In this document: piece by piece, positions 1 through 44,965 of the stretch
Position numbering within the stretch: position 1 is the stretch's first letter
Layout of the letters: each line of letters starts with the position of its first letter
Assembly: GCA_021787495.1 (NCBI GenBank)
Contig: JAJYLX010000006.1
Coordinates: 1 to 44,965, forward strand
DNA: 44,965 nucleotides
Origin: Microcaldota archaeon
Lineage (GTDB): Archaea > Micrarchaeota > Micrarchaeia > Micrarchaeales > Micrarchaeaceae
Direction of reading: 5' to 3'
Made by a program: the position numbers and the translations under genes
The notes under the pieces: model-generated
The model's input: only the letters and a program-made list of their open reading frames with translations
The model's database searches: none
Told to the model about the DNA's origin: nothing

Positions 1-120
1 AGGAAGAGGTCTGCATATCCCCTCTAGTGGTATGGCAGGAGTACTACCTTTCCCCAAAGGCTGCCGTTACGGCATCGACTGGACAGCCTCCGCACCCCCA
101 TAGTGAGGGTTTATAAGGAG
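1..120 (-). other. possible structured RNA cut by the window edge
   Basis: On the minus strand a TATA-like TTATAAAC (about 109-116) precedes a GC-rich stretch with nested pairing: AGGCTG pairs with CAGCCT, and inside it TGCCG and CGGCA close a TAA loop. No convincing reading frame fits. The 5' end distantly recalls an RNase P RNA start (GGGGAAAG after a P2/P3-like hairpin), but the invariant GGAAAGUC is not intact, so I do not name it. The RNA, if real, continues off the left edge. Confidence 0.25.
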
Positions 121-327
121 ATACTGAGATGAAGGGCAGGAAATCAGATTGAATGACGAGACGGAGAGGTGCGAATGGTTCAATCTCTCAGGGCTCCCAG
201 AAAGGACGCTTGACTCTAAGGAGGACATCACGAAGTGGAGAGAGCTCGCAAAATCTGCATCTGCCATATCACGCGAGTAATGCGAAAGTCAGCCAAACGG
301 CAATGAGGATAGATAACCGGTGCTATC
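121..327. other. intergenic stretch, nothing recognised
   Basis: About 200 bases between the possible RNA and the methyltransferase gene. Short reading frames cross it on both strands, but none shows a recognisable domain. I see no clear TATA box at the right distance for the methyltransferase start at 328. Confidence 0.4.
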
Positions 328-1128
328 ATGGGCCAATCAAGGACGATAAGCAGGAGGTTCTTTGCTCTGCGTAAGCCTTCTCCGGCTGCCAAAATAAGGG
401 ATTACAAAGCCGAGGAGTACAGGTTCGTAAGGATGGTCGACAGGAAATTCCTTGATGGGAGGGCTGCCAAGGTACTGGACCTCGGCTGTGGGGAAGGTGC
501 ATTGGATGCCATGCTCTCCAAGCACTACTCCGTTACCGGAGTGGATAGGGACCCGAAGGCCATAAGGCGTGCCAGAAAAACGGCCAAGAGGGCGAGGTTT
601 ATCAATGCAGATATGCTCAGTCTGAGCATGCCGGAAAGGTTCGACATGATAGTGTCGGCGGATGCGATTGACCACGGGCCGAAGCTGAGGAGAGCATTTG
701 AATCCGTGCTTAGGATTGCAAGGAGCCATCTCTCCGAGGGGGGAACGCTGGTATTCGACATCGGTTTCGTGAAGGAGCTCTGGAAGAATGATGCCGTCAA
801 AACATACACAGTATCCGACGGCGCGACAAGGTACATAAGGGTGTTCGGGCGCAGCGCGGAAGGTAATTCAGGCAGATACTATGACGTGTTCATCAAGTCT
901 GGCGCCCAAAGCGCGAGTGCAGAGTCGTACAGCGGCACGTCAGATTGCCTTCTCAGTCTCGATGGAATAACCAGCATCCTCAAAAAGTTGGGTTTCACGG
1001 TCACAGTCTATGATGGCTGGAGCAATCGCGTGTTCAAAAGTGTGGGTAATGACAGTCCCGTCTTCGTTGCGGTTAAGGCTGCTAGAGATGGTCGGAATGG
1101 CAATCGGATTGGACTTATGATATTTTGA
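328..1128 (+). CDS. class I SAM-dependent methyltransferase
   Basis: Predicted cytosolic S-adenosylmethionine-dependent methyltransferase of 266 residues. The Rossmann-fold motif I is clear (VLDLGCGEG, residues 49-57), followed by the acidic end of strand 2 (VTGVDRD, 69-75) and a motif near residues 107-113 (DMIVSAD). The basic N-terminus (MGQSRTISRRFF) and the C-terminal beta-rich half (about 150-250) are not diagnostic of a substrate. Family members methylate small molecules, sugars or proteins, and the sequence does not tell which. ATG at 328 is the first in-frame start before motif I. It lies 31 bases upstream of a phosphatase-like gene on the same strand, so they may be co-transcribed. 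The fold is secure; the substrate is unknown. Confidence 0.8.
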   Translation: MGQSRTISRRFFALRKPSPAAKIRDYKAEEYRFVRMVDRKFLDGRAAKVLDLGCGEGALDAMLSKHYSVTGVDRDPKAIRRARKTAKRARFINADMLSLSMPERFDMIVSADAIDHGPKLRRAFESVLRIARSHLSEGGTLVFDIGFVKELWKNDAVKTYTVSDGATRYIRVFGRSAEGNSGRYYDVFIKSGAQSASAESYSGTSDCLLSLDGITSILKKLGFTVTVYDGWSNRVFKSVGNDSPVFVAVKAARDGRNGNRIGLMIF

Positions 1129-1159
1129 GAATTTCCATGATATTGTTGGAATTGATTGC

Positions 1160-1612
1160 ATGGAGGTATTATTCGTCTGCAAAGGCAACGTTGGCAGGAG
1201 CCAGATGGCTGAGGCCATCTTCAACAGCCTGGCAGATGGCAAAGCAACAGCTTCAAGTGCGGGAGTGAAGGTTGGGGACTATGAAGGCAAAACGATTGCT
1301 GATATAGGCCCTGTTGTTGTCGAATGTATGCGGGACATAAATATAGACATCTCGCGTAACACCCCAAAAGCACTCACAAAGGAGATGTTCGATCATGCTG
1401 ACATTGTTGTGTCAATGGTTGAAAACAGAGACCTGCTGCCTGAATATGTGCGGAGCTCAGGTAAGGTGCTTTTCTGGGACATCGAGAACCCTAAGCTGAT
1501 GGGTCATGAGAGCACCGCTAAGGTGAGGGATGCAATATATAGATATGTTTCTGCGCTGGTCGAACAGATAAGGTCTAGGAGCATTAAAAAGGCCAGGCAT
1601 TCATACAAATGA
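1160..1612 (+). CDS. low-molecular-weight phosphotyrosine phosphatase / arsenate reductase-like protein
   Basis: A 150-residue protein of the LMW-PTP fold, which includes tyrosine phosphatases and thioredoxin-coupled arsenate reductases. The P-loop CX5R(S/T) is CKGNVGRS at residues 7-14, right after the first strand (MEVLFV), as in the family; QMAEA after it recalls ArsC. The second catalytic element, an Asp directly before Pro (DP loop), reads ENP at 109-111, so the usual general acid is Asn110. That may lower or change phosphatase activity. Length is normal (140-155). ATG at 1160 is preceded by an AT-rich stretch (about 1117-1127) that could be a TATA box. Family assignment is strong; function as PTPase, arsenate reductase or inactive binding protein is open. 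Confidence 0.8.
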   Translation: MEVLFVCKGNVGRSQMAEAIFNSLADGKATASSAGVKVGDYEGKTIADIGPVVVECMRDINIDISRNTPKALTKEMFDHADIVVSMVENRDLLPEYVRSSGKVLFWDIENPKLMGHESTAKVRDAIYRYVSALVEQIRSRSIKKARHSYK

Positions 1613-1854
1613 AAGATAGTGGTACAAAAGGACAATTGTGCATATTTCCATTTATCCGGAACAAGTTGGCGTTCTTCAAAAAGGATAGGTTCCGCATTTT
1701 TGGAAAAACAGGCCTTTTGGTGAAGAGGTCCGTATTGAGCTGCAAATTGGCCTGGAAAAACTGCCTTTCCCTCGAGAGTGCATTTTTGGCTCAGAATTAT
1801 GAAATGTACAATGCCATTTATCACATTAATGAAACTCAAAAGAGAAGTGCCTAA
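1609..1854 (+). CDS. doubtful small ORF of 81 codons
   Basis: An 81-codon frame whose ATG overlaps the phosphatase stop as ATGA, an arrangement often seen in translationally coupled archaeal genes. The product is basic and aromatic-rich with no recognised domain, no clean membrane helix and no Gly/Asp pattern of a catalytic fold. The local DNA is AT-rich with repeated GGAAAAAC-like strings, which may by themselves keep a frame open. It could equally be decayed DNA. Low confidence that it is expressed. Confidence 0.2.
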   Translation: MKDSGTKGQLCIFPFIRNKLAFFKKDRFRIFGKTGLLVKRSVLSCKLAWKNCLSLESAFLAQNYEMYNAIYHINETQKRSA

Positions 1855-2021
1855 AACACGTCGGAAAAGGCTCCTCGACGACAAAATTTGCGCGCATTTG
1901 CCCATTAGAGGCGTCTGATTAATACCATGATTAAATTAGCGTAAAGCAAGAATAACCTCAAAAGGCGCAAAAGAAAAGAAAATTGGTATATACTAAAATA
2001 GAGTTAGAAAAACCAATAATG
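1613..2021. other. AT-rich intergenic zone between convergent genes
   Basis: Apart from the doubtful 81-codon ORF and the repeat copy at 1993-2018, I see no gene here. The sequence is clearly more AT-rich than the housekeeping part of the window. Confidence 0.5.
1993..2018. repeat. 26-bp promoter-proximal repeat, copy R1 (orphan)
   Basis: Begins CTAAAATAGAGTTAG on the plus strand and differs from copies at 2466-2491 and 2940-2965 at about three positions each. On the minus strand its core is TTGG-TTTTT-CTAA, an imperfect palindrome. Unlike the other copies it follows the end of a gene and has no TATA-like box on its minus-strand upstream side. It may be left from a lost gene. Confidence 0.7.
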
Positions 2022-2453
2022 TCATTTCCTTCTTCTATCCGGCAAGGCCCATTCGAAGTCATCTATTATAATAGCGCAATATGTGGAGGCGCCAATTCCA
2101 TTCTTAGTGCCTACGCTCCCTATTATCCTTACCTTCCGGTTGCTCCTCTCTAGAATCTCCCTTGTTCCGTCTGGACTCATCCATGAAAAGAACTTATTAG
2201 AGGCTTTACCGGAGAGCATGCAGTCCATTGCGTGGACGTCGTTCTCGCCCGGCTGGTAAATATACATTTCGTCAATGTTGGCACCGCCGGTCCAGCCTTT
2301 CTCGGAGGATCTATGCCGTATGTAGCCTACCATATCCACACTGCGATCCTGCATGCGATAGAGGCCAATGTCGGCCAGTTCCTTTTCCAGCGCCTTTATC
2401 GACGTTATTGGAGGTTTATTTTCAATGTTAACTTTTTCATTGTTTTTTTCCAT
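2022..2453 (-). CDS. hypothetical protein, 143 aa
   Basis: Orphan protein with no recognised family. The N-terminus is charged (MEKNNEKVN), a short helical stretch follows (ALEKELADIG, residues 21-30), and the rest alternates short hydrophobic strands, ending in a basic RRRK tail. No signal peptide or membrane helix. ATG at 2453 is preceded by TATA-like GCATAAATAATACA (2493-2506), with repeat R2 between box and start. It heads in the same direction as the four small genes to its right and is the last of that set. Confidence 0.6.
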   Translation of the reverse strand: MEKNNEKVNIENKPPITSIKALEKELADIGLYRMQDRSVDMVGYIRHRSSEKGWTGGANIDEMYIYQPGENDVHAMDCMLSGKASNKFFSWMSPDGTREILERSNRKVRIIGSVGTKNGIGASTYCAIIIDDFEWALPDRRRK

Positions 2454-2465
2454 TTTATCATTTTG

Positions 2466-2491
2466 CTAAAACAGAATTGGAAAAACCAATA
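2466..2491. repeat. 26-bp promoter-proximal repeat, copy R2
   Basis: Lies between the TATA-like box (2493-2506) and the ATG at 2453, where the transcription start should fall. The minus-strand core TTGG-TTTTT-CCAA is a perfect palindrome with a 5-base spacer. Position and symmetry suit an operator; a short RNA hairpin is also possible. Confidence 0.7.
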
Positions 2492-2492
2492 T

Positions 2493-2506
2493 TGTATTAT
2501 TTATGC
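2493..2506 (-). promoter_or_regulatory. TATA-like box for the gene at 2022-2453
   Basis: Minus-strand GCATAAATAATACA, centred about 46 bases upstream of the ATG, with repeat R2 immediately downstream. Confidence 0.5.
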
Positions 2507-2926
2507 TCTTCTTAATGGAGTGCGCGGCATTGGTCTCTTTGACCTGGTGGCTTTCTCTACATTTAGAACCTCTATGTAACCAAGATGGAGATGATCGTCT
2601 GGCACCTGCACCTTCCCGGTAACCGTGATCCTCTCTCCAGCTGAAAACTTTTCGTTGCTTATCTTAGCCTCGTTCCATGGAGTAATCTCGCAGTTGAGGA
2701 AGTCCACTTTGTCCCAGTCTATGATGTCATCCCATAAGACTTTGGTGTTCGAAAGCTGAAAACCACCGCGGCCGCGCAGCTCGTCGCCCAGGTCGATACT
2801 GTATGGAAGGTAACCTGTCACCTTTACGGTTACGGTTTTATTCATGTAAGGGACCAGCCTTCGGCTGCCGTCGCATATCTCTTTCACAGAGAACTGCATC
2901 ACTTCCTTTTCTGCTTCTTTCCTCAT
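2501..2926 (-). CDS. hypothetical protein with possible OB-fold, 141 aa
   Basis: No named family recognised. Two strand pairs, TVTVKVTGYLPYS (about 31-43) and ERITVTGKVQVPD (about 98-110), followed by GYIEVLNVEKA, have the look of an OB-fold of the tRNA_anti or single-stranded nucleic-acid-binding kind. That is pattern inference only. The C-terminus is Arg/Pro-rich (SKRPMPRTPLRRA), which would suit nucleic-acid binding. ATG at 2926 follows TATA-like GCGTATAAAAAGT (2964-2976), with repeat R3 between. The gene's end overlaps the promoter region of the next gene in the set. Confidence 0.6.
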   Translation of the reverse strand: MRKEAEKEVMQFSVKEICDGSRRLVPYMNKTVTVKVTGYLPYSIDLGDELRGRGGFQLSNTKVLWDDIIDWDKVDFLNCEITPWNEAKISNEKFSAGERITVTGKVQVPDDHLHLGYIEVLNVEKATRSKRPMPRTPLRRA

Positions 2927-2939
2927 TTGATTACCTTAC

Positions 2940-2965
2940 TAAGATAGAGTTAGAAAAACTAAGAC
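2940..2965. repeat. 26-bp promoter-proximal repeat, copy R3
   Basis: Reads CTAAGATAGAGTTAG at its plus-strand start. The minus-strand core TTAG-TTTTT-CTAA is again a perfect palindrome although both arms differ from copy R2, so the symmetry has been kept. It sits just downstream of the TATA-like box at 2964-2976. Confidence 0.7.
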
Positions 2966-2976
2966 TTTTTATACGC
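2964..2976 (-). promoter_or_regulatory. TATA-like box for the gene at 2501-2926
   Basis: Minus-strand GCGTATAAAAAGT, about 44 bases upstream of the ATG, placing the probable transcription start inside repeat R3. Confidence 0.55.
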
Positions 2977-2977
2977 A

Positions 2978-3328
2978 TTATCTTCCCGGTAACCTAAGCC
3001 AGACGTCGCCATCCAAATAGTATAATGGATCTATTGCGCTATCGACGGGATCCGGAGAGGGTTTCGCCGTCGGCTTAAAGATGATTCCTGTGACATTTCC
3101 GTTTTCAGTGTTGATTGTTATATCGTCCAGCATCCCTATCTTAGCACCTTTCCTGTCAGATATAACCGCACCGATGTACTCTGTTGACCAAAGCTTCAGT
3201 CTGTCGATTGCCTCAAGCGAGATCCTCTCGATTCCTCTCAGGAGCCCTCCTCTGCTTGCAGGTGTAATGTAATATTTGTCGAACTCATTGCGGTCGATTC
3301 CATGGAACAAGGATTTTGTGGTTCCCAT
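2978..3328 (-). CDS. PRC-barrel-like domain protein, 116 aa
   Basis: The middle of the protein (about residues 48-86) has the typical small beta-barrel pattern: YIGAVISDRKGAKIGMLDDI, then a turn, then NVTGIIF. That resembles the PRC-barrel fold used by RimM and many small archaeal proteins, often as RNA or membrane-complex adaptors. The 45-residue N-terminus (containing HGIDRNEFDKYY) is unfamiliar. ATG at 3328 has GGTGAAG just upstream as a plausible ribosome-binding site, and a TATA-like ATATTTATATC at 3356-3366. It stands among orphan genes, so its partner is unknown. Confidence 0.65.
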   Translation of the reverse strand: MGTTKSLFHGIDRNEFDKYYITPASRGGLLRGIERISLEAIDRLKLWSTEYIGAVISDRKGAKIGMLDDITINTENGNVTGIIFKPTAKPSPDPVDSAIDPLYYLDGDVWLRLPGR

Positions 3329-3355
3329 AACTTCACCAATCAGTTATCTTACCTA

Positions 3356-3366
3356 GATATAAATAT
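3356..3366 (-). promoter_or_regulatory. TATA-like box for the PRC-barrel gene
   Basis: Minus-strand ATATTTATATC about 33 bases before the ATG at 3328. Confidence 0.55.
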
Positions 3367-3370
3367 GCTT

Positions 3371-3700
3371 TTACTGCCTTTCTAGTTTCTTTTTGCATGC
3401 AGACTCAACCACAGATGAGGCATATCTCAGCATGGAGCTCTTAGAACCCTTGCTGCTGCAGGAAGCATCCACCATCATGAATCCTTTCGGATTGTACCAT
3501 ACAGTAAACTGCACGTAGCTTTTGTCATCCTCGCTCCAATTGAACATGACCGGGAAGCTGCCGTATCTTACCTCATCGACATACTTGTTGTGAAGCCTGG
3601 CATATTCATCGAGGTTTTCACTGACTTCGCTTTTGAGGAGGTTGAATTCACCTTCCGTCATGGCAACCCCGATCGGCTTATCCATGTCTTTCATAACCAT
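3371..3700 (-). CDS. hypothetical protein, 109 aa
   Basis: Unrecognised small soluble protein. An N-terminal helical half (EFNLLKSEVSENLDEYARLH, about 18-37) is followed by strands (VQFTVWYNPKGFMMVDA) and a second helix ending in KKKLERQ. ATG at 3700 lies 19 bases from the end of the gene at 3720, so the two are probably one operon. No signal peptide or membrane segment. Confidence 0.6.
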   Translation of the reverse strand: MVMKDMDKPIGVAMTEGEFNLLKSEVSENLDEYARLHNKYVDEVRYGSFPVMFNWSEDDKSYVQFTVWYNPKGFMMVDASCSSKGSKSSMLRYASSVVESACKKKLERQ

Positions 3701-3719
3701 TTTATCACTGAATACCGTA

Positions 3720-4217
3720 TCAGCAGCTCTCGAACTTTCTGACCTCGATCGCCACGGCGCCCCGCCAGATCGGTGAGACCTTCCCCCAGACCTTCACCCT
3801 CGCCGCCTGCTGGAGCGGCGGTGCACCGGCCTCGTTTGCGCGCTTCCCGCTCAGCCTGCATTGCACGCCGTTGTTTATCATCCCGTATACATTGGTCTGT
3901 GATTCCTCCGGCTTGTCAACGAGGTAGAATACCCTGCCGAGCGCATTGACCGCGTATCCCTCACTGATTACGTACCTGCCCACAAGCGCATCGGAATCTC
4001 TCTGGGCGCCCTCGTGCAGCTCTTTTGGAGACATCACCCAGTAAAAGGCAGGCTCGTCGCTTGTCGCTGCCGTCTTCTTCCTTGCGATTGCGTCGAATGC
4101 ATCCATGGCTTCCTGTGCCATCGCCGCGCTTCTTGCGATCCTGGAATCATAGCGCCCGAGCATCGACAACTGTTTGTCGTCCCGGAATTTTTGTCCTTGC
4201 ACACGCTTTTCCATCAT
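3720..4217 (-). CDS. hypothetical protein, about 165 aa
   Basis: No family recognised. Residues 1-60 are helical and Ala-rich, the middle alternates strands, and the C-terminus (VKVWGKVSPIWRGAVAIEVR) resembles the closing strands of an OB-fold, like the end of the gene at 2501-2926. I chose ATG 4217 because GGTGAT lies just before it; an upstream in-frame GTG at 4235 is also possible. A TATA-like AGTATTATATCTG is at about 4262-4274. It is probably the first gene of an operon with the 109-residue protein. Confidence 0.6.
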   Translation of the reverse strand: MMEKRVQGQKFRDDKQLSMLGRYDSRIARSAAMAQEAMDAFDAIARKKTAATSDEPAFYWVMSPKELHEGAQRDSDALVGRYVISEGYAVNALGRVFYLVDKPEESQTNVYGMINNGVQCRLSGKRANEAGAPPLQQAARVKVWGKVSPIWRGAVAIEVRKFESC

Positions 4218-4261
4218 TATCACCGCGATTCCCACCCTCTATCAGGATTAGCTGGGTCATA

Positions 4262-4274
4262 CAGATATAATACT
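4262..4274 (-). promoter_or_regulatory. TATA-like box for the operon starting near 4217
   Basis: Minus-strand AGTATTATATCTG, about 30 bases upstream of the GTG at 4235 and 50 upstream of the ATG at 4217. Confidence 0.5.
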
Positions 4275-4329
4275 TTTTTGGTTCACGCACAGTTTGTGCA
4301 TGCCGAATGGCCGCTGCCGCTCGGGGCGG

Positions 4330-4529
4330 TCACTCCCTTTTCATGTCCTTGAGCTTCTTGTGATTATCATTCCACACGTCGGACAGTTTTCTTATTATGC
4401 CCCTGGCGAACCATACCGTTCCGAGGATCGCAGCGGTCGCCTCGAACCCAAGCAGCGCGACAGAGCCCGCCGTGAGCGTGGCCTTCACGAAAGGTGAATA
4501 TCTCTTGGCGTCTCGCAGCAGTCCATTGT
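4330..4529 (-). pseudogene. displaced 3' fragment of the membrane-protein gene at 7369-7665 (200-bp direct repeat, left copy)
   Basis: This 200-bp stretch matches 7369-7568 with only three mismatches by eye (two near the stop codon, one near 4500). It encodes the last 65 or so residues of the small membrane protein, with the same DMKRE ending and TGA stop. There is no start, so it is a gene fragment. Homology ends exactly at the stop codon on one side and at 4529/7568 on the other. A PurM-like gene reads into it out of frame. Confidence 0.85.
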
Positions 4530-5243
4530 CGAGATTGAAACCTGATTCAAGATAAAATCAGAAAGCCCGTCGGTTAAATCCATCCCACCAGCGAATAAGC
4601 TACTACATCTGAGTATTGGCTTCAAGAACGAAATGGGATTTGTCTCGATTTCTCTTATCTCTTGGCGACTGCCTTTTGTAAGCAGGCGGATCTTGTCTTC
4701 CAGTATGTATCCTGCGAAACCGGCACCTATTTTGCCAGTAGTTACTATGAAATCGCCAGGTCTTCCCCCTCCTCTTAAGATGAGGTTTTCCTTGTTGGCG
4801 ACGCCCCATCCGAACCCGACAAAGCTAGTTTTTGTAGAAAAGTTTGTATCTCCCATCTCATATCTTACTGCCCCGTATAATATAAGTACGTCATTTATAC
4901 CCTTTACGAAGCTCTTCAGACCAGATGATGTAAATTTGTCGTCGAATGTGAAAACAGCCGAAAAACCTACTGGTTTCGTCCCTGTGCATATTATGTCAGA
5001 CATTGTATGTGCCGCGAGAAATCTGCTAGCCACTCTGTATTTGTTTATCCCGTAGCGATTTTCCTTTGGTAGATCACCCCTCAGATCATCCATGTTGTAA
5101 ACTAGGTAATCGAAATTCTTGGGAAACCTGCAAAAGAAGGCATCCTGATAGTTTCTTGGCTCTGCCGTGACGGCCTGCTTCCCTATTACAGAGATGGTTC
5201 TTCTTTCACCTAAATCTATGAGTTTTGTTGACATGGCAACCAT
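4485..5243 (-). pseudogene. truncated AIR synthase (PurM/ThiL-like) protein
   Basis: PurM-superfamily protein (AIR synthase, ThiL, SelD and relatives bind ATP and phosphorylate or amidate small substrates). Seen: an acidic YNMDDLRGD near residue 50, MSDIICTGTKP near 82-92 (compare the SDLAAMGA stretch of ThiL), GRPGDFIVTTGKIGAGFAGY near 160-180 (compare the GD.I.VTG.LG.A.AG element), and GGMDLTDGLSDF near 218 (compare the MDISDGL of ThiL). After that the family should continue for about 80-100 residues, but here the frame crosses into the 200-bp repeat at 4529 and ends in a 14-residue junk tail. The C-terminal half-domain is therefore missing. It starts in a GTG/ATG pair (5246/5243) that overlaps the stop of the DUF2797 gene, implying one operon. 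Confidence 0.75.
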
Positions 5244-6196
5244 CACAAAAGATTAAGTTGCTTGCTCTTTGTGGCGCCGTTGCTCAAGAGATTTCCTACC
5301 TTAGAAGAGAGGTTGACTGCAGATATGATTCCATTGTTATTCAAAACCAGAAAATCACCCTTGGGGCATACTAACCTGCCCTCGACCTTGAGTTCTTTTG
5401 ACTTTTCCGCTCTCTGGAAGCTTATTCTTGTTGCCCCGTCTGCCATAAGCAATGTCGCATAACGTGAATAAAAGTCGAATTCTTGAATGTCTTTGATGAA
5501 AAATTCGGAAAACTTACTGCTTTTCTTTTTTATCTCTGTGATTTTTTCGTCCAACATCGATGTAAAATCGCTTGTTTGGAATCCTAATCCCAGTGATTCC
5601 TCCTTTATCCTCTTGTTTCTCTTGTCTAGAACAGAGAAAGTGGTCTTTATGTATTCTTCGATCTGCTTGGCAAGACCCTGAGACGGCGTCCTGGCTATTA
5701 TTCTCGCGTAATTTGCGCCCTGCTCCAAAAGACGGGTCTCCGCTCTTTTCTCTGAGGTGGTCCCAACTTTTATGAAATCCTTGGTAAAAGCCGCCAGATA
5801 AACTAGATGGGGCGTCGTCTTGCAGTACTCTAGAGCTCCTGAATTGACACAGTCGCCAGTACAATAAGTACATTTGCTAAGGATGTCCTTGTCGATGCAT
5901 TCCCTACACTGATTTCCAAGTGTGACTCTTGTTGTCGTTTCACAAGGTATCAAATTGTCATCTGTATCAGGGTAACCTATGCAATACTTATCGTTTAGGA
6001 TCATAAAGGAGACATTGATTCCAGGTGCAAGTTCGGTCTTTATGACTTCTTTTGGTGCATTCTTGAAATCGGATAGGAGTATGAAGGCAGTAGGTTTGGT
6101 GGACCATTCATAGGACAGCCATTTGAGGTGTGCTATCTCAAAGTCGAACAAGTCATTCTTAAAGTCTGTCATAAGATCACATTGTGCTGCATCCAC
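5243..6196 (-). CDS. DUF2797 family protein
   Basis: A 317-residue protein that matches my recollection of DUF2797. It has a Cys cluster (C97, C100, C109, C112, C116) likely to bind zinc, followed by HLVYLAAF (130-137), KVG (143-145) and RLLEQGANYARIIART (155-170). The YLA..KVG..R...EQGA pattern resembles a GIY-YIG-like core, an inference. The C-terminal third (about 220-317) has charged helices and then strands. No biochemical role is established as far as I know. The start is GTG 6196 or ATG 6172. It is translationally coupled (TGATG) to the truncated PurM-like gene. The DNA is more AT-rich than the flanking host genes, suggesting transfer. Confidence 0.75.
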   Translation of the reverse strand: MDAAQCDLMTDFKNDLFDFEIAHLKWLSYEWSTKPTAFILLSDFKNAPKEVIKTELAPGINVSFMILNDKYCIGYPDTDDNLIPCETTTRVTLGNQCRECIDKDILSKCTYCTGDCVNSGALEYCKTTPHLVYLAAFTKDFIKVGTTSEKRAETRLLEQGANYARIIARTPSQGLAKQIEEYIKTTFSVLDKRNKRIKEESLGLGFQTSDFTSMLDEKITEIKKKSSKFSEFFIKDIQEFDFYSRYATLLMADGATRISFQRAEKSKELKVEGRLVCPKGDFLVLNNNGIISAVNLSSKVGNLLSNGATKSKQLNLL

Positions 6197-6269
6197 CTTT
6201 ATTTACATTACACCTTGATTGATATATAGGTCTTTCACCTCAACGACTTTGTCCAACAATTCCACTAAT

Positions 6270-6296
6270 CCCTAGGGGTTTATAGAACCCCCAGGG
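6270..6296 (+). terminator. strong hairpin just before the transposase gene
   Basis: CCCT-A-GGGGTT and AACCCC-C-AGGG pair around a TATAG loop, with one mismatch in 11 positions. It could stop incoming transcription or fold in the transposase leader. There is no T-run, so function is uncertain. Confidence 0.5.
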
Positions 6297-6321
6297 CATG
6301 TTTGTTTTGGCGACAAACATG
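6297..6321 (+). promoter_or_regulatory. perfect 9-bp inverted repeat over the transposase start
   Basis: CATGTTTGT and ACAAACATG flank TTTGGCG. Both possible start codons (6298 and 6319) lie within the arms, so in RNA the stem would hide the start. As DNA it could be a repressor site. Confidence 0.55.
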
Positions 6322-7256
6322 AGCGACCTTCGTAACTGGAAAACTTATAACCAGCAGTTGGTGGGCAGGGGACGACCTTCAAGGTACATCGATTCCGCAG
6401 TGACCAATTATGACAAGGACTTGTCGACTATGAATCGGGGAAAGGTTGGTGCACCCTACGAATATACCGATATGTTGATAATTGCCGGTTTCGCGATAAA
6501 AACCGTGTTCAAACAGGGTTACAGAGAAGCGGCTGGAACAGTCAAGGATTACACCGACAGGATCAGCTTTATGCATCCTGACTTCAGGACTCTGCAGTGG
6601 AGAGTCTCCGCCATGGTAAAAGAGGGTATAAAATTCAGGATTTACGAGAGGGGTAAGAAAGATATTGAGGTGCTGATAGATTCCTCCGAGGTAAAGTCCG
6701 TGAATGGCGGTGAGTACAGGAGCACCAAGTACGGCAAGGTGAAACTCTGGGAGAAGGTACACGTCGCCATCGACAGGAAGACCCACAGGATACTTAACAT
6801 AATCATTACAGGGAATGAGGTGGGAGACGTCAGGGAGTTCGTGCCCCTCATGGAACCGATAGAGGAACTGAACACCGTCAAGAGCGCCACGGCGGATGGC
6901 GCCTATGGATCTGAGAACAACTTCAAACATTGCGACGAAGGCGGTATAAAACCGGTGATTCCTGTGCATGTCACTGATAGGCACGGCAGGCACAAGGGGA
7001 GAAGGATCGAGGAACAACTTGGATGGGTGCGTAGAGGGGTTCGCCATGGAGGAACCATCATCTGACAAAAGAGCAGATGAGAGAGAATCAGGACGATTGG
7101 AAGAACAGAGTAGGTTACCATAGCAGGTCCATGGTCGAAACCGCATTTTCCGTCTTCAAGGGTGCCTTCGGGGAGTACACATTCTCTAGGGGGGACGAGA
7201 TGAGGGAGAAGGAACTGCTCCTTAAAGCAGTCGTCTACAACACGTTTCTGATTTAA
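6298..7256 (+). pseudogene. IS5/IS4-type DDE transposase, frameshifted
   Basis: The first frame (6298-7065) carries an N-terminal RNWKTYNQQLVGRG motif, the first catalytic Asp in EVLIDSSEVK (D128) and the second in ATADGAYGS (D200). It ends at a TGA. The remaining part, including the catalytic Glu in GYHSRSMVETAFSVFKGAFG, lies in the -1 frame (open from 7035, ending at TAA 7254-7256). The switch must occur between 7035 and 7063, near a GAGGGG run. A -1 shift could in principle be programmed, as in some insertion sequences, but no classic A6G or U-rich slippery heptamer is present. I favour a mutation that inactivates the gene. Start may be ATG 6298 or ATG 6319. Confidence 0.75.
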
Positions 7257-7290
7257 CCGGTCGATGTCTGAGGGCGTAGCGGTGACTACT

Positions 7291-7306
7291 ACTACTTTTC
7301 AGTAGT
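7291..7306. terminator. small hairpin after the transposase
   Basis: ACTACT and AGTAGT pair around TTTC, next to the right terminal repeat of the IS. Possibly a terminator or part of the transposase-binding end. Confidence 0.35.
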
Positions 7307-7368
7307 TATTGGACACAGCCGGTGCACGCACGATGACATGTCAAATGGGCACCGTCGCTAATGGATAA

Positions 7369-7568
7369 TCACTCCCTCTTCATATCCTTGAGCTTCTTGT
7401 GATTATCATTCCACACGTCGGACAGTTTTCTTATTATGCCCCTGGCGAACCATACCGTTCCGAGGATCGCAGCGGTCGCCTCGAACCCAAGCAGCGCGAC
7501 AGAGCCCGCCGTGAGCGTGGCCTTCACGAAAGGTGAATGTCTCTTGGCGTCTCGCAGCAGTCCATTGT
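7369..7568 (-). repeat. 200-bp direct repeat, right copy
   Basis: Matches 4330-4529 at a constant offset of 3039 with three differences. This copy is continuous with the 5' part of the gene, so it is the functional one. The 2839 bases between the copies hold the PurM-like, DUF2797 and IS genes. Confidence 0.9.
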
Positions 7569-7665
7569 ACTTCCCCTTGGCATCATTCTTTTCCGCTTGC
7601 CGCGCTGCGTCTTCTTCTCTCTTTTCCGCGAGCGGCGCGGCGACCTTTCTCTCCAATGCACTCAC
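7369..7665 (-). CDS. small membrane protein, 98 aa (intact copy of duplicated 3' end)
   Basis: The start is GTG 7665, overlapping the stop of the upstream gene as GTGA; upstream in-frame extensions run antisense through that gene and are rejected. The N-terminal 45 residues are charged and helical (EKREEDAARQAEKND), then one hydrophobic segment with Gly and Ala (about 50-77, containing GSVALLGFEATAAILGTVWF), then a basic tail ending DMKRE. That suggests one or two membrane passes with cytosolic ends. No family recognised. Its last 200 bp are repeated at 4330-4529, making it the apparent target of the insertion event. Confidence 0.65.
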   Translation of the reverse strand: MSALERKVAAPLAEKREEDAARQAEKNDAKGKYNGLLRDAKRHSPFVKATLTAGSVALLGFEATAAILGTVWFARGIIRKLSDVWNDNHKKLKDMKRE

Positions 7666-7994
7666 TTTGCCCCTGCGTCCTTGCGGAGCAGTGCCGAGGC
7701 GGCGGACCTCACTTCCTGGTGCCTCGACTCGACAAGCAGCTGGTTGACGGTTACGCCGTTTATCTCCTGCTCCTTCGCCCACTGGTTGTTGAGCAGCGTC
7801 ATCTGGCGCTTCGCGTCGGCGAACATCGCCAGCTCTATTATCGGCATGTCGCCGTTCTTGTCCCTGATCGTGAAAGCCGGCGACCTCTCCTCAATGAGCC
7901 GTCTGAACTTCTCCATCTCCATCTCCATGAACCAGTCGGCCATGTCCATGACGTTTTCCGCGCTGTGCGGCACAGCTCTGCTTTTTGTTTTCAT
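7662..7994 (-). CDS. hypothetical protein, 110 aa
   Basis: Soluble, mostly helical protein with Met/Glu-rich MDMADWFMEMEMEKF near the N-terminus and a helix containing MTLLNNQWAKEQE. No family recognised. I place the start at ATG 7994 rather than 8081 because TATA-like GGTTTAAATATC (8027-8038) falls between the two. Its TGA overlaps the GTG of the small membrane protein, so the pair is one operon and the products may act together. Confidence 0.6.
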   Translation of the reverse strand: MKTKSRAVPHSAENVMDMADWFMEMEMEKFRRLIEERSPAFTIRDKNGDMPIIELAMFADAKRQMTLLNNQWAKEQEINGVTVNQLLVESRHQEVRSAASALLRKDAGAK

Positions 7995-8026
7995 TGCGTC
8001 TCGCCTCTCTGTCTTCTGTCGCTTTT

Positions 8027-8038
8027 GATATTTAAACC
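8027..8038 (-). promoter_or_regulatory. TATA-like box for the 7994-7369 operon
   Basis: Minus-strand GGTTTAAATATC about 38 bases before the ATG at 7994. It decides the start of the first gene. Confidence 0.6.
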
Positions 8039-8202
8039 TATTGTGCGATGCGCTCGAATGGTCTGAGCTCAAATCCGGCATGTCTCAGGGACGTACCGTC
8101 AGCTGACGTAGGCCGACGACGCCGCGATGAGCGCGGCCGTAAAATGATTAATTGCCGCTATTGTGCCGCGGATCGTCCAGTTGAATGGTTTCGACGCAGC
8201 GT

Positions 8203-9594
8203 TCACGTCGCCGTCACGTTCGCGCTGGAGTGCGCCCCGTCCTCTCCCTGCACGTATACCGCGTACACGGCACCGCTGACCGGCATTATGGTTATGTGGC
8301 TGCTGCCGACGGATATGATGCCGTTGAAGGTGAAGGTCTGCGAGGCGTGCGCCGCAATCGTGTATCCGTTGCCCTCGAACTCGTGGTCGCTGAATGGCAG
8401 CGCAAGAGTCCCGTTGGCAGCGACTATAAAGGTGAGCTGCCTGAAGCTCTTTGCGAGTATGCCTTCGGGTATGACGTTTGCCATTATCGTGTTTGACGTT
8501 GCGTTGAGCTTTGTCTGCAGTATCTGCAGCCCGTGCCTCATGCCGTCGTCTATGTACGCGCTGATGTTGATGTTCCCATGCGCGTCAACGAACGGGAAGT
8601 TGCCCGATTCTGAGAGGCTGCCGCTGCCGTTCGAGTGGTCCCGCGAGCCGTTGCCTGAGTAATTGTATGAGCTGTTGATATTTGCGCCCGCTCCAACGTT
8701 GGCTCCGATGGTCAGAGGCTCTCCCCTGAACGGGATCATCGGCCTGTTGTCAAGGCCGCGGCCGCGCATGGCGAATGGCGTTACGAGCACCGACAGGTTG
8801 CCGCTGAGCATTATGTGGCTTATCCTTACGCTCCTGTTGGCGTTGTTTGTCACCGTGACTGAGAATGCGGTCGTGTTGCCGGAAACCGACAGTATTGCAT
8901 TGCTCTCTGTGATGTTCGCCCTCGCCTGCTCCAGCCTTACCCTCTCGCGCTCGGTCAGGCGCTCCCTGGCGCCGATCTGGTTTTGAGTGGCGTTGCCGAC
9001 GACAACAGCCTTGACGGACGGCACCATCACGAAGACGGACGAAGTGGAGTTGCCCGTGAAGATCGAGACTATGCTAGGTGTGAAGTCTATCAGGGCGCTC
9101 ATCGTGCCGTTGGCTGTGGTCTCGCTCACGTTCGCCGTCAGCGTGTCGCTGCCGGCTGGAAGCGTGACCGCGTAGGTCGTGCCATTTATCGTTATGTTGG
9201 CGGAGCTTATATGCATGCTCACGGCCGTGATTACGGAGTTGGAAGGCACTGTGGCACTGCCTATCACCTGGGTCACGTTGATGAGCTGCATGAGGTTGAG
9301 GGTTCCCGAGCCGCTGCCGGAGACCCATGCGGATGTGCCGTTAGTGTAATTGACGTGCGCCTGTAGGGATGAGTACGCGACTGACAGCGCGTTCGTGCCG
9401 CTCGGCACTGACGGCGGATCGGTTATGCTGAACACGACCTGGCTGCCGGAGCCCGGTACTGGCGGCAGGCCTCCCTGCACAGTCGTCGTTGAGTAAGTGG
9501 CATTCTGGCCCCCCATGCTGTAGATGGCGTACGCGGCTACTGCTATCACTGCCAAAGCCGCTATCCCGATTGCAATCCTGCTGCCTTTTCCCAT
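8203..9594 (-). CDS. secreted or membrane-anchored DUF4382-like protein
   Basis: About 463 residues. It begins with a short basic stretch and a hydrophobic helix (IAIGIAALAVIAVAAYAIYS), serving as signal peptide or anchor. The following domain (about 50-200) starts VVFSITDPPSVPSGTNALSV, which resembles DUF4382, a beta-sandwich of exported proteins. The second half is rich in N-x-S/T sequons, consistent with archaeal N-glycosylation, and contains a Gly/Ser/Asn-rich linker around 300-330. I use ATG 9594, because GGTGA precedes it at good spacing, rather than GTG 9603. It stands alone with its own promoter near the pilus-like operons, so a cell-surface role is likely; substrate unknown. Confidence 0.7.
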   Translation of the reverse strand: MGKGSRIAIGIAALAVIAVAAYAIYSMGGQNATYSTTTVQGGLPPVPGSGSQVVFSITDPPSVPSGTNALSVAYSSLQAHVNYTNGTSAWVSGSGSGTLNLMQLINVTQVIGSATVPSNSVITAVSMHISSANITINGTTYAVTLPAGSDTLTANVSETTANGTMSALIDFTPSIVSIFTGNSTSSVFVMVPSVKAVVVGNATQNQIGARERLTERERVRLEQARANITESNAILSVSGNTTAFSVTVTNNANRSVRISHIMLSGNLSVLVTPFAMRGRGLDNRPMIPFRGEPLTIGANVGAGANINSSYNYSGNGSRDHSNGSGSLSESGNFPFVDAHGNINISAYIDDGMRHGLQILQTKLNATSNTIMANVIPEGILAKSFRQLTFIVAANGTLALPFSDHEFEGNGYTIAAHASQTFTFNGIISVGSSHITIMPVSGAVYAVYVQGEDGAHSSANVTAT

Positions 9595-9630
9595 AAGGTT
9601 CACCGTTACTGTTTACTTGCGTAAAGGAAT

Positions 9631-9640
9631 CTATTTAAAG
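9631..9640 (-). promoter_or_regulatory. TATA-like box for the DUF4382-like gene
   Basis: Minus-strand CTTTAAATAG about 42 bases before the ATG at 9594. Confidence 0.5.
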
Positions 9641-9703
9641 CTTGCCCAACATTTCGGGTCTGTGCCCTGTGCGATGCCAAGCTGGGACTGCCGCCCAGCC
9701 GCT

Positions 9704-10132
9704 TTATACCTCGGACCTCCTTTCGTGCTCGTGCATGTACGCGACGAGCGCGTTGGCGTTCGTGCGCAGCGCGCTGCCCTCCCTTTCGCTGACCATCTCC
9801 GCCACCACGTCCGCTTTGTCGTGGATCAACTGTATGAATGTTTCTAGGTCCTGGTCGCGAACCGCAGGCTGCTTCCCGATCAGCACCATCCCCTTGTCTA
9901 TCGAGTCGTTCGCCGAATATGTGGTGAATCCGCTCCTGGCGCCTAGGCGCTCCATCTCCTTAGCGAGCTCGGCCTTCTTCGTCAGCCCATTCTGGCCGTA
10001 CACCTTGCTGAGCTCCCCATACGACATGAAACTGTACTTGCTGTACACGAACGTGTGTTCCGCGGTCTCCACAGCATCTCGAGCCTTGACTGCATTGCCA
10101 GCATTGTTGCTGGTGCGTATTTCAGTCACCAT
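9704..10132 (-). CDS. hypothetical protein, 142 aa
   Basis: Unrecognised soluble protein, largely helical and charged, ending in a His/Glu-rich YMHEHERRSEV. I use ATG 10132 because GAGGGTG lies just upstream; the longer frame to 10195 lacks a better signal. A TATA-like TTAATATTTG is near 10208-10217. It is divergent from the secretion operon at 10359. No signal peptide. Confidence 0.5.
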   Translation of the reverse strand: MVTEIRTSNNAGNAVKARDAVETAEHTFVYSKYSFMSYGELSKVYGQNGLTKKAELAKEMERLGARSGFTTYSANDSIDKGMVLIGKQPAVRDQDLETFIQLIHDKADVVAEMVSEREGSALRTNANALVAYMHEHERRSEV

Positions 10133-10325
10133 GTTTTCACCCTCACTGAATTGCGGGAGAGGAATCTCACTATGCGCTTCCACTGCCCACGGCACGGATT
10201 CGTATTGTCAAATATTAATAGGTTGCGCTGCGCGGCTTGAACCGACTGATAAGCGGAATCGAGCCTTGTTACGCCGACATAACGGACTTCGACGGGCTGC
10301 AATGGCGTGCCACGGCGCCACCTAC

Positions 10326-10335
10326 ATATTTAAAT
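10326..10335 (+). promoter_or_regulatory. TATA-like box for the secretion operon
   Basis: ATATTTAAAT lies about 29 bases before ATG 10359, so transcript and protein may start at nearly the same base (leaderless). Confidence 0.65.
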
Positions 10336-10358
10336 GCCTTAAACATGATACTAACTCG

Positions 10359-11675
10359 ATGCAAATGGCTGACGACCAAATAAAGACAAGTATTGACGCT
10401 CTTCTTGATTTAATAAAAGTGAGGGGGAAGTCCGACATCAACACTATAGCAACGAGCGTGGGTACTGCGCCATCCATCGTCGAAAACTGGATAAAAATCC
10501 TCGAGAAGGGTGACATGGTCAAGGTCACGTACGAGCTTGGAAAGATGTACGTGGCGCCGCTGTCCGCCGGCGCGAGCTCTAAGGAGCTTAACAAGAAGAT
10601 ATCCGTGCAGGAGGAAATCCTCGACACCGAATTTGAGTCGAAGCTGCTCGAGCTCAAGAAGATCTCGGATATGGTGATAGACCTCAAGTCCGCCATGTTG
10701 ATGGCGAACAAGACGTACGCCGAGAAGCTGCCAGACTTGCAGCAGAAGCTGAACGAGATTAACAAGATATATGAACAGGTCAATAAGGAGAATGCTGTAG
10801 CGGAGAAGCTGCGCGCGCAGCTGGAGGGCACATACGACTCAGTGAACGCAAAAGTTTCCGGGCTGATGGATAAGATTAAGTACCTCGACTCGCAGGATCT
10901 CGGTGGACTTCCGAGCACGATACGCAGCGAGCAGGATCTCGTGGCGCAGGCGAAAAGCTATGAGAAGGTACTGGCTTCCATAAAGACCGACATGATAAAG
11001 AGGCTGAATGATGCGCACAGGCAGTTCGAGAAAGAGGTGGGTGGGATAAGGCAGGACATGCTCAAGCAGGGTAACGACACCCTGCAGCAGCTCATGTCGC
11101 AGGAGAAGGAACTCGCGAAGTCGAACGAGGCTCTGCGCATCAAGATGAACGTCGCGCGCGGCATGATCAGCGAGGTTGGGAGCTTCAACGCAGAGAAGAA
11201 CAGGCAGCGCATGCTGCTCGACAAAACCGTGAAGGATTTCACGGAGCGCTATTCCAAGAGCTATGAGGCGATATCGAAGGGCATGGACATCCTCAACAAG
11301 CGGTCTGGGGAGCTGCTCTCTGGCATCGAGGCGATGAAGATGAGCTTCGGCGATGCGTCGAAGGTGTATGACATGCTACACGACATTCAGACCGCGGTAA
11401 CCGAAGCCGAGACAGGGGTCAACAGGTTGAAGGATGACGTGACGGCGATGAGGAGGGAGCTGGCGTCATTGCAGACAAAGAACATCGACTCGCAGGACAG
11501 GCTCAACGAGACGAACAAGCTCTTCAAGAAGTCAGACGATGCCACGAAGGGCATGGAGGGCATCAGGAAGGAGCTTGGCGCCGCAGTGGGCAGGATAAAG
11601 ATCAAGGGAGACGAAAAGAAGGTAGACGGCAATGGTAAGAGTCCAAGTGAGGATGCGGGCGAGCTGAATGGCTGA
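10359..11675 (+). CDS. winged-helix plus long coiled-coil protein, head of the pilus-like operon
   Basis: About 438 residues. The N-terminal 65 residues look like a winged helix (helices in TSIDALLDLIKVRGKSD and TIATSVGTAPSIVENWIKIL, then a wing GDMVKVTYELGKMYVAP). After that the protein is almost entirely heptad-rich coiled coil (about 85-415), then a charged tail. No membrane helix. Its role is unknown: it could be a cytosolic scaffold for the ATPase, or a regulator. ATG 10359 fits the TATA box; an upstream extension of the same frame is antisense to the 9704 gene and rejected. Its last codons overlap the ATPase start (11668) by eight bases, so the two are translationally coupled. Confidence 0.7.
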   Translation: MQMADDQIKTSIDALLDLIKVRGKSDINTIATSVGTAPSIVENWIKILEKGDMVKVTYELGKMYVAPLSAGASSKELNKKISVQEEILDTEFESKLLELKKISDMVIDLKSAMLMANKTYAEKLPDLQQKLNEINKIYEQVNKENAVAEKLRAQLEGTYDSVNAKVSGLMDKIKYLDSQDLGGLPSTIRSEQDLVAQAKSYEKVLASIKTDMIKRLNDAHRQFEKEVGGIRQDMLKQGNDTLQQLMSQEKELAKSNEALRIKMNVARGMISEVGSFNAEKNRQRMLLDKTVKDFTERYSKSYEAISKGMDILNKRSGELLSGIEAMKMSFGDASKVYDMLHDIQTAVTEAETGVNRLKDDVTAMRRELASLQTKNIDSQDRLNETNKLFKKSDDATKGMEGIRKELGAAVGRIKIKGDEKKVDGNGKSPSEDAGELNG

Positions 11676-13179
11676 ACAAAATGATCACAACGTGAATGTC
11701 CTGGAGAGCTATAAGCTCGATGTCAAGGGCATGCAGGTATATGTCAGAATATACAATGCCGATGATGAATTCACCCCTATATATGAGGTCACGTATCCTG
11801 GAATAGGGGATGCGACCAAGCTGCTACTTATGTCTCTGCGCCCGGACCTGATGGCACTAGTTCCGATGGACCCGAACAGGCTGAACGAGCCAGAGTACTT
11901 GGACGAGATGACATCCAAGTACATGCAGACTAGCGGCATGCTCATCGATAGGTACCTGCCCCAGACAACGACGGACGTGAAGAAGCTGCTCATTTCGTAC
12001 ATCATGAACATGATGATAGGTCTCGGCGACCTAGAGGTGCCGCTGGCCGATGACAACCTCGAAGAGGTAGCAGTCAACAACGCAAGCGAATACATGTGGG
12101 TCTTCCACAAGAAGTACTCATGGTGCATGACCAATATAAAGGTGCAGAACGAGGAATACATCTACAACAAGGCTGACCAGATAGGCAGGGCTGTCGGCAG
12201 GGAGATCAACAACTTGGTGCCGCTCATGGACGCGGAGCTCGCGGACGGATCGAGGGTGAACGCGACACTCTACCCTGTCTCGCAGAAGGGCAACACTATA
12301 ACGATAAGGAAGTTCGCGAAGAACCCGTGGACCATGCCAGCGCTGATAAGGAACGGCACCATCGACCCATATATGGCGGGTCTGATATGGACGTGCATAG
12401 AGAACGAGGTCAGCCTGCTCATATCAGGGGGGACAGCCAGCGGGAAGACCAGCTTCCTCAATGCGATGAGCATCTTCTTCCCTCCCACCAGGAGGATCAT
12501 ATCGGTGGAGGAGACGCGGGAGCTGACGCTTCCGGACTTCTTCCAGTGGATACCGATGCTGTCGAGGATGCCGAACCCAGAGGGCAAGGGGGAGATAACG
12601 CTCTACAACCTGATGATAAACGCACTGCGCCAGAGGCCTGACATAGTGCTCGTCGGGGAGGTGAGGGTGGAGAAGGACGCCGAGACGATGTTCGAGGCAA
12701 TACACACTGGGCACGCAGTCTACGGCACGGTGCACGCGGACAACGCCGCGGACACGATAGTCAGGATGACCAACCCCCCGATAGCCATACCAAAGATACT
12801 GATGAACGCGCTCGGCTCCGTCGTAGTGCAGTTCAGGCACAGGGCAAAGGGCATAAGGCGCACGCTCGAGTTCGCCGAGGTGCTCAGGAGCGGCGACGTC
12901 AACGTCAACTACAGATGGAACATACGCACCGACAGCTTTTCGCAGGTCTCGGAGCTGACGCACCTCGCAGAGACAATCTCGCTTTACGGGGGTCTGGGCA
13001 AGACCGAGATAGCTTCGGACGTCGAGATGAAGGTCAAGATGCTCAAATGGATGGTCGATAACGGAGTGATTGCAGTAAACGAGGCTGGAATGGTCGTCTC
13101 TAACTATTACAAAAACAAGGCAAAGATGATACAGATTGTCGAGGACAACGTCAAGTTCTCGCCGGATCTGTTCAAATAG
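11668..13179 (+). CDS. type II/IV secretion system ATPase (GspE/PilT/TadA-like)
   Basis: Cytosolic hexameric motor ATPase of the secretion superfamily that powers pilus or archaellum assembly. Visible: an N-terminal domain (1-230), Walker A GGTASGKT (254-261), Asp box EETREL (281-286), Walker B IVLVGEVR (326-333) and His box GHAVYGTVHA (348-357), followed by a C-terminal extension of about 140 residues. Length 503 suits the archaeal ArlI/TadA-like group. It has two TadC-like partners downstream in the same operon (14929 and 13914), and pseudopilins converge on it. The archaellum markers ArlH and ArlB are not present, so this is more likely a pilus or adhesion system than an archaellum. Confidence 0.9.
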   Translation: MAEQNDHNVNVLESYKLDVKGMQVYVRIYNADDEFTPIYEVTYPGIGDATKLLLMSLRPDLMALVPMDPNRLNEPEYLDEMTSKYMQTSGMLIDRYLPQTTTDVKKLLISYIMNMMIGLGDLEVPLADDNLEEVAVNNASEYMWVFHKKYSWCMTNIKVQNEEYIYNKADQIGRAVGREINNLVPLMDAELADGSRVNATLYPVSQKGNTITIRKFAKNPWTMPALIRNGTIDPYMAGLIWTCIENEVSLLISGGTASGKTSFLNAMSIFFPPTRRIISVEETRELTLPDFFQWIPMLSRMPNPEGKGEITLYNLMINALRQRPDIVLVGEVRVEKDAETMFEAIHTGHAVYGTVHADNAADTIVRMTNPPIAIPKILMNALGSVVVQFRHRAKGIRRTLEFAEVLRSGDVNVNYRWNIRTDSFSQVSELTHLAETISLYGGLGKTEIASDVEMKVKMLKWMVDNGVIAVNEAGMVVSNYYKNKAKMIQIVEDNVKFSPDLFK

Positions 13180-13188
13180 GTTGTTGAA

Positions 13189-13917
13189 TTGGCCGACAAG
13201 TACGAAGAGACTGTTAAACTGCTGGATGAGCTCCAGGCGGAATCCGGCGCGCCAGGGCCATCGTCCATAAACATATCGTCTCTCTTCACCTCGAAGATAA
13301 GGGAGGGGACGGAGAGCTACGAGAGCGCGGTAAGCCTGATGAACGCCGCGTCTTCTAGGCACGGTTCGCAGAGAGAGGTCCAGCCGCCGCAGCCGAAGGC
13401 CGCCAGCCCCTCCCTCCTGCAGCTTGGGCTGCAGAAGAGCGCGCACTATGAGAATGAATTCGCCAAGCAGTCCATGAACGTCAAGTCTGAGCTGCGCGAG
13501 ATGATCGGGAAGCTGAACACGAGGCAGCCAGAGCAGGCCATGAATACCGGGATTGCGCCAGAGAGGGCCGGGAGCGGCCACGGAGGACTCTCATACGCTT
13601 TCAGGAAGCTCGAGGTTGCGGGGGCAAGGTCGCTGACCGTGAGGAAGGTGAGAAGCGAGGACCTCGTGCTGCCGAAACTCTCTGTAACCGACCAGATTGG
13701 TGAACTGGAGAAGATAATAACAGGGCTCAAGGAAGGGGCATTCAACAGCGATCAGGTGGAAGTGGTAGAGGAGGAACTTTACGGGCTCGGCAAGGAGGTG
13801 AGGAGAGGGCACGCGCAGCCGGTAGTCGCGGAAAGCAACCTTTTAAGCCTGAGGAATGAAAGGTTAAACGAGGCGACGATGGAACTCGAGGCCTTCCTGA
13901 TAAGAAGTGGTAAATGA
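13189..13917 (+). CDS. hypothetical helical protein of the pilus-like operon, 242 aa
   Basis: No family recognised. Predicted mostly helical and cytosolic, with a Pro/Gln-rich linker (EVQPPQPKAASPSLLQLG, about 64-81). The C-terminal half has heptad-like helices. The only in-frame start near the ATPase stop is TTG 13189; ATG options come much later. The stop overlaps the next gene (ATGATG at 13914), and it sits between the motor ATPase and its membrane platform, so an assembly or regulatory part of the machine is a fair inference. Confidence 0.65.
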   Translation: MADKYEETVKLLDELQAESGAPGPSSINISSLFTSKIREGTESYESAVSLMNAASSRHGSQREVQPPQPKAASPSLLQLGLQKSAHYENEFAKQSMNVKSELREMIGKLNTRQPEQAMNTGIAPERAGSGHGGLSYAFRKLEVAGARSLTVRKVRSEDLVLPKLSVTDQIGELEKIITGLKEGAFNSDQVEVVEEELYGLGKEVRRGHAQPVVAESNLLSLRNERLNEATMELEAFLIRSGK

Positions 13918-14924
13918 TGCTCTGGAAGAGGCAGAAGAAGACCATTGAAGTCGACGGCAAGAAGATAGAGCTCCAGCCTAAGCCCGGAGGGCTTTTCGGG
14001 AGGAAAAGCCCAGCAGCCCAGCCTGCCCGGCCGCAGCAGGGGCCGCAGACGGACAAGATCAAGCTCAACAACGTCGACTTCAAGAAACCCACGAAGTTCA
14101 AGCTATACATAGAGAAGCTCGGCGTCAAGCACAAGGGCCTTGAGGCTGCGCTGGCAGAGCAGGGCATCAAGGGCAGCGTATACGAGTTCATACGCAGGAT
14201 GGTGATAGCGTCCATCATGCTGGCGGTGGTGATGGCGTTCGCCCTGATGATAGTGCTGTTCAAGGCGGGCATGCCCATCGAGACGAGCGCGGTGCTCGGT
14301 ATAGCTATCGGCATAGCCGTGTTCTACATGGCGCTGCAGAACTTCCTGAACTTCCCGGCGCAGAAGGGGCGGAAGGCCGCAAAGCTAATAGATAGAGACA
14401 TACTCTTCGCGTCAAGGGACCTCATTATATCGCTGCGTTCCGGCATGCCTCTTTTCAATGCAATAACATCGATTAGCTCCGGCTACGCTGAGGCGAGCAA
14501 GGAGTTCGCTAAGATAGTTCAGAGGGTCCAGCTCGGGACGCCGCTCGTCGACGCGATAGACGAAGTAATAGAGGTCTCCAGGAGCGCGTCGTTCAAGAGG
14601 CTGATGCTGCAGGCTAGCGTCAGCATAAAATCAGGAGCGGACGTCGTCGAGGCGCTCAAAAGCATCATAGACGAGCTCACAGCGGAGCGCACTATTGAGC
14701 TGAGGAGGTATGGGCAGAGGCTGAACGCCATAGCGATGTTCTACATGCTGTTCGGGATAATCTTCCCGAGCATGGGCATAGCGGTTCTCACCATACTCAC
14801 GACATTCATAGCAATCTTCAGCGTCGACTTCACCACGCTTGCGATAGTGCTTGTGGGGCTCGTCTTCCTTCAGGTCGTCTTCTTGGAGCTGATAAGATCG
14901 TCCAGGCCCGTGTTCACGATGTGA
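13914..14924 (+). CDS. type II secretion F-domain membrane protein 1 (TadC/ArlJ-like)
   Basis: 336 residues. A Pro/Gln-rich cytosolic N-terminus (about 1-90) precedes two membrane helices (about 95-145), a T2SSF domain (about 170-270; it contains ISLRSGMPLFNAITSISS) and two to three further helices near the C-terminus (about 270-330). Such proteins form the inner-membrane platform on which the ATPase acts. Start ATG 13914 overlaps the previous stop by four bases. A second T2SSF gene follows after four bases, as in Tad-type systems with paired TadB/TadC. Confidence 0.85.
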   Translation: MMLWKRQKKTIEVDGKKIELQPKPGGLFGRKSPAAQPARPQQGPQTDKIKLNNVDFKKPTKFKLYIEKLGVKHKGLEAALAEQGIKGSVYEFIRRMVIASIMLAVVMAFALMIVLFKAGMPIETSAVLGIAIGIAVFYMALQNFLNFPAQKGRKAAKLIDRDILFASRDLIISLRSGMPLFNAITSISSGYAEASKEFAKIVQRVQLGTPLVDAIDEVIEVSRSASFKRLMLQASVSIKSGADVVEALKSIIDELTAERTIELRRYGQRLNAIAMFYMLFGIIFPSMGIAVLTILTTFIAIFSVDFTTLAIVLVGLVFLQVVFLELIRSSRPVFTM

Positions 14925-14928
14925 TGCT

Positions 14929-15927
14929 ATGGCAATAACTCTGGAAAGGCTGGTTTCAAGGAGGGTGGCCGTGGCGCTGTCGAAGGAGCTCGACCTCGCC
15001 GGCATCAAGGCATCCGTGAACCGCATACTCTTCGTCATGATAGTCATTGGGGCCATGACACTCGTGGTCGCGTCATTCGTTTCGTACATCTTGTTCAAGC
15101 TAGGCTTCATGATATCGGCTAGCATAGGCATAGGGGCCTGGGTGCTGCTCGTCGCGGTTGTGTACTTCCTCATAGAGTACAGGATAGATGGGAGGAAGAC
15201 GAAGATGGAAAGCATGCTGCCCGACTATTTCATGCTCACTGCGGCGAACCTCAGGAGCGGCATAGCGCTCGACAGGGCGATGCTCCTCGCTGCCAGGCCC
15301 GAGTTCAGCTTCTTCGGCGACGACATCCGCGAGATGTCAAGGAAGCTCTTCAGCGGGGAGACCCTCGAGAATGCGTTGGGCAGCCTCGTCGCCAGATACA
15401 AGTCAAACCAGCTCAAGCACTCGGTGCGCATGATGATCGAGTCGATAAGGTACGGGGGGGCGATGGCCGACCTGCTGAACCAGCTCAGCAAGGACATAAG
15501 GGCGCAGCAGCTGTCGCAAAAGGAGATCTCGAGCCAGATGCTCATGTACTCGATATTCGTGCTCTTCGCCGGGCTGATAGCCGCCCCCGTGCTGTACGGC
15601 CTGACGAGCCAGATGATAACAGTTACGACGAGCGTCTGGAAGGGGATACTGCAGCAGAACCCCAACGGCCTACCAACCACAGGAGTCTCTTTCCTCAAGC
15701 CCAGCCCGCCCCAGATAACTGCCGCGCAGTACCAGGAGTTCTCGCTCATAGCCATCGCGATAATAACGGCGTTCTCCAGTCTCATCATGTCGGCGATATC
15801 ATCGGGCTCGGCGCTCAAGGGGATGCGCTACCTGCCGATATTCATAATCGTCGGGATAGTGATCTACTTCGGGATAGCGGCGGTGGTTGCCGGAGTATTC
15901 GGTGGCATAACGACAGGGGGAACCTGA
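14929..15927 (+). CDS. type II secretion F-domain membrane protein 2 (TadC/ArlJ-like)
   Basis: 332 residues with two N-terminal helices (about 33-85), a T2SSF domain (containing LTAANLRSGIALDRAMLLAA, about 104-123), one helix at about 215-235 and two at the C-terminus (about 270-325). It is a distant relative of the preceding gene rather than a recent copy; together they probably make a heterodimeric platform. A Pro-rich loop (about 240-265) before the last helices is unusual. It is the last gene of the operon; the pseudopilin operon ends 135 bases further on, in the opposite direction. Confidence 0.85.
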   Translation: MAITLERLVSRRVAVALSKELDLAGIKASVNRILFVMIVIGAMTLVVASFVSYILFKLGFMISASIGIGAWVLLVAVVYFLIEYRIDGRKTKMESMLPDYFMLTAANLRSGIALDRAMLLAARPEFSFFGDDIREMSRKLFSGETLENALGSLVARYKSNQLKHSVRMMIESIRYGGAMADLLNQLSKDIRAQQLSQKEISSQMLMYSIFVLFAGLIAAPVLYGLTSQMITVTTSVWKGILQQNPNGLPTTGVSFLKPSPPQITAAQYQEFSLIAIAIITAFSSLIMSAISSGSALKGMRYLPIFIIVGIVIYFGIAAVVAGVFGGITTGGT

Positions 15928-16061
15928 CCGCCCTGCCCCATATAACTTCAAGCCTGCCTTTGACTTGGTGCGCGATATCGCCGCGTCGACATTCAGGACC
16001 CTGTATGGCGCGCATGGCTTGCTACTGGAGCAATCTGTAGCCTGCAAGGCTGGACGCGGAT

Positions 16062-17294
16062 TCAGCGCCCTGGCTGCGCGAACAGCGGCGTGCGGCTGTT
16101 CCAGAGAGTCATGTTCGGTTGCGCAGCTATGTAGTTCTGCATGCCGGCCGTCGAGAGCGTCGCGGTGGCGCTTATCGGCATGCTGTAGTTGCCGCTGCTG
16201 GAGTTGACCGTCGCCAGCGCGGTGTACGTGGCGCCTATGCGGACGCGCGAGTACTGGTACACCGACAGGCTCGTATTGGTTATCTTAAGCGAGAGCTGGG
16301 CGAGGGCGCCCGTCCTTATCATGGCGGTGGTGTAATTCGCGAGCGTGGCGTGCGTCATATTGGTGCCGGCTCCGAAGAGCGTGCCGTTGAGCAGCAACTT
16401 CGTTATAAGGCGTGACGAACTGGCGTTGCTCAGCACGGTCTGGTAGGCCACGCCCGTCGCCACGCCATTATTGCCGTTCCCTGAGTAGTCGTTGGCGCTG
16501 CCGTTGAGGGGCCACCAACCCAAAAGGCTGGAGTTCCTTATCGCGTTGCCCATAGGACCGCGCGAATATATCAGGTAAACGCTGTTTGGCGGCAGCATAG
16601 AGCTGTAGAGCTGGACCCCAGACATGTACCCGTACACGCCGCCGTCGCTGTCTGACGGGCCGCCGAGCGAGAGGGACGACGAGGTAACGGGTATCGAGCC
16701 AGTGTGAGCGGCGGAGCAGTACAGCTGCCCGTCGACATATTCGTTGATTACTGAGCCGTTGTACGTGAAGCCGACAAAGCTCCACGTCTGGTTCTGGAGG
16801 CCGTATGCGTAGGTAGCGCACGGGCTGGAGCTGGCGCCTATGTAGGCGTTGAACTGCCCGGCTCCGCCGCTGATCCCTATGTTCATGCCGTACGAGCCCT
16901 GCTTCTGCGCTATCGCGGTGCTGCCGAACGGCCTGACCCACGCGAACATGCTCATCTGCGCCGTAGGGGAGATCGACAAAGAGTTCGAGACGGTTATGTA
17001 GTTGCCCCTTCCTGTGAATACGGCCACGTTCTCCGTCATCAGCGACCCTGTCGAGGATGCACTTGCGGAGATTATGCTGACCGACTGTTGCAGCGCGGTC
17101 TGAAGGTAGCTTGCGAAGGCGCTGTTCATCCGCGAAGCGAAGTTGACCGATGAGAGGCTGACCGCGCTCTGCGATGCGAGCTGCGAATAGTCGATGTTGA
17201 TGAGCTCGTACGTGGTGAGCTCCCCGACCAGCAGTACGAGCATTATTATGCTGATGAGCGTGAGCAGCAGCCCCTTCCTGTTGTGCATCCTCAT
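16062..17294 (-). CDS. pseudopilin-like protein with one LamG-like domain
   Basis: About 410 residues. The N-terminus HNRKGLLLTLISIIMLVLLV is a pilin-like KG plus hydrophobic helix, without the Glu at +5. A LamG/concanavalin-A-like domain (about 90-245) has VAVFTGRGNYITVSNSLSIS at its start and VDGQLYCSAAHTGSIPV later; it is followed by WWPLNGSANDYSGNGNNG and a C-terminal beta-rich region with many N-x-S/T sites. Extracellular, probably a tip or minor pilin. Start ATG 17294 overlaps the upstream stop as ATGA. It is the last of four genes in the operon from 21760. Ligand unknown; LamG folds often bind sugars. Confidence 0.75.
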   Translation of the reverse strand: MRMHNRKGLLLTLISIIMLVLLVGELTTYELINIDYSQLASQSAVSLSSVNFASRMNSAFASYLQTALQQSVSIISASASSTGSLMTENVAVFTGRGNYITVSNSLSISPTAQMSMFAWVRPFGSTAIAQKQGSYGMNIGISGGAGQFNAYIGASSSPCATYAYGLQNQTWSFVGFTYNGSVINEYVDGQLYCSAAHTGSIPVTSSSLSLGGPSDSDGGVYGYMSGVQLYSSMLPPNSVYLIYSRGPMGNAIRNSSLLGWWPLNGSANDYSGNGNNGVATGVAYQTVLSNASSSRLITKLLLNGTLFGAGTNMTHATLANYTTAMIRTGALAQLSLKITNTSLSVYQYSRVRIGATYTALATVNSSSGNYSMPISATATLSTAGMQNYIAAQPNMTLWNSRTPLFAQPGR

Positions 17295-19048
17295 TTCCAC
17301 ACACCTACGGTGACGTTCGTTATCTGCGGGGAATTGCCGGAACCTAGCAGGAGCGGCACAGTTGCAGTGCTGACGGTGTATGCCGAGCTGAACGATTTCG
17401 GCAGGTAGTTGCCGTTCACGAAGCTGACACTGTGCTTGGTACCTGTCAGATAATGGCCCGAATAGTCGTTTGTATCACCCATCAGCGGCCACCAGGCGAC
17501 TAGATTATTGGGAGAGACCGGTTGGCCCCCCATACCTTCTTGATAGAGAGAGGCGATCTGGCTGTCATTTAATGAGGCATTGTATATTTGAACGTTGGCT
17601 ATCAAGCCGTTGAAGTTGAGGTTTGTACCCCCCTCCCGCGCCCCTACTGTGACAGGATAAGTTCCTGAAACGGCGATTGTGCCGCCCAAGTAAACATTCC
17701 CTATAAGCGCACCGTCCGCATAGAGGTCGAGATAGCCCGTGCTGCTGTTGTATGTCATCGCCTCAAAGTTCCAGTCGCTGGCGCTCCCGCCACATGCGTC
17801 GAGGCTGTAGCCATTCGGCACGCTCGAAGTCTGCCAATATGCTTGCATGAGGAGGGCCTGCCCGCAGCTGCCTTGGCCTGGACCCCAACTACTCATAGTA
17901 TTGTGATAGCCAGTCAGGCCGACCAGTACCCCCTGAACCTCCGGCAAAATTTTGAACCACGCAGTTATCGTTTGCGCTGAGGAAGGGGAGAGAATTGGGC
18001 TTGTCCCAAAATCTACATAACTGCCTAAGCTGTTCGAGAAATGCGAGACGTTCAAAGACGGCGCGTACGTACCGTTGATAAATATGCCTGTATCATTCTG
18101 GCTCAAGGCAGACACCACCATGTCCGCGTAGGCTGACTGGCCGTTCGCGTACAGCTTGGTGAGCATGTCTAGTGAAGACGAGTTCGCCTGAACGCTAGCG
18201 CCCGGGAAGGAAATCGAATCGGTATGCGTGTATGGGACGGACACGGCAGTGCCGTTGTTGCCATGGCCGCTCACGTCTGTGGCGTTCCCGTTGAGGGGCC
18301 ACCAGGAGACGAGGCCCACCCTCTGCGCCGGGGGGCCGCCCGCCCCTTCTTTATACAGCTGACTGACCTGCGACTGGCTGAGAGATATGTTGTAGACCTG
18401 TACGTTGGAGGTTGAACCGGTGAAGTTCCATTCCGAGCCGAGGCCGCCAACGTACGTTGTCTGACTTGCAGAGGTTGCACCTCCAGAGCTGCCGGTGCCG
18501 ACCTGAACGCCGTTGACATACGCGGTCAGCGCGCCGTTGCTGTCCGTTAGGACTATGTTGATGAGCGCGTTCGGCGAGAAGGCGTTGCTGGCGGTGATCG
18601 CCGGGCTGCTCGTCGCCCAGTAAGCGTACAGCGAGGTCCCGTACTGGCTAAGCAGGTACCCTGTGCTATAGCTTGAGCCGCCGTAGTCAAGTATGCTGTG
18701 CGTTCCAGTTGGGACGGCCGCAGGCCTCACCCAGACGGACAGCGTGCCGGTGTTCCCAAGGTTCAGGAGCGGCGAGTACGAAGCCGAGATGTAGCTTCCG
18801 TGCCCGTTGAACTGCGCGACCGACGTGCCGCCCAATGTCAGGAATGGGTCAGCATACTGCTGCGGGACGTAGCCTACAGCCTCTCCAGCCTTCATGTCAA
18901 GCAGACCCTGCATGGTGCTGAACGCCTGCGTCATAGACGCCTGCATTATCGGCTGCGGCTGCGCGGATATATAGAGAAGGATAGACGCCGCTATTCCCGC
19001 TATTATCAGCGAGAAGACGGCATCAACAGTGAAAATGAACCCCTTCAT
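17291..19048 (-). CDS. pseudopilin-like protein with two LamG-like domains
   Basis: About 585 residues. The N-terminus MKGFIFTVDAVFSLIIAGIA is a KG-type pilin leader with an Asp in the helix. Two LamG-like units follow (about 75-235 and 335-505). Each ends with a helper motif (NVQVYNISLSQSQVSQLYKE; NVQIYNASLNDSQIASLYQE) and then WWPLNGNATDVSGHGNNG or WWPLMGDTNDYSGH. The same motif pair occurs in its neighbours, so the units arose by duplication. I use ATG 19048 (GAGGGTTGATT before it) rather than TTG 19054. It follows the 179-residue pseudopilin gene with almost no gap. Confidence 0.75.
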   Translation of the reverse strand: MKGFIFTVDAVFSLIIAGIAASILLYISAQPQPIMQASMTQAFSTMQGLLDMKAGEAVGYVPQQYADPFLTLGGTSVAQFNGHGSYISASYSPLLNLGNTGTLSVWVRPAAVPTGTHSILDYGGSSYSTGYLLSQYGTSLYAYWATSSPAITASNAFSPNALINIVLTDSNGALTAYVNGVQVGTGSSGGATSASQTTYVGGLGSEWNFTGSTSNVQVYNISLSQSQVSQLYKEGAGGPPAQRVGLVSWWPLNGNATDVSGHGNNGTAVSVPYTHTDSISFPGASVQANSSSLDMLTKLYANGQSAYADMVVSALSQNDTGIFINGTYAPSLNVSHFSNSLGSYVDFGTSPILSPSSAQTITAWFKILPEVQGVLVGLTGYHNTMSSWGPGQGSCGQALLMQAYWQTSSVPNGYSLDACGGSASDWNFEAMTYNSSTGYLDLYADGALIGNVYLGGTIAVSGTYPVTVGAREGGTNLNFNGLIANVQIYNASLNDSQIASLYQEGMGGQPVSPNNLVAWWPLMGDTNDYSGHYLTGTKHSVSFVNGNYLPKSFSSAYTVSTATVPLLLGSGNSPQITNVTVGVWK

Positions 19049-19050
19049 AA

Positions 19051-19590
19051 TCAACCCTCACCGTAGCTTGTGTTCGTCCAGACAGACGCCGTGACTGAGA
19101 CAGGGCTGCCGTATACGTATCCGTTCGTGAACGAACTGTAGATTGTCACCGCGCCGTACTTCGCCGGGTTCTTCCCGATGCTTAGGTTGACGGTCTGGCT
19201 GCTGATCCTGATGTAGTAGTTGTAGGACACGCCTAGAAGCTGCTTGGTAGCTGGGTAGTTAGAGTTCGCCATAGACAGCAGGGCCGCGAGCTTCTGCGGC
19301 GATATCTGCGTGCCGTTGCCTGTGCCGATACCGATGGACACGAGCCCCCACGTCAGGCTGTTGCTGGAGTTGACTGTGCCCTCCCAGTTTGGTGGCCAGC
19401 CGGTGTAGAAGATCGAGCGGCCGAGCGTCTGCGCCTGTAGCTGCATCACCTGCGCGTTGTTGGAGTACGCAATGGAGAGCTGCCCCTCGATTCCAGACCA
19501 CTCGAATGCAATAAGCGTCATGGCGGCGCTGAATATGACTATCGCGAAGACGATGTCGAAGCTCCAAAACTGCAGTCTCATGTGTGTCAT
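19051..19590 (-). CDS. small pseudopilin-like protein, 179 aa
   Basis: A hydrophobic N-terminal helix (QFWSFDIVFAIVIFSAAMTL, about 7-26) is followed by an extracellular domain of about 140 residues with strands near the C-terminus (VTIYSSFTNGYVYGSPVSVT). It lacks a LamG domain and has several N-x-S/T sites. The frame stays open upstream to 19686, but that part lies within the previous gene; ATG 19590 is five bases after the previous stop. Its size and place between the large LamG proteins suggest a minor pilin of the same filament. Confidence 0.7.
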   Translation of the reverse strand: MTHMRLQFWSFDIVFAIVIFSAAMTLIAFEWSGIEGQLSIAYSNNAQVMQLQAQTLGRSIFYTGWPPNWEGTVNSSNSLTWGLVSIGIGTGNGTQISPQKLAALLSMANSNYPATKQLLGVSYNYYIRISSQTVNLSIGKNPAKYGAVTIYSSFTNGYVYGSPVSVTASVWTNTSYGEG

Positions 19591-19594
19591 CGCA

Positions 19595-21760
19595 TCACGG
19601 TAGCTGAATGTCCCTGTAGAGCGGCAGCCCCAGACTGTAGAGCGCTTCGGCCTGCTGCTTCCCGAGCACCGCACCATACACCTCAATGTCTGAGACGAGT
19701 GCGTGACCGGTTATACCAGATACTGGATTGTCGTTGACTCCAAGCATCAAGTTGGAGGAATGCTGCGAGAGGGTCTGGGACGAGGCGGTAAACGTGCAAG
19801 AGGCCGCTGGCTGCCCGTCAAGGTATATGGTTATGCCTGTGTACTCCGACACGCTGACCATCGCATCATACCAGGCGCCCTGCTTGACCGTGCCAGATGC
19901 GGTGCTGCACTTCTGCGCGTTGACAGGGCCGTACTCAATCCAGGTGAAGTTGCCATTCGGGCCGCCCGCCCACGAACCGGCAAAGTCAAAGCCCTGGCCG
20001 CCGCCTACCCCGAGGTTGGCCGTGCCGTTGTAGATGTCTACAATAGGCCCCTGCGCGGCGGAGTTGGAGACCATGAACCACTGGTTCACCGTGAAATTCA
20101 CGGCAGACAGGGTGAGCGAGTTGACTCCGAGTTTCGACGAGCTTATCTTGGAAGCATATGAACCATAGCCTCCGGTCATGTTCGGCATGTACAGCATGCT
20201 GTTCGATGAGACGGTCACGGCGTTGAACGTGACCGAGACGGAGTTGCCGTTGTCGGCATTGTGGGAATAGTCGTTCGCATCTCCCATCAGCGGCCACCAG
20301 GAGACGAGGCCGCTTGACGCCGCAGGCAGGCCCTCCGGTCCCTCATTGTAGAGGGCGCTTATCTGGGACAGTGAGAGGGAGGTGTTATAGAGTTGAACAT
20401 TCGAGATGTTCCCGAGCCAGTCGCTCGCATAGGCGCCGGCACCGATGTAGTTCAGCGTGAACGTGCTCGGAAGGCTGCCGCCGCAATTCGCTTGCGAGCC
20501 CGGCACGCCGTTGACGTATGTGAGCTCAAAGCCCTTGGCGAGATTGTACGCAATGGTGACGAAATACCAGGAATTCGGCTGAGATGCCCCCTGCTGATTG
20601 ACGCTGCAGTCGCTCGCCGAGCTTGTATCGTAACGCGTGTAGAACAATGGCGGGCTTAGGCTGTTAATGACTAACTCGAAGCCTTTGCCGGTAGAGTTGT
20701 GGAAGCCAACCACATCTCTGGACGCGCCCACCGCTTGGGATGGCAGGTATACCCACGCTGTCAAGGTGCCCGCAGAGCCTAGACCGGATCCTACCGGTCC
20801 GAGGGTGATGAGACTGTTATGCCCGTTGAACTGCGCGACCGAGACACTGGTCACGTTATTTCTCACGGGCAGCCAGTCCAGGCTCGCAACAATACCGGAG
20901 TTGCTCGCTATGATTCCGTTCCCGTTGTCGCCGCTCATATCGAAGACAGTATTGCTGGATGTGCCGTTCACGCCAGTGAACATGGGCAGCCAGAGCAGGA
21001 GGCTGCCCCCGACAGAGCCGTTCAGGCCGAGTGTGTAGACTGACCCGGTCATGTTATGGTAAAGGCCGTTCTGCGGTATCTGGATGGTCGCATTGCCGTT
21101 GGAGTTCGCGATTGCCGTAAATGAGCGCATGGCGGCATTAGATGATATGAAGTAGGTCGCAAGCAGCCCTATCCTCGCGCCGCCGAATGACGCGCCAGAC
21201 ATTGACGTCGCGTGCACCGTGAGTTGCGTCGGATACGTATAGCCGAAGTTCGCCGTGACGCCGCCGAGCAGGCCGGCGATCCCTGGCGGCTTCATGTTAA
21301 TGTAGACGGTGCCGAGGTAGTTGTACACCTGCAGGCTTCCCGTCGCCGTGAGCAGCCTGTAGAGAGTGATCTGCCCGCCGCTTACGACTGGGGTGCCATT
21401 CACCGCCAGGCTCCTCGCGAAGCTGGACGCCTGGGCGCCCAGAACCTGCGACCCTATCGACATGTTGGCGGTGACGACGCCAGCAGACGATATGTAAAGC
21501 GCGTACGGCGTGGAGGACACGCTCGAGGGTAGCGTTATAGTGTATGAGTAGCCGCTGCCAGAAGCCAGCGCTACGTTTATCTGGCTGGCCACGTCCTGCG
21601 TCAGTATCTGGAGGAACGAGTTCTGCTGCTGCGAAAGTGACGTGGCGCGCTGGCTCGTAACCAGCGTGAACACCACGACGAAGATGATGAGCACTACCGA
21701 ATACACAACTATGAACTCGAGCGCGACCTGCCCTTTAGTGCTCCACGGCATCAGCATCAT
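19595..21760 (-). CDS. class III signal peptide protein with LamG-like domains, first gene of the pseudopilin operon
   Basis: 721 residues. STKGQVALEFIVVYSVVLII is a good class III (archaeal prepilin) leader: cleavage after KG, Gln at +1, Glu at +5 and a long hydrophobic helix. After a beta-rich region (about 60-260), a LamG-like domain begins near VAQFNGHNSLITL (about 307) and ends with NVQLYNTSLSLSQISALYNE, then WWPLMGDANDYSHNADNG. A second LamG-like unit fills 540-715. All parts beyond residue 35 should be outside the cell. Leaderless start: minus-strand GATTTATTAAGG centres about 25 bases before ATG 21760. It leads an operon running to 16062, opposite to the ATPase operon it probably depends on. 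Confidence 0.8.
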   Translation of the reverse strand: MMLMPWSTKGQVALEFIVVYSVVLIIFVVVFTLVTSQRATSLSQQQNSFLQILTQDVASQINVALASGSGYSYTITLPSSVSSTPYALYISSAGVVTANMSIGSQVLGAQASSFARSLAVNGTPVVSGGQITLYRLLTATGSLQVYNYLGTVYINMKPPGIAGLLGGVTANFGYTYPTQLTVHATSMSGASFGGARIGLLATYFISSNAAMRSFTAIANSNGNATIQIPQNGLYHNMTGSVYTLGLNGSVGGSLLLWLPMFTGVNGTSSNTVFDMSGDNGNGIIASNSGIVASLDWLPVRNNVTSVSVAQFNGHNSLITLGPVGSGLGSAGTLTAWVYLPSQAVGASRDVVGFHNSTGKGFELVINSLSPPLFYTRYDTSSASDCSVNQQGASQPNSWYFVTIAYNLAKGFELTYVNGVPGSQANCGGSLPSTFTLNYIGAGAYASDWLGNISNVQLYNTSLSLSQISALYNEGPEGLPAASSGLVSWWPLMGDANDYSHNADNGNSVSVTFNAVTVSSNSMLYMPNMTGGYGSYASKISSSKLGVNSLTLSAVNFTVNQWFMVSNSAAQGPIVDIYNGTANLGVGGGQGFDFAGSWAGGPNGNFTWIEYGPVNAQKCSTASGTVKQGAWYDAMVSVSEYTGITIYLDGQPAASCTFTASSQTLSQHSSNLMLGVNDNPVSGITGHALVSDIEVYGAVLGKQQAEALYSLGLPLYRDIQLP

Positions 21761-21778
21761 CCTCGTATTCTCTCAAAA

Positions 21779-21790
21779 CCTTAATAAATC
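21779..21790 (-). promoter_or_regulatory. TATA-like box for the LamG pseudopilin operon
   Basis: Minus-strand GATTTATTAAGG centred about 25 bases before ATG 21760; the transcript is probably leaderless. Confidence 0.6.
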
Positions 21791-21862
21791 TGCAGAGTGC
21801 GCGCCCCTGGCGCGCGGAACGGTGCATGCAAGGAATAATAACCTGCGGAGAGATTACTGCGC

Positions 21863-23983
21863 ATGGATGTTGCGGAGGCGAGGGGCGCCATACCATACGA
21901 GATAAGCGAGTCCCTTGCGGCGAGGGGCATAAGGAGCTTTACCGAGCCGCAGGAGCTTGCGCTCAGGGCAGGACTCATGGACGGCAGGAGCATGGTCGTC
22001 GCGTCCCCCACCGCCAGCGGCAAAACCCTCGTCGCGGAGATGGCATGCGCCAGCTCGGTAATCGCCAAGGGGAAGAAGGCGCTCTACATCGCGCCGATGA
22101 GGGCGCTGGTCAGCGAGAAGTACAGGGAGTTCATGGAGGCGTACCCGTTCGTAAAGACCGTCATGTCGGTAGGCGACCTCGACTCGAACGATCAGTGGCT
22201 CAGCAGGTACGAGATGGTCTTCGTATCTACGGAAAAGCTCGACAGCCTGATGAGGCACGGTATCGAGTGGCTTGGCGACGTGGGCTGCATAGTCTTCGAC
22301 GAGATACACATGCTCGGCGACCCCTCCAGGGGGCCGACGCTCGAACTGCTCATAACGAAGCTCAGGAGCGTAAGCGGCGCGCAGATGATAGCGCTGAGCG
22401 CCACGATCGGCAACGCGAACGAGATTGCGAAGTGGATGGGCGCCGAGCTGGTGGAGAGCGACTACAGGCCAATCAAGCTCAAGAAGGGCATAGTCTACGA
22501 AGGGAAGGTGCATTATGCGGCCGAGAAGCAGGGCAAGGAGAAATGGGAAGTGGAACGGCTGCAGGCGCGGAGCGGAATCCCAGAAACACAGGTGGTCGAG
22601 GACACGCTCAACAGGAAGAAGCAGCTCATCATATTCTACTCGTCAAGGAGGAACGCGGAAGCCGGAGCGGCCAGGGTAGCGCCGCACGTAAGGGCGCTGC
22701 TGACCGAAACCGAGAGATCGGAACTCGAGAAGCTGAGTGGAAGGGTGCTGCACGTCCTTGACAGCCCGACGCAACAGTGCACCAAGCTGGCCGGGCTGGT
22801 GAAGGACGGGGTCGCGTTCCACCATGCGGGCCTGATGAACGCGCAGAGGTCTATGGTCGAGGAGGCGTGCAGGGGCAACCTGATAAAGGCGGTGTGCTCG
22901 ACGACCACGCTGGGGCTTGGCGTGAACCTCCCGGCGCACACGGTGCTCGTGAGGGACATACACAGGTACGACGGGGGCGGGAGCGCGGCCATAGGCGCGA
23001 ACGAGGTGATGCAGCTCTTCGGCAGGGCGGGCAGGCCGAAGTATGACACGGAGGGCAGGGCGCTGCTGGTCGCACAGTCGAAGGAAAGCATGGAACTGCT
23101 CTCGAAGAGGTATATGAAGGCCAAACCGGAGCCGGTGGATTCGGGCATCGGCATCGCCCCCGTGCTGAGGACGCACATACTCGCGTTCATAGCCGAGGAC
23201 TTCCTGAACACCAAGCAGGCGATAGACTCCTTCCTCGCGAAGACGTTCTATGGATTCCAGTACAGGAACATGTCGGACATCAGGTACAAGATCGAGTCGA
23301 TACTGCGCGAGCTCATATCATGGGACTTCGTGTCACAGGAAGGCGAGGCCTTCTACGCCACGAGGCTGGGCAAGAGGGTGAGCGAGCTCTACATCGATCC
23401 GCTGTCGGCGAGGCAGATCGCGACCTCGCTGGGGCATGAGCGCGACCTGATGGGCAACCTGTTCATGCTCTGCAACACGCTCGAGATGAGGCCGTACGTC
23501 AAGGCGACGGAGGAGGCGCTGGCCGGTTACGTGATGATGTCGAGGCGCGACCAGATGCCGATGAACAACGACGCGGAAACGTACGGCGCGTACGAGCCGG
23601 AGAGGGCGTACGGCACGGCGCTCATGCTGCGCGACTGGATGGACGAGAAGAAGGAGAGCGCGATAGTCGAGGCGTACTCGACCACTCCGGGCTTCATCTA
23701 CAACAAGCTCAACAACGCGGAGTGGCTCGCCTATTCCGCGATGGAGATGGCGAAGATACTGCATGTCGGGACGCACGACCTCATAAACATGAACGCCCGG
23801 CTCAAGTACGGCATAAGGGAGGAGCTGCTCGACCTCGTGCGCCTGCGCGGCATAGGAAGGGCGAGGGCGCGGCTACTCTTCGCGAACGGGATAGAAACAG
23901 TAAAGGCTATAAAGAATGACAGGGATAAGGTAGTACGCCTGCTCGGCAGGGAGGTCGCGCAGGCTGTGTTCGACCAGCTCTGA
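21863..23983 (+). CDS. hel308: Hel308-type DNA helicase
   Basis: Superfamily 2 Ski2-like helicase of 706 residues, the family that unwinds lagging strands at stalled forks in archaea. Seen: a Q-motif-like TEPQ (27-30), Walker A SPTASGKT (48-55), DEIH box (146-149; DEVH or DEMH is commoner), SATIGN motif III, TTTLGLGVNLPA (motif V region), QLFGRAGRP (motif VI), a winged-helix/ratchet region and a C-terminal helix-hairpin-helix (LVRLRGIGRARARLLFANGI). Length is typical. An insertion with AAEKQGKEKWEVERLQ lies before motif IV. ATG 21863 is the first start before the Q motif. The histone gene follows after 11 bases. Confidence 0.9.
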   Translation: MDVAEARGAIPYEISESLAARGIRSFTEPQELALRAGLMDGRSMVVASPTASGKTLVAEMACASSVIAKGKKALYIAPMRALVSEKYREFMEAYPFVKTVMSVGDLDSNDQWLSRYEMVFVSTEKLDSLMRHGIEWLGDVGCIVFDEIHMLGDPSRGPTLELLITKLRSVSGAQMIALSATIGNANEIAKWMGAELVESDYRPIKLKKGIVYEGKVHYAAEKQGKEKWEVERLQARSGIPETQVVEDTLNRKKQLIIFYSSRRNAEAGAARVAPHVRALLTETERSELEKLSGRVLHVLDSPTQQCTKLAGLVKDGVAFHHAGLMNAQRSMVEEACRGNLIKAVCSTTTLGLGVNLPAHTVLVRDIHRYDGGGSAAIGANEVMQLFGRAGRPKYDTEGRALLVAQSKESMELLSKRYMKAKPEPVDSGIGIAPVLRTHILAFIAEDFLNTKQAIDSFLAKTFYGFQYRNMSDIRYKIESILRELISWDFVSQEGEAFYATRLGKRVSELYIDPLSARQIATSLGHERDLMGNLFMLCNTLEMRPYVKATEEALAGYVMMSRRDQMPMNNDAETYGAYEPERAYGTALMLRDWMDEKKESAIVEAYSTTPGFIYNKLNNAEWLAYSAMEMAKILHVGTHDLINMNARLKYGIREELLDLVRLRGIGRARARLLFANGIETVKAIKNDRDKVVRLLGREVAQAVFDQL

Positions 23984-23994
23984 GGCCCGATCGC

Positions 23995-24192
23995 ATGTAT
24001 ATATCGGAAACGGCAGCGAGGAAGATGCTGAAGGACGCGGGCGCGGAGCGCATCAGCGGCGACGCGTTGAAGGAGTTCAGGAAGCACCTGGAGAAGTCGT
24101 CTTTCGAGACCGCCGACAAGGCGGTAAAGCTCGCCCATCACGCTAAGAGGAAGACGGTCGAGGTATCGGACATCCGCCTGGCGCTGGGCTAA
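23995..24192 (+). CDS. archaeal histone
   Basis: 65 residues, the typical length of a single histone fold. Helix 1 is TAARKMLKDAGA, the long helix 2 runs from ISGDALKEFRKHLEKSSFET, and helix 3 is KTVEVSDIRLALG, with the usual R and D near the second loop. It should form dimers and longer DNA-wrapping filaments. It has no tail. It lies 11 bases after hel308 and probably shares its transcript. Confidence 0.9.
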   Translation: MYISETAARKMLKDAGAERISGDALKEFRKHLEKSSFETADKAVKLAHHAKRKTVEVSDIRLALG

Positions 24193-24498
24193 TCAAACCG
24201 CCGCGCCGAGCACCTTGAGCAGCACTATCGTTCCCGTGGCCGGCAGCCCGAAGATCGCTATCGGTATGAAGACCGCCCACGTGAGGACTACCCCTAGTCC
24301 GAAGAGGTAGTTCAGGATGAAGAGCAGCATGACACCCAGGATGCTGTTCATTATTATTCCGAAGACCAGCCTGAGGAAGAGCCTCGCGACCTTCATCACT
24401 ATAAAGAGCACGAGCGCTATCAGCCCTATCACGATGACCTCGCTGACCACCCCGGAACCGAAGGACGGCAGAGCGAGCAGCAGCAGCGGCAAGACCAT
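24193..24498 (-). CDS. BofA-like small membrane protein
   Basis: About 101 residues with three to four hydrophobic helices. The second half (NSILGVMLLFILNYLFGLGV, then IFGLPATGTIVLLKVLGA) has the pattern of the BofA family, known in Bacilli as an inhibitor of sigma-K processing and found widely in archaea with unknown function. I use ATG 24498 because a TATA-like GTATTTTAGGG (about 24524-24534) is about 31 bases upstream; a TTG at 24513 is also in frame. Its stop directly abuts the histone stop, tail to tail. Confidence 0.65.
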   Translation of the reverse strand: MVLPLLLLALPSFGSGVVSEVIVIGLIALVLFIVMKVARLFLRLVFGIIMNSILGVMLLFILNYLFGLGVVLTWAVFIPIAIFGLPATGTIVLLKVLGAAV

Positions 24499-24529
24499 GC
24501 TGACATAATGCAAGCCAAGCCCTAAAATA

Positions 24530-25018
24530 CTATGTTATCTTTTCAATCACGGTTATGTACTCTGTGTGGAGGAATCCGGACTGCACGTTCGTGTAGTTCA
24601 TGATCACGTAGCCAGTGTAGACCGTGCCCACCGACCCGGAGAATGCAGCGCCCTTGCTTGTGTAGCACTGCACGCTACCGAAGGTGTGGTTGCCTCCTAT
24701 TGTCATGGTGACCTGCGGGGAGATTGCGGACATCCCGATATATGAGGCAGTGGCGTTGCACGACATCGCCGTCACGTTGATGTTCGTCATCGTGTTCTGC
24801 TGCACGTTGAACGTTATCTGCCCGTTTGTGTCCATCCTCGCGGTCAGGCACGAGAAGTCGGCCTGAGCGACGCACTGCGAGCTGACGAATGTGCCCGTGT
24901 TGAACACGCCTAGGTAAATGAACGCGCTCAGGACTATGGATATCGTGAGTATCGCCCAGCCGTACGTCAGCAGGTATTCCATCGCGCTCTGCTGCCCTGC
25001 CCGTGATTTTGCGGCCAT
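24530..25018 (-). CDS. class III signal peptide pilin-like protein
   Basis: 162 residues beginning KSRAGQQSAMEYLLTYGWAI: an archaeal pilin leader of the G|QQSAMEYL type, with Glu at +5 and a hydrophobic helix to about residue 38. The mature part has four cysteines (C47, C56, C85, C118), perhaps two disulphides, and beta strands typical of a pilin head. No LamG domain. It could be a major pilin for the machine encoded at 11668-15927. It begins four bases after the end of the MoxR gene, in the same direction, so it may be co-transcribed with it. Confidence 0.8.
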   Translation of the reverse strand: MAAKSRAGQQSAMEYLLTYGWAILTISIVLSAFIYLGVFNTGTFVSSQCVAQADFSCLTARMDTNGQITFNVQQNTMTNINVTAMSCNATASYIGMSAISPQVTMTIGGNHTFGSVQCYTSKGAAFSGSVGTVYTGYVIMNYTNVQSGFLHTEYITVIEKIT

Positions 25019-25022
25019 GCGA

Positions 25023-25925
25023 TCACAACGTGGCGACTATGCCATCGATGACGCCGTTGACACCTATGCCCCCGGTGGCCCTGACGAGTATCCTATGGCT
25101 AAGCACGGGCTTCGCGAGGAACTTGACATCGTCCACGCTGACGCTCCCCCTCCCCTCTATGAGAGCCTTTGCCCTACCGCATACCATGAAGCTTATGTCG
25201 GCCCTGGGGCTGCCGCCCATCACTACGTGTATGTCCTCTCTCGTCGCCCTGACGATGTCGACTATGTACCTCCTGACGTCCTCCGGCACGGCGACGGACT
25301 GCACCTGCTCCTGCATGGAGAGTATGTCGCTCGTGCTGAGCACCTTCTTTACGGGCTGCTCCGGCCGCTCCTTTATGCCCATCATCGCCATCTCATCCTC
25401 CAGCTTGGGATACGTGACCCCGAGCCTCATCAGGAACCTGTCCGCCAGCACCTTCGGCAGCGAAGTTGTCCCCTCTATGTTGAGAGGGTTCTGCGTCGCG
25501 AGCGCGATGAAGGGCTTCTCAAGGGGCAGCGTCGTCGTGCCGACGGTGACCTGCCTCTCTTCGAGCGCCTCAAGCAGCGAGGTCGTGGTTTTGGGCTGCA
25601 CCCTGTTGAGCTCGTCTATGAGCAGGAGGTTAGTGAATATGGGGCCCTTCTTGAGCCGCACGGAGTTGTCCTCGTCGACGTACGTGCGCCCTATTATGTC
25701 CTCTATGCTCAGGTCGGGCATGCCCTGTATGCGCTTGAAGTCCGCGCTCACCGCCTCGGCGAGTGCCTTGGACATTGTGGTCTTCGCAACACCAGGCACC
25801 CCTTCAAGCAGCACGTGGCCGTTGGCCACGAGCGCTATGAACATCAGCTTTATGGTGTCCTCATTGCCGGCTATATGTCTCTTGACCTCGGCAAACGTGT
25901 TCTCGAATGCGGTCTTTGCGTCCAT
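25023..25925 (-). CDS. MoxR-family AAA+ ATPase
   Basis: 300 residues. Walker A is GVPGVAKT (42-49), Walker B LLLIDE (100-105), sensor 1 is in ATQNPLN, and the sensor 2 region is GSPRAD. MoxR proteins act as chaperone-like ATPases, usually beside DUF58 and von Willebrand factor A genes. Those partners are absent here; the gene instead precedes a class III pilin. A TATA-like ACATAAAAGC is upstream (about 25943-25952). A role in maturing surface proteins is inference from context. Confidence 0.9.
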   Translation of the reverse strand: MDAKTAFENTFAEVKRHIAGNEDTIKLMFIALVANGHVLLEGVPGVAKTTMSKALAEAVSADFKRIQGMPDLSIEDIIGRTYVDEDNSVRLKKGPIFTNLLLIDELNRVQPKTTTSLLEALEERQVTVGTTTLPLEKPFIALATQNPLNIEGTTSLPKVLADRFLMRLGVTYPKLEDEMAMMGIKERPEQPVKKVLSTSDILSMQEQVQSVAVPEDVRRYIVDIVRATREDIHVVMGGSPRADISFMVCGRAKALIEGRGSVSVDDVKFLAKPVLSHRILVRATGGIGVNGVIDGIVATL

Positions 25926-26022
25926 CGGTCGCCCCTCAAAAAGCTTTTATGTCTTTACATCGCATAACTATTACTGTATAGGGACTAAGTAATAAATAGT
26001 TTAGCATAGGTTAGGTGGGGCA

Positions 26023-26352
26023 GTGATCGGCAAGGAATCGAGTAGCAAGGGCAGCGTATCCCTGCATGACGTGTTCAACATACTGGAGAGCAGGCGCAAG
26101 CAGAAGAATCCTATATATGAGCAGGAGATGGCCCTTGAGCACGCAGGGAAGTTCGAGATGACGAACCAGCAGTATGAGAAGATGAGGAAGAGGCTGGGGG
26201 AGCTCGGCTCGCTGAAGGATGAGACAGTGACCAAGCTCATAGACATACGACCTAAGAATGAGTCGCTGCTCAGGCATGTCCTCACAAGCGAGCGGAGGAA
26301 CTTCTCCAGTGAGGAACTGCAGAGCATACTCGCAATTACTAAGGAGGCCTGA
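26023..26352 (+). CDS. rpoF: DNA-directed RNA polymerase subunit Rpo4 (RpoF)
   Basis: 109 residues of the Rpb4/RpoF family. The N-terminal part VSLHDVFNILESRRKQ contacts Rpo7 in known structures. The second half is the HRDC-like helical bundle (TKLIDIRPKNESLLRHVL, then FSSEELQSILAI). It forms the polymerase stalk with Rpo7, which is not in this window. Start GTG 26023 is the earliest in-frame start. A DUF655 gene follows, the usual archaeal neighbour; the ribosomal L21e gene that is often upstream is not seen. Confidence 0.85.
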   Translation: MIGKESSSKGSVSLHDVFNILESRRKQKNPIYEQEMALEHAGKFEMTNQQYEKMRKRLGELGSLKDETVTKLIDIRPKNESLLRHVLTSERRNFSSEELQSILAITKEA

Positions 26353-26367
26353 TGCTTCCGGTTCGGT

Positions 26368-26958
26368 GTGTGTATGCAGATGACGAGCGAGGAGAGGAAG
26401 GAGGACTACGCCTACGTGCTGGACTTCATGCACGCCGGTAAGTCGTCCTCGAGCAGGTCGGATCCGCTGGGCCAGCTCGTAGGAGACAAATGGTTCACGC
26501 TTCTCGAGGCCAGCACGAAGCCGAGCGTCGCGGTCGCGATAGGGGAGCGCGTCTACATAGGCAACGGGGAGCGCGACAAGATACTGCTCATAAAGTCGAG
26601 GATATCCTACCAGGAGCTCACGCAGACGTCAAAGAACGGGCTGGAGGGCATAGTGCTGCAGATAATAAAGGCGAACGAGGAGAGGTACGTCAGCGTATTC
26701 AACAGGGCCGGGGCGCTCAACATAAGGCAGCACTCGCTCGAATTGCTGCCCGGCATAGGGAGGAAGCACCTCGACGCCATACTGAAGGAGAGGAACACCA
26801 AGCCCTTCGCCAGTTTTGACGACGTCATGCAGCGCGTCTCGCTGCTGCAGGACCCCGCCAAGCTCATAGCCGACAGGGTCATACTCGAACTGCAGGGAGG
26901 GGAACGCTTCTACCTCTTCGCGAAGCCCTACTTCGAGAGGCAGGAACGCTACAGGTAA
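26368..26958 (+). CDS. DUF655 family protein
   Basis: 196 residues. The first half is an OB-like beta domain (DKWFTLLEASTKPSVAVAIG, then GERVYIGNGERDKILLIKSR). The second half has a helix-hairpin-helix (LELLPGIGRKHLDAIL, about 128-143), which binds nucleic acid. DUF655 proteins are conserved in archaea next to rpoF and are thought to act in RNA or ribosome metabolism, without firm proof. Starts possible at GTG 26368, ATG 26374 or ATG 26380. It lies 15 bases after rpoF. Confidence 0.85.
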   Translation: MCMQMTSEERKEDYAYVLDFMHAGKSSSSRSDPLGQLVGDKWFTLLEASTKPSVAVAIGERVYIGNGERDKILLIKSRISYQELTQTSKNGLEGIVLQIIKANEERYVSVFNRAGALNIRQHSLELLPGIGRKHLDAILKERNTKPFASFDDVMQRVSLLQDPAKLIADRVILELQGGERFYLFAKPYFERQERYR

Positions 26959-26971
26959 CGCTCAAGCTGGT

Positions 26972-27541
26972 GTGCCGATGGAAGGCCCTTCGGGCTATGC
27001 CGTTTTCCTGAGGCCGCTCGGCCTCGACGACGCGGACAGCCTTGCAAGAAACGCCAACGACCGCGAGATAAGCGACAATATGCTGCCCAGGGGCAGCTTC
27101 CCGTACCCCTACACCAAGGGCGACGCCATGGGCTTCATAGAGGCATCGGGCAATGCCCTGATTGACGGGACGATGTTGAACTTCGCGGTCTGCCTGTCTG
27201 GCACGGGCGAGCTCGTTGGGTCGTGCGGCATACGCAACATAGATGCCGCAAGGAGGGAGTGCGAGATAGGCTACTGGATAGGCAGGGCGCATAGGGGCAT
27301 GGGCTACGGCAAGGAGGCGGTGCGGCTACTGATCGGCGTGGCGTTCGGCGACATAGGCATGGAGCTTGTGCGCGCCACGGTGCTGCCCGGCAACACGAGG
27401 TCGCTGAAGCTCCTGCAGTCGCTGGGCTTTACCTGGTCCTCCAGGATGGCGGGCAGTCCGGAGGCCATATCGATGGTGCTCTCGCTCAAGAACTTCGGGG
27501 CACGCTCCGGGAAGCCCGTCGCGCCACGGCTCTACGGCTGA
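26972..27541 (+). CDS. GNAT acetyltransferase (RimJ/RimL-like)
   Basis: 189 residues. RPLGLDDADSLARNANDREI at the start is the usual RimJ/RimL opening, the acetyl-CoA loop is GRAHRGMGYGKEA (about 92-104), and VLPGNTRSLKLLQSLGFTW near 137-155 is motif B. It probably acetylates an amino group of a protein or small molecule; the substrate is not decidable. GTG 26972 or ATG 26978. It is the last of three genes after rpoF and ends two bases before the convergent mat gene. Confidence 0.85.
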   Translation: MPMEGPSGYAVFLRPLGLDDADSLARNANDREISDNMLPRGSFPYPYTKGDAMGFIEASGNALIDGTMLNFAVCLSGTGELVGSCGIRNIDAARRECEIGYWIGRAHRGMGYGKEAVRLLIGVAFGDIGMELVRATVLPGNTRSLKLLQSLGFTWSSRMAGSPEAISMVLSLKNFGARSGKPVAPRLYG

Positions 27542-27542
27542 A

Positions 27543-28745
27543 TCAGCTCAGCACTATGTGCTTCCCCTCTATCAGCTCGCGCGCGAAGTCCGGAAGGTTG
27601 CCGAGCGCCTCCTCCGCAATGCCGTGAGCCTTCCCCACGACGGCGTCGAACCTCTTCCTGTCCTCGAGCACCAGCTCGAGGTTCACGTGTTTCGGGTCGC
27701 TGATCGGCCTGCCGATCTGCGAGACCATGTAGACCGTGCACTCCCTGACCTCGGGGTACTGCTCGACCACCTCCGAGGCGATCTCGTTTGAGACCACGCT
27801 GTATATCTTACCGACATGGTTGACCGGGTTCTTGCCCCACGCGGCCTCGAGCGTCATCGGCCTGAACGGGGTTATTATGCCGTTCACCCTGTTGCCCCTG
27901 CCAACAGATCCGTCGTCTCCGGCCTCGCAGCTCAGGCCAGATTTCGTCAGGTACACGTCGTTGTCGCTGTGCGAGTCCGCGTTGTTTATCGCTGCCGAGA
28001 CGCTGCGCCTGGTGTATTTCCTCGACAGCTTCAGCACGTCGGCCCGTATCCTCTCCTTGTATGACACGTAGTCTTCCATGCTTTTCACGAGCCTTGCGAC
28101 GAACGCTATCGCGATTGTGAGGGTTATGCTGTCCTCCTCGCGCACGCTCATCACCTTTATGTCCTCGCCGACCATCGGCATGGCCCTCTTGTAGGCCGCG
28201 CTGTTCAGATAACGCTCTGTCTCTATCGCGAGCCTTTCGGTCTCGGTGAAGGGCGCGAACCCTATGCCGAACGACGTGTCGTTCGCCAGGGGCGCGCCTG
28301 GGGCGCGCCGGAACACCCCGTTCAGGTCCGCTGATCCTTTCTGTATTCTCGTGGCGAATTTCACCTCCTTGTCAACGTCGAGGAAACGCGTGTTCTCCTT
28401 AAGGTGGTCCTTCGCCGCCCTTATCGCAATCTCGTCCACCGGTATGGTGACGCTGCCAAGGGACTTCGTCGCCCTCCCTGCCACTATCACCTCTATCGGC
28501 TTCGTTATCCTCCCGGAGCCGAACGTCGCGGTCGACTCACCCCCGACTATGAGGCCCTTGTCCACATTGTGGTGCAGTATCTGCCCAGTCTTCTCCAGAT
28601 AGGCCCTGCTCAACTCGATGCTCGCCCTCTCGACTATCCCGTCTATCAGCGTGTCAGGATGGCCCTTCCCCTTCCTCTCCACATATTCTACGGCCTGCTC
28701 CTCGAGCGGGGCGTTGCCCAGGTACGAAACCTTGATGTTGCCCAT
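27543..28745 (-). CDS. mat: S-adenosylmethionine synthetase, archaeal type
   Basis: 400 residues, the normal archaeal MAT length. It makes S-adenosylmethionine from methionine and ATP. Recognisable: ERKGKGHPDTLIDGI (23-37), GGESTATFGSGRITKPIEVI (68-87), AINNADSHSDNDVYLTKSGL in the middle, and GRGNRVNGIITPFRPM. These match the archaeal rather than the bacterial MetK family. ATG 28745 follows a TATA-like CCTTAAAAGCG at about 28776-28786. It supplies the cofactor for methyltransferases such as the one at 328. Confidence 0.95.
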   Translation of the reverse strand: MGNIKVSYLGNAPLEEQAVEYVERKGKGHPDTLIDGIVERASIELSRAYLEKTGQILHHNVDKGLIVGGESTATFGSGRITKPIEVIVAGRATKSLGSVTIPVDEIAIRAAKDHLKENTRFLDVDKEVKFATRIQKGSADLNGVFRRAPGAPLANDTSFGIGFAPFTETERLAIETERYLNSAAYKRAMPMVGEDIKVMSVREEDSITLTIAIAFVARLVKSMEDYVSYKERIRADVLKLSRKYTRRSVSAAINNADSHSDNDVYLTKSGLSCEAGDDGSVGRGNRVNGIITPFRPMTLEAAWGKNPVNHVGKIYSVVSNEIASEVVEQYPEVRECTVYMVSQIGRPISDPKHVNLELVLEDRKRFDAVVGKAHGIAEEALGNLPDFARELIEGKHIVLS

Positions 28746-28775
28746 GAGACCACGGTATAGGCAGCATATGCGCCG

Positions 28776-28786
28776 CTTTTAAGGCT
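28776..28786 (-). promoter_or_regulatory. TATA-like box for mat
   Basis: Minus-strand CCTTAAAAGCG about 36 bases before the ATG at 28745. Confidence 0.5.
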
Positions 28787-28828
28787 TGCACCGGCGTTTC
28801 TTTATCGGCGTACAAAACGCGCGCGGCC

Positions 28829-29212
28829 TCAGATGGTGCCGGGCTTGGAGTACTTGACCCCGGAGGCGTTGCAGACCTCCTCCATGATGGAATCTATGGC
28901 GGACTTCGCCTCGAAGAATTTCGGCATCCGTATGTGGTAGACCACCATTTCCAAGTAGTAGTTGCCGTCGAACGTATCGTACCTCGTGTTCCAATGGATC
29001 GGGTGGACGCTTTTCGGCTCCGCATCGATCAGCCTTGATATGCCGCCGTCAATGATTTTCTTCACGATGTCGTAGCGCTCGCCGTCGAGCTTTATCCCTA
29101 TCCTGTGGTGGTATTCCGCCTCCCTCGTGCCCATGTACATCTCCGTCCTCGGCAGCCCCGGGACCGCCTCGTAGGGCGTGTTGAACCTGTCGTGGTGCCT
29201 TATCTTCATCAT
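28829..29212 (-). CDS. hypothetical protein, 127 aa
   Basis: Soluble protein with no family I recognise. It is rich in His, Tyr and Arg (REAEYHHRIGIKLDGERYDI near 30-49), then strands (YYLEMVVYHIRMPKFF), then a C-terminal helix (AKSAIDSIMEEVCNASG). I use ATG 29212 because TATA-like GTTATATATATG (29249-29259) places the transcript start near 29228; a GTG at 29245 would lie before it. It follows the aIF5B gene in the same direction. Confidence 0.6.
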   Translation of the reverse strand: MMKIRHHDRFNTPYEAVPGLPRTEMYMGTREAEYHHRIGIKLDGERYDIVKKIIDGGISRLIDAEPKSVHPIHWNTRYDTFDGNYYLEMVVYHIRMPKFFEAKSAIDSIMEEVCNASGVKYSKPGTI

Positions 29213-29248
29213 GGGAGGACCTGCTGGGATGGTATTTTGCTGCACCGC

Positions 29249-29259
29249 ATATATATAAC
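29249..29259 (-). promoter_or_regulatory. TATA-like box at the end of the aIF5B gene
   Basis: Minus-strand GTTATATATATG region, giving a transcript start near 29228 and so favouring ATG 29212 over GTG 29245 for the downstream gene. Confidence 0.55.
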
Positions 29260-31019
29260 TACAGGTCGCCGCCGCCCTTAGATGCCCTTTTCAGGCCGAT
29301 TATGCGCGTCAGGAGCGCCTTTTCCTCCTCGCTCAGCAGCCCCTCGCTCGACGCGAGCGCCCGCTCGTCGCCGTCGCGGACGCGCGTGTACAGCCTCTGC
29401 CCCTCCTTCACCTGGCGCCCGAACGTTATGCCTTCCATCGAGACCGCGACGCTGTCGCCCTTCAGCGCGGCCTCGATCGCGGTCTTGTCGTTCTGTATGC
29501 CCTTTATCTTGCCGATGACCGCACCGGTCTCGTCCATCACCGTATAGCCGGGCTTTATCCTGCCAGACAGCACGGTAACGCCGAAGATTGCCGGATGGGA
29601 GACCCTGAAGCAGGAGTTGCGCAGCACCTCCAGCTCGCCCGGGAAGACGAGCTCCTTCTCCAGTTCGGCCTTCGCGCTCCTCTCCATGTTCAGCGTTATC
29701 TCCTTGTAGTCGTCGAGCAGCTTGTAGATTATGTTGCCCTCTATTATCGTGATGGCGCTCGCGCTCGCGGTCTCGAACGCGTCCTTCTCGGTCGAAACGT
29801 TGAACGAGATCACCATGGAGGATTTCGGGTCCATGGCGCGCATGGCGAAGGCGTCGAGCACGTCGCGCTTGGTCACGTTCCCGAGGCCCTTCTTGCTGAT
29901 CCTGACCTTGTCCGCGCCGAGCAGCCTGGAGAGCGCCTCTATGCTGCCTATAGAATCCGCCTTCAGCACTATGCCCGTCCTGTCGGTCGAGAAGACCGAC
30001 CCGAGCTCCGCGTTTATCTTGCCCATGTAATCGAGGTCCGTCGTCTGTATGACCGGGGAGCCTGGCAGCGCGTCCTCGAGACCGGTGCCGCTTATCTTGA
30101 CGCCCGACGCGGCGTCGACCGACGCGACGCTGAAGAACTTGCTCGACGACTCCCGTATCTCGTGCAGCGGCTTGGGCTTGAGCAGCGCCTTGATCTTCGC
30201 GGTCGCGACCCCGCCGGGCGTGGCGAAGGCGACCATGTCGTTGACGCGCAGCGACCCCTCATAGAGTATTACGTCAATGGTGGTGCCGAGGCCCTTGACC
30301 TCCTTCTTCTCCAGTATACTGCCCTTGCCCGGCCCCTTCACCTCAATGTCAAGCCTGTCCTCCATGAACCTCTGCGAGAGCCCGGAGACCAGCATAAGCA
30401 GCTCCGCGAGCCCCTCGCCGGTCTTGGCGCTTATCGGTATTATCGCGACCTCCTTCTGGAAGTCCCTGACTGCGTCGTAGCGCTCGCTGGTGAAACCGAG
30501 CTCGCTCATCTTCCCTATCAGCCCGTAGATGCGGTTCTGGAGGTCCTCCTTGACGTAGTCGCTCTGCTGCTCCAGCGACGCGCGGATGCTCTTGGACCCT
30601 GTATCGTGCCACCCGGTTATCAGATCGACCTTGTTGGCCGCCACGACGAAGGGAGTCTTGTACTCCTTCAGTATCTCTATCGCTTCGACGGTCTGAGGCG
30701 CGAACCCCTGCGCTATGTCGACCACGAGTATCGCCATGTCCGCGGCGCTGCCTCCTATCCTCCTCAGGTTGGTGAAGGCCGCGTGGCCTGGGGTGTCTAT
30801 GAAGAGCAGGCCGGGTATAACGAGCTTCGATTTCGTCTGCTCCAGCACGGGCCCACATATCTGCCTTATGGTGTCGATTGGGACCTCACTTGCACCGATG
30901 TGCTGCGTTATTCCCCCTGCTTCCCTCGCGGCGATGCTCGAGCTGCGTATGGCATCGAGCAGCTGGGTCTTGCCATGGTCGACGTGGCCCATCACGCAGA
31001 TTATCGGCTGCCTTATCAT
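29259..31019 (-). CDS. infB: translation initiation factor aIF5B
   Basis: 586 residues, the short archaeal form of IF2/eIF5B without a long N-terminal extension. This GTPase promotes subunit joining and initiator tRNA placement. G1 is GHVDHGKT (11-18), G3 DTPGHA (75-80), G4 NKVD and G5 SAK. Domain II, the alpha-beta-alpha domain III (KADSIGSIEALSRLLGADKV) and domain IV (GRIKPGYTVMDETGAVIGKI) are all visible, and the C-terminal helices end in KGGGDL. ATG 31019 begins right before G1, as usual. Confidence 0.95.
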   Translation of the reverse strand: MIRQPIICVMGHVDHGKTQLLDAIRSSSIAAREAGGITQHIGASEVPIDTIRQICGPVLEQTKSKLVIPGLLFIDTPGHAAFTNLRRIGGSAADMAILVVDIAQGFAPQTVEAIEILKEYKTPFVVAANKVDLITGWHDTGSKSIRASLEQQSDYVKEDLQNRIYGLIGKMSELGFTSERYDAVRDFQKEVAIIPISAKTGEGLAELLMLVSGLSQRFMEDRLDIEVKGPGKGSILEKKEVKGLGTTIDVILYEGSLRVNDMVAFATPGGVATAKIKALLKPKPLHEIRESSSKFFSVASVDAASGVKISGTGLEDALPGSPVIQTTDLDYMGKINAELGSVFSTDRTGIVLKADSIGSIEALSRLLGADKVRISKKGLGNVTKRDVLDAFAMRAMDPKSSMVISFNVSTEKDAFETASASAITIIEGNIIYKLLDDYKEITLNMERSAKAELEKELVFPGELEVLRNSCFRVSHPAIFGVTVLSGRIKPGYTVMDETGAVIGKIKGIQNDKTAIEAALKGDSVAVSMEGITFGRQVKEGQRLYTRVRDGDERALASSEGLLSEEEKALLTRIIGLKRASKGGGDL

Positions 31020-31092
31020 GGGAAAGCCTCGCGATAAGGATTCTAGCCTCAGATTATTAACGGCTATGGTGCGCCCTGACGATTAGGGCCCA

Positions 31093-31680
31093 TCAGGTCT
31101 CTGGCGGCGCGGGGCGCCTTAGCGGAACCTGCTGGTGCGGGCTCCATGAGACCGTTATGTTGCCCGCAAGGACCTGGTGGTTGCCGATTATCCTCGCGGC
31201 GTCGCTTATCTCCACGCCGTCGCGCAGCAGCAGGGAGCCGTAGAGCTTGGGGCTTCCGTGCGGGCCGTCAGAGATGTACGCGTCTATCGCGCGCACGTCG
31301 TTGTAGAGCTCGGGGCTGCCCCTTATCAGGGTATGGCCCTCGAGCCTGACGTTGTCGTGGAACTTGCCGCCGAACACCAGCGTGTTGCCCATCGCCGAAG
31401 AACGGCCGTGGAACTCGGCATCGCCATAGGCTATGGCATAGTCCTCCAGCCTGGCCCTGTCGAACAGCTTGGCGTTCTCGAGCAGAATGGCGTGCGGGCC
31501 GATGTACGAGCCGCTCCCCATGTATGTGGTGGTCTCGGCGAAGCCGCGGCCCTTCCTCATCCACTGGCGCTTGAAGACGCGGTTGCCGATCACGGCCACC
31601 AGGGCGGCGCGGGGCAGGCCCGGCAGCTCGCTCGGGTCGGCGACCTCCACATATCTGTTCATCCTCTTTGCAATGAGCAT
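31093..31680 (-). CDS. left-handed beta-helix (hexapeptide-repeat-like) protein 1
   Basis: 195 residues. From about 50 onward it reads as stacked short turns (GSGSYIGPHAILLENAKLFD, ARLEDYAIAYGDAEFHG, NTLVFGGKFHDNVRLEGHTL) in the hexapeptide-repeat style of acyltransferases and gamma-carbonic anhydrases. The N-terminus contains LPRAALVAVIGNRVFKRQWM. No catalytic His triad or acyl-CoA site is clear, so it may be structural. It lies 39 bases after a second beta-helix gene, so they probably form a pair. Confidence 0.7.
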   Translation of the reverse strand: MLIAKRMNRYVEVADPSELPGLPRAALVAVIGNRVFKRQWMRKGRGFAETTTYMGSGSYIGPHAILLENAKLFDRARLEDYAIAYGDAEFHGRSSAMGNTLVFGGKFHDNVRLEGHTLIRGSPELYNDVRAIDAYISDGPHGSPKLYGSLLLRDGVEISDAARIIGNHQVLAGNITVSWSPHQQVPLRRPAPPET

Positions 31681-31719
31681 GCGATCAACTTTTCTATCAT
31701 GAAGCTGATGTCCAGATAT

Positions 31720-32460
31720 TTATACATTTCTATTGGACTCGCCATACGTGGGGCCGCGGCGCTTTTCTGTGACGCCCCTGCGTATGTCTTGCCGCGGCCT
31801 GTCCGGCAGGAGCGTGAACGGCGGCTGATCCACATCTATCTCGTAGCCGTCGCCTATGTTGGAATTGTGGCCTATTGTCACGCCCACGCGGATTATCGAC
31901 CTGCCGATGCGGCAGCCCCTTTCTATGAATGCCCTGTCGAGCACCATGCACCCGGACGCCAGCACCACCGAGGGATTTGATCCTGCCTTGGGGTTGCGCC
32001 CGCGCTTCCACGCGGACGCCTTATCAGCGCCTATGGTGGCGTTGTCGCCGATTATAACCCTCGCCCAGACCACCGCATCATTCAGCGTGGTGTTGTACCC
32101 TATCACGGCGGCGCGGCCCACCTGTGAATTGCGTATTGTCGCGTACCAGCCGATCCTGGTGTCCCTGCCGATGATTGAGTTGGATATCTTGGCGCCGGGC
32201 TTGATGCCGCTGCAGTCAAATACGATTGAGGTGCCATCCGCCTCGGCCCTGTCCTTCCACGCCGGGCCCTCGGGCAGCCTTGAGCCTTCCGGAAGCAGCG
32301 CGCCGTTCGGCTGCTTTGCGAGCATCACCTCCCAGCCGGTGCTGTCCCTGTAAAGGATCCTGGACGCCCCCCCGCTGAGGGCGCGTATCTCCTCTATGCT
32401 TTGCGCGATGCGGTATTGCGCCTTGCCCGCGGCCTGCATGGGCTTGTCCTGCGTTCCCAT
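31720..32460 (-). CDS. left-handed beta-helix (hexapeptide-repeat-like) protein 2
   Basis: 246 residues. An N-terminal 85 residues of mixed structure (ASRILYRDSTGWEVMLAKQP) precede a clear beta-helix (AKISNSIIGRDTRIGWYATI, AAVIGYNTTLNDAVVWARVI, IGDNATIGADKAS, then ASGCMVLDRAFIERGCRIGR and VTIGHNSNIGDGYEI). Such helices occur in sugar nucleotidyl- and acyltransferases, but no transferase motif is obvious here. TATA-like GTATTTATATTT (32486-32497) is 31 bases before ATG 32460. Followed by beta-helix protein 1 in the same operon. Confidence 0.7.
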   Translation of the reverse strand: MGTQDKPMQAAGKAQYRIAQSIEEIRALSGGASRILYRDSTGWEVMLAKQPNGALLPEGSRLPEGPAWKDRAEADGTSIVFDCSGIKPGAKISNSIIGRDTRIGWYATIRNSQVGRAAVIGYNTTLNDAVVWARVIIGDNATIGADKASAWKRGRNPKAGSNPSVVLASGCMVLDRAFIERGCRIGRSIIRVGVTIGHNSNIGDGYEIDVDQPPFTLLPDRPRQDIRRGVTEKRRGPTYGESNRNV

Positions 32461-32485
32461 TTCATCTATCTACTGGCAGCCCCGC

Positions 32486-32497
32486 AAATATAAATAC
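32486..32497 (-). promoter_or_regulatory. TATA-like box for the beta-helix pair
   Basis: Minus-strand GTATTTATATTT about 31 bases before ATG 32460. Confidence 0.6.
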
Positions 32498-32567
32498 GAT
32501 GCTGCCGCGTTCGTGTATCGTCTATGCCGGTACGGGGTTTACGCGCTTACAGGCTGGCCGCGGCAAG

Positions 32568-32578
32568 ACATAAATTCC
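32568..32578 (+). promoter_or_regulatory. TATA-like box for the MIP18/DUF59 gene
   Basis: ACATAAATTCC centred about 26 bases before ATG 32599; the transcript is probably leaderless. Confidence 0.55.
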
Positions 32579-32598
32579 TTTAAATCACGCCTCTAACC

Positions 32599-32892
32599 AT
32601 GGTAAGCGTAGCAGACGTCGTGGGCGCCCTGTCGCAGTGCAAGGACCCGGAGCTCGACGCAAACATAGTCGACATAGGCCTGGTCTACGGCATAGCTGTC
32701 GGCGAGGGCGGCGGCGTCAAGATAACCATGACGATGACCTCGCCCATGTGCCCCGTGACGGGCATAATACTCGCGGACGTCCAGCTCAGGGTCGAGGCCC
32801 TGCAGGGCGTGGGCAAGGTGGACGTCGACCTCGTCTGGGACCCAATGTGGAACCCTGAGATGATGGCAGACGACCTGAAGTACAGGAACTGA
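32599..32892 (+). CDS. MIP18/DUF59 family iron-sulphur assembly protein
   Basis: 97 residues, a stand-alone MIP18 domain. Family features: CKDPELDANIVDIGLVYGI (14-32), TMTSPMCPVTGIIL (45-58) with the conserved Cys51, and VDLVWDPMWNPEMMADDL near the C-terminus. Relatives (SufT, PaaD, CIA2) help deliver Fe-S clusters to target proteins. No other suf genes are nearby. ATG 32599 fits the TATA box. Confidence 0.9.
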   Translation: MVSVADVVGALSQCKDPELDANIVDIGLVYGIAVGEGGGVKITMTMTSPMCPVTGIILADVQLRVEALQGVGKVDVDLVWDPMWNPEMMADDLKYRN

Positions 32893-32902
32893 CCTTCCCC
32901 GC

Positions 32903-33442
32903 TCAGAAGAAATATCTGTCAAAGAGCTCCAGCTCCCTCTTCACGCCTTCGGTGTCGCTCGCGTGTATCAGGTTCTTCGTCGCCCTTTTCTCGAGGTTGG
33001 CCCTCATTATCGAGTCCTTGCTCCAGTCGCCCCTTATCGTGCCCTTCGCGGCCAGTGACGGATCCGTCTTTCCGATTACCTCCCTCAGCTTCAGCACCGC
33101 GTTCTCAGCCTCGAGCTCCATCGCTATTATCTCAGTAGAGCTTGCGTACGCACGGTTCCATGAATTCAGCTTCCTGCCTATCTGCTTCGGGTCCCTCGAT
33201 CCGAAGAGTTCTATCAGTTTATCTTCCATGTTCGCGTCGCTCATGGCCTTGAGCGTCTTGTTGCCCATGCCCACGAGCTGCTCGTCGGAGTCAAGGTAGA
33301 GCTTCTCGGCCAGCTCCTTTGAAATCCTTCCCTTCCTTATCTTCTTTATCCTGAACCCCTCGGATTCGAGCCTCGAGATTATCTTACCAACAAGCTTGCC
33401 CTCTATCGCGTCGGGCTTCAGGTAGCTGAATGTTGTCTCCAT
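32903..33442 (-). CDS. ndk: nucleoside diphosphate kinase with internal insertion
   Basis: 179 residues against a usual 130-155. It moves the gamma-phosphate between NTPs and NDPs. KPDAIEG (9-15), GKTDP (124-128), GTIRGD (134-139) and the active-site His160 in NLIHASD are all present. The excess lies at about 53-95 (GNKTLKAMSDANMEDKLIEL, then DPKQIGRKLNSWNRAY), in the region of the Kpn loop and helix that shapes oligomer contacts. Catalytic residues are intact, so it should be active. TATA-like GCATTTTAAATC at 33479-33490. Confidence 0.9.
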   Translation of the reverse strand: METTFSYLKPDAIEGKLVGKIISRLESEGFRIKKIRKGRISKELAEKLYLDSDEQLVGMGNKTLKAMSDANMEDKLIELFGSRDPKQIGRKLNSWNRAYASSTEIIAMELEAENAVLKLREVIGKTDPSLAAKGTIRGDWSKDSIMRANLEKRATKNLIHASDTEGVKRELELFDRYFF

Positions 33443-33478
33443 AAACTCACGTCTTCCATTGCATTATTTGTCTGGGAA

Positions 33479-33490
33479 GATTTAAAATGC
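33479..33490 (-). promoter_or_regulatory. TATA-like box for ndk
   Basis: Minus-strand GCATTTTAAATC about 42 bases before ATG 33442. Confidence 0.5.
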
Positions 33491-33491
33491 G

Positions 33492-33950
33492 TTATTCCTC
33501 GCGGCCCCGCGGTATATAGAAGCTGCCCTTGAGGTAGTTCTCGAGCAGCCTCTTGCTCGGGAAGTACATCGGCTCCGGCAGCCCCCTGACGCCGAACCAT
33601 CTCCATTCGGTTATCTCGTCGGGCTCCATGACCCTCGGTTCGCCCCTGAAGTCCTCGGCGAGCATGCCGACCGTGACAAAATGGGCGTGCTCATTTTTGT
33701 CATTATTGACGCAGATGACCTTTACACCGCCGACCTCTATCGAGGTTTCCTCCCTGACCTCGCGTCGAGCCCCCTCCTCGAACGACTCACCGTACTCCAG
33801 CTTTCCGCCCGGCATCGTCCAAGTGCCCTCCAGGTGTAGCTCAGAATCCGCTGCATCGGGGTTATCGTTCCGCCTGCCCAGCAGCAGCCTGCCGTCCCTG
33901 ACCAGCATCACCCCGAGCCCCACCCCTACCCTCCTCTTCTCTTCGGCCAT
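33492..33950 (-). CDS. Nudix hydrolase
   Basis: 152 residues. The Nudix box runs GGKLEYGESFEEGARREVRE at 48-67, continuing E-T-S-I; Ser takes the place of the usual last Gly. The N-terminal strand GVGLGVMLVRDGRLLLGRR is typical. The wording (PGGKLEYGES, then VNNDKNEHAHFVTVGMLAED) resembles MutT-like or ADP-sugar-type members that clean up nucleotides; the substrate is not certain. It follows the hjc stop with no gap, so the two are coupled. Confidence 0.85.
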   Translation of the reverse strand: MAEEKRRVGVGLGVMLVRDGRLLLGRRNDNPDAADSELHLEGTWTMPGGKLEYGESFEEGARREVREETSIEVGGVKVICVNNDKNEHAHFVTVGMLAEDFRGEPRVMEPDEITEWRWFGVRGLPEPMYFPSKRLLENYLKGSFYIPRGREE

Positions 33951-34370
33951 CTAATCAGCCTTCTGCGCAATGGCATTCTGCTGGACCATCTCGTCGAACT
34001 TCCTTCCTATTGCCAGCGCGTTCCTCCTCGTTATTATGTAGCCCTTGCCAGTAGGGGCCAGTTCCCCCAGGCTGATGAACAGCCAGCCGGAGCCGTTGCT
34101 CCTCCACCCTATGAACGTGTCCATCATCGTGTTGCTCTGCCACTCCTTCAGAACGTCGATCTTCTCGCGCTCGAAGGTTATGTTGCTCTTCTCCCATGCC
34201 TTGCACTCGAAGGCGAGGCCCCTCCCCTTCCGAACGGCGATTATGTCCGGAGTTATGGAATTGACGCCCGAGCCCGCGGACCTCATGACTGAGTAGCCAT
34301 TGTTCTGCAGCATCAGCATGAGCTCGCGTTCCGTCCTCGCACCCTTTGAGTAGGTCCTCATCCAATGCAC
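33951..34370 (-). CDS. hjc: Holliday junction resolvase Hjc
   Basis: 139 residues, archaeal Hjc. It cuts four-way DNA junctions symmetrically during recombination. The opening KGARTERELMLML (with E14), SAGSG (31-35), TPDIIAV (D42) and the E-x-K pair in LAFECKAW (E55, K57) form the nuclease core. GTG 34370 or ATG 34361; TATA-like GATATAAAG at 34397-34405 fits both. Upstream of and directly joined to the Nudix gene. Confidence 0.9.
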   Translation of the reverse strand: MHWMRTYSKGARTERELMLMLQNNGYSVMRSAGSGVNSITPDIIAVRKGRGLAFECKAWEKSNITFEREKIDVLKEWQSNTMMDTFIGWRSNGSGWLFISLGELAPTGKGYIITRRNALAIGRKFDEMVQQNAIAQKAD

Positions 34371-34396
34371 CGGTCTGCGCTATTATGCCACGCAAA

Positions 34397-34405
34397 CTTT
34401 ATATC
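34397..34405 (-). promoter_or_regulatory. TATA-like box for hjc-Nudix
   Basis: Minus-strand GATATAAAG about 31 bases before GTG 34370. Confidence 0.5.
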
Positions 34406-34411
34406 GGTTCT

Positions 34412-36292
34412 TCACATCCTCTCGAGCGTCCCTATCCCGAGGAGCGAGAGTGTGCCTTTCATCGCGTGCTTGAAGGCATAGAGCAGCGCTATCCTCGCCA
34501 TCTGCTCGTCCTTTCGCTCGGCCTTCAGCACTGGTACCTTCTCGTAGAACCTGCTGAACTGCGCGGCGAGGGCGCCGGCGTAGTCCGTCAGCACGTTGCT
34601 CCTGTGCTCCGCGCACGCCTTCTCCGTGATCGCACCGCACTTTGCTATCAGCTTGACCAGCGCGAACTCCTCGTCGCCGCCGAGTTCGGAGAGAGATTTG
34701 CCCGAGACCCTCGCCCCCATTTCGCTTATGCCCGAGTTCTCTATGATCCTCGACGCGCGCGCGTACATGTACTGGCAGTACGGCCCAGATATGCCCTCGA
34801 AGTTCAGCGCTGTCTCCCAGGAGAAGATGATCTTGCGCTCCGGAGAGACGCGCAGCGTCTCGAACTTTATCGCGGCCAGTGCTACCTCCTTTGCGACCGT
34901 CTCCTTCTCGGAATCGGCGAGCTTCAGCCTGTCGCTTATGAGCTGCGACGACTTCTCCCTCGCCTCGCTGAGAAGGTCGTCGGCCGTGTATCCAGCTGTG
35001 CCCTTCCTCCCGGAGAACTTCCCGCTCTCAAGCTCGACCACGTTGTACGCGAGGTGCACAAGCCCCCTGGCCATGTCTGGCCTGCCCATCGCGTCGAACG
35101 CGAGCCTGACGACGTCCTGCTCGTACGATTGCCCTATGTCTATGATGTTGACGGCCTTGGCCACCCTGCCGTAATCCATCCGCCTGCCCTCGCTCGAGGT
35201 TATATTCAGCGGGGAGCCGTTTGGCTGCTTCTCCAGAAGGGGCCTGTAAGTGAACGGGTCCTCTATCAGCCCGAACTTCCACATGTGGAACGCGATGTCC
35301 TTCGCGGCATAGGTGGCTGCGCCGTTGCTCCTCACGAGAACCTTGACCGTCTCCTTTAGCCCCTGCATCGATGCAGGGAGGCTGCCGACCCTCTCGAAGT
35401 CCATTATAGTGCAGCCAGAGTACTTGCCGGCGCCCTCCTTCCTGACGACCCCGCTCCTCCCGAGCCTGTCCAGCGCCTTCTCCAGAATGCGCGAGCGTAT
35501 TATGTCGCTCTCGCATATCAGCACGTCATGGTATATGTTGTAATCGAACGCCGTCTCGTACTGCGCGAGCACGCACTTCTCGGCTATGTCGCGGAGCATC
35601 TTCGACTCGTACGTCCCGTCCTGCTCCGCGAGCCGCATCAGCCGGTCCATGTCGTCCTTCATGTCCCTCCCTTCCATCGCCCTGTTCACGCCGGCATAGA
35701 GCTCGCCGAGCCACTGGTCGTACTTCCTGTCCGGCTGGCTGCGCAGGTTCATCACGCCCCAGAGCAGCTCAATCATCTGAAGCCCCATATCGTCTATGTA
35801 ATCCTCACGCTCGACCGAATAGCCGCACGCGGAGTAGAGGTTAGCAGCCGTGTCGCCTATCAGAGCGTTGCGAAGGTGGCCTATGTGCCATGGCTTGTTA
35901 GGGTTGACGCTCGGATATTCGATTATGACCTTCTCCCCTTTCCCCACGTCGGAAGACGCGATGCCCTCCGCCCTTGCGAGCGCCTCCTCTACGACGCCCC
36001 TCGAAAACGCGCCGCGGTCCAGGTAAAAGTTAAGGAAGCCGTTCTCCGCCTTGACAGAATCGACGGACCCCGGCTTCTTTACGCTGTCGCATATCTGCTG
36101 CGCCACCACTCTCGGGTCCACGCCCTTCTGCTTCGCGATCTTGAACGCCACAGAACAGGCGACGTCACCGAAGCCCTTCTCAGGCATGGTTACGTCGTTC
36201 TCAAGGCTCTCGGCCCCGAAGCCGTTCTCCGCCAGCGCCTCCGCTATGCTGTCCCTGATTTCCGACATGACTTTGCCGTAGAACGCCGCCAT
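34412..36292 (-). CDS. argS: arginyl-tRNA synthetase
   Basis: 626 residues, class I. It charges tRNA-Arg. An N-terminal Add-1 domain (1-115), then NPNKPWHIGHLRNALIGD with HIGH at 136-139, and a C-terminal anticodon-binding DALR domain (about 510-626, GPYCQYMYARASRIIENSGI at its start). The KMSKS element is degenerate (around SSEGRRMDYGRVAK), as is common in ArgRS. It follows nnrD after four bases in the same direction. Confidence 0.95.
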   Translation of the reverse strand: MAAFYGKVMSEIRDSIAEALAENGFGAESLENDVTMPEKGFGDVACSVAFKIAKQKGVDPRVVAQQICDSVKKPGSVDSVKAENGFLNFYLDRGAFSRGVVEEALARAEGIASSDVGKGEKVIIEYPSVNPNKPWHIGHLRNALIGDTAANLYSACGYSVEREDYIDDMGLQMIELLWGVMNLRSQPDRKYDQWLGELYAGVNRAMEGRDMKDDMDRLMRLAEQDGTYESKMLRDIAEKCVLAQYETAFDYNIYHDVLICESDIIRSRILEKALDRLGRSGVVRKEGAGKYSGCTIMDFERVGSLPASMQGLKETVKVLVRSNGAATYAAKDIAFHMWKFGLIEDPFTYRPLLEKQPNGSPLNITSSEGRRMDYGRVAKAVNIIDIGQSYEQDVVRLAFDAMGRPDMARGLVHLAYNVVELESGKFSGRKGTAGYTADDLLSEAREKSSQLISDRLKLADSEKETVAKEVALAAIKFETLRVSPERKIIFSWETALNFEGISGPYCQYMYARASRIIENSGISEMGARVSGKSLSELGGDEEFALVKLIAKCGAITEKACAEHRSNVLTDYAGALAAQFSRFYEKVPVLKAERKDEQMARIALLYAFKHAMKGTLSLLGIGTLERM

Positions 36293-36296
36293 GCTT

Positions 36297-37187
36297 TTAC
36301 CTGTCGAACCTCTTCAGGAATGAGGGAATCGCATCTATTAAATCTGTCGCTATGATGTGGTTGCCCATCCTCCTGTGGAGGAGGTCGCCGATCATGGAGT
36401 GCGCGGTAACACCCGCGACGGCGCTCTCGAACGACGGGGCGCCGGACGCGGCGTACGCGGCGATCATCCCTGCCAGCACGTCACCCGTCCCCATCGTGGC
36501 CAGCGCCGGAGTCCTCGCCCTATTCACCTTTACGGACGCGCCGTCCGTTATCACGGTATCATGGCCCTTGAGCACAAGGGTGCAGCTGTACCTTTCCGCA
36601 AATTCAACGGCCTTCTCCATCCGGTCGTCGAGGTCGTCCGAGACGCTATAGCCCAGCCTGGTGAACTCCCCAGAATGCGGCGTCATTATCACGTCAGTGG
36701 TGAGCTTGGTGCCGCGGCGCAGCGCGGCCTGCATCGCCCCAGCGTCCAGCACCACCCTGTTCCCCTTCCCTGATTCCCACGACATTATGTTGCTGATGGA
36801 CCCCGCCACAAGGCCGCGCGGCTCTATTCCTGGACCAACGACAAGCACGTTGTGCACCACGGCACCGATGGCCCTGAGCAGGGCGACGCTTCCTGCGGAC
36901 TCGGAGAACGACCTGACGGTCAGCACCGCCGACCTGCTCTTCTCAAGCCTCTCAACGCTCCTGCTCACGAGCAGGTTGGTGTAGCCGGTGCCCGTCCTGA
37001 GCGCCGCGAGCGCCGCATTGGAGCATGCCGCGGAGAGCGCCGGGGCGCCCGTATAGACCCTGCTGCCGCCGAGGACCAGCACGCTGCCGTTGCTGTATTT
37101 GTTGGAGTACCGTCCCCTCGGCAGGGTCGCCCTCCTTATGTCGGCGGTTGTCGTGAAAAGACCGCCCCTTTTTGCCGCCTCCGCCAT
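36297..37187 (-). CDS. nnrD: ADP/ATP-dependent NAD(P)H-hydrate dehydratase
   Basis: About 296 residues, matching the YjeF C-terminal (carbohydrate kinase-like) domain that repairs hydrated NAD(P)H. LGGSRVYTGAPALSA (near 40-54), MTPHSGEFTRLG (about 168-179), TLVLKGHDTVI and the catalytic Asp in TMGTGDVLAG are seen. The epimerase (NnrE) domain that is often fused at the N-terminus is absent, so it must be separate or missing. ATG 37187; TATA-like ATTTTATAC (37230-37238) serves it and, on the other strand, the AbrB-like gene. Upstream of argS. Confidence 0.9.
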   Translation of the reverse strand: MAEAAKRGGLFTTTADIRRATLPRGRYSNKYSNGSVLVLGGSRVYTGAPALSAACSNAALAALRTGTGYTNLLVSRSVERLEKSRSAVLTVRSFSESAGSVALLRAIGAVVHNVLVVGPGIEPRGLVAGSISNIMSWESGKGNRVVLDAGAMQAALRRGTKLTTDVIMTPHSGEFTRLGYSVSDDLDDRMEKAVEFAERYSCTLVLKGHDTVITDGASVKVNRARTPALATMGTGDVLAGMIAAYAASGAPSFESAVAGVTAHSMIGDLLHRRMGNHIIATDLIDAIPSFLKRFDR

Positions 37188-37229
37188 GCGCAAAAACCCT
37201 TATAAGCCTTCTATGCGCTATCATTCACT

Positions 37230-37238
37230 GTATAAAAT
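37230..37238. promoter_or_regulatory. shared TATA-like box between nnrD and the AbrB-like gene
   Basis: GTATAAAAT on the plus strand is centred about 23 bases before codon 37257. On the minus strand it is about 47 bases before ATG 37187. A second palindromic TATA-like GGCTTATAAGG is at 37198-37208. Confidence 0.5.
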
Positions 37239-37256
37239 TAAAAGTGTGGTGGTTGG

Positions 37257-38120
37257 ATCTCGAAGGTATACAAGAGGGATAACAAGCTCGTCATCGTCGT
37301 GCCGTACGACGTGGTCTCGGCCCTCGGCATCAGGGAGGGGGACGACGTCGACTTCCTCAAGTACAACGACAGCACCTTCATCTTCGCGAAGAAGAGCGAC
37401 CTCGTGAACGCGCTCACCGGAAACAGGCAGGCCGCCCCTTCCGCGGCGAAGGCGCCGGCGCCATCCCCTGACCGCCCTAAACAGGGGGTGAACGCGGAGG
37501 AGCTCGGGGTCCTCAAGAAGCTAGACACCGTGAGGTACAGGGACCGCACGCGCGACAGCGTGCACAGGCTTCTCGACTCCAGGGAGAACGCGGTGCTGCA
37601 GGGCCTACTGAAACGCAAGGCCGTGACGCTCTTCAAGAAGGAGGGCGAGAGCGAGTACAGGTACGGCATCTCCAAGGAGGTCTACAACGAGTTCCTGTAC
37701 GGGAAGCGCGGCCCCGGGAAGCCCAACATCGTCGAGCCGGAGAGGCATGCCACGAAGGGCTGGACGGTCAAGCTCAAGGAGCAGAACAGGTACGCAGAGG
37801 AGCTCGAGGCGAACGGCTACCTCGTCGTACCGACGGAGGTCGAGGCGACGACCCTCTCCACGCTCCTCGAGGAGAGCATACGCCTTGGACTGGTCATAGG
37901 GACCAGGGCGTTCAACAAGAAGTATTATGTCGCGCTCAAGAGCTTCGTCGCGCAGAACGCCAACCCAGTGCTGAAGCTGATAGAGGGTAGGGGCGTCGGC
38001 ATAGCCGACATAGCGAGGGCGCTGAAGGTCGAGGAGGACGCGGCGAGGGCCGTGCTCTACCTATTGTCGGAGAGCGGGGAAGTGACAGAAGTGAGGAGGG
38101 ACGTCTTCAAGGCGGCCTGA
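37257..38120 (+). CDS. AbrB/SpoVT-like DNA-binding protein with C-terminal helical region
   Basis: About 287 residues. The N-terminal strands SKVYKRDNKLVIVVPYDVVS, then LGIREGDDVDFLKYN, have the swapped-hairpin AbrB pattern, so the protein probably binds DNA as a dimer. A Pro/Ala linker (about 60-75) leads to a long charged region. Near the C-terminus (VGIADIARALKVEEDAARAV) is a winged-helix-like unit. In this frame there is no ATG, GTG or TTG between the TAA at 37239-37241 and GTG 37299. Starting at 37299 would delete the first strand, so I place the start at ATC 37257, close to the predicted transcript start. This non-standard start, or a sequencing error, needs checking. Target genes unknown. 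Confidence 0.65.
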   Translation: MSKVYKRDNKLVIVVPYDVVSALGIREGDDVDFLKYNDSTFIFAKKSDLVNALTGNRQAAPSAAKAPAPSPDRPKQGVNAEELGVLKKLDTVRYRDRTRDSVHRLLDSRENAVLQGLLKRKAVTLFKKEGESEYRYGISKEVYNEFLYGKRGPGKPNIVEPERHATKGWTVKLKEQNRYAEELEANGYLVVPTEVEATTLSTLLEESIRLGLVIGTRAFNKKYYVALKSFVAQNANPVLKLIEGRGVGIADIARALKVEEDAARAVLYLLSESGEVTEVRRDVFKAA

Positions 38121-38129
38121 CTTGGCTAG

Positions 38130-38285
38130 TCAGAGCAGGCTGAGCTTGTCCGCGACCATTATGACCACGGAGAAGGCGAGGATCACCGCGATCATTATCT
38201 TCGGGTTTATGAGCGGGCCCTTCGTAGGGGCGTCGTAGAAGCTCATTATGCCGGCCTGCGACTGCGGCGAATAAAGCGTTGCCAT
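38130..38285 (-). CDS. secG: preprotein translocase Sec61-beta subunit
   Basis: 51 residues, too short for many gene finders. It reads MATLYSPQSQAGIMSFYDAP, then KGPLINPKIMIAVILAFSVV. The N-terminal QSQAGIMSFYD and the Pro-Lys before a single C-terminal membrane helix are hallmarks of archaeal Sec61 beta, the small accessory part of the SecYEG channel. ATG 38285 follows TATA-like CCTTTAATAATC (38314-38325). It stands alone, tail to tail with the AbrB-like gene. Confidence 0.85.
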   Translation of the reverse strand: MATLYSPQSQAGIMSFYDAPTKGPLINPKIMIAVILAFSVVIMVADKLSLL

Positions 38286-38313
38286 CTCTATCGCTTTCCT
38301 TATGATAACTGAA

Positions 38314-38325
38314 GATTATTAAAGG
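38314..38325 (-). promoter_or_regulatory. TATA-like box for Sec61-beta
   Basis: Minus-strand CCTTTAATAATC about 35 bases before ATG 38285. Confidence 0.55.
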
Positions 38326-38371
38326 CTTGGCATTGTAAATGTGAACGTGTGATTGTCTGGCAGACCAAGGA

Positions 38372-38914
38372 GTGGCTGTGCCGCCTCTGTACCCGAACAG
38401 GTCCGTAGATCCTGACCCGCGGCAGGGCGATCCCCCGATGCGGTTCAGGGAGCCATCGGTCAAGCTCGAGGGCCCGCTCTTCTTCTGGATAGGCTTCATC
38501 ATAGTGGCGCTGGTGCTGCAGCTCGTGGCGAAGGGCGCGATAATCGGGAACGGGCCGCAGGCGGACGTCCTGGGCGGCTACCTGCTCGACGTATCGGACT
38601 ACATAATAAACCTGCCCGGCATCCTGATCTTCCCGTTCCTCGTCTCCATCTGGATAGGCGAGCGGGTCAGCAAGGCATCAGAGGAGATGTCAAAGGCCTT
38701 CATGACCTCGATAATAAACGCGGCTTACACCGCGCTGATATACGCGATAAGCATCTTCATTGTCTTCCTGCTGCTGAACGTGAGCTCGCTCAAGCAGCTG
38801 ATCAGCGCGGACAGCATAACCATGATAGTCGTCACCGTGCTGGTGCCGGTGGGCATACTCTTCGCCTTCATGACCATATTCTCGCTGCTCGCCTTCGCCA
38901 GGAGGACGAGGTAG
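38372..38914 (+). CDS. hypothetical multi-pass membrane protein, 180 aa
   Basis: A Pro-rich N-terminus (PPLYPNRSVDPDPRQGDPP) and four likely membrane helices (about 36-57, 80-93, 113-136 and 145-175). The second loop holds a charged amphipathic stretch (GERVSKASEEMSKAFM). No family recognised. GTG 38372 or GTG 38378, with AAGGAG close by. It lies between Sec61-beta (divergent) and the Fic gene; membrane topology is the only thing shown. Confidence 0.6.
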   Translation: MAVPPLYPNRSVDPDPRQGDPPMRFREPSVKLEGPLFFWIGFIIVALVLQLVAKGAIIGNGPQADVLGGYLLDVSDYIINLPGILIFPFLVSIWIGERVSKASEEMSKAFMTSIINAAYTALIYAISIFIVFLLLNVSSLKQLISADSITMIVVTVLVPVGILFAFMTIFSLLAFARRTR

Positions 38915-39064
38915 GTTGATTAGGGCCGCGCCGCAGAAACTTTAATCCGCCGCGCTGTAGTTAAAGATTCCTTAACCTGCCGGAATCTGATTAAAGAAAA
39001 ACGGTAAAAAGTTTAATTAAAGCGATAGCTATTTAAATTTCGATGTATATGACTTAATGATTGG
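38915..39064. promoter_or_regulatory. AT-rich leader of the Fic gene with inverted repeat
   Basis: TATA-like GCTATTTAAATTT at about 39028-39040 is some 31 bases before ATG 39065. Upstream, GATTCC and GGAATC form an inverted repeat (about 38966-38987), and TTAAAG recurs three times on the plus strand, with further TTAA-rich variants. A regulator could bind here; this is inference. Confidence 0.4.
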
Positions 39065-40231
39065 ATGGACGTATCGGGGTTCAAAAGGCCCTCCGGCCGG
39101 CTGATAAGGAACGCGCGGAGAGGCTACTACTCATTCATACCGCCCGGCCTGCCTGTGAGGTTCGAGAAGGACGACGAGTTCATAGACCTGCTCGCGAGGG
39201 CGAGTCAGAAGCTCGGGGAGCTCAACGGTCTGGGGAGGGCGCTGGACGAGACGCTGGGGAACGTGACCAGGAGGCTGATAATCCCGTATCTGAGGAACGA
39301 GGCGGTGCTCAGCTCGAGGATAGAGGGCACGCTTAGCACGCTGCAGGAGGTCATGGAGAACGAGATAGGCATAGCCCCGCTGGACGAGGATTCCCGCGGC
39401 AGCATGCGCGAAGTCATGAACTACGTGATAGCTCAGGACGCCGGCATGGACATGATAAGGCACGGAAGGGAGATAAACGTGACGTTCGTGAAGCGGCTCC
39501 ATGCGCTGCTCCTCAAGGGCGTGAGGGGGGAGAAGGCGGTGCCAGGGGAGCTCAGGGCCCTCCAGAATTACATCTCGCAGCCGGGCCAGAGGATAGACTC
39601 GGCGACTTTCGTGCCGCCGCCCCCAGAGATGGTGGAGCGCCTCCTGGCCTCGCTGTTCGCCTACATGGACAGCAGCCGCGAGCCGGTGCTCGTCAAGCTG
39701 GGGATGATGCACTACCAGTTCGAGGCCATACACCCGTTCCTTGACGGCAACGGAAGGATAGGCAGGCTCCTGATGATACTCTACCTGATAAGGCAGCATG
39801 CGCTGGAGGTGCCGCTGCTTTACATGAGCGAGTACTTCGAGAGGAACAGGATGGAGTACTACTCACTCCTGCTGGAGGTGAGCAGGAACAGCGCGTACCC
39901 CCAATGGATGAAGTTCTTCCTCAATGGCGTCATAACGCAGGCAGACGCCATAATAAGGAAGACGAACATGCTGCTCGCGTACCACGACGGCCTCGTCAAG
40001 AAGATAAAGGAGGGGTCGAGCAGCGCGAAGGCGTACGAGCTCTTCCTTATGCTCTTCTCCAACCCGATAACCGTGATACCCAGGGCCGCGGACAGGCTGG
40101 GCCTGAGCTATCCTGCGGCCAAGAATGCGGTCGAGGACCTCGTCAGGCTCGGCGTGCTGAAGCAGGAGGGCAGGGGGAAGAAGGCCAAAAGGTTCGTGGC
40201 CGGCCGCATACTCGAGATCTTCAGGTCGTGA
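39065..40231 (+). CDS. Fic-family AMP-transferase with N-terminal inhibitory motif
   Basis: 388 residues. The Fic core motif HPFLDGNGRIGR (223-234) is complete, so it should transfer AMP (or another nucleotide part) to a target protein. The inhibitory helix SSRIEGTLS (83-91) lies N-terminal, marking a class II Fic whose Glu87 blocks ATP binding until it is displaced. A Fic_N-like domain covers about 20-120. The C-terminal 70 residues form a winged helix (AADRLGLSYPAAKNAVEDLV, then LKQEGRGKKAKRF), often seen in regulators that bind their own promoter. No antitoxin gene is adjacent, as expected for class II. Confidence 0.9.
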   Translation: MDVSGFKRPSGRLIRNARRGYYSFIPPGLPVRFEKDDEFIDLLARASQKLGELNGLGRALDETLGNVTRRLIIPYLRNEAVLSSRIEGTLSTLQEVMENEIGIAPLDEDSRGSMREVMNYVIAQDAGMDMIRHGREINVTFVKRLHALLLKGVRGEKAVPGELRALQNYISQPGQRIDSATFVPPPPEMVERLLASLFAYMDSSREPVLVKLGMMHYQFEAIHPFLDGNGRIGRLLMILYLIRQHALEVPLLYMSEYFERNRMEYYSLLLEVSRNSAYPQWMKFFLNGVITQADAIIRKTNMLLAYHDGLVKKIKEGSSSAKAYELFLMLFSNPITVIPRAADRLGLSYPAAKNAVEDLVRLGVLKQEGRGKKAKRFVAGRILEIFRS

Positions 40232-40238
40232 GACCGAG

Positions 40239-41420
40239 TCACCTTGCCGCGCTGACTATCTTCACGACGTCCCCGTCGTGCAGCTCCTGCTCCTTGCCTA
40301 TGCGCATCTTTTTCACCGCATCGACAGCATACAGCATGTGCTTCGCCAAATCTGTGTGGATCGCGGCGGCAAGGTCGAGCGCTGTCGAACCCCTCTTCAG
40401 CAGTATGGCGTCGGGTAGGACGTTCCCAAAGTGGTCGGTGTACTTGTTCTCGTCCTCAACGGGGTACACCACGATGTTGTCCAGGACCTTGAAGACTATG
40501 GAATCAAGCGCGCTCTGCACTCCGGTGCCGCGCTCAGAGCCCTTCAGGAAGGAGAGCATGTAGTCCAGCGCCTTTTTCTGTTCCGGGCTTACGCCGCTTC
40601 CTATAATCTCGAACGACCGCGAACCCGGAAGGTAGCTTATGACCCTCGCCGACGAGGCCTTCCGGAGCGCCATCTCGATTGCGGCAGAGCATTCGAAGAC
40701 GCTCGCATCGCCGAATCTCTCCCTCAGGGCCCTGACGTTACTGATGGTATCGCTTCCCGCATCGGCCTTGTTCGCGATTATCGCGACCGGCTTCGACTCA
40801 TCGAGCAGCGCCCTGGAAAATTCGAGCGCATCCGCCGAGCTCCATGATATGTTGGATGAGGTGAGGTTGCATTTTCCTATCGCGCGCTCTACGCTCTGCC
40901 TGGATATCTTCAGCCCTGTCAGGACTGCCTCCAGCGCGGACACGCCGTCCTTGCTCTTCGACATCGCTGGCATGTGCTTCATTATTATTCCGGACAGCCA
41001 CTGGTAGAGCTCTGATACGACCATCTCCGCGTCCTCGACCGCGCTGCCGTGCTGCGCCGCCCCTCCGGAGCTGTCGGTCCTGCCGCTCGCGTCGACGACC
41101 AGCATGAACGCATCAGCGGCGGCAAGGTCGTTGAGGAACTGATTGCCCATGCCCCTGCCCTCGTGCGCACCCTCGACCAGCCCCGCGACGTCTATGACGT
41201 TGACCGGTATCATCCGTGTCCCGCTCACGCAGAGCGAGTTGCGCGCCCTGCACTTGACCTTCAGTTTGACCTCGGCGCACTCGTGGGTCGCATACGCAAT
41301 GCCGCTGTTCGGGTCTATCGTGGTGAACGGGTAGTCCGCTATGGCCACGTCGTTCATCGTCAGCGCGGAGAAGAGCGTGCTTTTCCCCTTGTTCGGAGCT
41401 CCGATTATGCCTATGAGCAT
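40239..41420 (-). CDS. ychF: YchF-type GTP-binding protein with TGS domain
   Basis: 393 residues, the archaeal branch of the Obg/YchF family. G1 is GAPNKGKST (7-15, with Lys for the usual Val), G3 DVAGLV, and G4 NKAD. A helical insert follows G3, and the C-terminal TGS domain ends HDGDVVKIVSA. Relatives associate with ribosomes or tRNA. It is four bases from the amino-acid permease gene upstream, so they are probably one operon. Confidence 0.9.
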   Translation of the reverse strand: MLIGIIGAPNKGKSTLFSALTMNDVAIADYPFTTIDPNSGIAYATHECAEVKLKVKCRARNSLCVSGTRMIPVNVIDVAGLVEGAHEGRGMGNQFLNDLAAADAFMLVVDASGRTDSSGGAAQHGSAVEDAEMVVSELYQWLSGIIMKHMPAMSKSKDGVSALEAVLTGLKISRQSVERAIGKCNLTSSNISWSSADALEFSRALLDESKPVAIIANKADAGSDTISNVRALRERFGDASVFECSAAIEMALRKASSARVISYLPGSRSFEIIGSGVSPEQKKALDYMLSFLKGSERGTGVQSALDSIVFKVLDNIVVYPVEDENKYTDHFGNVLPDAILLKRGSTALDLAAAIHTDLAKHMLYAVDAVKKMRIGKEQELHDGDVVKIVSAAR

Positions 41421-41424
41421 GCAA

Positions 41425-42741
41425 TCACCTGAAGAGCTTGATCCTGACTATCTTCTTGTCGTCCACCTCCCTGAAGAAGTAATAGATGACGAGCAGCGCG
41501 ATTATCATCGTCGCGCCTATCATCAGGGACTCCTGCGGCATCGCGATTATGAACGCGAAGAGCAGCAGTATCGCTATGACCGTGAGGTACGGATAGCCGG
41601 GCATCCTGAACTCGGCGTTCCTGCCTTCCTTCCTGAAATGGATCACCGCGAAGCTGGCTATCAGATAGGAGAACAGCAGCCCGAAGTTGCTTATGGCGGC
41701 TATGACATATATATTGCCGGAGAAGAGCATCACGACCGATATCGCCGCGGAGACCACCACGCCGTTCACAGCCACGTCGCGCTTCCTGTCGTACCTGCGC
41801 ATCGGTTTCGGGAGAAGGTGGTCGTCGCCTATCTGGTAGGCTATCCTGGAGGAGCTGAGTATCATCGCCAGCACTGCCGATGCGGTCGCTATGAGCGCAC
41901 CGAGGTCGACAACGGACGTCAGCCAGTATGGTGCGCCGACGTGGTGGAGCGCGAAGGAGAGCGGGTCTGCGGCTATCGAGTAGCTCGTCGCCGGGGCCAT
42001 CATGAGCAGGGCGAGGACGATCGCTATGTAGAACGCCATGCTTATCACGACCGAGAGCAGTATGGCCTTCGCGGCCGCCCTGCTTCCGCCCTTCACCCTC
42101 GACGTGAACGTGCTTATCGTCTGGAAGCCGGAATAAGCGAAGAAGACCGCGATGCTAGCGGCGAATATCGGGAGTATTCCCGCCTGCCCGCTGCCGCTCG
42201 TAAAGTTGGAGAGGCTGAACCCCCCTGAGTAGAACGAGAGCGCTACCGCGGCGACTATGAATATGACCAGTATCGCGAGCTTCGTCGATACGAGGCCGAA
42301 GTCGGCCTTCGCCGCCCTCTTTATCCCCACGATGTTGACGGCCGAGAGGGCGAAGATCAGCGCTATGGCGCCGACCTGTATCGAGTACGAGGGAAGGCCG
42401 AACAGGCTCGAGAGGTAGCTGCCGAACCCGAGCGCCACGACCGATATTGAGGTAGCGAAGCTGAAATAGAGCAGTATGCCGGTTATGAAACCGAGCTCGC
42501 TGCCGAACGCCTTGTACGCGAACGAGTAGGCGCCGCCCTTCGCATTAGGCATTATCGAAGACAGCTCCCCAATCTCGAGGGCCACTATCGTCGCCAGTAT
42601 GCCGACGAACACGAAGGCGAGCAGCGCCCACGAGCCCGCGAGCGCGATCGTGGTGCCGCTCAGCACGAATATCCCGGCACCTATAATGTTGCCCAGCCCT
42701 ATGGCGAGGGCGAGCCTCATGCTGATCATGTTCTTCCGCAA
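41425..42741 (-). CDS. APC-family amino-acid permease
   Basis: 438 residues with 12 probable membrane helices. The first helix holds GLGNIIGAGIFVLSGT, the classic APC substrate-binding unwound segment, and MPNAKGGAYSFAYKAFG follows in helix 2-3. It should import an amino acid or related compound by proton or sodium coupling; the substrate is not decidable. I use TTG 42741 because GGAGG lies seven bases before it; ATG 42729 would leave 19. Its promoter region is shared with tRNA-Leu in the opposite direction. Confidence 0.9.
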   Translation of the reverse strand: MRKNMISMRLALAIGLGNIIGAGIFVLSGTTIALAGSWALLAFVFVGILATIVALEIGELSSIMPNAKGGAYSFAYKAFGSELGFITGILLYFSFATSISVVALGFGSYLSSLFGLPSYSIQVGAIALIFALSAVNIVGIKRAAKADFGLVSTKLAILVIFIVAAVALSFYSGGFSLSNFTSGSGQAGILPIFAASIAVFFAYSGFQTISTFTSRVKGGSRAAAKAILLSVVISMAFYIAIVLALLMMAPATSYSIAADPLSFALHHVGAPYWLTSVVDLGALIATASAVLAMILSSSRIAYQIGDDHLLPKPMRRYDRKRDVAVNGVVVSAAISVVMLFSGNIYVIAAISNFGLLFSYLIASFAVIHFRKEGRNAEFRMPGYPYLTVIAILLLFAFIIAMPQESLMIGATMIIALLVIYYFFREVDDKKIVRIKLFR

Positions 42742-42772
42742 TGTTCCGCCTCCAATAGAGAAACGTCGAAAG

Positions 42773-42783
42773 CTTATTTAATC
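42773..42783. promoter_or_regulatory. shared TATA-like box between permease and tRNA-Leu
   Basis: CTTATTTAATC, centred about 32 bases before the tRNA and 37 bases before the permease start on the other strand. Confidence 0.5.
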
Positions 42784-42809
42784 ATGATGTAGAAATAGAC
42801 AGGAAACGC

Positions 42810-42894
42810 GCAGAGGTAGCAAAGCCTGGTCAAATGCGCTAGGTTCAGGGCCTAGTCCCTTAGGGGTTCGAGAGTTCAAATCTCTCCCTCTGCA
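42810..42894 (+). tRNA. tRNA-Leu (CAG)
   Basis: 85 bases fold as a class II tRNA. The acceptor stem is GCAGAGG with CCTCTGC, discriminator A at 42894. The anticodon stem is CTAGG/CCTAG around TTCAGGG, giving anticodon CAG. A long variable arm (TCCCTTAGGGG) marks Leu, and the T-arm is GAGAG-TTCAAAT-CTCTC. No intron and no encoded CCA. A T-run (ATTTTTG) follows as a likely terminator. Confidence 0.95.
42873..42885 (+). repeat. 13-bp tRNA T-arm repeat, copy in the tRNA
   Basis: AGTTCAAATCTCT in the T-arm, repeated exactly at 42967-42979. Confidence 0.8.
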
Positions 42895-43068
42895 TTTTTG
42901 GGCTTCACCAGAGATTTGTCATTGAGAGGAAATTTCAGGAAAATTCCTGTCGTCGTAAATTTTGACAGTTCAAATCTCTTCTTTTTTCGGATTAATGGAA
43001 GTTAACCGCAACAACCCTCATAGATTAGTTATTTATATGAAAACAACATAAGCATTCGTAGTGATTGC
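42895..43068. other. spacer after tRNA-Leu with second T-arm copy and TATA-like box
   Basis: Holds the repeat at 42967-42979, a following T-run (CTTTTTTC), and TATA-like GTTATTTATATG (43028-43039) for the gene at 43069. No gene seen. Confidence 0.5.
42967..42979 (+). repeat. 13-bp tRNA T-arm repeat, displaced copy (possible att remnant)
   Basis: AGTTCAAATCTCT identical to the tRNA copy 94 bases upstream, with flanks that also agree partly (GA-x before it, pyrimidine-rich after). Tyrosine integrases often use the tRNA 3' end, so this may be a scar of integration; no integrase is seen in the window. Confidence 0.5.
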
Positions 43069-44271
43069 GTGGGGAAAAGCCTTCAGAGACAGGCGCAGCA
43101 AGATACAACCATTGTAGTTGACAAGCTGTACGGCGTCGTCCATGGGGCAGTAATGGACACGCCATGGAGCGAGATACGTGTTGCGCTCAAGCCCAGCGAC
43201 GGTCTGCTTGGGGAACTCAGCAGGCTCCCTAAGGGAACGCGTGTGGGCATCGAAACCCTCAGCATGAAGGACGAGGAAGAGCTCCAGCGGATCTTCGGCT
43301 CGGGCGTCTCCGGAAGGAAGATGGAAACAGACAAGCAGGAGCGCAGATACTGGGAGGTGATAGAGAAGGCGCTGGCGGATGCGGAACTCATTCCTGTCTA
43401 TCTGGACGAGCTCGAACCATACAAGCGCCAGGCACAACTCCTCTCGGATATCAGGACACTCGAAGAGAGACTCGTGAATGAAGAGGATGCACGGGAGAGG
43501 CGCGACCTGAATAGGAAGATATACGCAAAGCAGGTAGAAGTAGAGTTCGACCTGATATCTCCTAGGCACGGGCGCCTGATGCATAAGATCTTAGAGGAAA
43601 AGCCACAGGTCGCCATACTCGGAATCGGTCACGCATGCCCTCTGTGGTTGGATTCAGAAAACGGAACGCTGAAAGGTCTCAGGTTCAAAGCGTATTCTGC
43701 AGAGGAGACACCAAGCATGGATGCTGCGGCAAGGCAGTTGATGGGTGAGTTAGAGTTTGGCTATGTAACGCGAAACATTACCCGTCTCAACGATTATTTG
43801 GATAATTTCATCAAGCCGAATGGGTTCATCGAGAGGCCCGAAGGCGGAGAGCGGATAATCGCTGAAAGGGAGATGACAATAAGAAAGCAGCGCGCACTGT
43901 CTTCAGGCAGGGTAACCGACAGGGTTCCAGACTACACTGGGACGTGGGACATGGAGATTCCGGAAAGGGGCGCCTTTGAGATGTTCATTGAAAAGAGGGA
44001 TAACGGCAGCGTGTCTGGTATGATGGAGGACATATTCGGGAGGTCCACGTTCTACGGCACGCTCTTCGACGACGGCGGCATATTCTTCGAAAAAATATAT
44101 GACAAGTCTGCCATTGATATGGGTGGTTCAAGCCGCCCTGTGGATTACCATGGTGCGCTAGCTGACGGGCGGAAGATACATGGCCTTTATTTTGTCCTTG
44201 GGACACCCATTGGAAAGTTCGAGATGTGGGCATTTGACCGCAAGGACATCCATGACATAAGGAGGGGCTGA
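43069..44271 (+). CDS. TraB/ChaN-like protein with C-terminal beta-barrel-like domain
   Basis: 400 residues. YGVVHGAVMDTPWSEIRVAL near 21-40, then VGIETLSM, and further on RLMHKILEEKPQVAILGIGH (about 169-188) recall the TraB/TIKI/ChaN fold, whose GxxH and late GxGH elements bind metal or haem; the fit is partial and I hold it loosely. The last 100 residues (YTGTWDMEIPERGAFEMFIE, then GSVSGMMEDIFGRSTFYGTL) look like a small lipocalin-like barrel. Start GTG 43069, with GTTATTTATATG at 43028-43039. No signal peptide. It is between tRNA-Leu and an IS, so probably acquired. Confidence 0.5.
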   Translation: MGKSLQRQAQQDTTIVVDKLYGVVHGAVMDTPWSEIRVALKPSDGLLGELSRLPKGTRVGIETLSMKDEEELQRIFGSGVSGRKMETDKQERRYWEVIEKALADAELIPVYLDELEPYKRQAQLLSDIRTLEERLVNEEDARERRDLNRKIYAKQVEVEFDLISPRHGRLMHKILEEKPQVAILGIGHACPLWLDSENGTLKGLRFKAYSAEETPSMDAAARQLMGELEFGYVTRNITRLNDYLDNFIKPNGFIERPEGGERIIAEREMTIRKQRALSSGRVTDRVPDYTGTWDMEIPERGAFEMFIEKRDNGSVSGMMEDIFGRSTFYGTLFDDGGIFFEKIYDKSAIDMGGSSRPVDYHGALADGRKIHGLYFVLGTPIGKFEMWAFDRKDIHDIRRG

Positions 44272-44309
44272 AGACAGGGCTGCACTGAAGAGTGCTGGAC
44301 GGTGAACTA

Positions 44310-44329
44310 CCTCGGGCTGAAGCCCGAGG
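44310..44329. other. right-end hairpin of the IS200/IS605-type element
   Basis: A perfect 9-bp stem (CCTCGGGCT/AGCCCGAGG) with a GA loop, 18 bases from the tnpA stop. Confidence 0.65.
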
Positions 44330-44346
44330 CTTCCACTGCATGTCAT

Positions 44347-44811
44347 TCAGTTGAACTGTAGTTTCGCCTGCTTCCTATCGTTTTCTGGATGAAGTGCAGG
44401 ACGGTCGTGTCTGTCGATGTAATCCTTGACTGTCTCCTCTGTTATGCTGCTGACGCTCCTCGAGAAGTGCCCCGGACTCCAGAAACTTCCCTTCCTGAAC
44501 ATCTCCTCTCGGAATTCAGGATGCAGAAGGGATATCTTGCGAGCTGATATCCCCTTCAGATATTGGAGTGCAGTCGAAACTGACATCCAGAGAGGTAGGA
44601 CTGCAAACAGGTGTACGTGGTCAGAATTGACTACAATTTTGTCCACCGAGATCCCCTTGTCGGCGGCGATTTCGAGGAGTATCGACTTCATCTCGTCAGA
44701 AATCTGCACGTCCTTCATCGCCTCATGCCTGTACTTCGGGCACCACTCCAGGTGGTACTTGTTCTCCCCGACACCATGTTCGCTTATATTTTTATAGTTC
44801 CCACTAGCCAT
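44347..44811 (-). CDS. tnpA: IS200/IS605 TnpA transposase
   Basis: 154 residues, the usual size for this single-strand DNA transposase. HUH is DHVHLF (H65, H67), and the catalytic Tyr is probably Y131 in EETVKDYIDRH. The opening YHLEWCPKYRHEAM is the familiar TnpA start. It appears complete. The last 20 residues (LHPENDRKQAKLQFN) are unlike the typical end. ATG 44811. Confidence 0.9.
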   Translation of the reverse strand: MASGNYKNISEHGVGENKYHLEWCPKYRHEAMKDVQISDEMKSILLEIAADKGISVDKIVVNSDHVHLFAVLPLWMSVSTALQYLKGISARKISLLHPEFREEMFRKGSFWSPGHFSRSVSSITEETVKDYIDRHDRPALHPENDRKQAKLQFN

Positions 44812-44823
44812 GTTTACACGACT

Positions 44824-44866
44824 GTGGCAGTGTCGCGCCGCGTTTTGGCCGCGGCACTGCTGCCAC
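44824..44866. other. left-end hairpin of the IS200/IS605-type element
   Basis: GTGGCAG pairs with CTGCCAC, and inside it GCCGCG pairs with CGCGGC. Strong imperfect stem, right before the tnpA start. Confidence 0.6.
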
Positions 44867-44915
44867 TGAAGGAAAATCTATGAGAAGGCGTTTATCTGTT
44901 CCTTGACTGCATTGA

Positions 44916-44965
44916 AGGGTGCAATTCATCTCCGCCCTGAAGGGCGGTCAGGTTTCTTGCACCCT
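44916..44965. other. second IS605-like end at the window edge
   Basis: Outer arms AGGGTGCAA and TTGCACCCT (perfect 9 bp) enclose an inner CCGCCCT-GA-AGGGCGG hairpin. The inner hairpin has the same GA-loop style as the end at 44310. Probably the end of another IS605-type element or a non-autonomous derivative whose body lies beyond the window. Confidence 0.5.

Follow-up and report, generated by a model that had tools for sequence, protein, structure and literature searches.

The segment at positions 4330 to 7568 is best read as an instructive but ordinary rearrangement scar and not as a functional mobile element: a partial duplicate of a small membrane-protein gene appears to have become trapped behind foreign DNA. 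We give this reading a probability of about one half. It draws on features that we observe directly, namely a long direct repeat, truncated genes on both sides of one repeat boundary, a relative that is free of the insert, a distinct base composition, and the absence of an integrase. The window is the whole stretch of DNA that was analyzed, a complete contig of 44,965 bases, and belongs to a genome of 852 kb that is 86% complete and assembled in 10 contigs. The features discussed here are listed in Table 1.

Table 1. Features of the insert and its surroundings (positions are those of the window)
Feature	Position	Strand	Description
Outer neighbor gene	3720..4235	-	Homolog in relative G002 shares a contig with the small-gene homolog
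Counterpart flank beyond repeat copy 1	4280..4329	-	Leads to gene 3720-4235
Direct repeat copy 1	4330..4529	-	Displaced 3' fragment of the small gene
thiL (thiamine-phosphate kinase-like) fragment	4530..5237	-	Profile match to ~216 of 320
DUF2797 gene (PF10977)	5243..6172	-	Open frame; E = 1e-18; just upstream of thiL fragment
IS5-family insertion sequence	6245..7320	+	Imperfect terminal inverted repeats GACTTTGTCCAACAA / GGCTGTGTCCAATAA; transposase frameshifted
Spacer between insertion sequence and small-gene stop	7321..7368	-	48 bp; probable diverged copy (~70%) of 4280-4329
Direct repeat copy 2	7369..7568	-	3' two-thirds of the intact small membrane-protein gene
Small predicted membrane-protein gene, intact	7369..7665	-	~98 aa; probable GTG start overlapping the stop of the upstream gene
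Outer neighbor gene upstream of small gene	7662..8081	-	Same order in relative G002

The original prediction described two 200-bp copies at a constant offset with about three differences, and pairwise comparison confirmed this arrangement. The copies form a direct repeat with a spacing of 3039 bases, are identical at 197 of 200 positions (98.5%; BLASTN E value of ~1e-95 within the window, far beyond chance), and constitute by a wide margin the longest repeat in the window. There are exactly three differences, all of them transitions (4339 T / 7378 C, 4345 G / 7384 A, and 4500 A / 7539 G), two being synonymous and one exchanging His and Tyr. It was also correctly anticipated that one copy completes the small gene and the other is displaced, since in the right copy the repeat ends on the last base of the stop codon, and no in-frame start codon opens the left one. 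A crossover between the two would, as suggested, leave a single intact small gene.

Other repeats were seen in the window and elsewhere in the genome. A 21-base motif, GTTTTTCYAAYTCTRTYTTAG, occurs three times on the minus strand of the window (1993-2013, 2466-2486, and 2939-2959) at an exact spacing of 473 bases; two of the copies precede the starts of short genes, and the remaining one follows the second of these genes. The number expected by chance is 0.01, allowing up to 3 mismatches and with the pattern derived from these same copies, and the motif is perhaps a shared promoter or regulatory site. On contig C1, a tandem array of ~102- to 111-base units that are roughly 80% alike (60959-61855) is bounded by an 82-bp direct repeat (60660-60741 and 62030-62111).

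That the segment is extra DNA was borne out by a genome of the same genus (G002), which carries the small gene and its neighbors without the cargo. A single 12.8-kb contig of this relative contains homologs of 8203-9603, 7662-8081, the small gene, and 3720-4235, with order and strand conserved. Only a few bases separate its small gene (88 aa, ~38% identity) from the short gene that comes next, and thiL, DUF2797, and the insertion sequence are all absent there; the relative is distant and the gene directly downstream differs, so this is not a base-exact empty site. The split of the two lineages therefore preceded the gain of the cargo (or its loss in the relative), and the comparison of gene order supports a probable gain in the lineage of the window. 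No relative carrying the small gene twice in full was found, and searches of the genome-contig collection and of viral contigs returned no homologs of this gene. The rows of short minus-strand genes at 2022-4235 in the window and at L021:181-2619 in the relative differ between the two same-genus genomes. Those of the relative show a weak OB-fold (tRNA_anti-codon) resemblance that falls below the cut-off (Pfam E values of 0.009 to 0.12), and those of the window gave no tRNA_anti-codon match.

Base composition also sets the cargo apart, with a G+C content of 42.5% versus 57%. The two minus-strand cargo genes have 42 to 43% G+C overall and 45 to 48% at third positions, and the genes to the right of the insert have 54 to 59% and 67 to 77%, respectively. 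As genes at 2000-3700 are AT-rich too (46 to 49% G+C), the insert adjoins a wider AT-rich stretch.

The cargo was originally listed as PurM-like, DUF2797, and insertion sequence genes. The last two assignments stand, with the qualification that the transposase is frameshifted, and the "PurM-like" gene turned out to be the N-terminal two-thirds of a thiL homolog that is cut at the repeat boundary. The thiL frame enters repeat copy 1 out of register and is extended by ~14 foreign residues until it stops at 4485. For most of its relatives in the phylum the open frame spans ~308 to 370 aa, and about one-third of the cargo thiL is therefore missing. Because the end of thiL and the beginning of the small-gene copy are both cut away at the same point, 4529/4530, we take this point to be a probable deletion or illegitimate joint of genes that were once longer. 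The genome has no second thiL copy.

We also looked for a donor or a sister insert and rejected this line, as the collections searched contained no close match for DUF2797, thiL, the small gene, or the insert DNA. The DUF2797 gene, which starts with ATG at 6172 or alternatively with GTG at 6196, has no relatives in the other searched genomes of the family or order. Elsewhere in the phylum its relatives reach only ~24 to 37% identity, on plasmids there are only 25 to 36% matches (on three plasmids), and neither the genome-contig collection nor the viral contigs contain a close relative. Viral contigs had no match to thiL, and the insert DNA matched neither phages nor plasmids.

These searches bear on the proposal that circular DNA bearing part of the small gene entered through a single homologous crossover. 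The geometry fits, in that such an event would directly duplicate the shared stretch on either side of the insert. However, the circle would first have to gain 200 bp of a host gene fused to a truncated thiL, which merely moves the problem one step back, and the insert has no replication or mobility gene and no close viral or plasmid match. Nothing favors integration of a circle specifically, and we consider it rather improbable.

The insertion sequence does not account for the repeats either. Its transposase matches NF033579 with an E value of 4e-38 and 131.6 bits, slightly under the cut-off of 140, as expected because the frame is truncated: it ends at 7065, before the conserved C-terminal part, where related copies continue. 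Related copies in other genomes align to the same ends, and we found no convincing target-site duplication and no intact close copy in the genome. As the element reaches neither 200-bp repeat, the repeats are not its product by ordinary transposition. A composite transposon was ruled out, given that a single insertion sequence is present.

Past the stop codon, the sequences next to the two copies also resemble each other. The spacer 7321-7368 and the stretch 4280-4329 align collinearly at ~70% identity with one small gap, for a banded score of 27. None of 1000 dinucleotide shuffles, none of 1000 segments picked at random from the window, and none of 652 other stretches lying downstream of open frames in this genome scored that high. 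Because this likeness spans just 48 bp and was first spotted by eye and then tested, we regard descent of the two flanks from one sequence as likely rather than proven. If it is real, more than 200 bp was duplicated originally and the copies are older than the 98.5% coding identity implies, and gene conversion would be the simplest way to reconcile the two. The stretch upstream of the DUF2797 gene showed no homology to the left flank beyond 4280.

The flank also weighs on two further explanations. Break repair or template switching could have inserted a foreign fragment in one step while duplicating ~200 to 250 bp of the target, which would agree with a random cut through thiL, the lack of a recombinase, and an insertion sequence without a convincing target-site duplication. 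By itself, though, such an event leaves a ~30% diverged flank beside a 1.5% diverged coding part unexplained, and we think it quite unlikely. Alternatively, two strain variants may have been joined by an assembly artefact, as the 10 contigs and 86% completeness indicate that the genome is likely metagenome derived. Yet the contig spans both copies and extends well past each side, the copies differ at three sites, and the flank likeness and mutual truncation make a coherent biological picture, so that an artefact appears very improbable.

Taken together, the missing recombinase, the dead insertion sequence, the diverged flank, and the double truncation make a trapped, partly deleted duplicate the best account. 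Under the preferred scar reading, the small gene would have been duplicated along with at least ~50 bp of downstream sequence, and foreign AT-rich DNA (a DUF2797-thiL operon) and the IS5-type element would have come between the copies. An illegitimate or deletion joint at 4529/4530 may then have cost the second small-gene copy its 5' third and thiL its 3' third. Either gene conversion or a fairly recent joint would explain why the surviving 200 coding bases are still 98.5% identical next to a diverged flank. The sequence of these steps is inferred from the present arrangement, as are the deletion and the gene conversion.

The main rival to the scar reading is a decayed element of the type of Escherichia coli e14, which sits in icd. 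Integration in the small gene would have displaced 4330-4529 and supplied 7369-7568, with the integrase and most of the element lost later. Identity that stops exactly on the stop codon, as it does in e14 (PMC11148124), is what such an element would also leave, and in our analysis it counts against a scar. Additionally, the displaced copy has the base of the same-genus relative at both informative sites (4500/7539 and 4339/7378), which is what import of the gene's current 3' end would predict; with two sites only, this is slight support. Integrases are also present elsewhere in the genome, with five tyrosine-recombinase matches on contigs C1, C5, C6, and C8 and none on the window contig. Against this, the only recognized genes in 4530-7368 are the thiL fragment, the DUF2797 gene, and the IS5 transposase, which bears out the earlier remark that no integrase is present; no other site-specific recombinase was found in the insert. 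The cargo gene adjoining the joint is truncated, the copies differ by only 1.5% although their flanks differ by ~30%, and the candidate tRNA-targeted elements of this genome look different. We therefore consider a decayed e14-type element unlikely.

The broader suggestion of an integrative element carrying the 3' end of its target gene is likewise not supported, in view of the missing recombinase, the truncated boundary gene, and the diverged extension past the stop codon. Its accompanying doubt, that 200 bp is long for such a repeat, is a weak objection: e14 leaves a duplicated icd 3' end of 165 bp with 12 differences (PMC11148124), and length is therefore not decisive. A tRNA was also considered as a target and rejected, the sole tRNA of the window lying at 42810-42894. 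We give the least credence to a minimal element without an integrase that entered a protein-coding gene by means of an integrase acting in trans and made that gene whole again with a 3' end that the element carried. Repeats of a 3' end on either side of an insert thus do not, on their own, prove an integrative element, and the scar, as we read it, illustrates how foreign genes in small archaeal genomes can be caught and disrupted beside partial duplicates of host genes.

Known systems resemble the insert in part. Like IS5-family elements, 6245-7320 has terminal repeats and an IS5-type DDE transposase, but here the transposase is frameshifted. With e14 the insert shares a directly repeated gene 3' end (165 bp in e14 and 200 bp in the window), an intact frame on one side, and an orphan fragment on the other. 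It differs in that e14 has an integrase and element genes, whereas this cargo is made up of DUF2797, a dead insertion sequence, and a thiL that is cut short; in that e14 shows 12 differences in 165 bp versus three in 200 bp; and in that the likeness here extends past the stop codon into the flank. The same genome provides a direct contrast in two candidate tRNA-targeted integrative elements of conventional layout. One, of ~7.1 kb on contig C5 (29642-36732), has at 29642-29700 a repeat of 59 bp of the tRNA-Glu 3' end at 36674-36732 (57/59 identical), with an integrase match just inside (35864-36433). The other, of ~5.3 kb on contig C1 (~64754-70027), has at 70001-70027 a repeat of 27 bp of the tRNA-Leu end at 64754-64780 (26/27) and an integrase match at 64996-65568. 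As at the insert, direct repeats of a gene's 3' end bound extra DNA in both, but the candidates combine a tyrosine integrase near the tRNA with repeats of 59 and 27 bp, and the insert has neither.
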